Assembly: GCF_002443255.2 (NCBI RefSeq)
Contig: NW_019211459.1
Span: forward strand, 2,867,751 to 2,931,750
Source of the DNA: Varroa destructor
Taxonomy: Eukaryota; Arthropoda; Arachnida; Mesostigmata; Varroidae
Direction of reading: 5' to 3'
DNA length: 64,000 nucleotides
Both the position numbers and the translations under genes were made by a program. This document shows, piece by piece, positions 1-64,000 of the stretch (position 1 is the first letter of the stretch; each line of letters begins with the position of its first letter). The notes below the pieces were generated by a model. That model did not search any database, was not told the origin of the DNA, and saw nothing but the letters and a program-made list of their open reading frames with translations.

Positions 1-174
1 TCTGGCAAATGTAATTGCATGAGATGATCTTGTTCCACCGGACAAAATCATCAATGTTCGGACGTAGTAGCGCTTCAGGCTTGAAGCAACCGCACTTTGT
101 CCTGACAGTGCAGGCTGGATTACCAGTGCGTAGAGGCATAATTTTGTGCCACCTTTTTCTGCCGTCGCCAGTTG
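1..174 (-). CDS. Candidate exon running off the window edge (same minus-strand gene)
   Basis: On the minus strand, an acceptor ending in TATCTAG at 175-176 opens a frame of 57 codons that reaches the window edge without a stop. The peptide is rich in Lys, Arg and Cys (it includes KCGCFKPEALL and DDFVRWNKI), unlike the disordered exon before it, and reads like a folded domain. It starts with two bases of a split codon. That matches a donor (GAC|GTAAAG) at 348-347 inside the preceding ORF, whose exon would end with one base. The intron would be 174 nt. The alternative is that the preceding exon simply runs to its stop at 233 and this is 3' sequence. Another frame here is also open, so the reading is tentative. 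No domain was recognised. Confidence 0.4.
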
Positions 175-232
175 CTAGATACATTTAGAGAGGTGCGGTA
201 CCATTGTTCTTGTTTTCGCTGTTGCCAATTTG

Positions 233-1380
233 TCATGAACTCGTGATAGCCATGCTATTCAACAATTCGGTTTTCTCAATGTTTACCGCAATACTTTTTC
301 TCAGAGATCGCGCAAAATCGGTCTCGCCTTCGTTTGTTTGATCTTTACGTCTACACGTCGACACGCTAGCAGCGTTACAGCCGATGCCAAAAAGGTCAGT
401 AGTTTCCGTCAACGATTCCTGACGGAATGATCTTTCTGTCTCGAAGGATTGCGCCGATGAGTCAGTGCTGTCGTAGAGCTTTGCATTGTCGATCACGCGG
501 CGACTGCCACAGATTTGCCCAGAATACCTGGTAACAATCAACGATTCATTGCTAAGCTTCTCCGAACTAATACTTTGACATTTCGTTGCCAATGGACGCT
601 TTAGTGATCCTTCTTCATCTGTCGGGGCTGAACAGCGTCGACTCCCAATGTCGGGATGCTGATGAGGGTTATAATAACTATTCTCAATATTATTGTTATT
701 CCTGCTGCTCGTATTGTTACTATTTTGAGTCGCGTACGCGGCGGTGACTGTAACTGTTTTCTGGCTTGGTATCTTAAAACTACCGTAGATATCACATTCT
801 GAATTTGGTACATATCGCTGTCGCTGTCGTCCACTGTTCCACGTGGATAAAGATGAATGGACGGCTAATTTAAGCGCTGGTCGTAGTTTACAATGTGGGC
901 CACTCGTGTTACACGCTGCTTCAACAACTGTTGATCGACGGCTTCTGGCGAACGCGGCCCCACCGTCCCTAAAACCCGATTGCCGCTGTCTCCCTTTAGA
1001 ATTCCGTAAGCTGCTTTTAAGGCTTATGCTATTCTTTTTGCCCGATGAGGCTTCCTGCAATTGGCGGTGTCTTCGGGCAGCGTTTGTCGCATTTGACACT
1101 GTCTGGTCAAGGCGCAGCTCAGCAACATGTGCTGGCCTGGCATCGCACCTTGATCCAATTGAGGTTTCCGTGTGATAACTTTGCAGAGTTCGCTCGATCA
1201 TATTCGAGTACTGATGATTTTCGTGTAGACTGTTGTTGTTATTGCTATCGCCTTCCTGAAAAAGTTGCCCTCGGATCATACGCAGCTCTTTTTGGGACTG
1301 AGAAGTTTGGCTTGCCGCTGATTCTGCAATACTTCCGCTTGACACTGAGTGCTGGCCTGTTTGCTGGAGCAACGTAACAC
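233..1380 (-). CDS. 3' exon of a Ser/Asn-rich unknown protein
   Basis: This is an open frame of about 380 codons on the minus strand. It begins after a strong acceptor (pyrimidine tract ending TATATTTTCAG at 1381-1383), and the first two bases complete a codon split by the intron. The encoded stretch is rich in Ser, Asn, Gln, Arg and Thr, with an asparagine run (DSNNNN near the start) and a second Asn cluster (SRNNNNIENS) in the middle, so it is probably disordered. No catalytic motif or membrane segment is visible. It joins in phase to the exon at 4569-5203, across a 3188-bp intron: that exon ends with one base and this one starts with two. The frame either ends at the TGA at 233-235 or leaves through a donor at 348 to the exon at 1-174. 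Function is unknown; possibly the tail of a signalling or scaffold protein. Confidence 0.72.
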
Positions 1381-1435
1381 CTGAAAATATACAGAAGCGT
1401 TATTGAAAAAAATCATTTTCACAAAGCTCAACGTC

Positions 1436-1517
1436 TAGCCGCTCTTAGCGGCTAAGACTATAGCCACTAGCCTCGTCGCCCCCTTAAACCTTTTCTCAGT
1501 TCCGCTAGTGGCTATAG
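1436..1517. repeat. Two inverted repeats inside the intron
   Basis: A perfect 8-bp hairpin with a 3-nt loop (arms 1436-1443 and 1447-1454, TAGCCGCT/AGCGGCTA) is followed by a perfect 14-bp inverted repeat (arms 1458-1471 and 1504-1517, CTATAGCCACTAGC and its complement, loop 32 nt). This lies just upstream of the acceptor of the exon ending at 1380 on the minus strand, so it would be transcribed as intron. It may be a remnant of a foldback element or a local RNA structure. Confidence 0.6.
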
Positions 1518-4500
1518 CCCATCCTAGATTTTACCGCGTCAAATTTTGGAACAGCGAATACGAATATCATATAGCGAAACAAATGGCAATTTTAACGAAA
1601 AAAATCCGCATTACGTCACTGATCTATATGCCAGCCGATTACTCCAGGTCTGCTTCTAATACGGAATTGTTACACGACGATGGGGAGCCGAGTGTACACA
1701 GGGGTACCTGTACGCTTGCTCAGCTGAATAACGAGATGCAGAAAATTTTTCAATATGAGGCGTAAATGTGTCTCCTATTGTTGTACGACACAAAGAAAGT
1801 TAAGTGGTAAAGCATGATAACCCCAGTGAGCGGACGATGCTCACTCATCCCGGCGCAGATACCAAAGCGTCTCCTCCGTCTGCAAAAGTGCTACCAACAT
1901 ACGTGTGAAAGACCATCTAGTTAAGATCTGAAGCTTTTACCATGGGCTTCGCGTTAAATGTAGTGCACGTGCTTATGTGCAATAAAACAAGAACGAGAAT
2001 CTAGCAAAATACATATTAAAAAAAAAAAAACAATTATATTTGTACGATTAAAACACAATACGGTTTCTGGCATATGGGCTACCTTTTCTAAGGAGTGAAT
2101 TTCTATATATATGGGCTATATAGGAGCTATAGGAGTATATTTCTATATATATAATATATATGGGCGCTTCTCTCTCGGTAGTGTTCATACCTACATAACA
2201 TTTCAATAAGTACGCGGGACTATTTACAATGTCTGTGTAATCCGGAGTTGTGTTTACACTACTCTGAATATTCCGTATTTTAACGTCCTTACGCGCTTAA
2301 GTAAACGTGTCTAAATTGAAAGTTGTTTTTCTATTGAGAAAGACTGTGTATAAATAAAAATAGATATATTCTTTTATGCGCTAAAAGTTTCGCCGTTTTC
2401 AATATGTTCTTCCTTTAGTTGGTAGACAACTTCTTCATACAAGGGTAACTGTGCATTAAGCGGCATTGGCAGGTGTGAGCTTATAGATTCAACCCTGACC
2501 TGCTAGCAGACTAAAAGACCCAAAAATCAAAACGGCAAAGATGTCCGAAAGGTGTAGAGTATATCTGGGCGACCCAATAGGCAATTGGCATTATCTTCTA
2601 TAAAACGGCTACTCATTGCTGTAGCAAAGACACAGGTGCATTAAAGACTGCTCTTTAAATTATTCTTATACGTTCTCAAGCTATTTTTTTCAGTTTTTTT
2701 TTATTCAAATTCCATTCAAGATGTCGCAGTTTGCTTGAAGTTTTCACGAAATATATAAGAACTCCCATGGAAACTGAATATCAATTTAAGGAAAAAGGGT
2801 TCACCCAGTGCGGAAACATTAGACAACAGCATCTCCATTCAACTTCCGACATAAGGCACTTTAGTTCGCCATGACGAGTTTGTTCTAACGAGAAGTGGCT
2901 TTCGTTTAGTACCAGGAGTAGCCATGCCCACCAAACAGCCAGCCAAGTTTTTTCACAACTTAAACGCATGACGTTGTATGTATATATATATATATATGTA
3001 GAGTTCCGAAGAAGTTTCCGGCTGATTTCGTCCTTCTCTCCTTGAGTCTGTGATCAGGTTCGGGCTGGCAAGTTATCGAACAATGAACACAACAATGTAC
3101 ATGGTTTGTTACGACGAAACTTTACAGTTTGAAATGGTGCTTACTTTTCTCGAAAAGCTACTATTGAGATAGGTAGTTCATCGGGGTGACGCTCTACAAT
3201 GGTCGCACAGTATGAATGACGCTTTATCGTTAGCACGGGAGCCACTGAGGGGATTGATCAAGAAATTCACACACATTAGCTCTTTCGCCATAGAATCAGG
3301 CCATGAACGCGACAAACCAATCGAACGAGTTACAGCATCGTTATGGTAAAAAGCAGTGTGGACGCCGATCGAACGGCCACAACATGGACAATCCGGTCTG
3401 ACGATGTATACTCCGCAACCTATTTTCAAAACAACAGATACACTGTTATTTTTACAACGATGGTATCATTCGGCCATTTTTCTTCGCAGTTACAACTAAT
3501 GACGAGCTCCATCAAGACATGCTGCGAACCTTTTCGTTAACCGAAATGAGAGAGCACTGGATGCGAACAGCCTTTGGTTTCGACAAGGTAAAACGTCTTG
3601 CCACGAAGCGCACGAAACAATCAGATTGATCTTTGCATCGTTAATTACGATGGTTCGTTTCGGTATGCGTCGATAACAGGGAGTGTCCGCTCTAGTCTTG
3701 TGATTTGACTTCTTAGGATTTTTTCTTGTGCGTTCATGCGAAGAACAGAAACGCTGCTGCCATTAAAAAATTACCGTTTTTTTTTTTACACTTCTGTGAA
3801 GTGATGTGAAACGGGCTCTTTCAGTGTAACTGCAATCGTAAATTTGGAGCTTTCTTCCGGCTCGAGCGCTTGCAAGGACGCTTCTGCCTTTCCGTACATT
3901 AAGCGGACTAGTAAATGTAATCTGCGAACCCATGTAGGCATCTTAGCTTCTTTTTATTAGCAACCATAAGTTTAATTGACCGTTCAATGGGAAACGACGA
4001 ACCAAATAAGACAACGCGCCTCGGCAGATCCGGCGCTCACCGATACTTACACTCCTGTGAGAACTTCATCAGCTCGTAGCCCGTTAACCATCCCCATCTC
4101 AAAGATCAAGCGGAGCATATCCAATATCTTTTTCTCCCGTTTGTACGCTTGTTATGGGGCTTGAACCTGCGGTTCTGTTGAGTATCTCAAACGTCGATTC
4201 TGGCGATTAATGTAGCCCATGAATATATCTATGTGGGCTGGTTAGTGTCATTGGACGTATGGTATTTAACGTGCGTGTTAATTATTGCAGTTATTGTCAG
4301 CTTATATATGGCCGCTGCGCCTATTTCTGCCCTTATCTATAGTTAATCATAGTAACTTTATTGACACACATGCTCATCTATGTACTGTACATTATGCATG
4401 TAAAGCAGTAAACTAAACGGCCTCTTGCGGACAGTCGAAGGTCAGCAAAAGTTAATAATCTCTTCATTCGTCTCACATGTCGACCACAGTTAGATACGAT

Positions 4501-4568
4501 CTGAACATCAAGTTCTCAGTGAAGTAATGTCGTTGATAATTTTCAAGATAGCGCTGTCACTAACTTAC
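1518..4568. other. Intron between two host exons; no gene seen
   Basis: AT-rich intron of the minus-strand gene. It holds poly-A (about 2019-2030), an imperfect TA/GG-containing repeat at 2100-2165 and a (TA)n run at 2980-2998. A plus-strand open frame at 1508-1765 has no ATG start and is antisense to the intron. I see no other coding signal. Confidence 0.5.
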
Positions 4569-5203
4569 CATTGGCTGTAACTAACGTATCTGGCCCCCTA
4601 CCGGCGAAGTGCAGTAGTCTCGCAGGTCGTCCGCAATGTGTGCCACTCAGCCTTAGCAGACTGCCAAAGCTACTATCGGCGTCGCTACTTCCACAACCTA
4701 ATCGCATTTCAGAAACACCACAGCTACCGCGCAGCTCCACCAAAGAGCAACTCGCTTTAACCCCCGCCATTCCGGCCCGGGTAAGACGTCGACCCGGCGG
4801 CCAGATTCGCGAATGAAGACCGTTCTGTTGTGCTTCTTGCTGGAGGTGCGTCGGCTGGGAACTTGGCGTATCCATTAATCGGAAGCTGCCGGCGTGATTG
4901 ATGCGAGGAATATATACCGCCTTATCAATATGGAGTGAAGAATAACGGCCGGTGCACACTCCCGTCAATTGAGGACAAGTTGTTTCAAATCTTAGTTGTT
5001 GACGCGGCAGTCGTGCGCTATTCGTCTGTAAGGTATCTGATTCGTTTTGCTTAAGGGCTGCACATTTCGTTTGAGATGCCATTGATGGATCGACGAGTAC
5101 TACTTCGTGAGATAACTGATCGGTTGTTCCTGAAGCATTCCCTCCGCCTTCCCGAAGGAGTTCCACCGAGCCCGCTCGTATCCTAATGCTATCATCAGGG
5201 CTG
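4569..5203 (-). CDS. Internal exon of the same unknown gene
   Basis: Minus-strand exon of 635 nt (one base, 211 codons, one base) without a stop. The acceptor is clean (a tract like GCTCTTTGTCTACTTTGGTTACAG), with a branch-like CTAAT upstream. The donor is ATG|GTAAGTTAG at 4568-4567. The peptide includes SPDDSIRIRAGSVELLREGG near the start and a Ser/Gly/Cys-rich second half (RLGCGSSDADSSFGSLLRL). Its end phase (one base) matches the start of the exon at 1380, and its start phase (one base) matches the end of the exon at 16568-16650. The acceptor is an AG-C-AG tandem (5205-5204 and 5202-5201), which could yield isoforms differing by one residue. No family was recognised. Confidence 0.7.
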
Positions 5204-8200
5204 CTGTAACCAAAGTAGACAAAGAGCCATTAGGTCAATCTAACGCCTAAGCGCTTATCAGTCTGACAACCGCAAACTCCTGTATACGTCTATTGTTAAG
5301 AATTGCGCTATAACTATCTCAAATACCAAAAAAAGTAGTCAGGCCACAAAGTGGTTCTATATGTAACTGTTAGCGAAAAGCGTTTCCACTTGCGACACAT
5401 AAGTTCTGCGCTACTTGAGAAGAAACTGTTTCAGGTAACGGGACCTACATTATTCTGCCTTGAAGTTTAAATTGCATGCAAATTTAGTATCGATAGTGTG
5501 TATATTAACGCAGCGGTAATTTCCTGGGTTATCACAGTACGGACCTGTGCCTACGTCTCATACTGTTACAATCGTCATCGCGCCTGTTTGCGCTGATATC
5601 CTCGCTGACGTTTGGAGTCTAGGAACGACAGCTGCTGTTGGACATCGGCGTGCCACCCGCCACCTGTCATCATTCGCCTCCCCTGCCCACATGGAGTCGC
5701 ATAGCCCGTTATGCACTTTAGGCCAATTGGCTTGGCGCCACCGAGTCTTTCTTTTGTATTAAGGATCCTCGTAGGCAACAGTTGGTCCTGGTCGAGTAAG
5801 CTAAATTAGCTGCCTAATAGTTGGTAAATGTCAACGTATCTAGCCGTCTATGACCCCCACCACTTTAACAGACGCATAGCTCTATACATCGCAGCCACTA
5901 AGATGAGCGCGCACGCGTAAAGTATCTGCATAAGCCTTACTACTGCAGTATTCGTATGTTAGCTCTCTTTCCACGGTTCACGTCCCCACTCATTGGTCCC
6001 ATTTCGTGTGGTTTAAAAGAAAAAATCTTGATGAATGATACTAACTAAACGACAATAATGGCAGCTGTAGTCGTCGCAGAAACTGCAATAATGCTGATGC
6101 TTAATGCTGACGCTGTCGCAGAAAGTAACTTGTCGGTGTACGCTGCAGATCAGAAGAGTGACTTACTCGTTCCCCTTCGTACATATTGGAACCCATCGAT
6201 CGAGAGCGACTGATCCGAAGCTTAGATCGTCAATATGCCAACAGGCGCTCGTTCATCGCCAGCGGAGACATATGTACCTCTTCTATCTATGCCTGCCAGC
6301 AACCGAATGAGGGGACACTTCAGAAAAGCGAAACGCAATAAAATAGAAGGAAAAACACACGGAAAGGTACATAGAAGGTGAAGCGAACATGAAGCGAATG
6401 AGTCCCATACGTCATTATCCAGATCGGAATCGGTGACCGGTTTCAATCCAGTGTGGAATAAGCGATAGCAAAATGGCAACGGCTACAACAAGAACAACGT
6501 TGTCGCGAATGGCGACGGTACCGCCACCGACCATGCTTACGAAAATGAAGGCACGAAAAAATTTCCACATAGCCGCTTTAATGTGTTACTCGTATTCAAT
6601 AGTAGCATGCGCACGTATGATGGCCCGCCAACAGATAGGCATGCACGCAAGAACGCTTCCCGTACGACACACGCACGCTCCTAAATGTCTCCTTTCGGCG
6701 TTATTGTGCTTGTTGTACGCTATGATGTGATTCTACTGTGCTTAAACTAGTTTCCTGTTTATCAGATAAATCGGGTGTATATTCTCCAATCGGACAGAGA
6801 ATGACGGTAGACAAAAGCGTACCCAGCTATGTAGCGTCAGCTAGAGAGCACACACCTGTACTATATAATAGCAGAATAGACGTTTTTGAAATGTTCAGTG
6901 TACGCTCAATGTCAATTTTCACTATTGCTTATCAGAGATCTTTAATAATTAATCATCGATCCAACGTATAATAGTTACTTTTATCGATAAATGTTCCTTG
7001 ATAGAAAATTGACCACACAGTTTTTGATTCGAGCCGGAACAGCAGGCCGTTTCCACGAAAGTTCGGCTGTTTTGCCAGTCCTTAATCTTGGCCTAAATAA
7101 AATCTAGTTAAAAATCCTATAGGATAGAGAAATGCTACTGGTTTTGTTGAAGTTCCTCTCCGCACCACTTGGTATATGTTGTATTTTCGCGGTTTAGTAC
7201 ACATAATTGCAAATAAGTGCTTCGGGCTTTATGTCCGTAAAGCATTGTTTACAACTGAATCCAATTAATCACACATAATTCTATAAATTCAATGAAAATA
7301 ATTAAAAAATTGCTGGACCAAACTCGGGACCGAACCGGTTTCGCCAATAGGAACCTACAAGAACAATTCTAATTGTGCTCGTTTTCCCGTGGTGCGTAAT
7401 ATCGATCATGTTATACTGGCAGCTTTGCAATTCTGCTTGCTTGTGAACTTCGATGGGAAAAAAACGAGGTACGATAGCTTCCATTTCAAGATAATGTTGT
7501 TTTTGATTTAGAGCGAAATATGAATCGCGGAACATTGGAATAGATAGATGAGAAATACCTGTGTGAAGCAAGGCTGACGTTGTTTCGGGGGTCTTCACTG
7601 TGTTTATTAGATGAAGAACAATACCCCTGCGATGAGCATATCATCGGGTCACATTCCTGAAACACAAATAGAAATGAAATTGCCTTTAAATCTGCTACTA
7701 CTACCAGTTCCCAAATGGGAACACTCTCAGATAGTGACTCGGAAAGTTAGTGACCTATGAAGCAGGAAGGACATAGCGCATATGTGGGGGGTGACTACAA
7801 ACGCCCGAGTCGCGCCACCGAAAAAAAAATAGACTTATTACAGTTAAGAAATTCTACGACTGCGTCAACTTTTCCCATGTCACACAGGCTTATGTCTCAT
7901 TTACTACCCGTTACTACAACGAAGTACATAATGAGCTAAAAGATTTTAAAGTTGCTTTTATAAAGAGAAAAGACATGCGGGGGCTGTGTGATATACGTGA
8001 GGGGTCAGTCGTTATGAAGCCATCGCTCTATTGTTGTCACTCGCCAGATGCCACAACTGGGTACAGATACACTCTCAGATTTAGTATGTCGTACGCGGGA
8101 GGTGCGAAAATAAGTTTGACGTGTTGTAGCATCACCATAATGTAGACAGCGAAAAAAGTACGTTTTAATTAGAAATCGCTAATTAGACCTTGATCACTAT

Positions 8201-9464
8201 TGAAATGAACCTTCCCGTCGGTAGCAGTAGAGAAAACTCTAACGAGCATAATGTATTTGTATCGCTTCATCGACGAAGTAGCTAGATTATTCTGTATACG
8301 CCCACTTTTCCTTTTCAAGAAGACTTTTCAATTTTGTTAAACTGGTGTACTGCAGGCGTTTGTCTATTGGCTGAGAAAATATTTGTACAGCGACAATCGC
8401 TAAACGCCAACCAAGCTGGCTTGGTTCTTCTCTCTGGGCCAGATCCTGTGAGGACCTGTTTCTTTTTCAGCAACAACAGTGCTTTGCGAATGAGCTTTCG
8501 CTGGCTATCTTTCAGCTAGCGCCTGCAACAACATCGCCGTTTTCCTGATTGTTTCATCGATGGTGGTAGCCAACTTCATTGACGCCGCCTGCCTCATGAA
8601 TGCACACGCTCGTTGAGTGGTTACCGAGAAGCCGCTGCAAGAAACGAAGTGGAGGAAAATTGATAAGTGTTGCCGCTAACATCAGCGGGCTCGATAAGTC
8701 CTGATTCTATAAAAAATGCTGGACGCTCATGCACTGCTAGAACACGTATCGTAAATTTGGTTGGTGAGTCTTATGCTTTGACCACACCGCTTGATTATCG
8801 TAACTGCCCGCGGCATGGATAGGGCGATTCCAGGCCCTATCCCTTTCGGCCTAAATAATCGCGCTAGTAGCGGTGAAAGCCTATGAAACATATAACACAA
8901 ATAAGCGGATCTTCGGCTAGTCTATTGTTAAGACGATACTGGTGTCGTATCGCAGAACGGTACCGTGGCGTGTGTCAGCTAGAGTCGATAAGGTTGATAG
9001 CATCTCCCTCGCTCGGGCCTGTCCTGGCCACGTATAGAGTCAGCTCGTTACACGTCTACTACACATATAAGTGCGACTGGCGAGCGTAGCCTCTGCTATG
9101 GGCGACAGTGGCAGAAATCAGAGAGACAAGAGCCAACAAGGCAACAAATACCTCTTATTTGACATCTCTGTTCGCAGAATGAGTCGCCTCTTCGCGCTAC
9201 TTCGAGGACTATTACAAAAGCGGTCAGAAGATGGTCGCTCGTAACCTTCGGCGGGGCGAACGAGAAACACTATCACATTTACCTTTTGATCCTAACCAGA
9301 TCTGTCTGTCGACTAGAATTTTAGAAAACAATTAATCTAAAACAATCTAATTTAATTTTATGTACATTTGTCATTTGGACGTCTGCACAATGACGCCTTT
9401 GGTTTTCACGAGCAACGTATAACTAACCGTATAGTATCACGTCGTTTGCCTTGCCAATACTGTC
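5204..9464. other. Long intron sequence with no supported gene
   Basis: Mixed AT-rich DNA inside the roughly 11.4-kb intron between the exons at 5203 and 16568. Short open frames occur on both strands. The longest is a minus-strand frame of about 98 codons at 7302-7598. It contains a short stretch at about 7551-7599 bounded by CACAG and CAG|GTATTT, but its phase does not fit the neighbouring exons. A 9-bp inverted repeat (GGATAGGGC and its complement, 8817-8842) is present. No RNA gene seen. Confidence 0.45.
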
Positions 9465-9484
9465 TTAACGTTACGTAACGTTAA
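9465..9484. repeat. Perfect 20-bp palindrome
   Basis: TTAACGTTACGTAACGTTAA is its own reverse complement over 20 bases, in AT-rich intron DNA. It could be a dimeric protein-binding site or chance. No transposon ends were recognised around it. Confidence 0.7.
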
Positions 9485-10399
9485 TATCTGTAATATTACG
9501 CTAGCTAATAGATACACGAGTGTTCAAGCGTTCGTTTTAGCTGAGATTGACATATGGCATAATGTACCGATGGAATACATCCACACAAGCCTGTACGCGC
9601 AGCCACTCCTCCTCGAGAAGAAAGACGGCTTAGGGTTCATACGAGTCAGGTAGAAGACCTTGGCTGAAACGGAGAACCAACGTAAACAACTGTTCATATC
9701 TCTGTTCAAATATAGGTGCTACCTGTTTAAACTAGGAATTTTTAGGACCTGACGAAAGGAATCTATAGTGCCCGTACTTATCCGTCAATACTATCACATA
9801 CGCAGGAGCAGCTATATTGGACATCGCTACAGGCATCTCGGTGGTGACTGTAGTCATGCTTAGAGTGCCAAATTTTTTTTATGCTGCATAGAGCAAAACC
9901 TTCCAGACTTCTCACACTTTAAGTTAGAGGTAAGGTAAGGCTCGCTAAGCCATCTAGATAAGAATTACAGATACGTCTAAACATTAATCCTACTACATAA
10001 ACGACTGTGACGCTGACAAAGCTTCGTTTAACTTGATGTCAGCAATTTACAGGGCAACATCTATGAGGTTGATTGCAGTTTAACCTGACTAGCTCAAACC
10101 AGATAACTTATCGCATTAATTGAGGTTGCTTCAATCCTTAGGCAAGTATTATCTCAATACAAATATATCTAAGTATAATCAGATCAAGCGACTGAAATAA
10201 TCACTCAATTAATTACAGTTACCTGTTAGCAATAAGTGCAATAATAACTCTGTTCGAACCGAATGACCCTTCATTAGCAACTTATGTAAATCGTTTCTAT
10301 AGTGAGGGTATAAAAAAGCAAGAGATATGGCGGCTTGCCTACTTGTTCTCTCAGTGACGGGCAGAAATACTCGCGTTAGGTTGGTTCGAGTGTACGAAT

Positions 10400-13250
10400 G
10401 ATGGACGCATGCAAGCTTCATGCAACCTTCACGCCGCTGGTGTCATGGTGGTTGCTTACTCATGCCAGGCCGTACTACTCATGCATGCGCACAACCAGTA
10501 CCCGTTTCGCATACCGGACTGACCGGAACAGCATTCGTGTTTCTTCACCTTCCTTTTCTTTCGCTTTAGGGAGACGCGCCGTCCAAAGTGGTACGGGTAA
10601 CTGGAGAGCGAACAAAAGAAGAGCGCTTGCGGACTCTTGTACCACGCTGTTACCGGCTGCTAAGCCGGCTGCATTGCAGCGGAATGGAGTCAGCTGAAAG
10701 CCAGAGGAGACGGCGTTCTTGTTATACTAAAAGCCAAGGAATGTGTTGCCCAAGAATAAGGGAAAAGGGGCGATAAAGAGCGTCGTACGGGGGTAGAGGG
10801 ATAAGTAGGAAAGGACTGAAAGCTGGAGGTAACTGGAGAACAAGTAAAAGAAGAACGTTTGCGGGTCCTCGTATCACTTCGTCAACGGTCCCCGAGTCGG
10901 TTCCATCGCGGACGGAATCAATTGGAGGCGACAGGGGCCGGTGTGCCTGCTATGCCGAAGGGCAAAGAATGTGATGCCGAGAGATAAGGGAAAAGTGACG
11001 ATCGAGAGCATCGCATGGGACGAATAAAGAGAAGAGGACCGAAAATAGCTCGTATGGGTCGCGAAGTCATAGCCGGGCAGCTGCTGCTCTTGCTACACCC
11101 TTTCTTGCCGTTTGTTACTTCTGTAGCGTCTCGTCGTGATAATAACAAAACAATGCAAGACTGTTGCCTTCGCGCGTACCGACAGCAAAGGACGCCGGGT
11201 CCGTCTGCATGCTATACTGCCATATGTCTGTTGTACAAGAAAATTGTGAGTGTATGAAAGGACAAGCGTAACCTGTCCCGCCGCAAAAATTAGAAACGGA
11301 GCGTCTTGTGATCTTCCTTGGCGACACCGCGGCGGCCACTGCATAGCATTGCACACCTCGCGAACGGCAACAAGAGGTGAAAACCAGTTGTCGCACGAAC
11401 CTTATTACCTCTCAGCTAGCGTACTTCTTGTCAATGGGGGCCAGCGGGGGAAAAAAGTATTTTTTAGCAGTAGCCAAGAAAGCTGCTATTGGCAGCTACC
11501 AGTTGACATCAAGTGCAAACGGCGGTGTGGGGCAAAACCAAACCAAACAATGGCGCCAACGACAATTCACCTAGCAACCATGCAGCCAGCCCGCCAACTT
11601 AACTGCCGCAAAAGCACTTCAACGACGGACCTCCCACCCGACCGATCCAGCCAGCGGTTTCGGTAACTGGCTCGCGAGCTGGGAGCAAGCCAGCACCAAC
11701 TAACTCAGCGGCCATCTGCCTGTATGTCCGACCAAAGAACAAACGACCAAAATGAAGTGGTCGTACTGATTCTGCGGATAGAAGGAAGACAAACGGAGCT
11801 GAGGCCTTTTCGTTGTCGTTTTTACCTCTAGCTCTCTACTTTTCTTTACCCTTCAACAGTCGTTTGTGTATCTCTTCATTTTCCTCCATGCTGCTGTAGA
11901 CAAGGCAAGGCGAAACATCACGACTGTTTCGCTGATACTGCTACAGGGTGGCTTCGCCAGCTACGGTCTTTGCTATGTTCTTCAATTTCTTCTTTTTCCG
12001 CAGTCGTTGCTTGTTTCTACCTCTATTCTATTGCCGCCGAGCCAAAGCTACTCCCCTTTCCTTTTTTTCCAATCGTCGCATCTTTTTCCTGTTCCATTCC
12101 CTGTCGCCTGGCTCCTCTTGATGGGTCGCAGGATTTCCCGCCACTGCGTCAAACCCCGGAGCTGCTTGCGTTAGCTTATTTCTCCAATGCACCGGCTGCG
12201 GCTGGCTCGCCTCTTGTTTTCGTGGTGACAATAATACAGCGTGGTTTTTCTCGATCTCACTGCAACATCGTCGTAGAGACATCTGAACGCATGGAAAGCA
12301 GCGCCAGATAGAAGTACAAACGCTTGCGCGCGCTCTCTTTATACGAAACTGAAAGAGTGGACGACCGGGTCAATGCTCGTTCACTCGGTCGGGAAAACGA
12401 GTGGTAGAACATAGGGCAGAACGTGGAGAACCACTGCATGCAAAAAACATGGCGGGATCAAGGGCCCGTCAAGATCAGTTGTGGCAAAATGATAAAACGG
12501 AGAACAAAACGGAATGATAATGTGATGCAGTCAGTAGTAGGCTCCTGATGTCTCTGGTAAAAGATGCCCTCTCATCAAAGGGTATCGTTCCTATATCTGT
12601 TTGTGCTCATCGGTCCCCTCCCACCCCCCGCTCTCGCGTAAAGGAGGAGTTTGAGGTAAGCGAGGAGAATCTGGAAGAAAAAGAAGAAAAAAGGAAGTAT
12701 CGATTTCCATAATTTGATAACATCGTCTGCAGCTTCGGCCCGTAGCGATTTGGCCATCGCTGCTGTCGCCACCGTTTCCGCTTTGCTTACCAAGTTTGTT
12801 AACTTGCTTCTACTGATTCTCGACCCGTGTCCCAGTTGTGCCGGCGGCTTCAGACCGACGAACCACATAAATTTGGGCGTTTCTTCCAATCGTACAACCT
12901 AGAACCGCCGGCTTATTCTATACGATCATACGCCATCAGCGCAAATGTAAGCCAGCGAAAACCGCTATTGCCAACGATACGAGCGGTAAGCTTTATAACG
13001 TTGCTGATGGTGTAAAAGAGCAAAACGATATTGTGTATAGCTGGTAAATGTGAGAGAACGAGAAGGGTTTGCTACAGGAAAAGTAAGGGAAGACTGAGGA
13101 TGGCAGCAGCTGCAGACGGAAACAAACAAAAAAAAGCATCGGTAGCCGAACGTAAAGAGACATCTTTAGTTCTTTCCTCGATTTTATTCCCCCTAACTTT
13201 CTCCGCTATCTCGGCCGGATGAGTCGCGGAGGAAAAAGAGCTATAATTCA
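10400..13250. other. GC-richer island without a clear coding frame
   Basis: This stretch is richer in G+C than its flanks and contains many overlapping short open frames on both strands, none clearly protein-like. It includes the tandem duplication at 10590-11050 and pyrimidine-rich runs at about 11820-12120. It could be an untranslated exon, promoter region or decayed repeat. Confidence 0.35.
10590..11050. repeat. Diverged tandem duplication, period about 232 bp
   Basis: Two adjacent copies align over their length: one begins GGTAACTGGAGAGCGAAC at 10596, the other GGTAACTGGAGAACAAG at 10828. Both continue through matching blocks (for example AAGGAATGTG/AAAGAATGTG and ATAAGGGAAAAG) to about 10822 and 11050. 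One plus-strand frame is open through most of both copies and gives similar peptides (VTGERTKEERLRTLV and VTGEQVKEERLRVLV). That suggests either a repeat-encoded protein fragment or simply shared ancestry. A similar purine-rich segment at about 21190-21300 may be a further diverged copy. Confidence 0.7.
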
Positions 13251-14002
13251 GCGTCATGTTCGTTACGTTGCTGCAACATAATGGGCCGCAGTGCTAACAG
13301 TTCACTTCCATTGATTGAAATAAGACGGTCGTTGGTAGTAACACAAAGTGCATAGCAAGACTCTACTGCCCCGAAGTTTTTTCCCCATAATGATCGCCTG
13401 CTTTTACTAGTGCTATAGTCTTCAATGACCAAAAAGCATACCTTTGTCCAATAGGCAACGCGTCTCAAGTTGACTACTAGCCCATAGGCTGCCTCGATAG
13501 TATCTCTGTAACCTTGCCACTGTCATTGGACAATGGCCTGTACTTCGACAAATACCTGTTTTTTTTTTTTTAATATAAAATACTAAACACGATTATACGA
13601 GAGAGCGCCAACGTTATTTGACCTATAGGATCTTCTGTACGCAACATAATTAGCTATACGTTGTAGAAGTGCACGTAAACTATTTAATGACCAAAATAAG
13701 CATTTCTGGTTCTCTGCCTCGAAGTTCATTGTAGTCTTTCAATTTTTTTGAAAATGGAGCTCGTGTCTGGATTTCGAAATAAAGCCTGTGACACAATGTT
13801 GCAATGTATTGGAAAATATAAATGTTAATTTAATATTGGAACTTTGAACGACAACCATAACATAGACATATGGCTGGTCGGTAACCGTGGACGATGGTTG
13901 CATAAAAATCACTAACAAAGCTTACCTTGCTCACTTTAGAGCGGCTATCCAAAGATCATAGCTACCACAGCCGTGTAGTGAATACGTTACCAGTGTTTAG
14001 AC

Positions 14003-14042
<40 letters not shown>

Positions 14043-14044
14043 TA
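14003..14044. repeat. (TA)n microsatellite
   Basis: An alternating TA tract of about 42 bp with one G interruption. Confidence 0.95.
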
Positions 14045-14149
14045 GATTGACCGTTTTAAGCCAAAATGGAAGCAAGTAATTTCTTCTTTTACGCATTAAT
14101 ATTATATAACTAAATGTGGGTCTTTATCGATGACTATTTTTCTGGTCAC

Positions 14150-14830
14150 AACGTAACTCCATCACTGTGGTCGTTTCTGCAGCTTTCCATCGATGCTAAA
14201 TGGACAATATTAAGGGAGTTCGGCAGGGGCCGAAACAGACGATAACCGGATGCTGACCTGGGCTATACGGCGCACGTACTAAAATTTTCTATTTAAATTT
14301 ACCGGGTAGTTAAAGACGTATGTGATCATGGTAGAAAAACGACGCCTGTTCTAGTTCCAGTCGATTTTTTCAATGGCTTGGGAGTAATCTTTTTGGTCAT
14401 TAACGCTAGAGATCCGGATCAATCGTTTTTTTCTGGTGAGAGCACTTATAATAGATGATTCCTTTCCAGTCCCACCAAACACATAACGTTATCCTCTTTT
14501 GGATGTCGGTCAGGGCTTTGCCATAGACAGTGGAGCACACTTTGTTATCGTTTGCTTATTATTTTCGGATGTGACCCACTTCTCGTCATTCGTAACCAAT
14601 CGCTTTAAAAGCCTTTTGATTTCGTTATGTTTTTATAATGACGAGTCCTAAATATCGAGTCCTTCTTTTGTAGCCAGCGTTCTCAGCTATGCCATAGAAA
14701 TTTCCAAAACAAAGGCGAGTTTCACAAAAATGTCGCATACTTTAAGTTCCGATAAAGGCATCCGCTTTCGAATATGCATCTCCATTATTGACTAAGTAAA
14801 GGAAGAATTGAAAAATATTCATTATGGCGC
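14150..14830 (-). pseudogene. Decayed mariner-family transposase
   Basis: On the minus strand, pieces of a mariner (DD34D) transposase appear in order. LVTNDEKWV holds the first catalytic Asp (codon 14585-14587). The central VWWDWKGIIYY lies at about 14447-14485, then TIDPDL, then a YHDHIR segment in the place of the usual HxDNARP, keeping the second Asp (codon 14325-14327). About 87 codons separate the two Asp, near the family spacing. Further on, YSPG stands where the third Asp (YSPD) is expected. The pieces are in different frames with stops between them, so the gene is dead. The terminal inverted repeats were not identified. It sits inside the host intron. Confidence 0.75.
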
Positions 14831-15824
14831 TTGAAAAAGTAGGATATATAACAAGTGTAAATTGGAATGAGGGCTCAGATAAGGGAAATGCAACTAGGCT
14901 TTTCACTATTCTTGTGATCGCGTCCTACGGGCCCTTTCGGGGTGTACGCTCGACCGTTTCTAGCAAGGATAACGCCTATCCTAGTTCATAGGATGGATTA
15001 CTTCTTGCAGAGTTCACTTACCATTTTTTTTCCAGCCGTGTAGAGTATTCTAACCCGCGATGTATTTATCAATTTTCAAAAATTTAGGGTAAGCGGTACC
15101 TTTTGTTGGTCCATAAAATGTACGATGCGCTATTAATTTTTTCTTTTTTTTTTTTGTTTTCGAATGTACCGAAACAGAACTTTTTTCACCTTTTTGCTTA
15201 GAAGTATTGCTTTATTTGCTGTCCTAATATCGGCTCCTCGTCATTTGTAACGTCCGGTCGAAGCCACTGTCTAAGACGATTTCTTATGATAGAATCTATA
15301 TAGCTTCTTTCGCGGAAAATTTTATCACAAAAACCACAGTCTATGTGGCCAATCAATATCACGAAATGCGTACCAATAAGCGGAATATTTGAAGGAGCGA
15401 AAATCATCTCTGAGATGCTTGCATATCGGGTCCTTTATCCAGAGGCAAGACATCATAGATATAGTAATAGTTCCCAGGTTTTTTCCAGCAGAAAACCAGC
15501 AATCGCTAATTTTAGCATTTGTATAATCGTTAATCATTCGATGATGGAGCCTATAACATACGGTAAATAGTAAACAAACATATATAAATTTACCGGCTTA
15601 AGTAAGTTGTCCTAACGGTTTCGCGATTTATAATGGGCAACGTATTGCGTTATCCAAAATAACTTCGATTGCTATCAACCCATTAGCAAGCTGGCTTATT
15701 TAAAATTACCTAGATTTTTTAGATAAACATAAATTTCAACACCAGGCCTAGCGTGCCCTAATCTTAATGAAATGTTAAGCAAGGGATTTAAGCTTTGCGC
15801 TTACTTCCTCTTCGCTTCTGCCAG

Positions 15825-15855
15825 ACGAGGCACTGCCATGATCAACAAAATAAAA
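15825..15855 (+). other. Possible 31-nt plus-strand microexon
   Basis: A good acceptor (CTTCCTCTTCGCTTCTGCCAG) is followed after 31 nt by AAAA|GTAAGTTT. The segment contains an ATG. No neighbouring plus-strand exon was found, so this may be a chance pair of splice signals. Confidence 0.2.
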
Positions 15856-16567
15856 GTAAGTTTCGTAAGTGTGGGACTACACCCCGTGAAGGTGCGGCAT
15901 TTAGCTTAAAATCCTAAATCTTTACCACGAAGATATCCGATCATTAGCAGTGTATATGTCGATTATATTAATGCAATAATGGAGAAACACTGAATCTCTC
16001 TACGATTGAAAAGTCCGCTCCGTTGTTTCCTTTTTACACTCTCTCCCCCTTTTGTCCTTCTTGCTTCATAGAGACGCCTTAATTTCCCGTGTTCCTTGCT
16101 CCATTGGAGTTTCTCCAAATACGAATGTGCACATTCGTCCTAATACTTCCACATCGGCTAATTACCGTCCACTCAAGGGGTGACTTCCGCTTGGCAAAAT
16201 ACACCCATTGTCAGCCGGCCAACCTACCAACGAAACTTACTTTTCTCCCACCTTGCTACTTCTCCACGTTGCAAAGTTTACCCATCATTCGAATCCAGCC
16301 TAAGGCAACGCTTAACAGTCTAATTAAGAGAGAGGTGGGCAGCTGCGGCGAGATTTGCGGATGAGATCTGATCATGATTGTGCCATCCTTGGATTGTGTC
16401 CTACGACGAAGACGACTTTCGTAACTACTAAATTGCTGCGCAACTTCAAGGGGGCAATACATTGAGCCACCTAAAGATACTTGAAAGCTCTGCCTGTTTG
16501 CTTGCTCAGCTTTAATGACTGACGTACAATGTGCGTACAGCATCCGTCCGTGTCACTTTTAACTTAC

Positions 16568-16650
16568 CGAAACTCGCTAACGTACGGTTTCGATATAGGC
16601 CCATTGCCTATCCGAAAACAGATGTAAGAGAAAAGGGAAGAGCGACCCTC
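16568..16650 (-). CDS. Candidate upstream exon of the Ser/Asn-rich gene
   Basis: Minus-strand segment of 83 nt between an acceptor (ATATAACGTTTCAG) and a strong donor (TTTCG|GTAAGTT, 16567-16566). Only one frame is open throughout; it gives 27 residues including YICFRIGNGPISKPYVSEF. It starts at a codon boundary and ends with two bases, exactly what the exon starting at 5203 needs. The intron would be 11364 bp, and other phase-neutral exons could lie within it. Confidence 0.45.
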
Positions 16651-18512
16651 CTGAAACGTTATATCGATTGGAGAAGGTGTTCCCTCTCACAAGGAAGAAG
16701 ATCTGAATAAGCGCATTGTTTATGGTTTGATGCTCGTCCAGAAACTGGGTGGCTTTTGTCAACAAGCAAATTATGCTTACGTCCGCTGTTTTCAAGATGG
16801 ACAGAATACGAGGCTCAGTTTTCTCGAAGAAAATAAAGCCCATTCAAACGTCTCTAGAGTGAACTAATTCGTAAAGGCTACCGAGTCACTTTTGCGCATA
16901 ATGACGAAGATTTTGATTTGAAATAATGTATATACCGTGTTTTTTCCCTAAAAATGTCATATAAACAGGATGTAGCAAGCCCATAGTTAGCATAAACTCA
17001 TACGGTGTCTAAATCCTGTGACTGAATAATGTTTGCTTCTTGTTATGATGGTCAACTAGCTTAAACTTTATAGCAATGATATAATAAACCCGGAATTATT
17101 ATTATTATTATTTCATACTACATTTTAAAGCATGATCCAGTTAAATTGAATCTGTAAATTTTGTAATACACTCTTGACGGGATACGAAGTTTTTTTAAGC
17201 CCGTCTGCCAGTTATCACTAGTTTCAGAATATACATCATTATCGTGCTGTTAGTCTAGCAAATCTGTCACACTAGTTTTATAAAAATTTAATAAGATTGG
17301 TATAGCTCATATGCTTTAGACGATTCTGTGTACTTTCTCTAATATTGGCATATCGAATAAAATTCGATTGATTGATCCATTGTATGGTCAGTTGAAAAAT
17401 AGAAGCTACTAGGACCGGAGTTTAATGTAGGATAGGGAGCGAGATACGTTCGCTTTTACTTGGCATCGTGCGGCTAACTAATATTTATGATGTCTCCTGT
17501 TGTGGAAGACAATTGCGATCGGTGGGGTTTGGGTTTGGGTTATGTTTCCATTACTAGTAATGTCCACACTGATCAAGTAGAACGTATTGTGCTTAACTAT
17601 AACTTGACAATAATATTGCAGCTTCATATGCAAAAAATATTAATAGCCTGCCAGCTAATGCAAATTCTGCTAAAGTTTATTTTCTAGCAAAAAAAAAAAA
17701 CAGAATAATGCCCAGCTAATTAGACGCGCAACTCTCCACTCTTCATTTAGAGATCTGCTATCAAACAGAAAAAGAGGGATGCTCTTGTTTCTCTATGGTA
17801 GTAATAAGGGAGAATAGAAAAATACTCGAATTTGACGAAGATGCAACATTTGTTCAAGTACATCTTCCGTGAATAAATAAATAACTATTTGTGTAAAAAA
17901 AAAGTAGAACCCCTATAGATTTTGAAGGAGAAAGCTTTTTGAAAGATCAATTCTACGCTGAAGAACGAAGCAATGACCCATCGGCAGGCTCTTATGGGAA
18001 GGGTCAGCTTTTGGTAGGTGCTAGTTCCTATCACGCTATGATTGTAGATAGATTTCCAACATTCCCATTGATATAGCATTCGTAAACGCCAAAGATTCCT
18101 CAGGCTTTCAACACGCACAGATCTGCTAAATAACGTTGAAACGAGCACTGGAATACTGATTCCTTTATTCCTAAAACGAATTTTGTATTTAATATTGTCT
18201 TAAGCGAAGTTCGTAATCGGTTCGCACCGAACTGTTAATGAATATTTTATATACAGCAGTCACGTTTTTGATAAGCTGTACATGACGATCTATCTTTTTT
18301 GTTAGAACAGGTACTAAAACATGCGCAGTTGAAGCCTACATAGAACATATAAGACAAACCAAGTTAAGGGCTTTTTTTGAAGGCCTTATCTTTCGGGTCT
18401 CAATAAGCCTTCTATTAGCTTTATTTTTTGAAGGTTTATATAATACGACCCGAGAAAACCTTCAATAATTAAGGGCTGATGACGACTGAAATCCATTCTT
18501 GGATACGTTTAC
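16651..18512. other. AT-rich spacer with no supported gene
   Basis: Contains a short ATT run (about 17096-17111), a poly-A at about 17689 and an inverted-repeat cluster at 18394-18465. A minus-strand open frame at 17885-18148 reads plausibly but lacks a matching donor. Confidence 0.4.
18394..18465. repeat. Nested inverted-repeat cluster
   Basis: CGGGTC at 18394-18399 pairs with GACCCG at 18447-18452, and TTGAAGGTTT at 18428-18437 pairs with AAACCTTCAA at 18456-18465. Several GAAGG/CCTTC words recur nearby. The arms interleave, so they would form alternative folds. It may be a foldback-element remnant. Confidence 0.45.
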
Positions 18513-18583
18513 CTTGATGCAAAATAAGGCGCCCAAGGCGTTCGCGAAGACCTACGTGACGGCTAGCATCATATCCGGTGGCG
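18513..18583 (-). CDS. Candidate short exon, unknown protein
   Basis: Minus-strand segment of 71 nt between an acceptor (AAAAGAGCTGTTTGCAG) and a donor (ATCAAG|GTAAACG). One frame is open (ATGYDASRHVGLRERLGRLI and three more residues). It begins with one base of a split codon and ends with one base. Its start phase matches the end of the candidate exon at 26221-26279, but its end phase does not match the exon at 16650, so an exon would be missing between them. Confidence 0.33.
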
Positions 18584-18749
18584 CTGCAAACAGCTCTTTT
18601 AAATTGAATCGCCTACAGTATATTGTGTGGTTGCATTTATGACATTCAGATAATTTGGTTTTAATAAACAAATTGGTGAACGAAATAATATACAAATGTT
18701 TGATCTCATAAACTAAACTATGCTCTCATAGGTATTCTTTTCAAATCGA

Positions 18750-19980
18750 ATGGTATCGTCGTGTCCTTCGTAAAAAAAAAACCGGCTAGAATAGACCCTG
18801 AAATGTTAAACACATTGAAAAACCACTTGCATCAAATTAATCTTAAAGTTTTTCCGTTGATGGCCTTTGAACAGAGATTAATAACGAAAAAAGTGTACGA
18901 AGAAAAAAGGCCGACGCAATAGCGTGCAGTGGTAAAACGATTTTAAAAGTCTGTGGCGACGAAAAGTGGGAAGCACTCAAGATATGCGTAGATAGATCAA
19001 ATGCATAGATTCATCATCTAGTCCGGCAGCCTGATCGCACCTATTGTCGCATTGTGTGTTAGTTGTTTTTCTTTTGTTTGTTATTACTACACTACCTAGA
19101 TAATTGCTTATAATACGAGAGCGATAATTTAGGGTACAAATAGTGATTCTATTCTTTCAGATATTGGCTTCTACCTTCGCACTACTTGCTTACCCTTATA
19201 GAGCATTCAAATGCTTTGCATCTCTCTCGTCTATAAACGCGTTATGCCCTCACTCTACAGTAAGTGTAAGTCAACCTCAGCCTCAGGCTCTAAAAGCGGA
19301 TGCTCTTAATAACAAAGAGGTCTTTGATTTCTGCTTAATTTCGCCATGCGCTAAGTTCAGACAACAGCGGACTCCATAACTGACTGGAACTCGCATGGTC
19401 AGATCGAGTTTTTAATAACTAACTAACCCAGCGCTAAGGTAACGTGCCACCATAAAAGACAGACTTCTATGCAGAACGGCTGCGAGCGATGAGCAGCAGT
19501 ACGTCGATATGAAGCAAGGAAAAGAACCTGGCCAAATCTTCATTCCAAAAAAAAACCATTGGCCTCGTACATGCTGACAAAGGCTTGAGAAGAGCAAGAC
19601 TATTAAAAAAAAACTTGTGTACAGTCCAAGTGCGTCGATTGATCGAGGCTGTCTCAGAGAAAAGACCCAATATTTAAGCCAACCTTATCCTTCTTCAGGA
19701 CAACGCCAGGCCACCCATGGCAAGGGTGGTTAAAGTCGCTTTGCAAAAATTTGGGTGGGATGTTTTCTTGCATCTACCATGTCCTTTAGAGCCAGCACCG
19801 ACGGATTACCACTTTTCCAATAACTGGCAGACTAAACTTCTAACAGTACATAACAGTACAATTAAGAGGGTCATAAATGCGGTCTTTCCGAGCCCAAACT
19901 TCTATAAACATCAATAAATTGGTTGAAATATGAGAAAAAATCGTAGATAATGAATTAGTACATTGCATAGAATTTGAGCG
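18750..19980 (+). pseudogene. Interrupted mariner-family transposase remnant
   Basis: Plus-strand fragments follow mariner transposase order. NHLHQI lies at about 18820-18837. VCGDEKW holds the first Asp (GACGAAAAGTGG, about 18958). QDNARPPMARVVKVALQKFGWDV starts at 19696 and holds the second Asp (19699-19701). PAPTDYHF follows at about 19793, with Glu in the place of the usual third Asp. A C-terminal tail in shifted frames ends near 19975. The two Asp motifs are about 740 bp apart instead of roughly 280 bp, so about 460 bp has been inserted, probably between 18990 and 19440. Frameshifts and stops make it non-functional. Confidence 0.8.
19162..19259 (+). other. Exon-like segment inside the interrupted mariner copy
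   Basis: An acceptor (ATTCTATTCTTTCAG, ending about 19161) and a donor (CTACA|GTAAGTG, about 19260) bracket an open frame of about 33 codons on the plus strand (ILASTFALLAYPYRAFKCFA and onward). It lies in the stretch that separates the mariner catalytic motifs. It could be a captured exon, part of the inserted DNA, or chance. Confidence 0.22.
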
Positions 19981-22125
19981 GAACGCTGTCTAACCTCACG
20001 TAATGCTTCTGTGTTAAACGAGAAAAGTTTCATTACAAATTTATTGAACTAACATTGGCTTTCGTACTGTTTCTGTTTGGTGCGTCCTTTAGCCTCTCGT
20101 TAAGCCACAAATCTGGGTATTGCAGCATAAATTTTTCGCAACCGTATCTTTATATAATATCGACACGGTTACGACTGAAACGCTTACATATATACAAGTG
20201 TTATTTAATACAGCGCTCGTATGGTAAGTATGCTCGAGGGGCCTTCGTGCCGTGAGGTACATATTTCACAACGTGCACGCAGGAAGGAACTACCTATAAA
20301 CTGCGACCGCACAGGGGAGATGAACGATGTACAAATTCGTGTGTGCAATGAACAACCGCTATCGAGGCGATCTTTGCCCGAGATCCTATGGACCATCTGT
20401 GATAGAAATATGCAAACTTTGTATTGCTTTAATTCATATTTGCTTAACGCAACGAAAATGTCGCTTGTTTATTGAGCCACATGAAGATCTAAACGAAAGA
20501 CTTTGAAATACTACAGCTTTATTGGTATGTGGATCCCAGAAATGTTTGACATGTCTTGGGCTTGCGTTAACATGTTTCCCCCCTAAAGTTGAATATCGTA
20601 ATTTTATTGTGCTTTTAGCGCGAATAAAAGTTACGTTCGGACAATGTTTGTCTTCACGGTTAAGCTTGTAGTCGTCTGAAAATTAGCAGTTAGCCTGCCA
20701 CAAAATTCGTTGTTAGCGTCAAATAGCGGTGTGCGAATGTCTAGTCTCGGCTCTGAGCTGCGACCTCACCAGCTACGTTAAAAGTAAGTGTGTACAACTT
20801 ATTTAGAGCCATTGGTAGTTCTTAACATGTCAATATACATCCACTCGGGCAAGAGTTCAACGATCCTTCCTCCGAAAACCACTGCCTTCGCTGCGAAATT
20901 GTTTCGTGGACTACTAACTACCGTGTACTGTTTGGGTCAGCCTGAATTATGAGTTTGCTCGTGGTTCGTTTGCATTATACAGTATTTTCACTCTTCTCCT
21001 CTCCGTCTCTTTAATCCCTTAAGCTGAAATAAAGCGTCCTGATGGGCGAACAACAGACCTGCGAAGAGTAGGGCCGCATCTACAACGCCTCGAGGACAAA
21101 ATCTATGGCAATGACGTCCAAAGCAAACGTGTGTTTGGATTAGCAGAGCCATCCACAGGAAGGCGACAGCGACGGCGCTCGTCGACAACTTCACCAAGAG
21201 TAGACGCAGAAAAAGTCGCAGGTGGGAGAAAGACTACGAAAAAAATGAGAGCGATACAGCGAATAGGGGAAAGATAGGAGAGGACTAAGCCAGAGAAAAG
21301 ATTGTTGGAGACTAGCGGAAACGGTCGGGAGAATCCCGTGGGGATTTAGCAAGGGGCGCGCTTTGCGAGAGACGAAGAGCGGAAAAGACTTGAACGTCCC
21401 CTAGCTTCTTCAGTCTCACTCTTGCAACGGTGAATTGGCTACTACCATCACCATCAACGCCGCCAGGCTCGAGGGCTTGGTGGCTAGCCAGAATCAGAGG
21501 TACCGCTCGCCGTCGTATCTCTATAACGACTCGATTTGGCACAGATGGCGCTGCTATCGGACATCCTAGCCCGTCTATTCTCTCGGACGCCTCCAGCTAA
21601 GAAGCAAGCCTCCATTATCTTCCTACGACTTCACCCTTTCCTTTAGACCAACGTCCAATCATCCATTAGACGGTAGCTTCCACTGGTTTGGGCTGGCATA
21701 GCGTGTACGATAACTGTGAGATGGGGCTAGAGCAGTGAAGGAGCAGTGATCTTGCTAGTGGCCACTGTAGATACTTGCAGGGGCAGCAATCAGTCGCAGG
21801 CGGACGGCGAGTTCCAAGAGGGGTTCGAGATTACCACGAAGGACATTTACAGTGCTGCCCAGCATTGCGGAAGAAAGTGGAGATAGAAGGGGTTTGCTTA
21901 GGAAGCTTACCAACTAACGGCAAGCCTGACCAGACCGGCTTTAGTAGCTAGGAGAAATTTTCGCCGGATTCTACAGGAGTGTTCGCAGTCAAAACAAAGA
22001 AGTCCGCGCCATCTGATGATAGCCATAAAGTTACATCAGGATGAATTAACGGACTGAGGTTCGAAAAGTTGTCGTTCTAGCTCAACAGAGTAGATGACCG
22101 AAGGGCTGTTGCGGCTATGGCATTC

Positions 22126-22143
22126 GGGGGGGGGGGGGGGGGG
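22126..22143. repeat. Poly-G tract (18 bases)
   Basis: An uninterrupted run of 18 G on the plus strand, capable of G-quadruplex formation. Confidence 0.95.
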
Positions 22144-22410
22144 TCAGGTAAAGGGAACGAAGTAGTAGAGCAGATCGACTGAGATGCTGCTTGGGCCAAA
22201 AAGGTGCGAACTGCTAGCGAGAACTGGTGAGCCTTCCTTTGCTTGTACCTCTTCACGATAGACCTTGGGTAAGACAACCGGCACTGTTGTCTGTCGACGG
22301 AGGGAGCAATGGACTTCGTTTTAAGCTGGCGGTAGCTAAGCTTCTTCATTCCCTGTCGTGCTTTTCCACTAGACGACTCAGCTTCCGTACTGCTGCTGCC
22401 CACATCCATT

Positions 22411-22441
22411 GCTGCTACTACTACTACTGCTGCTGCTGCTG
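22411..22441. repeat. (CTA)n(CTG)n triplet repeat
   Basis: Short triplet microsatellite in the GC-rich island. Confidence 0.85.
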
Positions 22442-23250
22442 ACTGTGTCTTCTAACAGCTTTCGGCTCTTGCTCACCTCTCGCTATTGCCTTGGTCGTTG
22501 GCCGCTTTCGTTAAGATCCGCGACTGGTGCTGGCGTTGTGGCCACCGGCACAAGAAAGCTGGCTGGATGGCCTTGCCGTCTCTTTCGGCAGCCGGGCGGA
22601 CTAAGAGCAGAGGGCAAACGCTTTTTGTTGCTCGCCCGCTCGTCTGCATTTGCTGTCACCGTTGCCTGACCAACTCGCTGACCGCCGAGCGAACGACGGA
22701 CGTACAACCTGTGGACAGTCGACTCTGCGGGTTTGCTGTGGTCAGCGAATAATGGAAAGCGTCATACGTCGCCGTTAACAGGCTTACCAGCGTTAGGACG
22801 TGGAAAGTGTACTCGAGGCGAGTAAACGCCGACGAGTGACAGTCGCCTTGTGTTTGCTTGTACGTTTATCGCGTCAACCTATGAAACGGATGTAATACCG
22901 CCTGTTTCTATCCATGGCAAAATGCTTCAGCCCAATTAACCGAGTAAGGGTAGTGACAGTTGCTGTTGACGGCCGGCCAGTCGGGCTGCTGAGTTGGCCT
23001 CCTGCGTTCGTTCCTGCTAGGTGGATATTTACCAAGAGGCTAGCCGTACCGCAGCAAGCTAACGCCGAAGCCCTCCCATGCATGTTGGCCGGACACGTCC
23101 AGCCTGCTCAGGTCGGTTGCGGCTCGGCGCGCCCTGACCTCCTCTCCCTCTTTAGTTCGGATTCGTCAGGAGACAGAATGTTACAGTGCGTAGATACAGC
23201 CGTACGTACGCTGACAACCTACTGCCTTTAAGCAGACAACCGGCGTGAGC

Positions 23251-26220
23251 GAGAAATTGTTTTCGTAATAGTGCTGCTGTGTGAAAGTTTTGACAGTACC
23301 CGGTACTTGGTAATAGAACGATTTTTTTTACACAGTTTTAAATTATTCAAACGTATGACTTCTTGCCAGATGCACAAGAAGCAATAGTTGTTTGTTCCTG
23401 TACTATAAAATTAATTTCCCTTTAGGAGCGTCACCGCAGTGACCGATGCTAGACACACTCAGATGTGTTCTTCATAAATTTCTGATGCACTCCAATCCAA
23501 ATGCGAATATTTTCAGTCCTTTATAATAAAAAGAGTAGTTCGATGCAAGGTACACGTCTAACGTTTTGTCAATCAGCTCAATTTTCTTGAAAACTTTACG
23601 TTTTACTACGACTACACGATACATTTGCCTTGGCAGTAGCATTCGTAGTTAACACGAGCGCCTGTACTACTGAAATAGTCTATAACTTCGTACATAGCTA
23701 GTAATAATACAGAGAACGTAAATTGAATGTTTAACTAATTAACATTTTCATTCATTCACCATCGAAAAGCTACCACCTATATCAGAACATAGGAACTTCT
23801 GACTTGATAGTCCAAGTCTATAGAGTAATGAGACCCTCTGTTTCAGTATTGCTACCATTACAGAACATATTGGGTACTAACTTTACAGTAATAAGGATTT
23901 TTTTATTTGCTGCTGGTGCCGCTAACCCTGGCAGTTCGATGCACGACCGAATTCTGCATAACCTACAAGTACGCACGTTTTCAGGTCTCGTAATAGTTCT
24001 GCTTGCTCAGGGCAAAGCAAGAAAATTAGCAAAAAATGGCTGACAACACTTCCAACATCAGCGGGCTAAGATATGCCCGTGCAGATGTAACCGCATCTAT
24101 CGAACGAATGGTGAACTGCCACCAAGAGAGGAAACGTAGCGATATAGTTGTCTCATATCGCCGCTCCCGCAGCAGCAGGGGCGATTACGACTTCTTCTGC
24201 GGTCAGTGGGAGACTCAGTGCCATGCCATTGACGACAGATGCAGTGCAGAGTGGGGCTCGGTTTAGAATAGAAGACACATGCAAGAGTAATTGCACCAGC
24301 AGTAGCGAGATGTATTACCAACATGCCATTACCCTCAATGGCAACGCCCCCTACACGATCATCTCTTCGTCGCCACTATCATTACAATGAAGGTGAAGTC
24401 AGCCGGCAGTGGTTTTGTCGAATTACACGTCATTTTTGTCATTAGCACGATCGTCGAAGGGAGATTAAGCTAACCTTGTTGAACGTTTGAGGTCTCACAT
24501 CAGGCATCCTCACTGGGTATTTCATCAGACGGCTGGTTCCCAACACAAAACAAATTGTGTCCTTGCCCGGATTCAAACCTAAGAATACGTGTCCCTAACG
24601 TAAGCAGGCAAACACGTTTCCCAAAGCTCTAACAGAGACGTATTTCCTCATAAATGCCAACCCATCCGTTTGCTACTACCATTGCGGCTATTGCTTGTTT
24701 TGCATATGTCAGAAAAAGATAGTATAGCGATACGGTTAAGTGGAGGTTAGAAGAGCCTCTGAACAGTGCCTATTGTTTTACGATCTAGGAATAGGCTGTA
24801 TGGCCTTTGCGGATATTTAGTTGGCTGATACTAGTACAATGTCAGAGTGGCGAGCTCAGTTTTCAACTTTGCTTATAACCCCTCAAAACGCAAGTAGAGC
24901 AAAAGGGTAAGAATCCAAGACGGGGGTCAATAACTGGAGTCAGCCGTGCAACAGGATAGTCGCAGTTGACTTGGGGGGTTGCACGCTCTTTACACGGCGC
25001 TGTGACAATGTATGTAGTCCGTCACGGGCTATGCGCTAGGCTTAGGGCCATGCAGACGCGTAATGAGGCGTGCTTTATTGTCGCGTAGCTTCTTCACAAT
25101 CGTTTACAGTGCATCCCGTCAAACTTGCCTTATGAACGTCCGTCCTTATACCGTTTATAGCACGTCGCTTATATTGCATACATCCAACATACAGTTCCCA
25201 AGCCCTCTTTCTCTTCTTCTTCTTCTTCTCTTGCACCTTTGCGAACCTACTCGTCATGAACGAGAAAGGAGCCTATCTTACCGTCTAGTACCGTTGGTGT
25301 ACCGAGCGCCATCACACATCAAAGGGCGGCTTTTAGATCACATCATGATAGACTAACTCGATTCAAGCGATCGTTGCTTGTCGCTTGCCTATGCTAGCTG
25401 GCAAGTGTTGTTAATGTTGCAATGATCACTACTCCGTTTTTCTCTACTACCAGCAGCAACAGCGCCACCCATCAACATGAGCAGCATCTTCTACACGGGA
25501 GAAACGGTTATCGGGAGGGGCTCGGCTGACTTAACTACTAACGATCTGCTTCACATTTTGTCGTCCTCGAGTAACAAGCGCTCATAGATCCCGAGCTAAA
25601 TAGCGTTTGTCTCGGTAGTTCGTTAGCTGAGTGGCGCTAAATGCTTCGACACAGTAAACATTCATTTGCTGGCCCCCAGCCTCCATGATCACCTCACCAC
25701 TGCGTTATCCCTTTCTCGCCATTGTCGCTGTTAACGGTTTCGTCTAATGCTTTAATACAACTCCGGAAGTCCCATACGACTTTATGGCATTTCGACCCAC
25801 CTCAGGGCGGCTAGACAACGGCCGACCGCGGCTAGAATAGAACGACTGTGTTATTGTTGGCAAACTTGCTTACGGCAAAGCGTCAGTTCGTTTTGCGTCG
25901 GATAGCGTCATATGTGGAAGGCGTCCGAACGGAAAACGAGGCGATGGTTTCTCTCAAGGAACGCTTCTGAAGCGATCGTCGAAATATCCCACCATGTTGT
26001 GTTTACATCTTGAAATCTTAAGGCGCTGAGACTATTGGGCCTTCCGGGTTGATTTACCTAATGCTCGCGTACTTGAGAACTAAATACAAGTGGAGCATCT
26101 AAAGGCTAATGATAATAACGAAGACATAGCGTAATGCATCTGTGTATAGTGAATGTTTATCAGCGTACACATTTCCCCTTTTGCTTCTATATAAGAAGGC
26201 CCCACATCATAATTACTTAC
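23251..26220. other. Spacer with no supported gene
   Basis: Mostly AT-rich DNA with a CTT run at about 25207-25232. At about 24556-24640 the minus strand contains GGTTTGAATCCGGGCA, which resembles a tRNA-type internal B box. No full tRNA fold could be drawn, so at most this is a SINE fragment. Confidence 0.35.
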
Positions 26221-26279
26221 TTTACACACCGTATTTGTTTCGGAATTGTTTGTGACAATTCAGTGCTCTTTTTCAGTGA
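26221..26279 (-). CDS. Candidate short exon, unknown protein
   Basis: Minus-strand 59-nt segment between an acceptor (CCGTGTTTGTTCAG) and a strong donor (AAA|GTAAGTAAT, 26220-26219). One frame is open (SLKKSTELSQTIPKQIRCV). It starts at a codon boundary and ends with two bases. Its start phase fits the end of the exon at 29441-29572, and its end phase fits the start of the segment at 18583. The peptide is too short to identify. Confidence 0.3.
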
Positions 26280-28799
26280 CTGAACAAACACGGTTTGTGA
26301 ATACAGACCCAGTATGGCTGTCTTTCTGAAACAACATCATAATTAAGTATGACCAACAAACATTAACAATGGTATCGACACTCGGAAATTGCCGCTCCTT
26401 AGTGGAAGGCTGTTACTTGCAGCCCATTTATTTTTATACTAAATCGATTATTATGGGTTTGGCAAAGGGAGCCTGCTTCAGGCTATTTCACTCACCTGAC
26501 TTCACTCAATTACCCGACCAGCAAGCTAACTCTTGTGTGTCTTCTCTGCCAGCCGTTCGAGCAGGCAATCGTCGTACCGCCGCTGTTAGCAGCTCGATAG
26601 TGCTGCGCAAACTAGCTAACCTCTACCACCAGAACCATTGCTAGGCATTTACATTACCCCTGCGACTGCGTTGCTTATTTCCTAGAGCTGCCAACGTTTG
26701 GAAAGTTGGCAAGCGTAGGAAACCGTGGTGAGTTCCATCGGCTGGTGCTTGTTTGTGTTCGGATGGCTGTTTTATTCGCTGCAGAGCAGGCGAACCTGCT
26801 TCTGCCCCGTTAAGATTGGTGCTTTCTACAAACAAAAGCTATGAGAAACATTAAGTAAGCCAGCCTTGTGTAGCCCGTTGGCCCTGTGAAACGGAGAGAC
26901 GAATTTCGGACAAGGTATCGTCGCACAAACGGTTGCCTAACGATGAAAGGCGACGACACCCACGACACTGGTACGACAATGATCCGCTTATTGCGCTCCC
27001 CGTTGAAACCACCCCTTTACCCCGCAGAAGTTGCCATAGAATTCAATGTGCTCATATAACAGGGTTGGTAATAATTACAGTAGGCTGTTTCGGTTTCCGT
27101 TTGGTCCCGTTATAATAGCACGTAGACTGCTATCAGCAACGCAACTTCCTCGTGATGATGCAGTGGTTACGTGTTTGTCTTAAGCTCGCGCATGAGATCA
27201 TCCTTAGCGGCAGTAGGGCCGAACGTAAAACCGGAAATCTTTATTTTGGTGCAGTTAGCATCAACGGTCTGCTCTACGGTGCTATTACGGTCTATAACAC
27301 TACTTAGTTAATAACTGTTATTTATACGTTACCCTTTTACCAAATTCATGCTAGAGTGATGCGAAGTTCAGTATGTTCATTCTATGTAAATGCAAGTTCA
27401 ACGCTTGGAAAAAACTTTTTAAACCTGTTCCCCATACTGGGTTAAAAGGTTTTGTTACGTTAGGGGATCCGCCGTCAGAGGTCCTAAAATGTTCCGAGCG
27501 ATTGACGTAACGATTATCTCGGCTGCATAAAATCTTCTGCATCTTCTGTTTTACGTGGGGCTCTCCCAGCATAACTGTGTGAGGCTCCGGTGACACCCGG
27601 TACCCTTCAAACGAACCTATAATATTAGAGTAACCTAACCGGGTAATATAGTCGCAGAATGCTATTAGGATCAGTATTTAAAATTCGTAAAACGTTTTTG
27701 TAGCTCTGTTTTATATATAATATTGTAATAGATTGAAATTCGTTTTAATTGAGTCTCAGTATCGATTGCCTCGTCTGGCTTTACGTTAGATCCAGCTCTA
27801 AATTATCGTTTTGTCCTGGGAAGTGCAACAAATCGTCTTCAAGTGATGTCCATTACTACATTAATTTTTACAAATTAAGTAGTCGTATAGAAACGACAAC
27901 TCGGACTAAATGCAACGATGGCATTAGCATAAGTACAGTATGGGATGAATGAATCAAAAAATTTTTACAGAAAGTAAACACATTTTTACTGCTCAAATTT
28001 TTTTTCTAGAATTTATCTGGGTTTGGTAAAGCCTCATACAAGCATCATAGAGGTTGGTTAGGATGAGTACTTCGGCTACATGGTAAACAATTAACTTTTA
28101 AAGTATTAGCCGAAAATGTTTCATCACAGATTTTTTTTCTAAAATAAAAGACTTAATCCGTATGGGTCAATGCCCATATGGGTCGCTAGAACTAAATGCA
28201 ACATGAAACAGTTCTGAAACGGAGAATTCAGGCGCGCTTGATAAGCATAATCATCAAACGCTGAGATTTGGCGTTTGACTGATACGGCAGTATGCCGAAA
28301 ATGAAGGCTGTACGTGCTTCTACAGAATTACTCGAAATCACTGTTTAGGTATTCGTTTCTCGTATCGTAGTACCAATAAATGTTTGTTGTGTTGTTGTTA
28401 AGTGTTTGTACGAAAGAGCTTGCAGACCGAGTTAGTCTGTAGCAGACAAATCCGCCTCGTGTTCATAGACTTTAGTGCCATTATCATTTGGTGGCTGCCC
28501 CAAATGGAACACGCCTATACACTCAACATAAAAAAGAAAACTTGAAAAGTTTAAGATGATGATCTATGCTTTTTATGTAAAAGGTGCTTTGGTACGCTAC
28601 TATAAAAACGACAATGAAGGCGTTTTACACGTAATCAAGTGCTTTATCCCTCTTATATAGCCAACAATAAATTGTGTTTTTTCCAACTCGCATCCTGTGT
28701 TTGTTCTCCGACCCGATATTTTGTAAAATATAAATAACTACAAGTAAATATGATAGACCCAAGACGAGACTCTCTTGGAGACGCAGCTTTTCAGGTAAC

Positions 28800-29950
28800 G
28801 CGCTGAACCGCCGCGATGCCTTCGTACGCTGGCTGTGATAATGACTCTCCCGCTTCTTCTTCTTCTTTCTTTATTAACTCATATTGAAAAAATAGGGAAA
28901 CATGAGGACAGGGCGGCGGGAAAGAAGAGCGTGGCTGAACGCGATGGTTTTCTCTACTCTAAATCTGTTTCTAACGCGCTCGTTCAAAGCACCTGTCTCC
29001 CTTCCGAAAGGCTCACGCCGTTACCCTCTCGACGGAGCACTAGTAGTCATAATAATAGTTATCGTAGTTGTAGTAGTAGCAGTGAATGAAACTGCATAGC
29101 AATCTTATACGCCTGTTCTCTGTAAGCAGCAGCGGCGGCGGCACTAGCAGATTTTATCTCGTAGCAAATGCCTGAACGACTATTCGTTTTTCCATCGTCC
29201 TTGTTTCGATGCTGATGAGGAATATGATCATTGTCCGGAGCATTTTCTACTGAAGGCCGGCCCTACCCCTCTTCAGCACGTTCCACTTCTTTGTCATGCC
29301 ACCGCTGGTGCTACCAGCGTCGCTTGGAGGCACTGCATACATAATAAAACATAACAGCAGCAGCAGCAGAGAGGTGAATACCCCCGATTATATCTTACCC
29401 TGCCCAAAGGAAGTCTATGTACGTCTTGACCAGGGCTTACCGGTGGCGTTTCCCCAACCAATGGCATCGACACGTCCGTTCCAGCAGACAGACGACGCGA
29501 GGCCTGTTCTTCAGTTTCCCCTGTGTTTATCTGTGCTAGAAAACCCGTTTCCACGAGGGCTTCAAACACAACCTGGGAACTTACCTATAATACTGGTAAC
29601 GGTCTCGGCAGTTGATTGACAATTGTAGGGTTGCTGGACGTGTTAGTGGGGGGTAATAGCAGTAGTAGTACTGTATGAGAATGACGCCCCTGAACGACAT
29701 GAAGCGCAGATGGAGGGTAACGTCGAATGAACGAGCTGCATTTATATAAAGCAGGCTTGTGCCAAACGGCGAAGAAAGTCGCCGCAGTTGCTGGAGGCAG
29801 GAGGGATTGGTCCACTTATCAAAGTATCATTCCTTGTCTGTCGATGTCAGCAACCACAGTAGCCTTTGCAGGACAGATGTATTACATTATGCCTTATATA
29901 CAGTACGGTACAATCAGAACGGCTGAACTAGGTGCGAGCGACAGGTAGCT
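28800..29950. other. GC-richer island around the exon at 29441-29572
   Basis: A GC-richer stretch with overlapping open frames on both strands and short AGC/GTA triplet runs. The best-supported coding part is the minus-strand exon at 29441-29572. The rest may be intron, untranslated exon or repeat. Confidence 0.3.
29441..29572 (-). CDS. Candidate coding exon, unknown protein
   Basis: Minus-strand exon of exactly 44 codons between an acceptor (GTTCCCAG at 29574-29573) and a donor (CCACCG|GTAAGCC, 29440-29439). It starts and ends on codon boundaries. The peptide (ALVETGFLAQINTGETEEQ, then SRRLSAGTDVSMPLVGETPP) has a natural composition for a soluble protein region. Just upstream on the same strand is GTAAGTTCCCAG, a donor-like word directly fused to the acceptor, so an acceptor at 29585 is an alternative that would add four codons. 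The plus strand is also open here, which lowers confidence. No family was recognised. Confidence 0.45.
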
Positions 29951-30686
29951 AGCTGCAAAACGCAAGGGGTAGAAATGCGCAAACGGTAGAAAAAATGCGT
30001 GAACGGCAAGAGTGTACGCTTTTTCGTAACCATATTTTTCAAAAAGCTCTAGCGCCTAAATCAACACAAGATATATGTACTTAAGCTTACTCTTTAACAT
30101 GTTAAATATTTTTCTATGATATATACTACTAACAGCATTACTGCAACTGCAGTTATGAACTAGAATCGGCTGATATTATACATGAATCAAAGTGAGGCCA
30201 AAAATTGAAATATCATTGCTTTGTCCCAAATAGAGAAAACTGAAAAAAGAGGAAGCCAATAAATTCATGAATCTTTAAACTGCTCAAATACCCTCTGCCC
30301 GATCATAGTATTAATTCAATTACGACGCGCGATCTCAAGCAATCTGAGTGTAGATCTGATTTTCAGGTCATCAGTGCCCCTATCAACGAACTTGTCCGCC
30401 CACTTGAGTTTCTTAGGACAACTGTAACTACATTTCTAAAGCAACCTTTTCGTTTGTTGATTTTACATTGCTAGAAGTACAATTTGGATAAAAATATAAG
30501 TAAACAGGGTTTTGTAAAATGAAAAAATGGAAATCGACAGTGGATGACTGAATTTTTAATCTTGGTAGAGGTTCGTATAGAAAAATGTGAAAATAATAGT
30601 CGTTGTCGGTAATAATAATAAAGTTGCTAATAACAGTGTCGAGCTTATTGTTTTTATCTAGAAAGGATTGGCTTTTTTTCCTGTAG

Positions 30687-30841
30687 TCGAAGCAGCACAT
30701 GCCGAATACGACAAACAACCCGCCAATATCTGCCCGGATTCGAACACACTACCCGGTATATACGCATGTGTATGCGTGTGTGTACGTGCACGTTATTGTT
30801 GTATAGTCACGTCGCTGAAGCAAGCGAACCGATGTGTGGCG
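30687..30841 (+). other. Exon-like plus-strand segment
   Basis: A good acceptor (GGCTTTTTTTCCTGTAG) and a strong donor (GTGGCG|GTAAGTTG, 30842-30843) bracket an open frame of 51 codons. The middle is a GT-rich low-complexity stretch (ACVCVCVRARYCC), and GTTCGAATCC lies on the opposite strand at about 30737-30746, a tRNA B-box-like word. Splice signals are good but the peptide is not convincing. Confidence 0.28.
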
Positions 30842-32240
30842 GTAAGTTGACATAAATCAGGTCATAAATACTTTGACTATTACTACGCTTAGTGAAAACA
30901 ACCGCTGCTACGTCCAGCACTAATTAGATATTCTGGAGCGAGGCAAGATAGACATGATCAAATAGAAAGTACTAAATATTCCGTATGGGCGGTGTGTCTA
31001 CACGAGAAGCCTATGTTCCCTCTGGTCAGTGATCCCGCGTACGTATGCATGGAAACAGCTCGTTAATGAATTCTGTTCGTTGATATGCCTTGCAGTTGAA
31101 AGTACGTGCGTACGTAAACTACGGTGAGAAATACCCACTTTCTACCGCTATGTCAACGCCATACGTGTCGGTGTACGACGAGTAACGGGTAGTGGGTGAT
31201 AAAGCGTTCTACAAGCACAAAGCAGGAGGTGGGAAAATAAATATAAAAAAAGTCAGGCGCCAGTTTCGAATCATCACTTGGATCTCTTAGTGGCGACGAG
31301 CAACAGATAAGCAAAAAAAAAACTGGAATGTCACAGTGCACAGACTCTCACTGGAAGGAGTAGCAGGTGCAATGAAAATGATGACGGATGCATAAAAAAA
31401 ATTAACTGACTAGCAGAGATACGGTCAATTGCATACGGACATATTCATATTAGGTAGAAGGTGACATATACTAATTAGAATTTATGTATTTCAATTCTCG
31501 ACTTCAATGGAAACTACTTCGGTCATGAAGTTGTCAGTTTCTTAATACGATCATACTTAATTACTACTTACTATTCAAGTTAAATCCGATATTATCGGAT
31601 AGGGAGTTCTCGGTGGCGTTTTAAAATCGAATGTTTCGTTGCGAACATAATGGTACCTAAGTTCAAACCTATATGCTCGTGACAACACAAATAACAGGTA
31701 AGGAAGGGTCTGTTGTTTCAGGTCTCGTAGGATCGCTCTTGCTAGCTAGCCGGGTCAGCGCGGAGTAAACGCTACCGAATCAGGCATTCATCTGCATTTA
31801 ATTAATATTCAATGGACCGTTTTCGTTTTGTTTCTAGTTCGTATTTCTATTGTAATCCTGGCCAGCTAAAGGATAGGAGAAAAACTTGTTATCCTACTGC
31901 ATTTATGGCTTGTGGTGGGTGGTCGTTAGACATGACCGTCACGTCTCAACATTTGATAATTAAATATCTACAGAATACCCCCGATTAATAGCGTGACAAC
32001 AGCTAGTGGTTTCAGTAGTACTAAAGCCCTGCAAAGAATATGTATTATCAATTAAGGTACGAATTAGTCACAAAGTTAGGATCAACTACCACCCTCTCCT
32101 TCGTAGTTCGAAGGCAACGCAAACAGAAACAAGCTATTACTTTGGCCCGACTCACGTCTTCACCTCCATTTGTCAGATACAGTAATAATAATAATCACAT
32201 AGTAAAAATAATTATCGTTAGGTCTTCGCCGTTGATCTAC

Positions 32241-32489
32241 TTAAAAGATACCTCCGTTACCACCCATTGCACCCTCTTCTCGTAAGGCTACGGGACTGTT
32301 TAATATATATAGAATCCCGACAACAGGCGTAATATCGCCAGCAGCAGTAAACGACGGGAGAAACATTCTCACGAACTTCCTTAGGCTCGTTTTCATTTCA
32401 CTGATTATTTGCACGCTTTGAAGCTTTTTGTGGGGTCCCGTACCCACATCCTCGCAGAGGTTTAGCCGCAAATAAATACGCGCATTCAT
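32241..32489 (-). CDS. Unrecognised ORF on the minus strand, possible exon
   Basis: An open frame of 82 codons from an ATG, with a natural-looking peptide (LRKFVRMFLPSFTAAGDITP and VVGILYILNSPVALREEGA). A GAG|GTATCT donor lies just before the stop and a TCAG acceptor lies within the frame, so only part may be exon. It is in the same orientation as the exons at 35127-37559. No homology was recognised. Confidence 0.28.
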   Translation of the reverse strand: MNARIYLRLNLCEDVGTGPHKKLQSVQIISEMKTSLRKFVRMFLPSFTAAGDITPVVGILYILNSPVALREEGAMGGNGGIF

Positions 32490-32741
32490 AGAGACTCCAC
32501 GTTATATCTGCACGAAGTCTCCACTTCTCTGTCCTCTCGTAGCACAGACAAGTCTGTCCTGTATCTGAATTTGGCGACTCATGTCTGCGTAGCCGAAATA
32601 GCCCCTGAGCTTCTTTTTTGTTCGCCAGCAGCCTTTCTCTTTACAAGTCGTGGCAACGTACTTAGGCCGTGTGGACAGTATGGAATTAAGTATACTTAGT
32701 AATTTGCTTATGAATAATATTCGCAATAATTATCTTTGCAG

Positions 32742-32819
32742 CACTTAGAAAGGTCGCTGCTGCCGAGCTCAGGAAGTACTTTTACAGCGCCAGGAACGAC
32801 AGTCGTCGTTACTTGGTGG
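32742..32819 (+). other. Exon-like plus-strand segment
   Basis: Acceptor AATTATCTTTGCAG ending at 32741 and donor GTGG|GTGAGC at 32820. One frame is open (LRKVAAAELRKYFYSARNDS and onward). It starts with two bases and ends with one. No partner exon was found on this strand. Confidence 0.25.
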
Positions 32820-35126
32820 GTGAGCAGGGCCCACCCACCACCGTTCTTATCCGCCATCACTGCCGCCTCTCAAAGTATCCTTTTCGGAACGGCGGTACGC
32901 ATTTGCATGCACTACGCTATAGTAGAAGTGCTTTGCTGTACGACAAAGACGCATAGGACAACGGCTTCAAGGAGAGGCGCACACATCAGCCATGTCGCCT
33001 TTCGCGGGCCTGACAATGAAGGGTTCTGCTACGAACAGATGAATATTAACTACTGCTTTGGACGCTGTTGCCAGCGACAACGAAGAATATTATTGTAGAC
33101 GTTGCTGTTGCTATCCCACCGCAGGACTGCTTTTATCGATTGTTGCTATTTAATATCGGTATGAATTTTGTGGTGAATGCCCTGTGGCTAGCGTATTAAT
33201 TAGCAGGGCGTGATGTACTATAACGTATTGGTTCTGGGCGACGAGCAACGTGCCTGAAGAGGTGTGACCTAAATCCTAAACCTATAAGCTTTCACCCGTT
33301 TTCGCAAGAAGACCAGTAGAGGACGCTGCCAGAAAAAAGAAACATCAAGAGGAAAGGAATAAGCTGAGGGCCGCATAGTTTTCATCCATAGACGGGTTAG
33401 ATGACAACAGGACAAGAGCGGGCGGGCGGTCAACGATCAACACTTGCAGCAAAATGGCGTAATCTTGGATCTAAGTAGGGGTGGCGGAGGGCCGATTCTG
33501 TTCGGCTCCCGGTTTGAATGCTTCCGTTTGCCCGCACTTGGTTGTTCCGGTTTCGGGCTACTTCCTCTGGTTTTCAAGCGTGGGACGCCATAAACTTTGT
33601 GAGGAAAGGTAATAACAAGATGACATTTTCAAAGCTTTAAGTCGAAAGCGTAGCTATGTAAAACGTGCTGAAGTCTGCCGAGCTAGGTGCTCGTGGGACT
33701 TCAATCGGGCTTGCAGTCCTTGAAGACTTGCAGAAGCAGCAGTAAGAGCGCCATTAGCAGGCTATTATATCTAGGTAAAAACTCCATACAAGTTCAGGAA
33801 GGAAAAGACAGAAGATGACGAGTCACGCTGAGCAACGACACGAACAGACCGAGGAAGCGAGCGAGTAAGGTAGAAGTGTTCCGGCCCCTTCAATTTGAAA
33901 AAAATTGAGTGATTGTATACAGAATCACTTTAATGCACTAAAAACAAAGCAGTCGTCACAAATCGTTACGCTGAATGAGGCTAAGTGTAACGAAGTAGCA
34001 GATTTATTCAACCTTGACAAATATTTATCGCAATACAACACAAACAGACCCACATCGAACAAGGAGATTACTGGATAATTTTTTCACCTTATAAACTCGG
34101 CAAAAAAAATAGCCAGCGGGGCGTAAAATATCGTATTATAGCTGATGTTTTAAAAAGTTGGTGGTAAAAAGTACCGTTATATTTTCTGAGGGGAATTTTT
34201 GGCCTTCCCAAATCTTTGTTGAGTTATCTTTAGTCAACAACACAGAATGAAATAGAGAAAAGATCAGAGTTTGGTTATGGTATCGTTACTCGATCAATGC
34301 GTACAGCTGTAGCCGTAAGTAATCAAGGATTACCCATTCCCTGTTGATGTATCGTTTCTTCTAGCGTTCTCGGGATCGACACTCTCAGGATTTCTCATAG
34401 TGATGATACGAGGTACTTCGCTGCTGTTCTCAGCGAATTTATGATGTTATAAATACAAATTGGTATCTCTGTAATGCTGCGAGAAATCACCTCAAGCAAA
34501 AAGACCACTCGTCTCTCCAACACTTGAACCCATGCATGTTCTTTAAGCCCAACACGGTCAAATGCGCATTGAGAGCTGAATCTTATTCAAAGTATATTAA
34601 TCTATCTCTCTTGTCATTTCTTCCACCACGCCGTGACTACCTAAATAAACTTGCTTCATTTGCCGCCGATGATGTCCTGGGCAAGTATTCACATGCTTTG
34701 GCTGGCCCCAATTATCAGGGCTATCCTTTAGTACTGGCCGTTAATCGGACTTTTTTAAACTTCTACCATCTAAATAAATGAGACCTATTTGATGCGCATA
34801 GAGTATGGCAGAAGTACCCGTATACTGCTAAAAGTTTACCAATATGCAACTCGAAAATTTCAACTTTATATTAAATCTTTAGTTAAAAACATCGAATTGT
34901 AATAAATTGATCACAAGATATACCTTTTTTATTACTATATCTTAATTATATGCAACATGAGGATGCTATTAATTCAAACTAGATAGAATGTGTTTGTCTG
35001 ACGACACTGCCTAACCAATGAAAACAATCCAAAGCCTTATCAACTTTATGATCTTCCGTTTGCTGATCGTTTCCAGGAAAGACCTGTGCAAACCGTAGTA
35101 ATCGATCCGTGAATCCAGAAACTTAC

Positions 35127-35280
35127 GTACTTTCTTCTGAAGACTAGACATTTCGAATACAAGTCTTCGAAGTGAAGGTATGACGAATGAGCTATCAGCT
35201 TCCAAATGCAACAGTTGCAGCCCACCGTCGACCGATCCAATTACCAAAAATAAGTATGGCAGTACGATTAATCTGATTGA
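35127..35280 (-). CDS. Candidate exon, beta-rich peptide
   Basis: Minus-strand segment ending in a strong donor (AAAGTAC|GTAAGTTTC, 35126-35125). With the acceptor at TGTAATTAG (35281-35283) it starts at a codon boundary, has 51 codons and ends with one base. An alternative acceptor at ATCAG gives a start at 35272. The peptide contains LPYLFLVIGSVDGGLQLLHL and later SLRRLVFEMSSLQKKV. The VIGSVDGGLQLL pattern resembles a propeller-type strand pair, but that is only a resemblance. Its start phase fits the exon ending at 37130. Confidence 0.45.
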
Positions 35281-35402
35281 CTAATTACAGTCAACGTATA
35301 TTATCGTAATTGAAGAGATAAGGGCATTTCGAAAGTGCTCAAATTGAAGAACGTTTGCTCGTTTATAACAGACGAGATCCGTGACGTGACCGTTCTTGCT
35401 GA

Positions 35403-35453
35403 TTTGGTGCTGAACGATCAACGTTCCGCCAACGTTGATCGTTCAGCACCAAA
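35403..35453. repeat. Perfect 23-bp inverted repeat with a 5-nt loop
   Basis: Arms 35403-35425 and 35431-35453 are exact reverse complements, separated by CCGCC. The arms contain GAACGATCAACGTT. RNA from either strand would form a long uninterrupted hairpin. It lies about 120 bp upstream of the exon at 35280 on the minus strand, so it would be intronic if that gene is real. Confidence 0.9.
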
Positions 35454-36846
35454 AACAGCAGCTATGAATAAGGCAGAACAGACGCTTAAGTGGAACTCTT
35501 ATTATGTCGCGTGTTACCAACGATCACAATGGCAAGTGGCAAACGATACGCGGTCTACTGAAAATGTGTCAACCATTTCGATACCGCAACTTTTGCATTT
35601 GGGCTTATTACTGCTACTCTCGCCCCATTCCTGCCAACGTTTCTAGTGATATTAAGAGGTTCTGGGTTTTAGCAGACTTGATAAAATCATAATCGCGAAC
35701 GTATTGACAAAGGCCATGCGATCAACTCGAACTGCGCAAAATTTCTACTTGATTTAAACTGTATGCGTCGTTCAACAGGTGAAGATTATGACGACGTATT
35801 CGATGATCCCGATCTGATGATTCGAAGACAAACGGCACACTTATAGTAGCTTTAAAAACTGTAGATTCAAAATGGGGACAGTTGAAGCTTTTTCATCTTA
35901 CGCATTAAACCTTCAGTGCACAAATAGGTGGACTACTAGAACGGGATTTTCAATATCACGCACGCCAAAACGAAATGCGTCTTCCTTAACGCTCACTTAT
36001 AAAGACAACAATTGTTTTAATAAACATTTTGTTCTTGGCACAATCAAGCAAATTAAGCTAATATGTCCTTATTTCTCATTTATCGGCTGAACCGTTAATG
36101 TAGCCTATCGCATGGAACATTTCAGCGAGCCTCTGGACAGACCGTGTAGAATAGAAGCGATGGCGGTCTTCATCGCAACTTTAATCTGCCAGTCGGTGAC
36201 TGGAAGGTACCAACGGACCGTGTTGATGTCTAGTCTAGGTAGCGCAAACCGCTATGTCTGCCAGCAATAGAAATAAAAGATCAGTGCGAAAAACCTGTAC
36301 ACCTTCAGCAAATATGTAATTGTCTCGCAGACAACAGAACCATTGGAACCTCCATCATCGTTGGCACATTATGTTGATCCAGTTACTGCCCTACTAAGTT
36401 ATTTATGCTCCGCGGGCATTTCCTAAACAAGCTTTTCTTACACAACCACAGCGTGCGATAATGCGTCCACGACGCCTTTTTGCATCAAAACATAGCACAA
36501 AACTCTTAAGTTTTTTTTCTACGGACACACAAATTAATTCATATTGTGCAGTGGAATTGCTTTTTGTTGGATAGCCGGGCATTAAGTGGCTACTGAGGAT
36601 ATGGAAAAAGCAATAGCACCTCTAAACTACTCTAGATCACAACACGTTGCTCCCGGTGGGACTCTCTGCCCGCTAAGACTTGACGGGCTTCACCAACATG
36701 GACTCTGCATTTGAACGAGTGTTCAACAAGCTAAACAGCAATTCACAGTTTACTTCAAATCATAACTAGGGTGTTTGCCGACGTAGTTCCCGAGGTTCAT
36801 CTATATAGAGAGATGATCAATACTTTGTGGGAACGATATATGTCTA

Positions 36847-36869
36847 CATATATATATATATATATATAC
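36847..36869. repeat. (TA)n microsatellite
   Basis: An alternating TA run of about 23 bp. Confidence 0.9.
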
Positions 36870-37129
36870 TGATGATAATAATTGTGGTGTTGGGCTGTGG
36901 GTATGGGAAACGCACGTGGAGCAAAAGAAACAGTCTGACGCGACCAATGCCACTGCTTTCTAGCGCCCACCGTTGCAAACCAGTCTCACGTTCAACCCAA
37001 ACACAGCGCGGCGATAACTAGACAGAACACTAGCTTCACTGGTAGTCACGACAAAAAAAAAGTGAAAATAACAGAACGCTAATAGCAACGAACGCTACTG
37101 TTGCGACTTCAAAGTAGACGAACGTTCAC

Positions 37130-37236
37130 CCTTGTCGCAATGAAGACCTCATACAGGTAGAATCCCTTTTTAAAGGTGTTCCTGCAGTCCTCTTTGTCTT
37201 GTGCTGCACAGCGACGACCAGGGTCAAGCAAATAGG
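37130..37236 (-). CDS. Candidate coding exon, unknown protein
   Basis: Minus-strand exon of 107 nt (two bases plus 35 codons). The acceptor is AAATTCTCTTCTAG (37238-37237) and the donor ACAAGG|GTGAAC. The peptide runs YLLDPGRRCAAQDKEDC, then RNTFKKGFYLYEVFIATR, which looks like authentic protein. Read-through would meet a stop six codons past the donor. It starts with two bases, matching the single base left by the exon at 37364-37559 across an intron of about 127 nt. It ends on a codon boundary, matching the exon start at 35280. No family was recognised. Confidence 0.5.
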
Positions 37237-37281
37237 CTAGAAGAGAATTTTCAAGAGGAACAGCGTTTTATCCTTGACTAT

Positions 37282-37297
37282 ATATCTACGTAGATAT
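37282..37297. repeat. 16-bp palindrome
   Basis: ATATCTACGTAGATAT is self-complementary. It lies in the short intron between the exons at 37236 and 37364. Confidence 0.7.
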
Positions 37298-37363
37298 TCC
37301 TTCGATCTAAAATATAATGCAATACTCATTTTATATAGGCAGTAGGAGTAATATAGCAATTAC

Positions 37364-37559
37364 AGAGGTAGAATATTCGTGATGAAGATACGACTTTGGG
37401 AAAAAGCAAGAGATCCAAAGCGTGACCATCTCTGCAGCTATCCGGATAAAAGACATAGGAGTTACGATCGCTCCGAAGTTTCATTTCGACCCTTCTTAAC
37501 CGCATGACTAGATCAGTGTTAATTAGCTTTGGTCTTATTCTTAGATGCCTTTCCCTCAT
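37364..37559 (-). CDS. Candidate exon with possible start codon, unknown protein
   Basis: A minus-strand frame opens at an ATG (37559-37557) and runs 65 codons plus one base to a weak donor (CTCT|GTAATTGC). The peptide is basic at the start (MRERHLRIRPKLINTDLVM) and continues through SYVFYPDSCRDGHALDLLL. Read-through gives a stop 12 codons later. It is phase-compatible with the exon at 37130-37236. Because the donor is weak and an internal TAG acceptor (GATCTAG) could make this an internal exon, the true start is uncertain. Confidence 0.4.
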
Positions 37560-38119
37560 TTCAGATTAACCTTTACCATTCCAAATTTATATATTTTTCC
37601 GCAGTCTGGCGGCCTTATGCTTGAACGGATGCACAGTTAGGCCGTTCGTAGAGCTGCGTTTAGATCCGACATAGATAAAACAAATCTCTCCCTTCAACCC
37701 GGATTGTACTCTGAGACATGCCTAAATATGTCTGACATGGCGCACTTCGTTAACACTTGAGATAACGCACTTATCAGTCGTGAAAAGATAACGGTATTTG
37801 CTTGGTCATATTAGAAACAAGTTGTAATTTAGGTTGAAATACGGGCATGGACACCCTTTTGTTCATGCTAAGAGCGTAGGATGCAATGTCTAGCGGCGAT
37901 ACGGGACGTAAAGCCCGAAATACTACTAATTACCGTTGGCCCGAACGGGAAAGTTTGATAGCGTGTTTCTACAGAGAATCTGTGCGAAAACTGTGACATG
38001 TTGATACTCTTTATACTATTAGCTGTGCTGTTGAAACACTGTATAGTCTGGCTTCTCTGGCTGTGCAAAGGTGAATTTGACACATAAAAGATAAGTAGAC
38101 TATGAATGAAAAATTGTTG

Positions 38120-38371
38120 CTAAGCTGTCTGCTCTTTCATGGCCTCTATTGCCCGCATACATGATTGCAGACACTCATTAGCCACAGGGTCACTATGACA
38201 ATGGTCATAAGGGACAGAAACGGCAATATCAATAGCAAATATATACTGTACTAGCTTCCGGCACTGAAGAACTGGGGTCGCTGAATAATAATTGCCCAGC
38301 AGCGGCAAATGCCACCTTTGCCTGTATTTCCCTCTAATAGTAATATCGATATTTCCCATTGATGCATACAT
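38120..38371 (-). CDS. Small ORF of unknown function near the viral element
   Basis: An ATG-initiated frame of 83 codons on the minus strand (MYASMGNIDITIRGKYRQR and onward) with a balanced composition and several Cys. It ends at TAG. No polyadenylation signal follows closely. It could be a terminal exon (an acceptor-like ATTAG lies within it), part of a larger viral integration or chance. No match was recognised. Confidence 0.28.
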   Translation of the reverse strand: MYASMGNIDITIRGKYRQRWHLPLLGNYYSATPVLQCRKLVQYIFAIDIAVSVPYDHCHSDPVANECLQSCMRAIEAMKEQTA

Positions 38372-38655
38372 CGATCCATCGACTTCGCAGCCACTCTTAG
38401 ATGACGTATCTTATCTGATCTGACGGCATTGTTCCGAGCTCATCTTTTATTGTCTCATTTATTATTATTCACTACGTATAGTGGTTCTGTCCCATTTCGT
38501 CTTATTAGCTTGGGGGCGCTGTTGGACGTTAGTTATTGCGGCTCCCCCTTTTCGCAGGAGCCCGCCTCGCTAAACGCTGAACGGCGACTTCGTGCTAGCT
38601 ATAACTGCTCCTAATGTATTTGGTATATGTCTATATATACTAGCATGGTCGAATC

Positions 38656-38877
38656 ATGACAGAAACAATGAACTGCTTAAGCCGCTTTGAACAGATACGA
38701 GCATACAGACGATCATGTCCACTAATAATTGATCTGAGTATGAAAGGCTGTACTGAGTTAAGAGAACGGAGATGGTCAGAGGACGTATTAGCACTACGAG
38801 AAGGCGACAATGGAGATGCGTACGTTGATTCTATGTACCCCATTGACAGTACGCTAGGAATCAATGGCCGGAATTGA
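38656..38877 (+). CDS. Small ORF with upstream TATA-like sequence
   Basis: An ATG-initiated frame of 73 codons (MTETMNCLSRFEQIRAYRR and onward) preceded by CTATATATACTA about 20 bp upstream. The minus strand is also open across it. It lies about 370 bp from the Rep pseudogene and may or may not be part of the same insertion. Function unknown. Confidence 0.25.
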   Translation: MTETMNCLSRFEQIRAYRRSCPLIIDLSMKGCTELRERRWSEDVLALREGDNGDAYVDSMYPIDSTLGINGRN

Positions 38878-39068
38878 TAAGCCAAAGAATATGACCATGG
38901 GAAATGGCGAGCTAAGATGGTAAAGTTTCACATATGCACAGATGTATGCATAATACCAGTCGATACCGGTGTCTAGTAAACAAACGGATGTTTGTTACGA
39001 ATGCTAGCTAATAGCGGCCGAGAACGTAGCGGCTGATCAAAGAAAAATTACAGTGCCCTTATTCACGT

Positions 39069-39090
39069 AGCGTCGATATATATCGACGCT
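39069..39090. repeat. Perfect 22-bp palindrome beside the viral element
   Basis: AGCGTCGATATATATCGACGCT is an exact palindrome. It is about 155 bp from the 3' end of the Rep pseudogene. It may mark the edge of the inserted segment or be unrelated. Confidence 0.75.
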
Positions 39091-39245
39091 AATTCGCAAG
39101 CGTCTGTGCAAACAATATATTCTAGGCGCTGCCTTCCAGTTACACACCAGTAAGTAGTTTAGGAACTTTTATCTCTTCGACGGATGACTGTGTACGTGTG
39201 TATATGCAGCCACGTTTTACGCTCCTGCTCCGACATTTAAACACA

Positions 39246-40182
39246 TCAGTAAATACTTAATTTTGATAATAACAATAATTCACACCAGCTGTTATCTTGA
39301 AACTTTTCCACAATTGTCCACAGGACATAGAATAGACGAAATGCTGTCCTAGTCGCATAAGTATTGCATCCTAAGTTAGTATATATTTTTTTTTTACAAG
39401 CGTGCCAGCACATGAAACCAAACACAGTCGTCGAATTAGAAGTTATGAAAATCCATTCAGCTAAAAAATTCGCAAAACTTCCTTTAATGGGGACTTTATA
39501 GGGGTATCTATCTGCTATTTTTAATAATTCATCGTATTTGAGCCAACCATAAAAATCATCAATTATAACGGCTTTGTGGTTACAGTAACCGTCCCACCAT
39601 TCTCCTCTTGTTTTATAAAATGTCAGATCTTCACCAAATAGTTTATCACATATCTGTCTGACACCAAAACTTTTGCCGGTCCCTGGGTATCCATAAACAA
39701 TACACAATTTTGTGCGATAGTTTCGTTTAGCTCCTAATTTAAGGGTAGTTGCAAGATCACGTATGCCTCTTCGAAATTTTATAAATGCAACTGGATGCGA
39801 TTCAGCCACAGCGCCAATGGGATCGTCCTGATTATTCAAAAGGGTATCTACAACGTTGTATAAGTCATTTCGCTGACCGTGCGAATTTAAACGCCCGTGT
39901 TCCTCATAATGACCGCCTTTTTTGACGGTTTTTTTCTTCTTCTTCACTTGCTTTAGCAATTTCGATGTGTGCACGTTCACTAATTAGTGCTTTGAAACGG
40001 TCCAATGATGTTGGTAATTCACGGCTAGCATACCCTTGGAGGTGTGGCGTTCCTGTATTTGGGGCAGTTTAGTAACCCCATACGATGTAACGAAATTGTC
40101 CTACGTTTTCTTTGATTTCATCTTCAGTATAGTTGTTTAGGGTCCATGCAGCCCTGCGGAACATCATTTGACGGGCGGCCAT
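39246..40182 (-). pseudogene. rep: Endogenous CRESS-DNA virus Rep (replication initiator), broken
   Basis: This is an old copy of the Rep gene of a circovirus/cyclovirus-like virus. Rep nicks the viral origin, starts rolling-circle replication and unwinds DNA with a superfamily-3 helicase. From the ATG at 40182, endonuclease motif I (WTLNNYT, 40129-40146) is followed by a TAA at 40069-40071 that interrupts the frame. Motif II (HLQG, 40033-40044) follows in the same frame. The reading frame then shifts near the A-rich tract at about 39910-39945, and the Tyr/Cys of motif III are not present. Downstream, one frame holds Walker A (YGYPGTGKS, about 39669-39692), GEWWDGY, Walker B (VIIDDFYGW, 39541-39572) and motif C (ITSN, 39435-39446). 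It ends at 39246 after a divergent tail. Total length (about 312 codons) is normal for the family. The lesions show it cannot make full Rep; the helicase part alone is still open for 244 codons. Confidence 0.94.
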
Positions 40183-40245
40183 TTTTCTTCTTTGTCCGGG
40201 CGTGTTAAGTCGCTCAGGTCCAGTGTTACCCTGAACGACTTCTAT

Positions 40246-40330
40246 CGTTAGTATTATAGGTATTCTTATCAGTAACGTCACCTCCAATTGCCCTCTCCCC
40301 TACTGGAGAGATATCCACTATATAAGTGGA
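40246..40330 (+). promoter_or_regulatory. Divergent viral intergenic region: TATA box and two hairpins
   Basis: This lies between the divergent Rep and plus-strand ORFs. Two perfect 6-bp hairpins stand in tandem: CTCTCC/GGAGAG (40293-40310, 6-nt loop) and TCCACT/AGTGGA (40314-40330). The loop of the second carries TATATAA-like sequence (CTATATAAG, 40318-40326), a good TATA box about 30 bp before the ATG at 40353. TAGTATTAT at 40249-40257 differs by one base from the nonanucleotide of circular ssDNA virus origins, but no tight stem flanks it, so the origin is not identified with confidence. Confidence 0.55.
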
Positions 40331-40352
40331 CGCTTTGCCCAAACAAGTAGAC

Positions 40353-40613
40353 ATGGATTACGTCAGCAATAGTGCTTATACTCTTGACGATATTATACGT
40401 GGCATGCTTAAGCAAGATTATTTTATCAGAGTACTTAGTTTGGAGTTGAAGAGACTTAAAGGCGATCTTGTTTGTGGAATAGGAAATCATGTGACCGTTA
40501 ATAGGAAGCTTCATATTACAAAACAAGTAAGGAAACGGATTGTTATTGGTGCAGCCAAGGAAGCGTACTGCGAAATATATCACCAGTACTTACATGGAAG
40601 AGCCCTTAGTTAG
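40353..40613 (+). CDS. Unrecognised viral ORF opposite Rep (86 aa)
   Basis: An intact ATG-to-TAG frame starting about 30 bp after a TATA box, divergent from Rep. The protein is small, with a basic middle and C-terminal half (KRLKGDL, TKQVRKRIVIG), three Cys or fewer and no signal peptide or membrane segment. It overlaps the next ORF by 20 nt in another frame, a compact arrangement typical of small DNA viruses. In circovirus-like genomes the gene in this position and orientation encodes the capsid protein, but I cannot recognise a capsid signature. It could be an accessory gene or a capsid fragment. Unlike Rep it carries no lesion. Confidence 0.55.
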   Translation: MDYVSNSAYTLDDIIRGMLKQDYFIRVLSLELKRLKGDLVCGIGNHVTVNRKLHITKQVRKRIVIGAAKEAYCEIYHQYLHGRALS

Positions 40614-40917
40614 AGGACGATATAAACCAATAGGAAAACCGAGTATTGGTAGCGCTATTGCCCATGCTCTCCCTGTAGTTGCAGGGGCGGCCGTTAGAAA
40701 CCCTGGATTCTTTCGAAATTTTATCTACGCGAATCCGCCGTTTGCGGGTCCAGCTGTTTATACTGCTGTTAATATGGCATTACGGAAACGTGTTCTTACA
40801 AGAATTAGGAATCAGCGCCGCAAACGTAGACAGAGCCGTCGTTATATACGGATACTATTAAAACCATGTGTTTTGCTTAAAACGAGGTACAAAGTATTCG
40901 AGTTTCCTATTACATAA
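40594..40917 (+). CDS. Unrecognised viral ORF with Arg-rich motif, capsid candidate (107 aa)
   Basis: An intact ATG-to-TAA frame overlapping the previous ORF by 20 nt. The first half contains a Gly/Ala-rich hydrophobic stretch (SIGSAIAHALPVVAGAAV) and Pro/Phe-rich sequence. Residues about 67-90 form a strongly basic block (RKRVLTRIRNQRRKRRQSRR), like the DNA-binding or nuclear-targeting arm of CRESS-virus capsids. The frame is much shorter than a usual capsid (about 200-350 residues) and its arm is not N-terminal, so it may be a truncated or frameshifted capsid, or a distinct small structural protein. Downstream sequence to about 41040 has shorter open frames in other phases that could be remains of the missing part. 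Confidence 0.55.
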   Translation: MEEPLVRGRYKPIGKPSIGSAIAHALPVVAGAAVRNPGFFRNFIYANPPFAGPAVYTAVNMALRKRVLTRIRNQRRKRRQSRRYIRILLKPCVLLKTRYKVFEFPIT

Positions 40918-41049
40918 ACCAGACGTCACTGGCAAATTGTGTCGCAGGATACGTTTCTTTCGCCCTTCAACTGTAGAGAGTCTATTCTGATACTCTGCCT
41001 TTAATGACCCTGACGGAAAAATCGCGCGAGAAATGGTCCCATATCGCAC

Positions 41050-44000
41050 GGGCGAAAGAGCTACAGTAGGGGCATCCTAAAAAAAACTATACATTCATTC
41101 AGTGTGTTTCAGCGTTTCAAATAGGCAGTGACAAATAGCGTCGTTTCGTTAGAATTTGAGTCGAGCCCATCTAATTTAAAGCAGAAACAACATTTCAACA
41201 TGTCGATAAATGTGGTGATTAGGTTCCTTTAAGTTCGGGTCGGATTTTCCATGTATGGATGCGGTCAGACGACGTTGTAGGTTTCTGATAAGTGTAGCAC
41301 GCGTACCGTGTACACGATACTGTCACAAGCATTGTATCTTAGAATAGTGATTTTATAAATAGCTCGATAAGCTTAATATCGGCCAGTTTATGCAGCCTCA
41401 TGCTTGTATTACTACTACATGGCTAGTGTGATTGAATGGAGAAATAGGTAGACCGTAAAAGTTGTGCTGCTTCATGGTATATTGGAACAAAGTTATGTTT
41501 ATCGTGAGAACCAAGTCTGCACTTTTTCAACAGCTGAAATATATTTGCTTGATATGAAGACTAGGTCTGGAAATCACATAACAACTTTTGTGGTAAAAAC
41601 TAGTTGAATACCTTGTTATTAGTTACGGCATTCTGGTCTGTTAGTCGTAAAGAAACAAGATGGAGTGCCGGACAGCTGATTTGCTGGGGGCGTCAATTTA
41701 ACAATGAGGTCTTGTAATGTTTAGGTGTGCCAATAACAGCTTATTCCAGGAACTATGAATAAACGGGATTATAATGTGGCTTAGAATATAGTCCGACTTC
41801 AGGTCTTTGAGAGAGCATGGCAGCACATTCGACACTGCAGTAGATAGTATACAACTCAAATATGTGAGAGATAATTTTTTCTATAACAGTATGTTTGTCT
41901 TTGATCCTCGTTTGCGAAAGCATGCACTTTGAAATCGTCAACAATAAAAGTATGTTACTTTGCGAAGCATTATGTTTGTTAAATCTAAAACAATTTGTAT
42001 TGTAAGGTTCCTAAATTAGGCCATTGGTGTTCCCTAAACAACTTTGAAGGAAACAAACTCTCTATTACTTGATTTTACACAGAAAAAAAACTACGATCTT
42101 TGAAAAGTGTTTTCCAAAATCAAGTACGACCAACAATGCCCTAAGTAACTGATTTATAGTTGTCGGTTTTGTTTCTAGCACCCCTTCTGGGGGATTGGAG
42201 CAACAGTGCCTTGTATTAACACCATTGGTGCCATCCTATCGCTGTAGAACATTCCAAATGATAAGAGCCGTGTTTCTGCTAGTATAGCCCGCCAACTTTT
42301 TCCGAACTATTAGAAAGTTGTCCGCATGTAAAGATCCGTTCAAATGAAAACTTCCTGATCTTTTTAGAAACATGTTCATTAGAAATCTCCAATTTAGGAT
42401 TCGATGCCGTTAACATTATTTGCGAGTAAAATGTCCCTTTGTAGCATAAAGACCAACGATTCTTAGACTTCTTCCATCACCAAGGGCTTTTTCGTCAGAA
42501 ATCAGTTCTTCATCATCTTCTGTATGGAAGATGCCTCGCGACCTCACATGAACAGGCTAGAAGAGCGCTGCATTCATGAAATTGAGTTCAGACTCATCGA
42601 AAATACACAGACGCATCAGGATGGGTTCTAGGTGACAAAACAGGAAGATCTGAATGAGCATCGTGAGGTACCTGGCGCACCTCTAATACATGCTTTGTAT
42701 ATTACAACGTCATCTTCTTGACCGCAGCAGAGTTAGCATAAGTGTTGTTATAGTAGATCGTTCTATACTTCTATCAATAGGAGTCATACCTTGAGCTTAT
42801 GCTTGGTGCCGCCTCATCTAACAGGGAAGCCTGATAAAATTTTCACTTATAAGCTTTTCGCTGGACATGTTCCTTGTTGATCTACAAGTTGGATTGAAGC
42901 ACGAATTATAGTGAAGCTCATAAGTTTCTCTTTATTAGGAGGTCTGCTATATAGTAGTGTTTTTTTTCCGATTTATCGACAGAAAACCAGTAAAAATTTA
43001 ATTTATAGCAGCCGACAATCATAACTAGGGCACCTATATCAATTACCCTCCAATGAGTCACAAGGTTTTCGGATCCTTTGATTGCGAACCTATTCAGGCG
43101 GTCCTTATGAAAAGCAACTGACTTAACATCTACAAAGTGTCCCCTATCACTATCAGTTGAATTCAGGTTACCACCACTCTTTAGTGTAAACGTTCGCTAT
43201 CCACGCAATTATTGTAACTTCCTATAAACCAAACGACCTGCCGTGTCGGACAAAGGCATGGCGACCTACGCCTGCCTATCGACTTACAAGCGGCCACAGA
43301 CAGGAGATCAAGCAGCCGTCACAGTGTTGTTGAAAATGTAAAAGGTTGAAAATTTCGAAGTGTAGCAGATGCCAAAAAAAATCGGCCTTTTTTTAATGGC
43401 AAAAAAGGCGTGACCTGGTGTTATAAGAGTTGAGCTTTGAAGCGTTGGCGTTCTAGAACGATAAAAAAAAATGAAAGACACAAATGCACATTAATAAACT
43501 ATTAGTAGGCCTATAAAATCAGACGTAAATGAACGAAATATGTGGTAATGTACATATAAAAAGTGTTTACAAAGCGTATACGAAAGCACAATTCACTTTT
43601 TAATTAATTTCGTCCCTCGAATACTGGTGATTTTAGCTCCGTTCATCAAAATCATATGTATTTCATCATAGGAATATAGTTGCTAGTATTTTATAAGCTT
43701 CCAGCGATTCACACAGTTATCAGATATAAGCCAACCATGCAAAAACACAATTGTTATACAATGCATATGGGTCTAGGGGCGGTTCGAGTGGCATTTAAGG
43801 TCATCTGAACTAGACATAAAACATAAACGAACCCTGAGAAAGATAATACCTTTATTTGCTGGCACCTAGAAATAGCTTTCATACCCATGGAGAAGAAACG
43901 GTAGGCTCGTTTCTTTATATCTAGATGTTTACTAAACCGTTTGCTCGTCTCACGCCTACGAAGTGATGACAGCGGCCTATCGTTCTTATCGCGTCCGATT

Positions 44001-44600
44001 CTTAGCTAGCTAGATACGTTTACATGATTTATTTTCGTCATGTGGCAGTGCGCTTATTGAGCGCCACAGCTACGTCTTATGAATAGCAAAAAACAATATT
44101 AGGTTGACCAAGCAGCTTGTCGCCTGGTTATGCTGTATCGGCTATTCTTTTAAATATATCATACCATGTACCTATTTTGTAGAGGAGCCTATACTTGCTT
44201 GTATACACAATCACTGGCGTTAGAAATCGAATTCCACAGAAACGCCGAATTGTGCTGCTTATGTCGCATTAAACCGCTTCATAAAATTTTCGGAACAACA
44301 AAACAGTAGAAGCAAGCGACGGTCATCAAAGGCAGATTCAGCTCAGCGTAATTTGTACACAATACCAAATGTAATGGTGGTTATCCAGATCTGGTGTTAG
44401 GGGAGCACAGCACAAGGTGAGGCTTCGGATGAAAAGGCCAAACAGGACAATGGCCCTGTTTATAGCGATAAACCCTATCTCGCACTACAGGTGTACGCTC
44501 AGAGTAATACTAATAGGGATGTAAAAAGAGAAAAAGATTGATCGAAGAACGAGTGGGCGACAAAAAACAAACCGCCGCAATAGTAGCCAATTTTGAGGTC
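41050..44600. other. AT-rich spacer with a possible transposase relic
   Basis: Contains no supported host gene. At about 42080-42720 the minus strand has weak transposase-like fragments, described separately. The remainder is AT-rich with short homopolymers. Confidence 0.4.
42080..42720 (-). pseudogene. Possible DDE-transposase relic (Tc1/IS630-like)
   Basis: On the minus strand a FSDESELNF segment (about 42575-42600) resembles the first catalytic Asp motif of Tc1/IS630-type transposases (SDES). It is followed by an open stretch (SLRIVGLYATKGHFTRK) that resembles the central strand region. Later motifs are not clear and several stops intervene. It may be another decayed element; chance resemblance cannot be excluded. 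Confidence 0.3.
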
Positions 44601-46000
44601 AAATACAAGAAACATCTTTGATTGCCTCAGATTGGCAGACTGCGTAGCCAAAGAAGCTTCCCACCGATATACGCTTCGTTTCCGTTACGTTCATTCTCCT
44701 CTTCTTCGTCGCTTAGCCGATCAAAGGCTTTCGCTCCTTTCGTTGAGCTTCTTCACGTACTGAAGGGTACCAGGGTCTCTCAGCAGCGAAGTTGCCTTCG
44801 CTTCAGTCGACCGTCGGCGGGATCGTCTCCTCATTAGAGAGAAAGCTTTCGGTGGGCGCTTTCTTACTTCCTGCTAGCAACCTCCACTAACGTCACCGCC
44901 GCCCCACCTCTTCGTCTAATGCCAACGGATCTCCCGACCGTTCGCTCGCCTACTGCTACGCCTACTCCCTCGCGCCTTCTTGCAGTTGCTTCTGCAGGCG
45001 CTAGCTTTGCTTCTGCTACTGGTACCGTTTGTGTCACTTCCGCTGTCGCTCATTTCGTGATTTAACTGCATCTGCTGCTAGTGGCTTGCCCTTGTTTCGA
45101 CGCGACGAGAATCGGATGCCGCACGCAAAGCTCAGACGATCAGTCGGAATTTGCCGAACTCGTTAGAGGTGAGGTCCGATCGCCACTGCTGAAGACAACG
45201 ATGACGGTCTTCTCTCATGGCCAAGCATGGCCAAGCACTCAAACCCAGTTCCATGTATGTCATCGTCTCAACCACCCTTTTTAGAGAGGACAATCAGCAG
45301 TAGCAGCACCGTATAATCGACCGCCTGCCAGCACACCAAAGATATCTCTCCTTTCTTCATCTTTCCCTTGCTTTAGTCTTCCCAGCGCTGGTAGTCCTTT
45401 CGATACTGTATCTCATATCTCGCGCGTTGTTTTGCTTCAGCCATTCCATTAATTCAAGCTCTTCCGCGACGAACAATCCCAGAAGAAGAATAGAAAAAAA
45501 AGGATCGCTGAAAGCTACGGTAGGTCAAATAGACAGGCAGGCACATAGGTACATGGATGCCGACTGGCCGGCCACGCATCCACTTCTCCGTGCTACCCAA
45601 CTTCTTCAGAAAGAGGAATATTGGGCAATAGCAATACGGAAATCAACGGTCATTTGGATCCCTTTTGGCTTCAGCCTATCTTTTCATCTTGGTTCTCCCT
45701 TCGTTCGATACCCTATCTACCTTTATCCCTTCAGTGTTCCGCTGCTGAGATTCTAGGTTACTGATATATAGCCACCGATTTTCTTGACTCTTATAGGTCT
45801 TTCGACTTCTTCTTCTTGACTTTTGGTCGGTCGGTTTGGCAGCCTTTGCGCAAGTTCACTTCGAGACTCAAAAGGAAAAAGATTGGCAAGTGTCTACGTC
45901 AGCGGAAAGGAGAAAAGGTGTCGCTGGCCTTCACCTGCTCTTCTGTATAAGGTTACCGGAGTGTTTGGCCGGCCTTTCGAGCAGTAGATGAGTGAAATTC
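44600..46000. other. GC-rich island, no clear gene
   Basis: A GC- and pyrimidine-rich block with CTTCTTC-type runs and several short open frames on the plus strand (44622-44837, 45081-45284, 45427-45756). It contains a 10-bp tandem copy (CATGGCCAAG twice, near 45218-45237). It may be an untranslated exon or promoter region. Confidence 0.3.
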
Positions 46001-46899
46001 GATTGCACTAAGCGAATTGCGATATGGATTGTACAGCAAATGGGAAAGAAAACTTTCCACGGATGCCACCCAGTTTCTTCAGTTTCTAAAAGCAGTCCGT
46101 AAATCGGTCGTGCTAGATCGATTAGCTAATGTTACGTATTGATCGTGATAGTGGGTCGAGTTTTACGGAATACTCAAAGTGTTGTAAATTATTAAAAATA
46201 TTGCTTATAGAAACACAATATAGCTATATAAGTGCGGTGTTTTATATTGTACATTCCGTTCGTATTGCTAGGATGGCTGGCTGATTTCAATAAGTAAGAT
46301 TGCTTATTTTTTCATACTTACATATTATAACAGAAACATAGCATCGGTCAAAGTAAATACTGCTCTCAATCATCACCTTATATTTTGAAGGTGTCTTTTC
46401 AGTAACACTTATTCTCCCGTTCTAACTAAGCGTCGTTCATTGCCTTCTTTTGGGATGGCACGCACGGATATATAAAGCGTTTTTCGTTCCTACTGCCCTT
46501 GCAAATACGTTCCTTCTTCTAACTAAGGTGATGGATTACGGATACAGGTAACAGTTACTCAGACCTGGCCGAAACTGCCAATAGATAACATGACAGAGCT
46601 GTGTAGAGATGCTAATAGAAGCAGGAAGAATAATAGATAAAGTACCCTAGTAAATATATAGTATTTGCCTTGATCTCGTTTCCGGTCATCATGGTGAAAG
46701 CTCCGCGTCAGCTGCTTGTTACAAAATGTGTTTATTATACTTCTCTCGCTTACAAGTTGATTAAACGCATGTCGCTCCTTAAGCAGAATGTTGACAGGAA
46801 CGGACCAGGCCATGGAGTATGTTGAAAAAATCAACTTGTGGCTGCTGCACGAAGCTGATCGGAGACAGGGTTTCAACAGGCTAGAGAGGAACACCTTAG

Positions 46900-49030
46900 A
46901 GAACAAGGCAGTTTAAGATGGCAGCTAGCCAACCTGTTTGGGCGCTCGTTCGGTCGTCCACATCGTGCCTGTTTTTGTGAGCTAGTGTATATCCAAAGGT
47001 CCGACTGAATTTAGCAAAGCGACGGTGATGATGACCATACCAAAGAGGGGGGCTCGTTGCAGCGGTAGCGGTGACGGACATGGATTACGATAGGCCAGCT
47101 GGCGCCACCTGCAACTACTAATACTAGTAGCACTATGGGCTGAGTATTATACGTAATGCCTTTCCACGGACACCCTCTCATTGCAGCCACTCTGTTTTTC
47201 TTGTAGGCCAATCTACAGGACTTCACTGCCACCTAGAATGTGCTGGCTATAGCTGTTATCACTGGTGGTCGAATGAGCCTTCACAGGCCTCCGCAGGTTC
47301 AACGGGGAACTGTCCAGCCACCGACAATGATGAGATGTACGAAATGGATAAGTAGCCATGACGAGAATCCTTCTAACACTGTCCAGCTACAGCCAAAGAC
47401 GGCATAGATCTTTCTCCAAAGGCTTACCCGTCTAACAACTAGAGGATTTCGACGACTCATCTAGAGTCATTCACTGTCGCTACTACATGTATGTATGGTA
47501 ATGAAGTCACTCTCTCATCACTAAGCCGTTTTTCGCATCGTCTTTCCCTCAAGCTGTTTCTTCATGAATTCTTGTAAAAAAGTTTGCGAGACCTCGTACA
47601 GGAAAAAAACATCAACGACAACCAATGCAACAATGCCATCTTCTTCCCAGTCGCATTCACCTACTAACTCTGGCCGCGTCCTTCATGTTCGCGCGCTGTC
47701 TTGCTGTTTAGGCTGGGCTAAGATCTTTTTTGCGGTCTACACAAAAAATAGAAGATTATAGCAGTGCCTTCTCGTGTCCGTCACTTCATCACCGATACGA
47801 GTGAAGCGATAACGGAGATGTTGATATAGAAACAAACTTCTGCGTTTCTGAGATTGCAAAGAAAATATTGTTGTCACCTTCAGGGGGGGGTGAAAGCATT
47901 ATCGTACTCGTATTCTTTACAGATAGAGATATATGCAGACGAAGGCTAACACAGATTAGCCTTTGTCAGAACAACCGGCTCAGTCCGCTGTTGGTTTACT
48001 TTTCGTGTAATTCTCGCTAGCAAAGTACCTGGGGCGATGCCATCTTTTCTTCGAAAAAGTCAAACGGAGAGGGAGAAGAGATAGCTAAGAAGAGGTCCGG
48101 GTTGTGGTAATATTGGTGGTAGCAGTGCTCCAATAGCAGAAGTAGTAGTTGTAAGAATCGTACTAGTGCTGGTCGTAATGTCCAATACTTGTAGCATTAG
48201 AACCAGCCATGTCTGCCAGCGATGTGACGCGATGGTCTTCACTCCAGTGATCTTCATGTCATCGTCGTGCTTGTCGTTGTTCACTTCGGCATCGAATACG
48301 ATAGCACGGGTCGGCGGACCGAGTTGGCAATATTGAGGGCGGGCTTAGCCACGGCCGTCCATGAGGCAACAGTCTACAGAAAGGAATAGAGACGACAACG
48401 AACTGATGGGGAAGGACAAGGCATCGAGGAGAAGAACTAAACTGGGGGTGCTACTACTGCTGCTGACCGAGAATCCGCGTGCGCGGGAAGCAGCGAACAG
48501 GAAGCTCACGCTTCATAGAGTACCAGTAGCAGACCAGGACAGCCACAGCTCCTGAGTCAGGCGGATAGACAGGGATGAAGCAGCAAACTGTCGAAGCTAA
48601 TGTACAACATCTACAACATGCAACGGAGGTTGACAGATGAAGTCACTGCTGAGCAACTCGAGCAGGTCAATATGCGGAGGGCACAAATGCATAACACACA
48701 GAGCATGGATTTAGCGACGCCGTTCTATATGCCAACAAGGCCACATAAAGCGACATAGCTTCCCGCTGGTTAGAAGCACGACATGAACGATCGGGATGGG
48801 AGAATGGAGACAGCAGCCGCGACTTCGATGAGCCGACAGTTTTTCTTGCTGGAAACCCCTAGCCTAGCACCATGCAGAAGTAGGCCATTCTGGCTACTGG
48901 CCCGTCTAGCCAGCGCCGGTAAGCGACGAGCACGGGCACGAAGGCTGACAGTCGCAGCAGACGCGCGTGCCCGGTCCAACTGGCCTTGCCAGGTAGAAGA
49001 ATAACGGGAAGATTACCACCGCTGCTGCAG
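46900..49030. other. GC-rich, purine-rich island before a donor site
   Basis: Many short open frames on both strands and no outstanding one. The island ends at the exon-like segment 49031-49098 with a GTGAGT donor, so part of it may be a 5' untranslated exon of a plus-strand gene. Confidence 0.35.
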
Positions 49031-49098
49031 TTGTCGAGTCGGATAGATATCCAAGTGAATAAGCTTACTTATGGAATAGGAAATACAAATATTCAAAG
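49031..49098 (+). CDS. Candidate plus-strand exon
   Basis: Acceptor ACCGCTGCTGCAG and strong donor CAAAG|GTGAGTAG (49099-49100) bracket 68 nt. One frame is open (LSSRIDIQVNKLTYGIGNTN and two more residues) and ends with two bases. The acceptor-like site may instead be part of a longer first exon reaching into the GC-rich island. No partner exon was found downstream. Confidence 0.35.
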
Positions 49099-49099
49099 G

Positions 49100-51100
49100 T
49101 GAGTAGATTTGCCATGCCATTGTAGGAAAATAAGACGTTATTTTCTCTATAAAATTCTTGTTACAGTGGAGTCAGAGTAAAAAAAAATCACTTGAGCTCT
49201 TCTCACGAATAAGCAATGGAATTTTTGCAAGATGTAACAGGTAGTCTTTCCAAAAACAAAAATATAAGCGACACATTTTATCGTTTCTGCTAGTGCTAAA
49301 ATATACATCCATATTATTTTAAGCCTATCTGCAGTTATAACAGTTTTGTAGTAACCTTTTCAACGTTTTTCAATAGAATATAAAGTCCTTGCGGATTTTC
49401 CCTCTGAGCCATTGACAGGAAGATGAGCATGACCAAGACAAATATCGCAATTGTTTAACTCGTTATTTGCTGACAGCATTGGGCTTAAAGTAGAAAACAC
49501 TACCGCTGTTATTGATATCACTTGGGGGCATATTAGATGATTGAAATAAAAAAGTTATCATCCCGGATAGTGCCTTCGCCATCATAAGCAGAAGTTAGGT
49601 GAGAATTATAGAAAACTAGTTCTCTAACAATGAACTTGCTTACACACGTAGACTATCGTTGCATTATTTTATCATTAGCTAAACAACCTCGACTCAGTTA
49701 AGACGAGCTATATGTATTTTTGTACTAATACATGAGAAAAATAGGCAGAAGGTTAAATAAGCTCTTGTAAGCTAGGATTGCTACAAGGACAAAAAGCTAA
49801 AGTAGTGTCTAATGTCGGACGAGCTATGACCTATTAGTTGCTTGATAGAGCCCTAAGGAAAACAGGCTCATAAGCATCACATTAAGGTCAATAATTCACG
49901 TCTGATACATACGCCGTTAGTTGAAAACGCTGAGTGGATGATTTGAGTTTTATGTCTGGTACTGCCGTCTATTCGATGTAGTGCCTCGTTCTAGACCGAA
50001 GTTTCTGTCCACCACGAGTACGTAATATTTACGATAAGTTCATTTATTATACAAAGCGTGGCAATTTAAATACATTCTATGACTGGTCGAATTCAAGGCA
50101 TATTTGAAGGCCATTTTCTTCGATGAGTCGCACACCGTGCTAAATTTATCTCTCTCTACAACTGGAAAAGGCAGTGAAAAAAGCTGTACTCGGGTGTTCA
50201 TTTATGTCCAGTGTAACTATTAGTTTCAAATCAGCGTTACATCTCTATTTGTTTTTGTTACTGAAAGTCAACGAAGGATCGTATAAGTACATTCTAAGGA
50301 TGTAGTACTTGCGTACGCCTCATTACAGATGAAAAATCCTATTCACTATATTCAGGACTGCCTAGCGAAGGGAAATAGTTTCTCACTCGCAAGCAATCGT
50401 ATCTCTCCGTATTTACTTAAGTGAAACCAAATGAACGACCACAAGTTCACTAGACGTTTCTTACATCCTGTAATACATAGCTAATGATACGGCTTTTCAT
50501 TCGTATAGCTCTCTATTGTTGAATCGACGTCTAACACCTCGACGACCCTTCTTCGTTGAAAACCCCGCATTATCGGATATTCTAGTTTTCTCATTCTCCT
50601 TCCTGTTCGTTCTGAACGCCCAAGACCAAACCGTTAGACTCAGAAAATATCGATTTACTCCGCTCGTCAACCATCCAAGCACGAATAATGAATATAGTCT
50701 GAGTAACGCTTTTTAAGAATCGACATCCGACCACACCTATTCGCAAGGTGTCTACTATACATCGAATACTGTATAATATGGCACTATTTTTTGCTTCTTC
50801 CCTCTTAAATTGATGTACTTAGACTTGATGTTCCCGTGCTAATAGCGGAACAGCCATATGTACATGCGTTATACTCATAACATTACAGAAACCGGCCAAT
50901 GGCAAGTTTGGCCGTCCTCTCAGACTCACTAAGAAAGGCCGAAAAGGGTTGAATTTATGCTGCAATAGCTACTGATTAGTGTGCTCTTTCAAGGGGAGCG
51001 AGTGTCTCCATATAGTATGTACTATACAAACGTTGTTTATTGAGTAGCAGCTCAATGAGTCTACTTCTTTTCGCTTCTCTTATTTTCAAGCAAATATAGC
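49100..51100. other. AT-rich spacer, nothing recognised
   Basis: No long frame, RNA gene or repeat was recognised here. If the donor at 49099 is real, this is intron. Confidence 0.45.
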
Positions 51101-53150
51101 TAGCATATCTGCATAAACAGTGCTGCTACTACTATTGGCATGGCACGAGATCAACCACTGGAGAGTCCATGATTATTTGACCGCTTTCTTTCTAGTGCAC
51201 ATTTGTACTAGCAGAACCGACCTTCCCATAGGCATGTACGAGAAGGCCGGTGGGCGAACAACCTTTCGGCTGACTTACAAGCGACATCAAGAAAGCCATT
51301 ACTTTGACTTGCTTTTCCGGTGCTGTGGGAGCGCAAGGTGCAGGCTAACTCCAGCCGAACGCTTCCTTCTGAGTAGTCGCGAAATGATAGGGGTAGTTCA
51401 TTGCAGCTGATGAGCGGATGGTAAAGTGGCAAGGAGGAAAAAGCACGAAAGGCGGCCCTTGCAGGAACTGCAAAACTCGGTTCTCTTTTCGGTTTTTGCT
51501 CAAATGGCCAATGGCATCCTTCGGCGTTTCTTATAGGAAGATGGATACGGGCAACGGCTAGCATGTTGGTGGCAGGCAAACTGCGTCTTGTGGTTTGTAT
51601 GGGTCCTATGGGGATCGGTGGCAGGAGGGAACGTTTGCGTAGGATGCAGTATGGCTGCCACGACCATTGCCTACACCGTTACTTGTAAAATACAACCGCT
51701 ATAGCACGGTTACCAGCCATAACTGATACTACTACTGTTGCTTGTACTGGTACAAACATCAAGGGTACTTGTAGAGATGCTGGCTGAGGGAGAATCGGGC
51801 AAAAAAGCTAGCGGCGTTGGACTTCGCAGAAAGCATTGGTCGTATGAGAGGCACATCACATCCATTGCCTCCACCTTTTTGTTAACTCCACGGACACCGG
51901 CACGAGGCCTAGGATCACTATCCGTCTCGGTTCCACGCCCTCTGTTCCCCTTTCCAGCCGCGGCTGACCATCGCGGTCGGTCGCAACAAACCCGAGGCCG
52001 TACCCTTCGTGCGCACGCTGACAGATAGAGGGAAAGAGTAAGAGTAGTAGGACCGTACAGCTATGTAGGGGGCTAGGAAAAAAGAGGTTGCTGTAGTCAT
52101 GACTGGGCGAGGGAAAAGCCGAAGACTCGATAAAGCAGCGGTGAAGGTGAGCCGAAGACTCGATGGACCCGCGTTCTGCTTGATGTAGATCGAGAGAAGA
52201 GGAGTGGGCTGCTGGTTGTCTGCCGCTAGCTGCTTTACCGCTGAATCCCGCTGCTCTTTGCCCGGCTCACGAGGCCATGCACGAGGGATATATATATATA
52301 TATATATATATGGAGTATAGGGAAATCGCTGGAAGTGACTATAGTCGGTAGTGGTGGCGATGATAGAGGGGCGCCTATTTCTGTCTGTGGTAACGGTGTG
52401 GGTAGAAGAATTGGACGAGGACATCCTATTGGGGTCAGGGTTTTCGATCGGTCGTTCCTTCGCTACCTCGCCTGCTCGCTTCCAGTACGTTCGTGTGCCC
52501 GCCTATCGTTCGCGCTCGCATCGTACCGGCTACCCTGGCAGGTGCTGAGATGCAGTGCAGTCCACTCCGCTCCTCCCTAATACTTGCTCGGGTGACCCCG
52601 CGAACACTGCCACGCAAGAACGACAAACAGAGCGGAGCACGTCGCCGCTGCCGCCATTTCCAGTGGTCAGTCAGGTCGATCGGCCAGGTCAGGCAGCCTG
52701 CCAGTACACCAGTGGCTGCCTGTCCACTTACTGAGCGTCGTACAAGGAGCAGCGTATTGTGCACACATATATCGCACACATACGGGCGAACTGTGAGAGT
52801 CACGCATGTCTTTTCTCGGACAATGTCTATCAGTTGTGTGCTATTCAGCCGGTTGTGGTTATTATGACCTGACCCAGCTCTCACAATCAGCGCTTTGTTT
52901 TCTATGAAGTGATGGTCTCTGGCCATCACTGTGATAAAGACTCCAACCATCTATCCTGCGGGTGCCGTTATCGCGAGAATCAGATAAAATCAGAGTAGAG
53001 GCCGCGTGGACTGAATCGACCCAGCCTATCAGATTGATTAACCTAACCTGATATGGCCTGAAAATGGTATACATGAGGATGAAGAAGAAGAAGCGATAGT
53101 TGTCGCCAGTTATGGTTGTGGCCAGCAACCATTTCGCCATTAATATTCAG
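51100..53150. other. GC-rich island with TA run and short direct repeat
   Basis: Overlapping open frames on both strands (for example minus 51918-52424 and 52435-52950) have low-complexity, Arg/Ser-rich translations and are not convincing. It includes (TA)n at 52289-52311 and a 15-bp direct repeat (AGCCGAAGACTCGAT at 52117 and 52150). It may be a promoter or untranslated exon area. Confidence 0.3.
52289..52311. repeat. (TA)n microsatellite
   Basis: An alternating TA run of about 23 bp. Confidence 0.9.
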
Positions 53151-53193
53151 GCGACAGTGGCTAGTATAATCCATCTGTGACGTGTCCGAATTA

Positions 53194-53445
53194 ATGGAAC
53201 GGTGCGCGCACTTACTGAGGAAAGTTCACGAAATAGATAAAGAACCCTCGACCACTTGGAGTCACCAGTCAAGGTTTGCGCGACCGATGCTCGTGGGAGG
53301 ATGCACGTATAACTGTCTGATCCCGCTTCAGTCGCTTAAAATACCAGCTTTTTGTCGGCAAGCCCAGCAAATACCGCACAGGTTTCTGTTAACGGCAGCA
53401 CGATCCTACAGCAGGATCTGTGAGATACAAATACGTAGATTATAA
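53194..53445 (+). CDS. Small ORF with stop overlapping AATAAA
   Basis: An ATG-initiated frame of 83 codons (MERCAHLLRKVHEIDKEPS and onward; a C-terminal Arg-rich tail). It is natural in composition, with no signal peptide. The TAA stop at 53443-53445 overlaps a canonical AATAAA at 53444-53449, so it could be a terminal exon or a tiny gene with a very short 3' UTR. The frame is open a few codons upstream of the ATG. The protein was not recognised. Confidence 0.35.
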   Translation: MERCAHLLRKVHEIDKEPSTTWSHQSRFARPMLVGGCTYNCLIPLQSLKIPAFCRQAQQIPHRFLLTAARSYSRICEIQIRRL

Positions 53446-53449
53446 TAAA

Positions 53450-55099
53450 TGATTGATACTTGTACACATTAATCGAATTCGGCGACGCTCCATACGAGTA
53501 GTGTGCGCTGCCTAGTTCTTTTTAAATAATAATTCGAAAGAGAAGCAAATATTTATCACGAACTTATCAATCTTGAAAGAAGCCCCTTATAAACTCAGTG
53601 CCAGCATATGCTGCTATGCCCCGTACTATAATATAGATGATTGGGACGAATCGTGGAAAGGAGTTTCAAGACCAGCATTGTAGGGCGAGAACACTGGCCA
53701 GTAGAAACATTAAAAGGTTTTAAAATTAAGCCGAAGACACAAGCAGCGCTTCGGTGTCTTATTGGGCAATGTAGCTTTCGCTGATATATGGTATCTCCCA
53801 AAAAAAGATGGGTCGCGTATTGCTTCCAGAAATTAGGTTTCCTCTTTGAGAGATGTTTCTTTTTACCGTTTTTTAAATATGTCTGCTGCGCCCCTACCTT
53901 CTTCTGTATTCTTAAAGTCGACCTTAATTACCAGTATGAGAAATAAAGGTCTAGCGATAAATTTAATCTCATCAATCTAACATTGTCAATTGACCGATGA
54001 AGGAAACCAGAAGCATCATCGGATTCGACTTACACACATCTCGTTAGTATCCTGGTGAGAGACTTGCAGAGATTAAGGAGGTTGATGGCCAAATCAGAGA
54101 CAAAATAAAAGCTTCCTCAGTATATCTTGTCTTCACCTAACAGGCAATTCATAGACAGTTTGCTTACACCTGCCTTCCACTAATCTTGCTGACATTGTTG
54201 CCTAGCTTTAATACTTTCGCCCGGCTGTGCTAACCGATCAGCAAGATCCCCCGAAATAGGCCCGAAGATACACGAATTTTTAAACCTAAGTAGCTAATAT
54301 ACTAGTAGCAAAGGAAACCGAACGCTGGCTCAAAGCGTGCATTAACTCCAAAACAATTGTAATCAAAGCTCATTTGTTAAACGCATACAGCTTAACTACT
54401 CGATATGCAAGGATTAGCAAAAATTGGCTTTGCTATTCACGACGTAGTCGAACATGCTCAGCTTGTCAGCATGTGGCGGGTAACTCTGTATAGATCGAAA
54501 AAATGGGCTTTCAAATCGTGCCGCCTTTCAAACCGCCGAAGAGATCATATTGTTTTTGTTAGTGTGTAAGCACGACTATGAATATTTTGTTCATCGTCCA
54601 TATCTCACGCCTCAAGTCCGTAGTACATTTAGAATTATCTAGCTATTGAACTTGTTTTGTTTTGCATCTGCACACGTGTACACAATAGTGCATATCTGGC
54701 CTTCGACAATAAGGCCAACATTGTTGGGAGTTGGATATCACCGACAGAAACAGACGCTACTGTTGCTGACGGTAAAGACGGTAGTGAATTTCATTCAGTT
54801 TCTACTGAATCCAGCATTGAATGATGTTGCCGGTTGCAATTCTGTGAGACACTCGATCACAAGACAGCATAACTGGGACACTTCTATGTAGTTAGAAAAG
54901 TCCAAATTGTTAGGTTACCAAAGACGTCCACTTCCTCTCCGAAGATTAAATCCATGTGATCGGCGATGCTGGGTTACCGGCCGCAACCCCAACAGTAGGT
55001 TAGCGACTCAAAACCCCTCTATGTCATCTTACCTATACGTACACTGTGATATATGCAAAAACAGGAATCCCAAAGGCCAATTAAGCAGCAACGATATAT

Positions 55100-55144
<45 letters not shown>

Positions 55145-57240
55145 GCCAGCGATTTTGAATTGTTCCCCAAGTATATTTTTGCATTTCGTGGATTAAACCA
55201 TATCTTTAATGCAACGATACGTATTTTTTTCTAAAAATTACGTATTTAAAAGGAGAACTGTGCAATAGTTACTTAATTATGTATACTTACATTTCAATCG
55301 CAGTGTTGAAAAGATGGGATTATCCGAGCAAATTTTATGTTACCTACTGGATAGAAGCTCTTATTACTTTTAATGCTACTCAATAATATGATCGGAGTGA
55401 TGAGCCGCAAGATCATAACCGGGTACAAGGAGGTTGAAACGTAATTGGGCAAGCATAGGAACTTGTACCGCAAATGCTCTGTAGGTATGAGGCTTCTAAA
55501 TACAAGCACTGAGCGTCTCTCAAGATTTTCGGATATAGTCAACCATTACTCAGTCATGAGTCGGTGGCGCTAGCAACATTTATATGGGCAAAGACAAAAA
55601 AGTTGAATAGTTGGTGATCTGTACTCAAACTTCAGCGACCCGATTGCTTATTCAGACAGTTCGATCCTGAACAGCGTTTTGATAGCTTCCCTTTTAGATC
55701 ACAGTTGAATCTTTCGGCATCCACGGGCAGAGGCATCTCTCACAGCAGTAGCATAGGGCGGTCTAACAAGTCTACAACCGATCTTTCGCGAAGAATCGAA
55801 GAAATTATATTCTTTATCTAATCGCGCCCGTTAACAACAGCAGGAAATGCCGATTGTAGGCGAACAAAACACACTATACGATAAATGAAAGAACAAGAAC
55901 ATCCGTGTTAAACGCTTTAGAACTACGATCACTGACCTAGGCATAGTGTGCCAATCTAAGCCATTTTTATTTCGCTTAAAATCATGTCTTCCCTGATAAA
56001 ATTTGAAACACCGTTTCAATGAGCATCATTCTCTATGGTAGGCAAGTATAAAAGTTAATGAGGCATACAACGACACCTTGTCTTAGCACAGCTTCAAATC
56101 CCCCAAGATGCATTAGACCTAGTTTGATTCCTTATGCGGAATGAACCCTCTCATATTCCATGGTTTTCAATGTGTTCGGATATAGAGCCGTTTCTTCAGT
56201 GCACGCACTTACGGCTTACGAACTGCTGACAGGGACTAATTCTCTCTAGCGATTATAGTACACTAGATGGAATAATCCCCATGCGTAGCAAACATTACAT
56301 TTTCCACAATGAAAGCTTTGACGGTCATAGCGCAAACAAAAACATTTTAGTCACTCGCATTTGTGGTCAGCGGTAATATCTGCCTTAGCTGCGTCTGCCA
56401 GCTAAAAAGGCCCGTCCATTATCTGTTTGGCATGCCGAATACATTCGTGCCCTTGAAAAATGCTGCTAAAACCCTTAGCACGCCAGAGAGCGTCACCTGC
56501 CACCGCGGGCTCTCTCCCGTCAGCTGTGGCTTCGTCACGGTGGGCCAACGAAACGCCGACAAGGAGACGGGACTGGAGGTGAACCTTGTCCTGCTCTGGG
56601 TTGGGCCTTTCCCCACGCCTTAAACTTCTGGGCAGCGCGAGGAACACACACAAGATGGAGTAGTTCATCGTGCTGCCACCTGCTCTCTCGTTAGCATATC
56701 CGTAAGAAAGAACGATTTGGTCAGTGAGAACTGCACAAGTTCAATTTAAGTAGCCGACCTTCCTATGTTTGTCAAAAACCCTTGGCACGTATCGACGTCA
56801 TAGGTCAATCACGATTCAGCTCGGCTTTACGAATAAGGTCGAATTGGTGTTGCTGCTATTTGTAGTGGAACACGAAACCGCGCATACAATTTTATGGGAA
56901 AATCGATTACCAAGAATCCTTCTTGTACTTGTAGAGAGCAAGCTGAATAACAAAAGAAGGTGACAGTTTTGCTTAAACAGCAAACAAATGCATCTTGGAT
57001 CTATCTAGCTATTTACTAGTGATCATTTGGCCTACGAGTCCTGATCCCGACCAGTCTCACTCTCGCAGTTAGCTCTGTAATGATTTGCTGTCAAGTCAGC
57101 AAAGAAAAGGGCCGCAGCTATCGTCTTGAAATACATATTCTTCGAAAATCAGCGCTTGTGCATGCGTTTACGCTGTTTGCACGCTATTCAGTATCCGTCA
57201 TAGTGTCCTTCACATTGATATACAGCCCGTTGGCATTCCT
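53450..57240. other. AT-rich spacer with TA microsatellite and one GC-rich patch
   Basis: No supported gene. A GC-rich patch at 56402-56640 is open on both strands and stands out from its surroundings; it may be an old repeat or exon. A long TA tract lies at 55094-55141. Confidence 0.4.
55094..55141. repeat. (AT)n microsatellite
   Basis: About 48 bp of alternating AT with a short interruption (TAAAT). The largest such tract in the window. Confidence 0.95.
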
Positions 57241-57244
57241 TAGA

Positions 57245-57303
57245 CTGTCATTAACACGAAATGACAGACTGGGGCAACGATGGAGCTATCGTTGCCCCAG
57301 TCT
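57245..57303. repeat. Two tandem hairpins
   Basis: First hairpin: CTGTCATT (57245-57252) pairs with AATGACAG (57260-57267). Second: AGACTGGGGCAACGAT (57266-57281) pairs perfectly with its 16-bp complement (57288-57303), loop 6 nt. Both arms begin with a shared AGACTG word. It may be a foldback element, a structured RNA or a local duplication-inversion. Confidence 0.85.
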
Positions 57304-60300
57304 TTAATCGGCTGCAGCATGCAGCCTGGTGCCGAAATCGATATAAATTTATCGTGTTTCGAATTATAACGAAATATATCGTAGTACGCACTAGCCATAT
57401 ATTTAGATCGGAAATGGCCGAACTTATCGACAGCATGTAAAAGTTTGTTTACATGCAGAAAGTATCGGATTCAAGACAGCTGTCGATCTGGAAGTTCTTG
57501 GACGTTAGAGCAAAGTTATAAACAAAATAAATAAAAATCAACGATTTAGGAAGTTACAGTAATGCTGGCGTATCAGTATTCGGATTTGGTAGTTGATCTT
57601 GAGCCCAGTAGGTCTGGGCCTATCTGGACCCATTATGAATGGGTTTTATTTTTTCGAAACAGTCATCTTTTTAAAGTCGAATCTGATGCCATGAATAAGA
57701 GGACTTAATAATGTGCAGCATAACATTGTCCAGTGTATGTATGATGGTGGACACCGATATTTGCTGTTACTGCGCGTATCTACTCCGATGGCCGAACGTG
57801 CACTCAATACGCTATTCATCATAATCACTATCAAACTTCTACTGGCGAACGACTGGCATGTAATTCATACTTCGTGCACGTTATTTGCTTTTTCGCTATA
57901 AAATATAGTCCGGCGGTGAACGAAGACGCGCACGCGTCTAAGTCACTGCCGCTTCCACCCGCCTCTATCTGCATGTGTGCATGGATGACAGCAGCAAGCG
58001 AATGGTGAGGCCCAGCGCAAGTGGGTGGCTCTTCGAAGAAACCTTATGATTATCTTGAAGCTGTTGATAGTGCTGCTAGCGCTTTTTTAACTAGCGCCCG
58101 ACAACAATTGAGGAAGTAAGAGCGAAAGGAACGTCGAGTTGCCCTGACGCTTTTCAATCTTCTCATCTGAGGCCGCCATCGTTGCCACTACAGTAGCAGC
58201 TGTTGAAGAGAACGCGCACGCACCGACACGTAGGCAGGCCAATAGGCAGGAAACAGTCGGAAACGGGAGGGGAACCCAGCAGCTACGCTGGGGATGGGCT
58301 AGATGCTGATGGTGGACGTGTGTGTATTTAACATTTTTATGCCACTTTGTGGCCAGTCGCAACAGAAGCAGCAGCCATCCTTCAATGTCCTCTAAGTGGG
58401 GTTCGGAGGTGCGTAAAAAAAGAGGTAGAGATAAGGGACACCTATAGATTCGTTCGTATAGAGAGGAAGAATTATTTTCCGTCTGAACAGCTAGCTGCTT
58501 GATTTCCCTTGCGTATTCAAATGTAGAGTCGTTGAAACTATCAGGAGCCTTGGGGCTGTCAACTTGCCAGTCTATTGACTGATGGAAAAGACTAAAACAG
58601 ACCGCCAATCTTATTCAGCCAAACTATACCGTAAAGAGCGTTCGCTGCCATCAGTACCATTTTCACCTATAATGTCGCGTACGGCGTGGGTGGGCATGCG
58701 CGTGAAGTGTGCACGCTTCAGGAACAAATAATGAAACATTTGAAATTTCGTCTGTCAACCAAAAAAACACATCTGGAATAGAGATGATTTAGCAACAGGC
58801 TGACCGGCTTCACGGGCTTGACTCACTCCCGAATCGTTCGCCATACAGCTAATTGTTATATCGTAGATTGGCTTGAGTAGTGCCAAGTGGGAGAAAGATT
58901 CGTCGGTTATATAATTTGTTTAGTTCGCAAGGGTATAGGTTGAGCAAACTCTTATATTTAAAATAACATCAGGAAGACGTATACATCTGAATGCCTCTTG
59001 AGGACGTTCTTCATCCTTCCGTTTCAAGGCTGAAAACTACTCATTATAAATACCGCTTTTTCTACAACGAATACAAATATTCTCATTTAGCTTATATAGC
59101 ATCTGTTCTAGAAACCCCCCCCCCCCCTATCAGTTGTGGGCTGCAAACTACCGTTGATGAACAAATCTGGCTAAGCGTGAAAATGCGATACGTTCGAGAA
59201 TTTGAAACTTATGATATCTAAATAGAATTTATGACTATTTTACGCCCGTTAACAACGGATCTCTATGCGACTGTAGCAGTCGCACCTGGACGGCATAAAC
59301 AACGATGATCTGTCTCTACGATAGACCAGCCTGGTTCCTTGATTACGTTGGCCCATTTTCCTCGAAAATGCTATACATATAAAAGCGTGTGCGGCCGTAT
59401 AACATTTTGTTCACTCTTAGATCTCGTGCCAGCCTATATTCGGACAACGTCTTTGTTCTCCGGTAATGAGAGCATTTGTAATCCACTCGAAGAGCATCCA
59501 GTCATCATAGAGCAATAACTCTGATACAAATCGTCAGTTTTTTAAGTTCTCTACATTTTACAAAATAAAAAAAAACCGCAAGAATCAGATGGATTTTTCA
59601 TTGGGTATAAAGGTACTTCGAAATCTGTCTCTCGAATCAACTCGAATTCTCTATAGTACGCATCCGTACCACGCTCCGCTGTATTCAAATTACCCGCGAA
59701 AACAGTTCGCCTACGCGGACGCTTTTAGTCATGCGTCACGGTACGCTTCTGCAGACCTTAACAGATCTTTCGGTTAATGTTTGTTCATTGAGAAGTATCT
59801 ATATGCAGAGATATGTCTCGTCTTCAAGCCCCGGTACGTATTAAATCTAGGGAAAATTTATACACACAGCTAGTGAAGTTGTCGATAACTGGTGCACCGA
59901 GCTTTAAACTGTAGCGCAAAAGGATGCGGGGGAATGCAACGTAATATTGCGTACGCTATTTTTGTCAGGAAAACTCCAACAGGCAGCTGTATCAGTAGTC
60001 TAAAGGAGCGGAGATAAAAAAGAGCCTATAGCGTTTCCCTGCTGCTAACTAATAAATTCACCATGATGATCATAGCTAGGATGATGACGTTTGTAATGGT
60101 GACGTTGACAATGACGGCAATGATGAGAATCAAACGAGCAAATCACGAACAAATGGCCGTAGCCGTGACCAGCCAAGCCAAAACTGACAAATAAATCGTG
60201 TTCCGAGTTTTACGTCTAGGGCTGTTGATTACCACACTGCTTCAAGGCCTGTTTTAGACACCGGACTGTTTAGCGGCGTGCTTGTGTAATGTACTCTGTC

Positions 60301-62400
60301 TATTATAAGAAGTTATTTAAAAGCATCTATTTTGATGCTCTAGATGGTAAACATCGCGATTTGTATTATCGAAGAATCATCACTCTTCAATGCATGTGAT
60401 TATACTATATATGTCGGCACAAGAACCGCTCCTTGCTAGTGAAAGCTGATCAAAATAGAATTATAGCGCCTCATCCATAACCATTAACTGCTAACGAATA
60501 GTTCTGTTTCATTTGTATCATACGTTGTTCCCATTGGCAGACTCCGCTTGGAACAACGTCATACTAAAGAGAATGGGAACCGTAATCCTTCATTGAGTCA
60601 ACCCCTTGCAGAGGCCGCACCCACAAGCAGTCCGATGGAGATCTTTGCATGGCATAAGACGGAAAAGAATACGTGACGTGAAAAAGCAGAAAGAATCAGA
60701 GGCGACTGATACGGCCGCCTTCGAGGTGGTTTCGGCCCTTTGTTTTCGGGATGATCTATCTCGATACGCAGATATCTAGTCCTCTCGTGCAATTATAATA
60801 ATCAGTAGCCTTCATCGTTAGACAGGTTACGTGAAGTAGCAGCTGGCCCATTGTCAAGCGCTATCAGCAGACCGACCTCATGCTGTGTAAACTATAGTCT
60901 GATTTTCTATCGTACACTTGGGATATCTGTCAGAGGAGAAAGAAGTCATTGTATCTATCTTCCACGAGTAACCGAATCGAACACGTTCATTATTGGATTG
61001 TTTCACAAGCTAGTAGTATAGATAGTATCGCCGATCGAATCAAAAAGGCGCTTTGTAACAAGTTTCATGAGTGAAAGTCTCTAAACAGAAGGTGACACAT
61101 AGCCCCAACTCGATCTGGCAGAGAACTGTTCAAGGATGCGCTTTCTAGAAAAAAATTACAGGGTGACAAACGTGTATTCTTGTTAGTTTTGGTGAACAGA
61201 GGTACGTATGTACATGGAATATTGAACTTTAGAACTTCTCCTTAATTTTGTGATTCGTAACATGTGATTCTTCTCATAAGGCAAAGTATTACTACGGACA
61301 TTTAAAAGCAATTGGCCACTTTTCAAAATGGTAGCTCATTGCGCTATCCGATATAATACGCGTTACATATATCTTTATTTACAATAAATCAATAACCTGT
61401 CTTTCCTTTCTATTTCCTTCAGGGCATTTAATATCAATGTAAGCCTGTGTCGAGCTATGATTAGCGCTTGACGGGATAATGGCACATTTTAATCTTTTCG
61501 GTTTTTTTTTTTCATTTTTAATTGCGTTCATCATTCCATTTCTCTTGTATATATGTTGAATTTACAGCTCTGCACCAGACTACCATGCATACGGATGCAA
61601 TATATATATACATATATGTAGTAATCATGGAGAAGTACAGGCATGTTGAATTGCATGTAACAAGCTTGTGGTCAATATAGGCCACTCAATTGGAGAAGGG
61701 TCAATCACTAATTTCTACTTTACGGTTCTGTTATCTGGGAAACATGTCCTTCACAGAAGGCAGTGTGGCCCTGCATTCATTCATTCATTTAGGATAACAG
61801 CCGAGATTGTCTGAAATAGAGTATTTATTTTGAGGACACTCTTAACACCGCTTAATCATTTAGAGAATAGCCTTTCGTAAACACAGCTTGTTTGTTAATC
61901 TATGGGGCTTTACGTGGGACACTGAAATGATCATGCATTTACACTTGCCCATAAAGGCCTGCTCGGAAAGGACCTCAGGGGTGTAGTGAATGATGATCCC
62001 ATTTTGACCTAAGGCTCAAAAAAAAAAGACTTCGGTGCTTCTATATGTGTTAGGCTCGACCCGGAATATTTTCATACTATCAGGACAACGATTCCATTAA
62101 GCTTCCTCTTCATGCTGCACCCGGCGAGGCCCAATCTCTATTATTGGTATTTTCTTGAGCTCAAATTCGCACAGTAGAGAAAGAATAAGTAAATTCGATA
62201 TTAATTATGCTCGTCTGGCTTGTGAAGTGTCAGTATAACAGGCTTAAACGAAGTCATAATGCTCTTATCATCAGTCCGTGGCACCTTTCTTCATCGAACT
62301 GCACCAAACACACAGTTACAATGGTAGCATTATTTATAATGCCAGCATTTACTGGATCATCGCTGAATACCGTTGCCAGGTTTTAACCTGGCAGCCTGTT
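57304..62400. other. Spacer with one GC-richer island and no firm gene
   Basis: A minus-strand frame at 58087-58608 contains a segment (from about 58579 to 58445) with a good acceptor (GTCTTTTCCATCAG) and a natural-looking peptide (SIDWQVDSPKAPDSFNDSTF). Its donor (TATAG|GTGTCC) is weak. Poly-C (13 bases) lies at 59115-59127. A plus-strand ORF at 59589-59777 starts with ATG but has no supporting signals. The rest is AT-rich. Confidence 0.35.
62374..62393. repeat. 9-bp hairpin with 2-nt loop
   Basis: TGCCAGGTT and AACCTGGCA flank TT, a compact perfect inverted repeat. Confidence 0.6.
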
Positions 62401-63760
62401 TCCTTTTCTTTATGTGAGATGAAGGTAAATAGCGAAAAATACAAAGCAGTAAGGTTCAGCCGACGACGACGCCAAGAGCTGCGCGCAGACAGGAAGACGA
62501 AAACGCGAATGATGCTGACACAAGGGGCGACGGTACCGGCACGACTCGATAGTAGTAGCTCTTTGGACAGCTGCGCCGCTCGACGGAGGCACTGAACAAG
62601 GAAGCGGCGCTATGCATAAAGGAAAGAACTCCAGAGACTCTTGTTTAGTAGCAGTAACACTTCGAAACTACAAGAACAAGGAACGATGTTAAGGGAAGAG
62701 CTCACGCAGAATCCAGTGTAGGAGATGGTGAAGCAGAAAGATCGGGTAATGTTCGGAAGGCAGGAGGATGTAACGAAAAATACGTAATGCAGAATCAACG
62801 GAATCGACGCCACGTATTTCGCGGATGGGGGCTACAGGGAAGCGATATGGGGACCGGCCCGCGAGAAAGTACCAGAATTAGGAGATCAGAAAAGGACGTC
62901 AGTTAGGGACAAATATCGGGCAACGCACTTTGAATGAGAGGGAAGAAGAAAACGGAATAATACGAAACAAATAAGAAACGACTTGGGAGCTGCTGTTGCT
63001 GCTTCTTTAAAAATTCTGTCCTTCTTTCAGGCCAAATGAGATGAGAATACAGGGCAGTTAAGAGGAACTGTGCGAAAAACGACAGTGGTGACGAGGTGAA
63101 GGAGGCAGTAGGGTCACCGAAAAAATAGGAACTCAGAGTGACAGCTCAGGGCCGGATATTCGGTTTAATTTCGCTACGGAGGTTCATCTAGAAAAAGAAT
63201 TCTGGATGGGTAGAATTCAACGACGACATCATCAGCATAATTGATATTTGCAGACGACAGCAAAACTACCACAGGTAGCAGTAGCACCGAGTTTAAATCG
63301 CTTGCTCGTTGTCTAAATCGGCGTGCTAATCGCCCGACTATGCAGCCAATCATACCGTTGCTACGGGACTGTTGTCGCCATTGAACATTGAGTGCTGCCA
63401 TCATGAAGCTTCCACCGCTGAGGAACTGCAACGAAGGGTTGCTTTCAGTAACGTTTCGTCTGTACAAACGACTAGTTCCTGTAGCAAACCGCAAGTAACA
63501 AAGCTGTCAACGCATAAATGGATGGGAGGCGATAGCCACAGGCTTTGCGCCAAACGAAAAGAAGCCGGCGGAGGTATTGAAGCAACGGCAGGGAGGTAAG
63601 CGGAAGTAAGGTAAAGACGCCAGTAAGACGATAGGGCATAGGGCACTCCACTACCAGCGCCATCTGGTTCCTTCTAGTGTTAGCTGGCCGTAAACGAAGA
63701 GGCAGGACGCGTTTCGGCAAATCTTCGATGACAGAAAACACGGGGAGAAACTTCAGCAGC
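62400..63760. other. GC-rich, purine-rich island, no clear gene
   Basis: Several short frames on both strands, with low-complexity Arg/Ser-rich translations. A stretch at about 62860-62960 faintly resembles the purine-rich duplicated element of 10590-11050. The final 240 bases (63761-64000) show nothing recognisable. Confidence 0.3.
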
Positions 63761-64000
63761 AGCGACGAGTGACATCTAGATGAGAACTTTGTCGTATGTC
63801 TGGTTTAAAACCCAATTGCTACATCTACGGATGGATTCGCTCAACAAGGAAGCAAATGCATTAGTTCAATTCCAGTTCATTCGCTCTATGCTACCATGTT
63901 TATAAGAGGAAACCAGCGAATCTGCACTTTCTTAACGTTCTCCTTTTTAGGAATTAATTTGATCATTTAAAATTCAGTCGTAACGGTAGCTCAGAAAGTG

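What the first reader, a model, noticed from the sequence alone, without database searches (positions are those of the whole stretch)
39246..40182. Fossil CRESS-DNA virus Rep in a host genome
Motif I, motif II and the complete Walker A/B/C helicase core of a circovirus/cyclovirus-type Rep are visible on the minus strand, with an in-frame stop at 40069-40071 and a frame change near 39910-39945. This is direct evidence of a past germline integration of a circular ssDNA virus. The helicase half is still open for 244 codons, which is longer than expected if decay were random and old.
Basis: partly seen in the sequence, partly recalled or inferred. Interest (0 to 1): 0.88.

Follow-up and report, generated by a model that had tools for sequence, protein, structure and literature searches.

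The report
Broken cyclovirus-like fossil in Varroa mite
A broken piece of a small circular DNA virus, related to cycloviruses, sits in the genome of a Varroa honeybee mite (very likely Varroa destructor); it still carries most of the replication gene, a hairpin that is likely the replication origin and part of the likely coat-protein side, and it is probably one of the dozens of such remnants already published from this mite.

Summary
Minus strand 39384-40182 is a damaged Rep gene: Pfam Viral_Rep and RNA_helicase; 73% and 79% identical, in its two pieces, to the uninterrupted Rep P0002. It has a stop at 40069-40071. A frame change at 39917-39922 lies where relatives carry motif III (catalytic tyrosine), which is not found. 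The host is Varroa: the window also holds exons of V. destructor LOC111252247 (99.5-100%). A 12-bp hairpin with a near-canonical nonanucleotide lies at 40207-40241 on the strand opposite Rep, the cyclovirus layout. Two plus-strand ORFs follow: ORF B is 77% identical over 69 residues to a V. jacobsoni gene model, and ORF A shares 13 of 15 residues with a V. destructor one. So about 1.4 kb or more is viral. Its Rep forms a clade beside the main cyclovirus clade, though its nearest named relative is labelled 'Cyclovirus sp.'. The '244 open codons' are 178 Rep codons plus chance flank; one stop and about two indels fit 1-3% neutral change. Such elements in V. destructor were published in 2011 (56 Rep copies) and 2018 (19). 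Not seen: empty site, transcripts, small RNAs, copies in this assembly (genome search did not complete).

The parts
39384..39917 (-). Helicase part of the endogenous Rep, open for 178 codons; Walker A 39669-39692, Walker B 39543-39569, motif C 39435-39452; shortened and decayed after motif C
   Evidence: Pfam RNA_helicase 2.4e-12; tblastn P0002 79% and P0003 63% identity over 182 residues; sequence
39917..39922 (-). Frame change; motif III (catalytic tyrosine motif) is not found here
   Evidence: tblastn pieces of P0002 end at 39922 and restart at 39917 in the next frame, skipping the motif III residues
39922..40182 (-). Endonuclease (HUH) part of the endogenous Rep from its ATG, with motif I 40126-40146 and motif II 40030-40044
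   Evidence: Pfam Viral_Rep 6.3e-8 on 39913-40068; 73-77% identical to P0002, P0008, P0009
40069..40071 (-). In-frame stop codon in the endonuclease part
   Evidence: sequence and ORF list
40207..40241 (+). Probable rolling-circle origin hairpin: 12-bp stem with one mismatch, loop with nonanucleotide CAGTGTTAC at 40221-40229
   Evidence: only hairpin with a loop of the form [N]A[GT]T[AG]TTAC in the window; mean 0.06 per 64 kb in 100 simulated sequences; the pattern was widened to include the letter seen here at place 5. DNA fold z -4.0 for 40181-40350
40319..40325 (+). TATA-like element (TATATAA) upstream of the plus-strand ORFs; promoter role inferred
   Evidence: sequence
40353..40613 (+). 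ORF A, 86 aa, plus-strand viral ORF; shares a short peptide with the V. destructor Rep-collagen gene model; GTAAGG splice-donor-like site at 40527-40532 (use inferred)
   Evidence: 13 of 15 residues identical to P0008 188-202, E 9e-6 for that one comparison; no Pfam match at E 10
40594..40917 (+). ORF B, from MEEPL into an arginine-rich stretch (40774-40845); probable N-terminal part of a truncated capsid gene (inferred)
   Evidence: 77% identical over 69 residues to V. jacobsoni LOC111267637, ending at 40800; no Pfam match at E 10, no PDB match at E 1
236..7644 (-). Host gene LOC111252247 exons that identify the host (236-1381, 4567-5208, 7561-7644)
   Evidence: tblastn of V. destructor P0112: 100%, 99.5%, 100%

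Best explanation
This is a truncated and broken copy of a cyclovirus-like circular DNA virus genome in Varroa mite DNA, likely inserted by host DNA repair during an old germline infection and likely decaying without selection ever since. Shown: damaged Rep, hairpin on the opposite strand, two plus-strand ORFs with matches in Varroa gene models, host exons in the same window, and another record that shares Rep and adjoining bases. Inferred: the virus DNA was in the nucleus of a germline cell as a double-stranded replicative form, was broken away from the origin (between the 3' ends of Rep and the capsid gene) and was joined into the chromosome. The Rep is predicted to be unable to nick DNA, because motif III is missing and the frame is broken; the hairpin would then be inert unless a Rep from elsewhere acts on it. 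The open helicase stretch is explained by a modest amount of change, not by demonstrated function.
For: Rep homology by Pfam, protein search and PDB search. Host exons 99.5-100% identical to V. destructor. P0001 is identical over 94% of the query, through about 90 bases beyond the last Rep similarity, then differs. Hairpin on the strand opposite Rep, as ICTV describes for cycloviruses. ORF B 77% identical to a V. jacobsoni gene model. Lesion load fits 1-3% neutral change. Published precedent in the same species.
Against: Transcription and small RNAs could not be checked, so a role is not excluded. The right-hand junction is not defined: similarity stops at 40800, where the matched V. jacobsoni models turn to other sequence. 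No empty site was seen. The lesion estimate rests on indel rates I chose (0.05-0.15 per substitution); at 3% change the chance that a 158-codon helicase piece stays open is only 0.05-0.22 (0.38-0.61 at 1%), so the fit is best near 1-2%. ORF B as capsid has no profile support.
Confidence: 0.9

Rival explanations
1. The copy is used by the mite as a template for antiviral small RNAs (EVE-derived siRNA or piRNA), so its DNA is kept though its protein is dead.
For: Such use is mentioned for insect EVEs (PMC6069186, passage); V. destructor makes 24-nt antisense viral small RNAs against RNA viruses (PMC10746231, passages); many related copies are published.
Against: No small-RNA data for this locus were available; 'piRNA' has 0 occurrences in the held text of PMC10746231; the lesions need no special explanation.
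Confidence: 0.15
2. The helicase half is exapted: an open Rep ORF is translated and kept by selection.
For: 178 Rep codons stay open; another Varroa copy is in annotated gene models 98.7% identical over 225 residues between two species.
Against: One stop, one frame change at the active site, decayed C-terminal part; low neutral divergence explains the open stretch; no annotated protein of this locus was among the 108 hits, only P0001 from an unnamed source.
Confidence: 0.05
3. The copy multiplied as a selfish rolling-circle element driven by Rep and its origin, as suggested in 2011 for the many Varroa copies.
For: Origin-like hairpin and Rep lie together here; 56 copies reported and the idea raised (PMC3198968).
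Against: Here the hairpin is internal, so this copy's ends are not origin-nick ends; motif III is gone; the same paper says that most Varroa copies have unrelated flanks, which suggests multiple invasions.
Confidence: 0.05
4. Assembly artefact or viral contaminant wrongly joined to mite DNA.
For: Short, undamaged contigs of such viruses can be contaminants (PMC6069186, passage).
Against: Stop, frame change and truncation; another record (P0001, longest contig 3469 bases, 2 member sequences) holds the same Rep with the same adjoining 90 bases.
Confidence: 0.02

Closest known systems
Endogenous cyclovirus-like elements of Varroa destructor (PMC3198968, 56 Rep copies; PMC6069186, 19 elements)
   Same: Same host, Rep-derived, cyclovirus-like; Liu et al. 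describe such elements as mostly in non-coding DNA and variously degraded
   Different: In the passages I read those papers describe Rep only (Dennis: no novel cap-derived sequences; Liu table: the 56 stand in the Rep column; 'stem-loop' 0 occurrences in each main text). Here an origin-like hairpin and plus-strand ORFs are retained beside Rep. Whether this locus is one of theirs was not checked (supplements closed).
V. destructor LOC111248264 and V. jacobsoni LOC111267634 (predicted Rep-collagen proteins P0008, P0009)
   Same: Rep 76-90% identical in the two shared pieces; P0008 shares the ORF A peptide
   Different: P0008 is listed on a 76.9-Mb contig against 32.6 Mb for the window's host gene; motifs I-III are uninterrupted there
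Genus Cyclovirus (Circoviridae)
   Same: Rep and the plus-strand ORFs diverge from a hairpin, whose nonanucleotide is on the strand opposite Rep (criterion: ICTV)
   Different: Rep lies outside a clade of 12 rows, 9 of them named cycloviruses (99/97), though P0006, labelled 'Cyclovirus sp.', is in its own clade; nonanucleotide differs at one place; nearest unnamed relatives sit on 2.3-2.5 kb contigs, above the 1.7-2.1 kb of the family
Endogenous cyclovirus Rep of the ant Pseudomyrmex gracilis (P0036; taken to be CVe-Pseudomyrmex of PMC6069186)
   Same: Endogenous cyclovirus-type Rep in an arthropod
   Different: Falls inside the main cyclovirus clade; listed as intact by Dennis et al.; 48% identical to the window's helicase piece

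Membership tests
Endogenous circoviral element (CVe) | Homology to circovirus or cyclovirus Rep | tested here: met
Endogenous circoviral element (CVe) | Lies in host chromosomal DNA | tested here: met
   Host exons in the same 64-kb window; a second record with the same bases beyond Rep. Rests on the assembly; no reads were seen
Endogenous circoviral element (CVe) | Inactivating lesions | tested here: met
   Stop and frame change
Endogenous circoviral element (CVe) | Orthologous site in a related species | not testable with these tools
   No other mite genome could be searched
Genus Cyclovirus | Origin on the same strand as cp, opposite rep | tested here: met
   Hairpin nonanucleotide on plus strand, Rep on minus; criterion from PMC5656780. 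That the plus-strand ORFs are cap is inferred
Genus Cyclovirus | Nonanucleotide (T/n)A(G/t)TATTAC | tested here: not met
   CAGTGTTAC, one difference at position 5; a decayed copy may have changed after insertion
Genus Cyclovirus | Rep groups with cycloviruses | tested here: inconclusive
   Own clade 98/94 (8 rows, one labelled Cyclovirus sp.) beside a 12-row cyclovirus clade 99/97; the two together are one side against 8 circovirus-side rows at 92/82, and against 18 rows p-AU 0.18; groups chosen after seeing a first tree, no reference Circovirus included
Genus Cyclovirus | Genome 1.7-2.1 kb with small or absent 3' intergenic region | not testable with these tools
   Only a truncated copy is present
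Circovirus-type capsid (Cap) | Match to a capsid family model | tested here: not met
   No Pfam match at E 10 for ORF A, ORF B, two downstream pieces or P0109; no PDB match for ORF B at E 1; only an N-terminal stretch is present
Active Rep (HUH endonuclease) | Motif III with catalytic tyrosine, open frame | tested here: not met
   Motif III not found, stop and frame change

The most novel reading that the evidence does not exclude
The Varroa elements come from an undescribed circovirus-like genus with 2.3-2.5 kb genomes, whose capsid gene has an N-terminal extension (ORF B) and a separate small spliced leader gene (ORF A), and which invaded Varroa germ lines many times; at another locus its Rep was fused to a collagen gene and kept in two mite species.
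Probability: 0.3. Interest if true: 0.6.

Novelty: new member of a known kind. Interest (0 to 1): 0.3.

Why it matters
It is evidence that cyclovirus-like viruses infected the germ line of the main honeybee parasite, and it preserves an origin-like hairpin and the cap side, which the earlier surveys did not describe in the text I read. That gives strand layout and a partial gene map of a virus lineage known here mainly from unnamed Reps, and a start for testing whether the many Varroa copies arose by repeated infection or by copying.

Tried and rejected
Three scans of viral contigs, with the Rep piece, ORF B and a Rep alignment, returned no confirmed relative, so no DNA of a free relative could be compared and no dN/dS was possible. 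The genome search on the window's own assembly was asked six times and never answered, so copies elsewhere in this assembly were not counted. Pfam on 20 other long ORFs of the window gave nothing convincing: one weak row at E 0.05, none. Rfam and tRNA scans were empty. No flanking repeat of 14 or more bases stood out at the element's ends; shorter target-site duplications would not have been seen. A weak Pfam row for the piece 40326-40610 (APP1_cat, E 0.1) was set aside. I considered that the stop and frame change might be intron edges of a live spliced gene: not excluded, but the loss of motif III makes an active nuclease unlikely. I rejected selection as needed for the open helicase half. 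In it the join of the window with the two Varroa proteins alone is weak (87/0). Second tree: 37 of the 108 were chosen after seeing the first, so its clade test is not blind; four named cycloviruses that fell outside the main cyclovirus clade in the first tree (P0035, P0056, P0060, P0070) were not in it.

Full report
What is there. The minus strand from 40182 down to 39384 encodes a damaged Rep. Pfam finds Viral_Rep (E 6.3e-8, 39913-40068) and RNA_helicase (E 2.4e-12, 39249-39980) in pieces submitted apart; a third piece, 40072-40287, gave no family. The helicase piece finds 108 proteins at E <= 1e-3 among 387 candidates and the solved Rep 7lar at E 2.8e-35. Placing the relatives on the window by tblastn gives two pieces in different frames, 40182-39922 and 39917-39384: P0002 at 73% and 79%, P0003 at 49% and 63% identity. 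None of the 189 tblastn rows (E <= 0.01) of the 111 viral-side proteins falls outside 39000-41200.

How it is broken. There is a stop at 40069-40071. The frame changes at 39917-39922, and relatives carry motif III exactly there; it is not found in the window. After motif C the C-terminal part is shortened and has decayed. The listed 244-codon ORF is 21 codons before the frame change in the wrong frame, 178 codons of Rep and 45 codons past the last similarity.

Does the open half need selection? In the three open pieces 4.5-5.6% of single changes make a stop. With 0.05-0.15 indels per substitution, 'at most one stop and at most two indels' has probability 0.20-0.93 at 1-3% change and at most 0.02 at 10%. 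Taken alone, the chance that a 158-codon helicase piece stays open is 0.38-0.61 at 1% and 0.05-0.22 at 3%, which favours the lower values. The indel rates are my assumption, and the second indel (after motif C) was judged by eye. So a copy with modest neutral change explains the ORF; the age itself was not measured.

Host. The stretch 236-1381 (minus) is 100% identical to V. destructor LOC111252247, and two more exons lie at 4567-5208 (99.5%) and 7561-7644 (100%); V. jacobsoni P0113 gives 86% (largely a gap in its model), 99.5% and 82%. I take the window to be V. destructor; V. jacobsoni is not fully excluded. The longest contig listed for P0112 is 32.6 Mb, whereas that for the annotated V. 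destructor Rep protein P0008 is 76.9 Mb, so the two are most likely different loci.

Integration. P0001 (source label lgn, which I take to be assembled public reads; recalled) is 243 aa, 100% identical over 94% of the query, and so shares about 90 bases beyond the last Rep similarity before it differs. A second record thus holds the same Rep-side context; that those bases are host DNA is inferred from their lack of similarity to Rep. The other junction was not defined.

The missed half. Between Rep and the plus-strand ORFs lies a hairpin at 40207-40241 with a 12-bp stem (one mismatch) and CAGTGTTAC in its loop. It is the only hairpin in the window whose loop has the form [N]A[GT]T[AG]TTAC with a stem of 8 or more; 100 first-order Markov sequences of 64 kb gave a mean of 0.06. 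That pattern was widened to admit the letter seen here at place 5. The 170-base region folds well as DNA (z -4.0). ICTV gives (T/n)A(G/t)TATTAC and places the origin on the cp strand in cycloviruses and on the rep strand in circoviruses (PMC5656780, passages; also PMC7184566, passages). Here it is on the strand opposite Rep, with one departure from the consensus. ORF B (40594-40917) is 77% identical over 69 residues to V. jacobsoni LOC111267637 and runs into an arginine-rich stretch, as capsid N-termini do (recalled). No Pfam or PDB match supports capsid. ORF A (40353-40613) shares 13 of 15 residues with the V. destructor protein P0008. Right after that peptide the window has GTAAGG, and P0008 turns to other sequence there; that this is a reused splice donor is inferred.

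Lineage. In a 99-row tree the window groups with the Varroa proteins and P0002 (99/79), then P0003-P0005 (100/97), then 'Cyclovirus sp.' P0006 (98/96). In a 38-row tree this 8-row clade (98/94) stands beside a 12-row clade (99/97) that holds nine named cycloviruses; their union is one side against the 8 circovirus-side rows (92/82) and is not rejected against 18 rows (p-AU 0.18), but it is not shown. 'Circovirus-side' is my grouping, with no reference Circovirus in it, and some named cycloviruses lay outside the main clade in the first tree. P0003-P0005 sit on contigs of 2312-2471 bases. Rep, intergenic region, ORFs A and B and a normal capsid would add up to about that size, which is inference.

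What is known. Liu et al. 2011 (PMC3198968; section 7 and passages read) list 56 Rep-like sequences in V. destructor, closest to cycloviruses, most without shared flanks, and raise the idea that Rep might let copies multiply. Dennis et al. 2018 (PMC6069186; passages) list 19 in V. destructor and 7 in Tropilaelaps, and say that all their new sequences derive from rep. Kraberger et al. 2018 (PMC5834324; whole text) describe two free CRESS viruses from V. destructor: a genomovirus, and one with rep and cp on the same strand, unlike the layout here. I could not match this locus to the published tables, as supplements were not open. Seven literature searches, seen as listings of titles and abstract openings apart from the papers named here, showed no other paper on Varroa cyclovirus-like elements; only 20 of 55 papers were listed.

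Verdict. A real, well-preserved and broken endogenous cyclovirus-like element: ordinary for this host, with an added origin-like hairpin and cap side. Interest 0.3.

Noticed in passing
P0008 (V. destructor LOC111248264 X2) and P0009 (V. jacobsoni LOC111267634 X1); not in the window: Gene models that fuse a Rep N-terminal half (motifs I-III and Walker A uninterrupted) to an ORF A peptide and a collagen-like repeat; 98.7% identical over 225 residues between the two mites. A candidate domesticated fusion gene, so far models only.
   Followed up: partly
   Followed up: partly
window 40527-40532 (+): GTAAGG right after the ORF A peptide, where P0008 turns to other sequence: a virus-derived splice donor may be reused by the host gene model.
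   Followed up: partly
window near 39290: P0001 departs from the window's reading here, beyond Rep, which suggests a small indel and two alleles of this locus.
   Followed up: no
P0003-P0005: Unnamed Reps on 2.3-2.5 kb contigs, larger than the 1.7-2.1 kb of Circoviridae; nearest free-looking relatives of the Varroa elements.
   Followed up: partly
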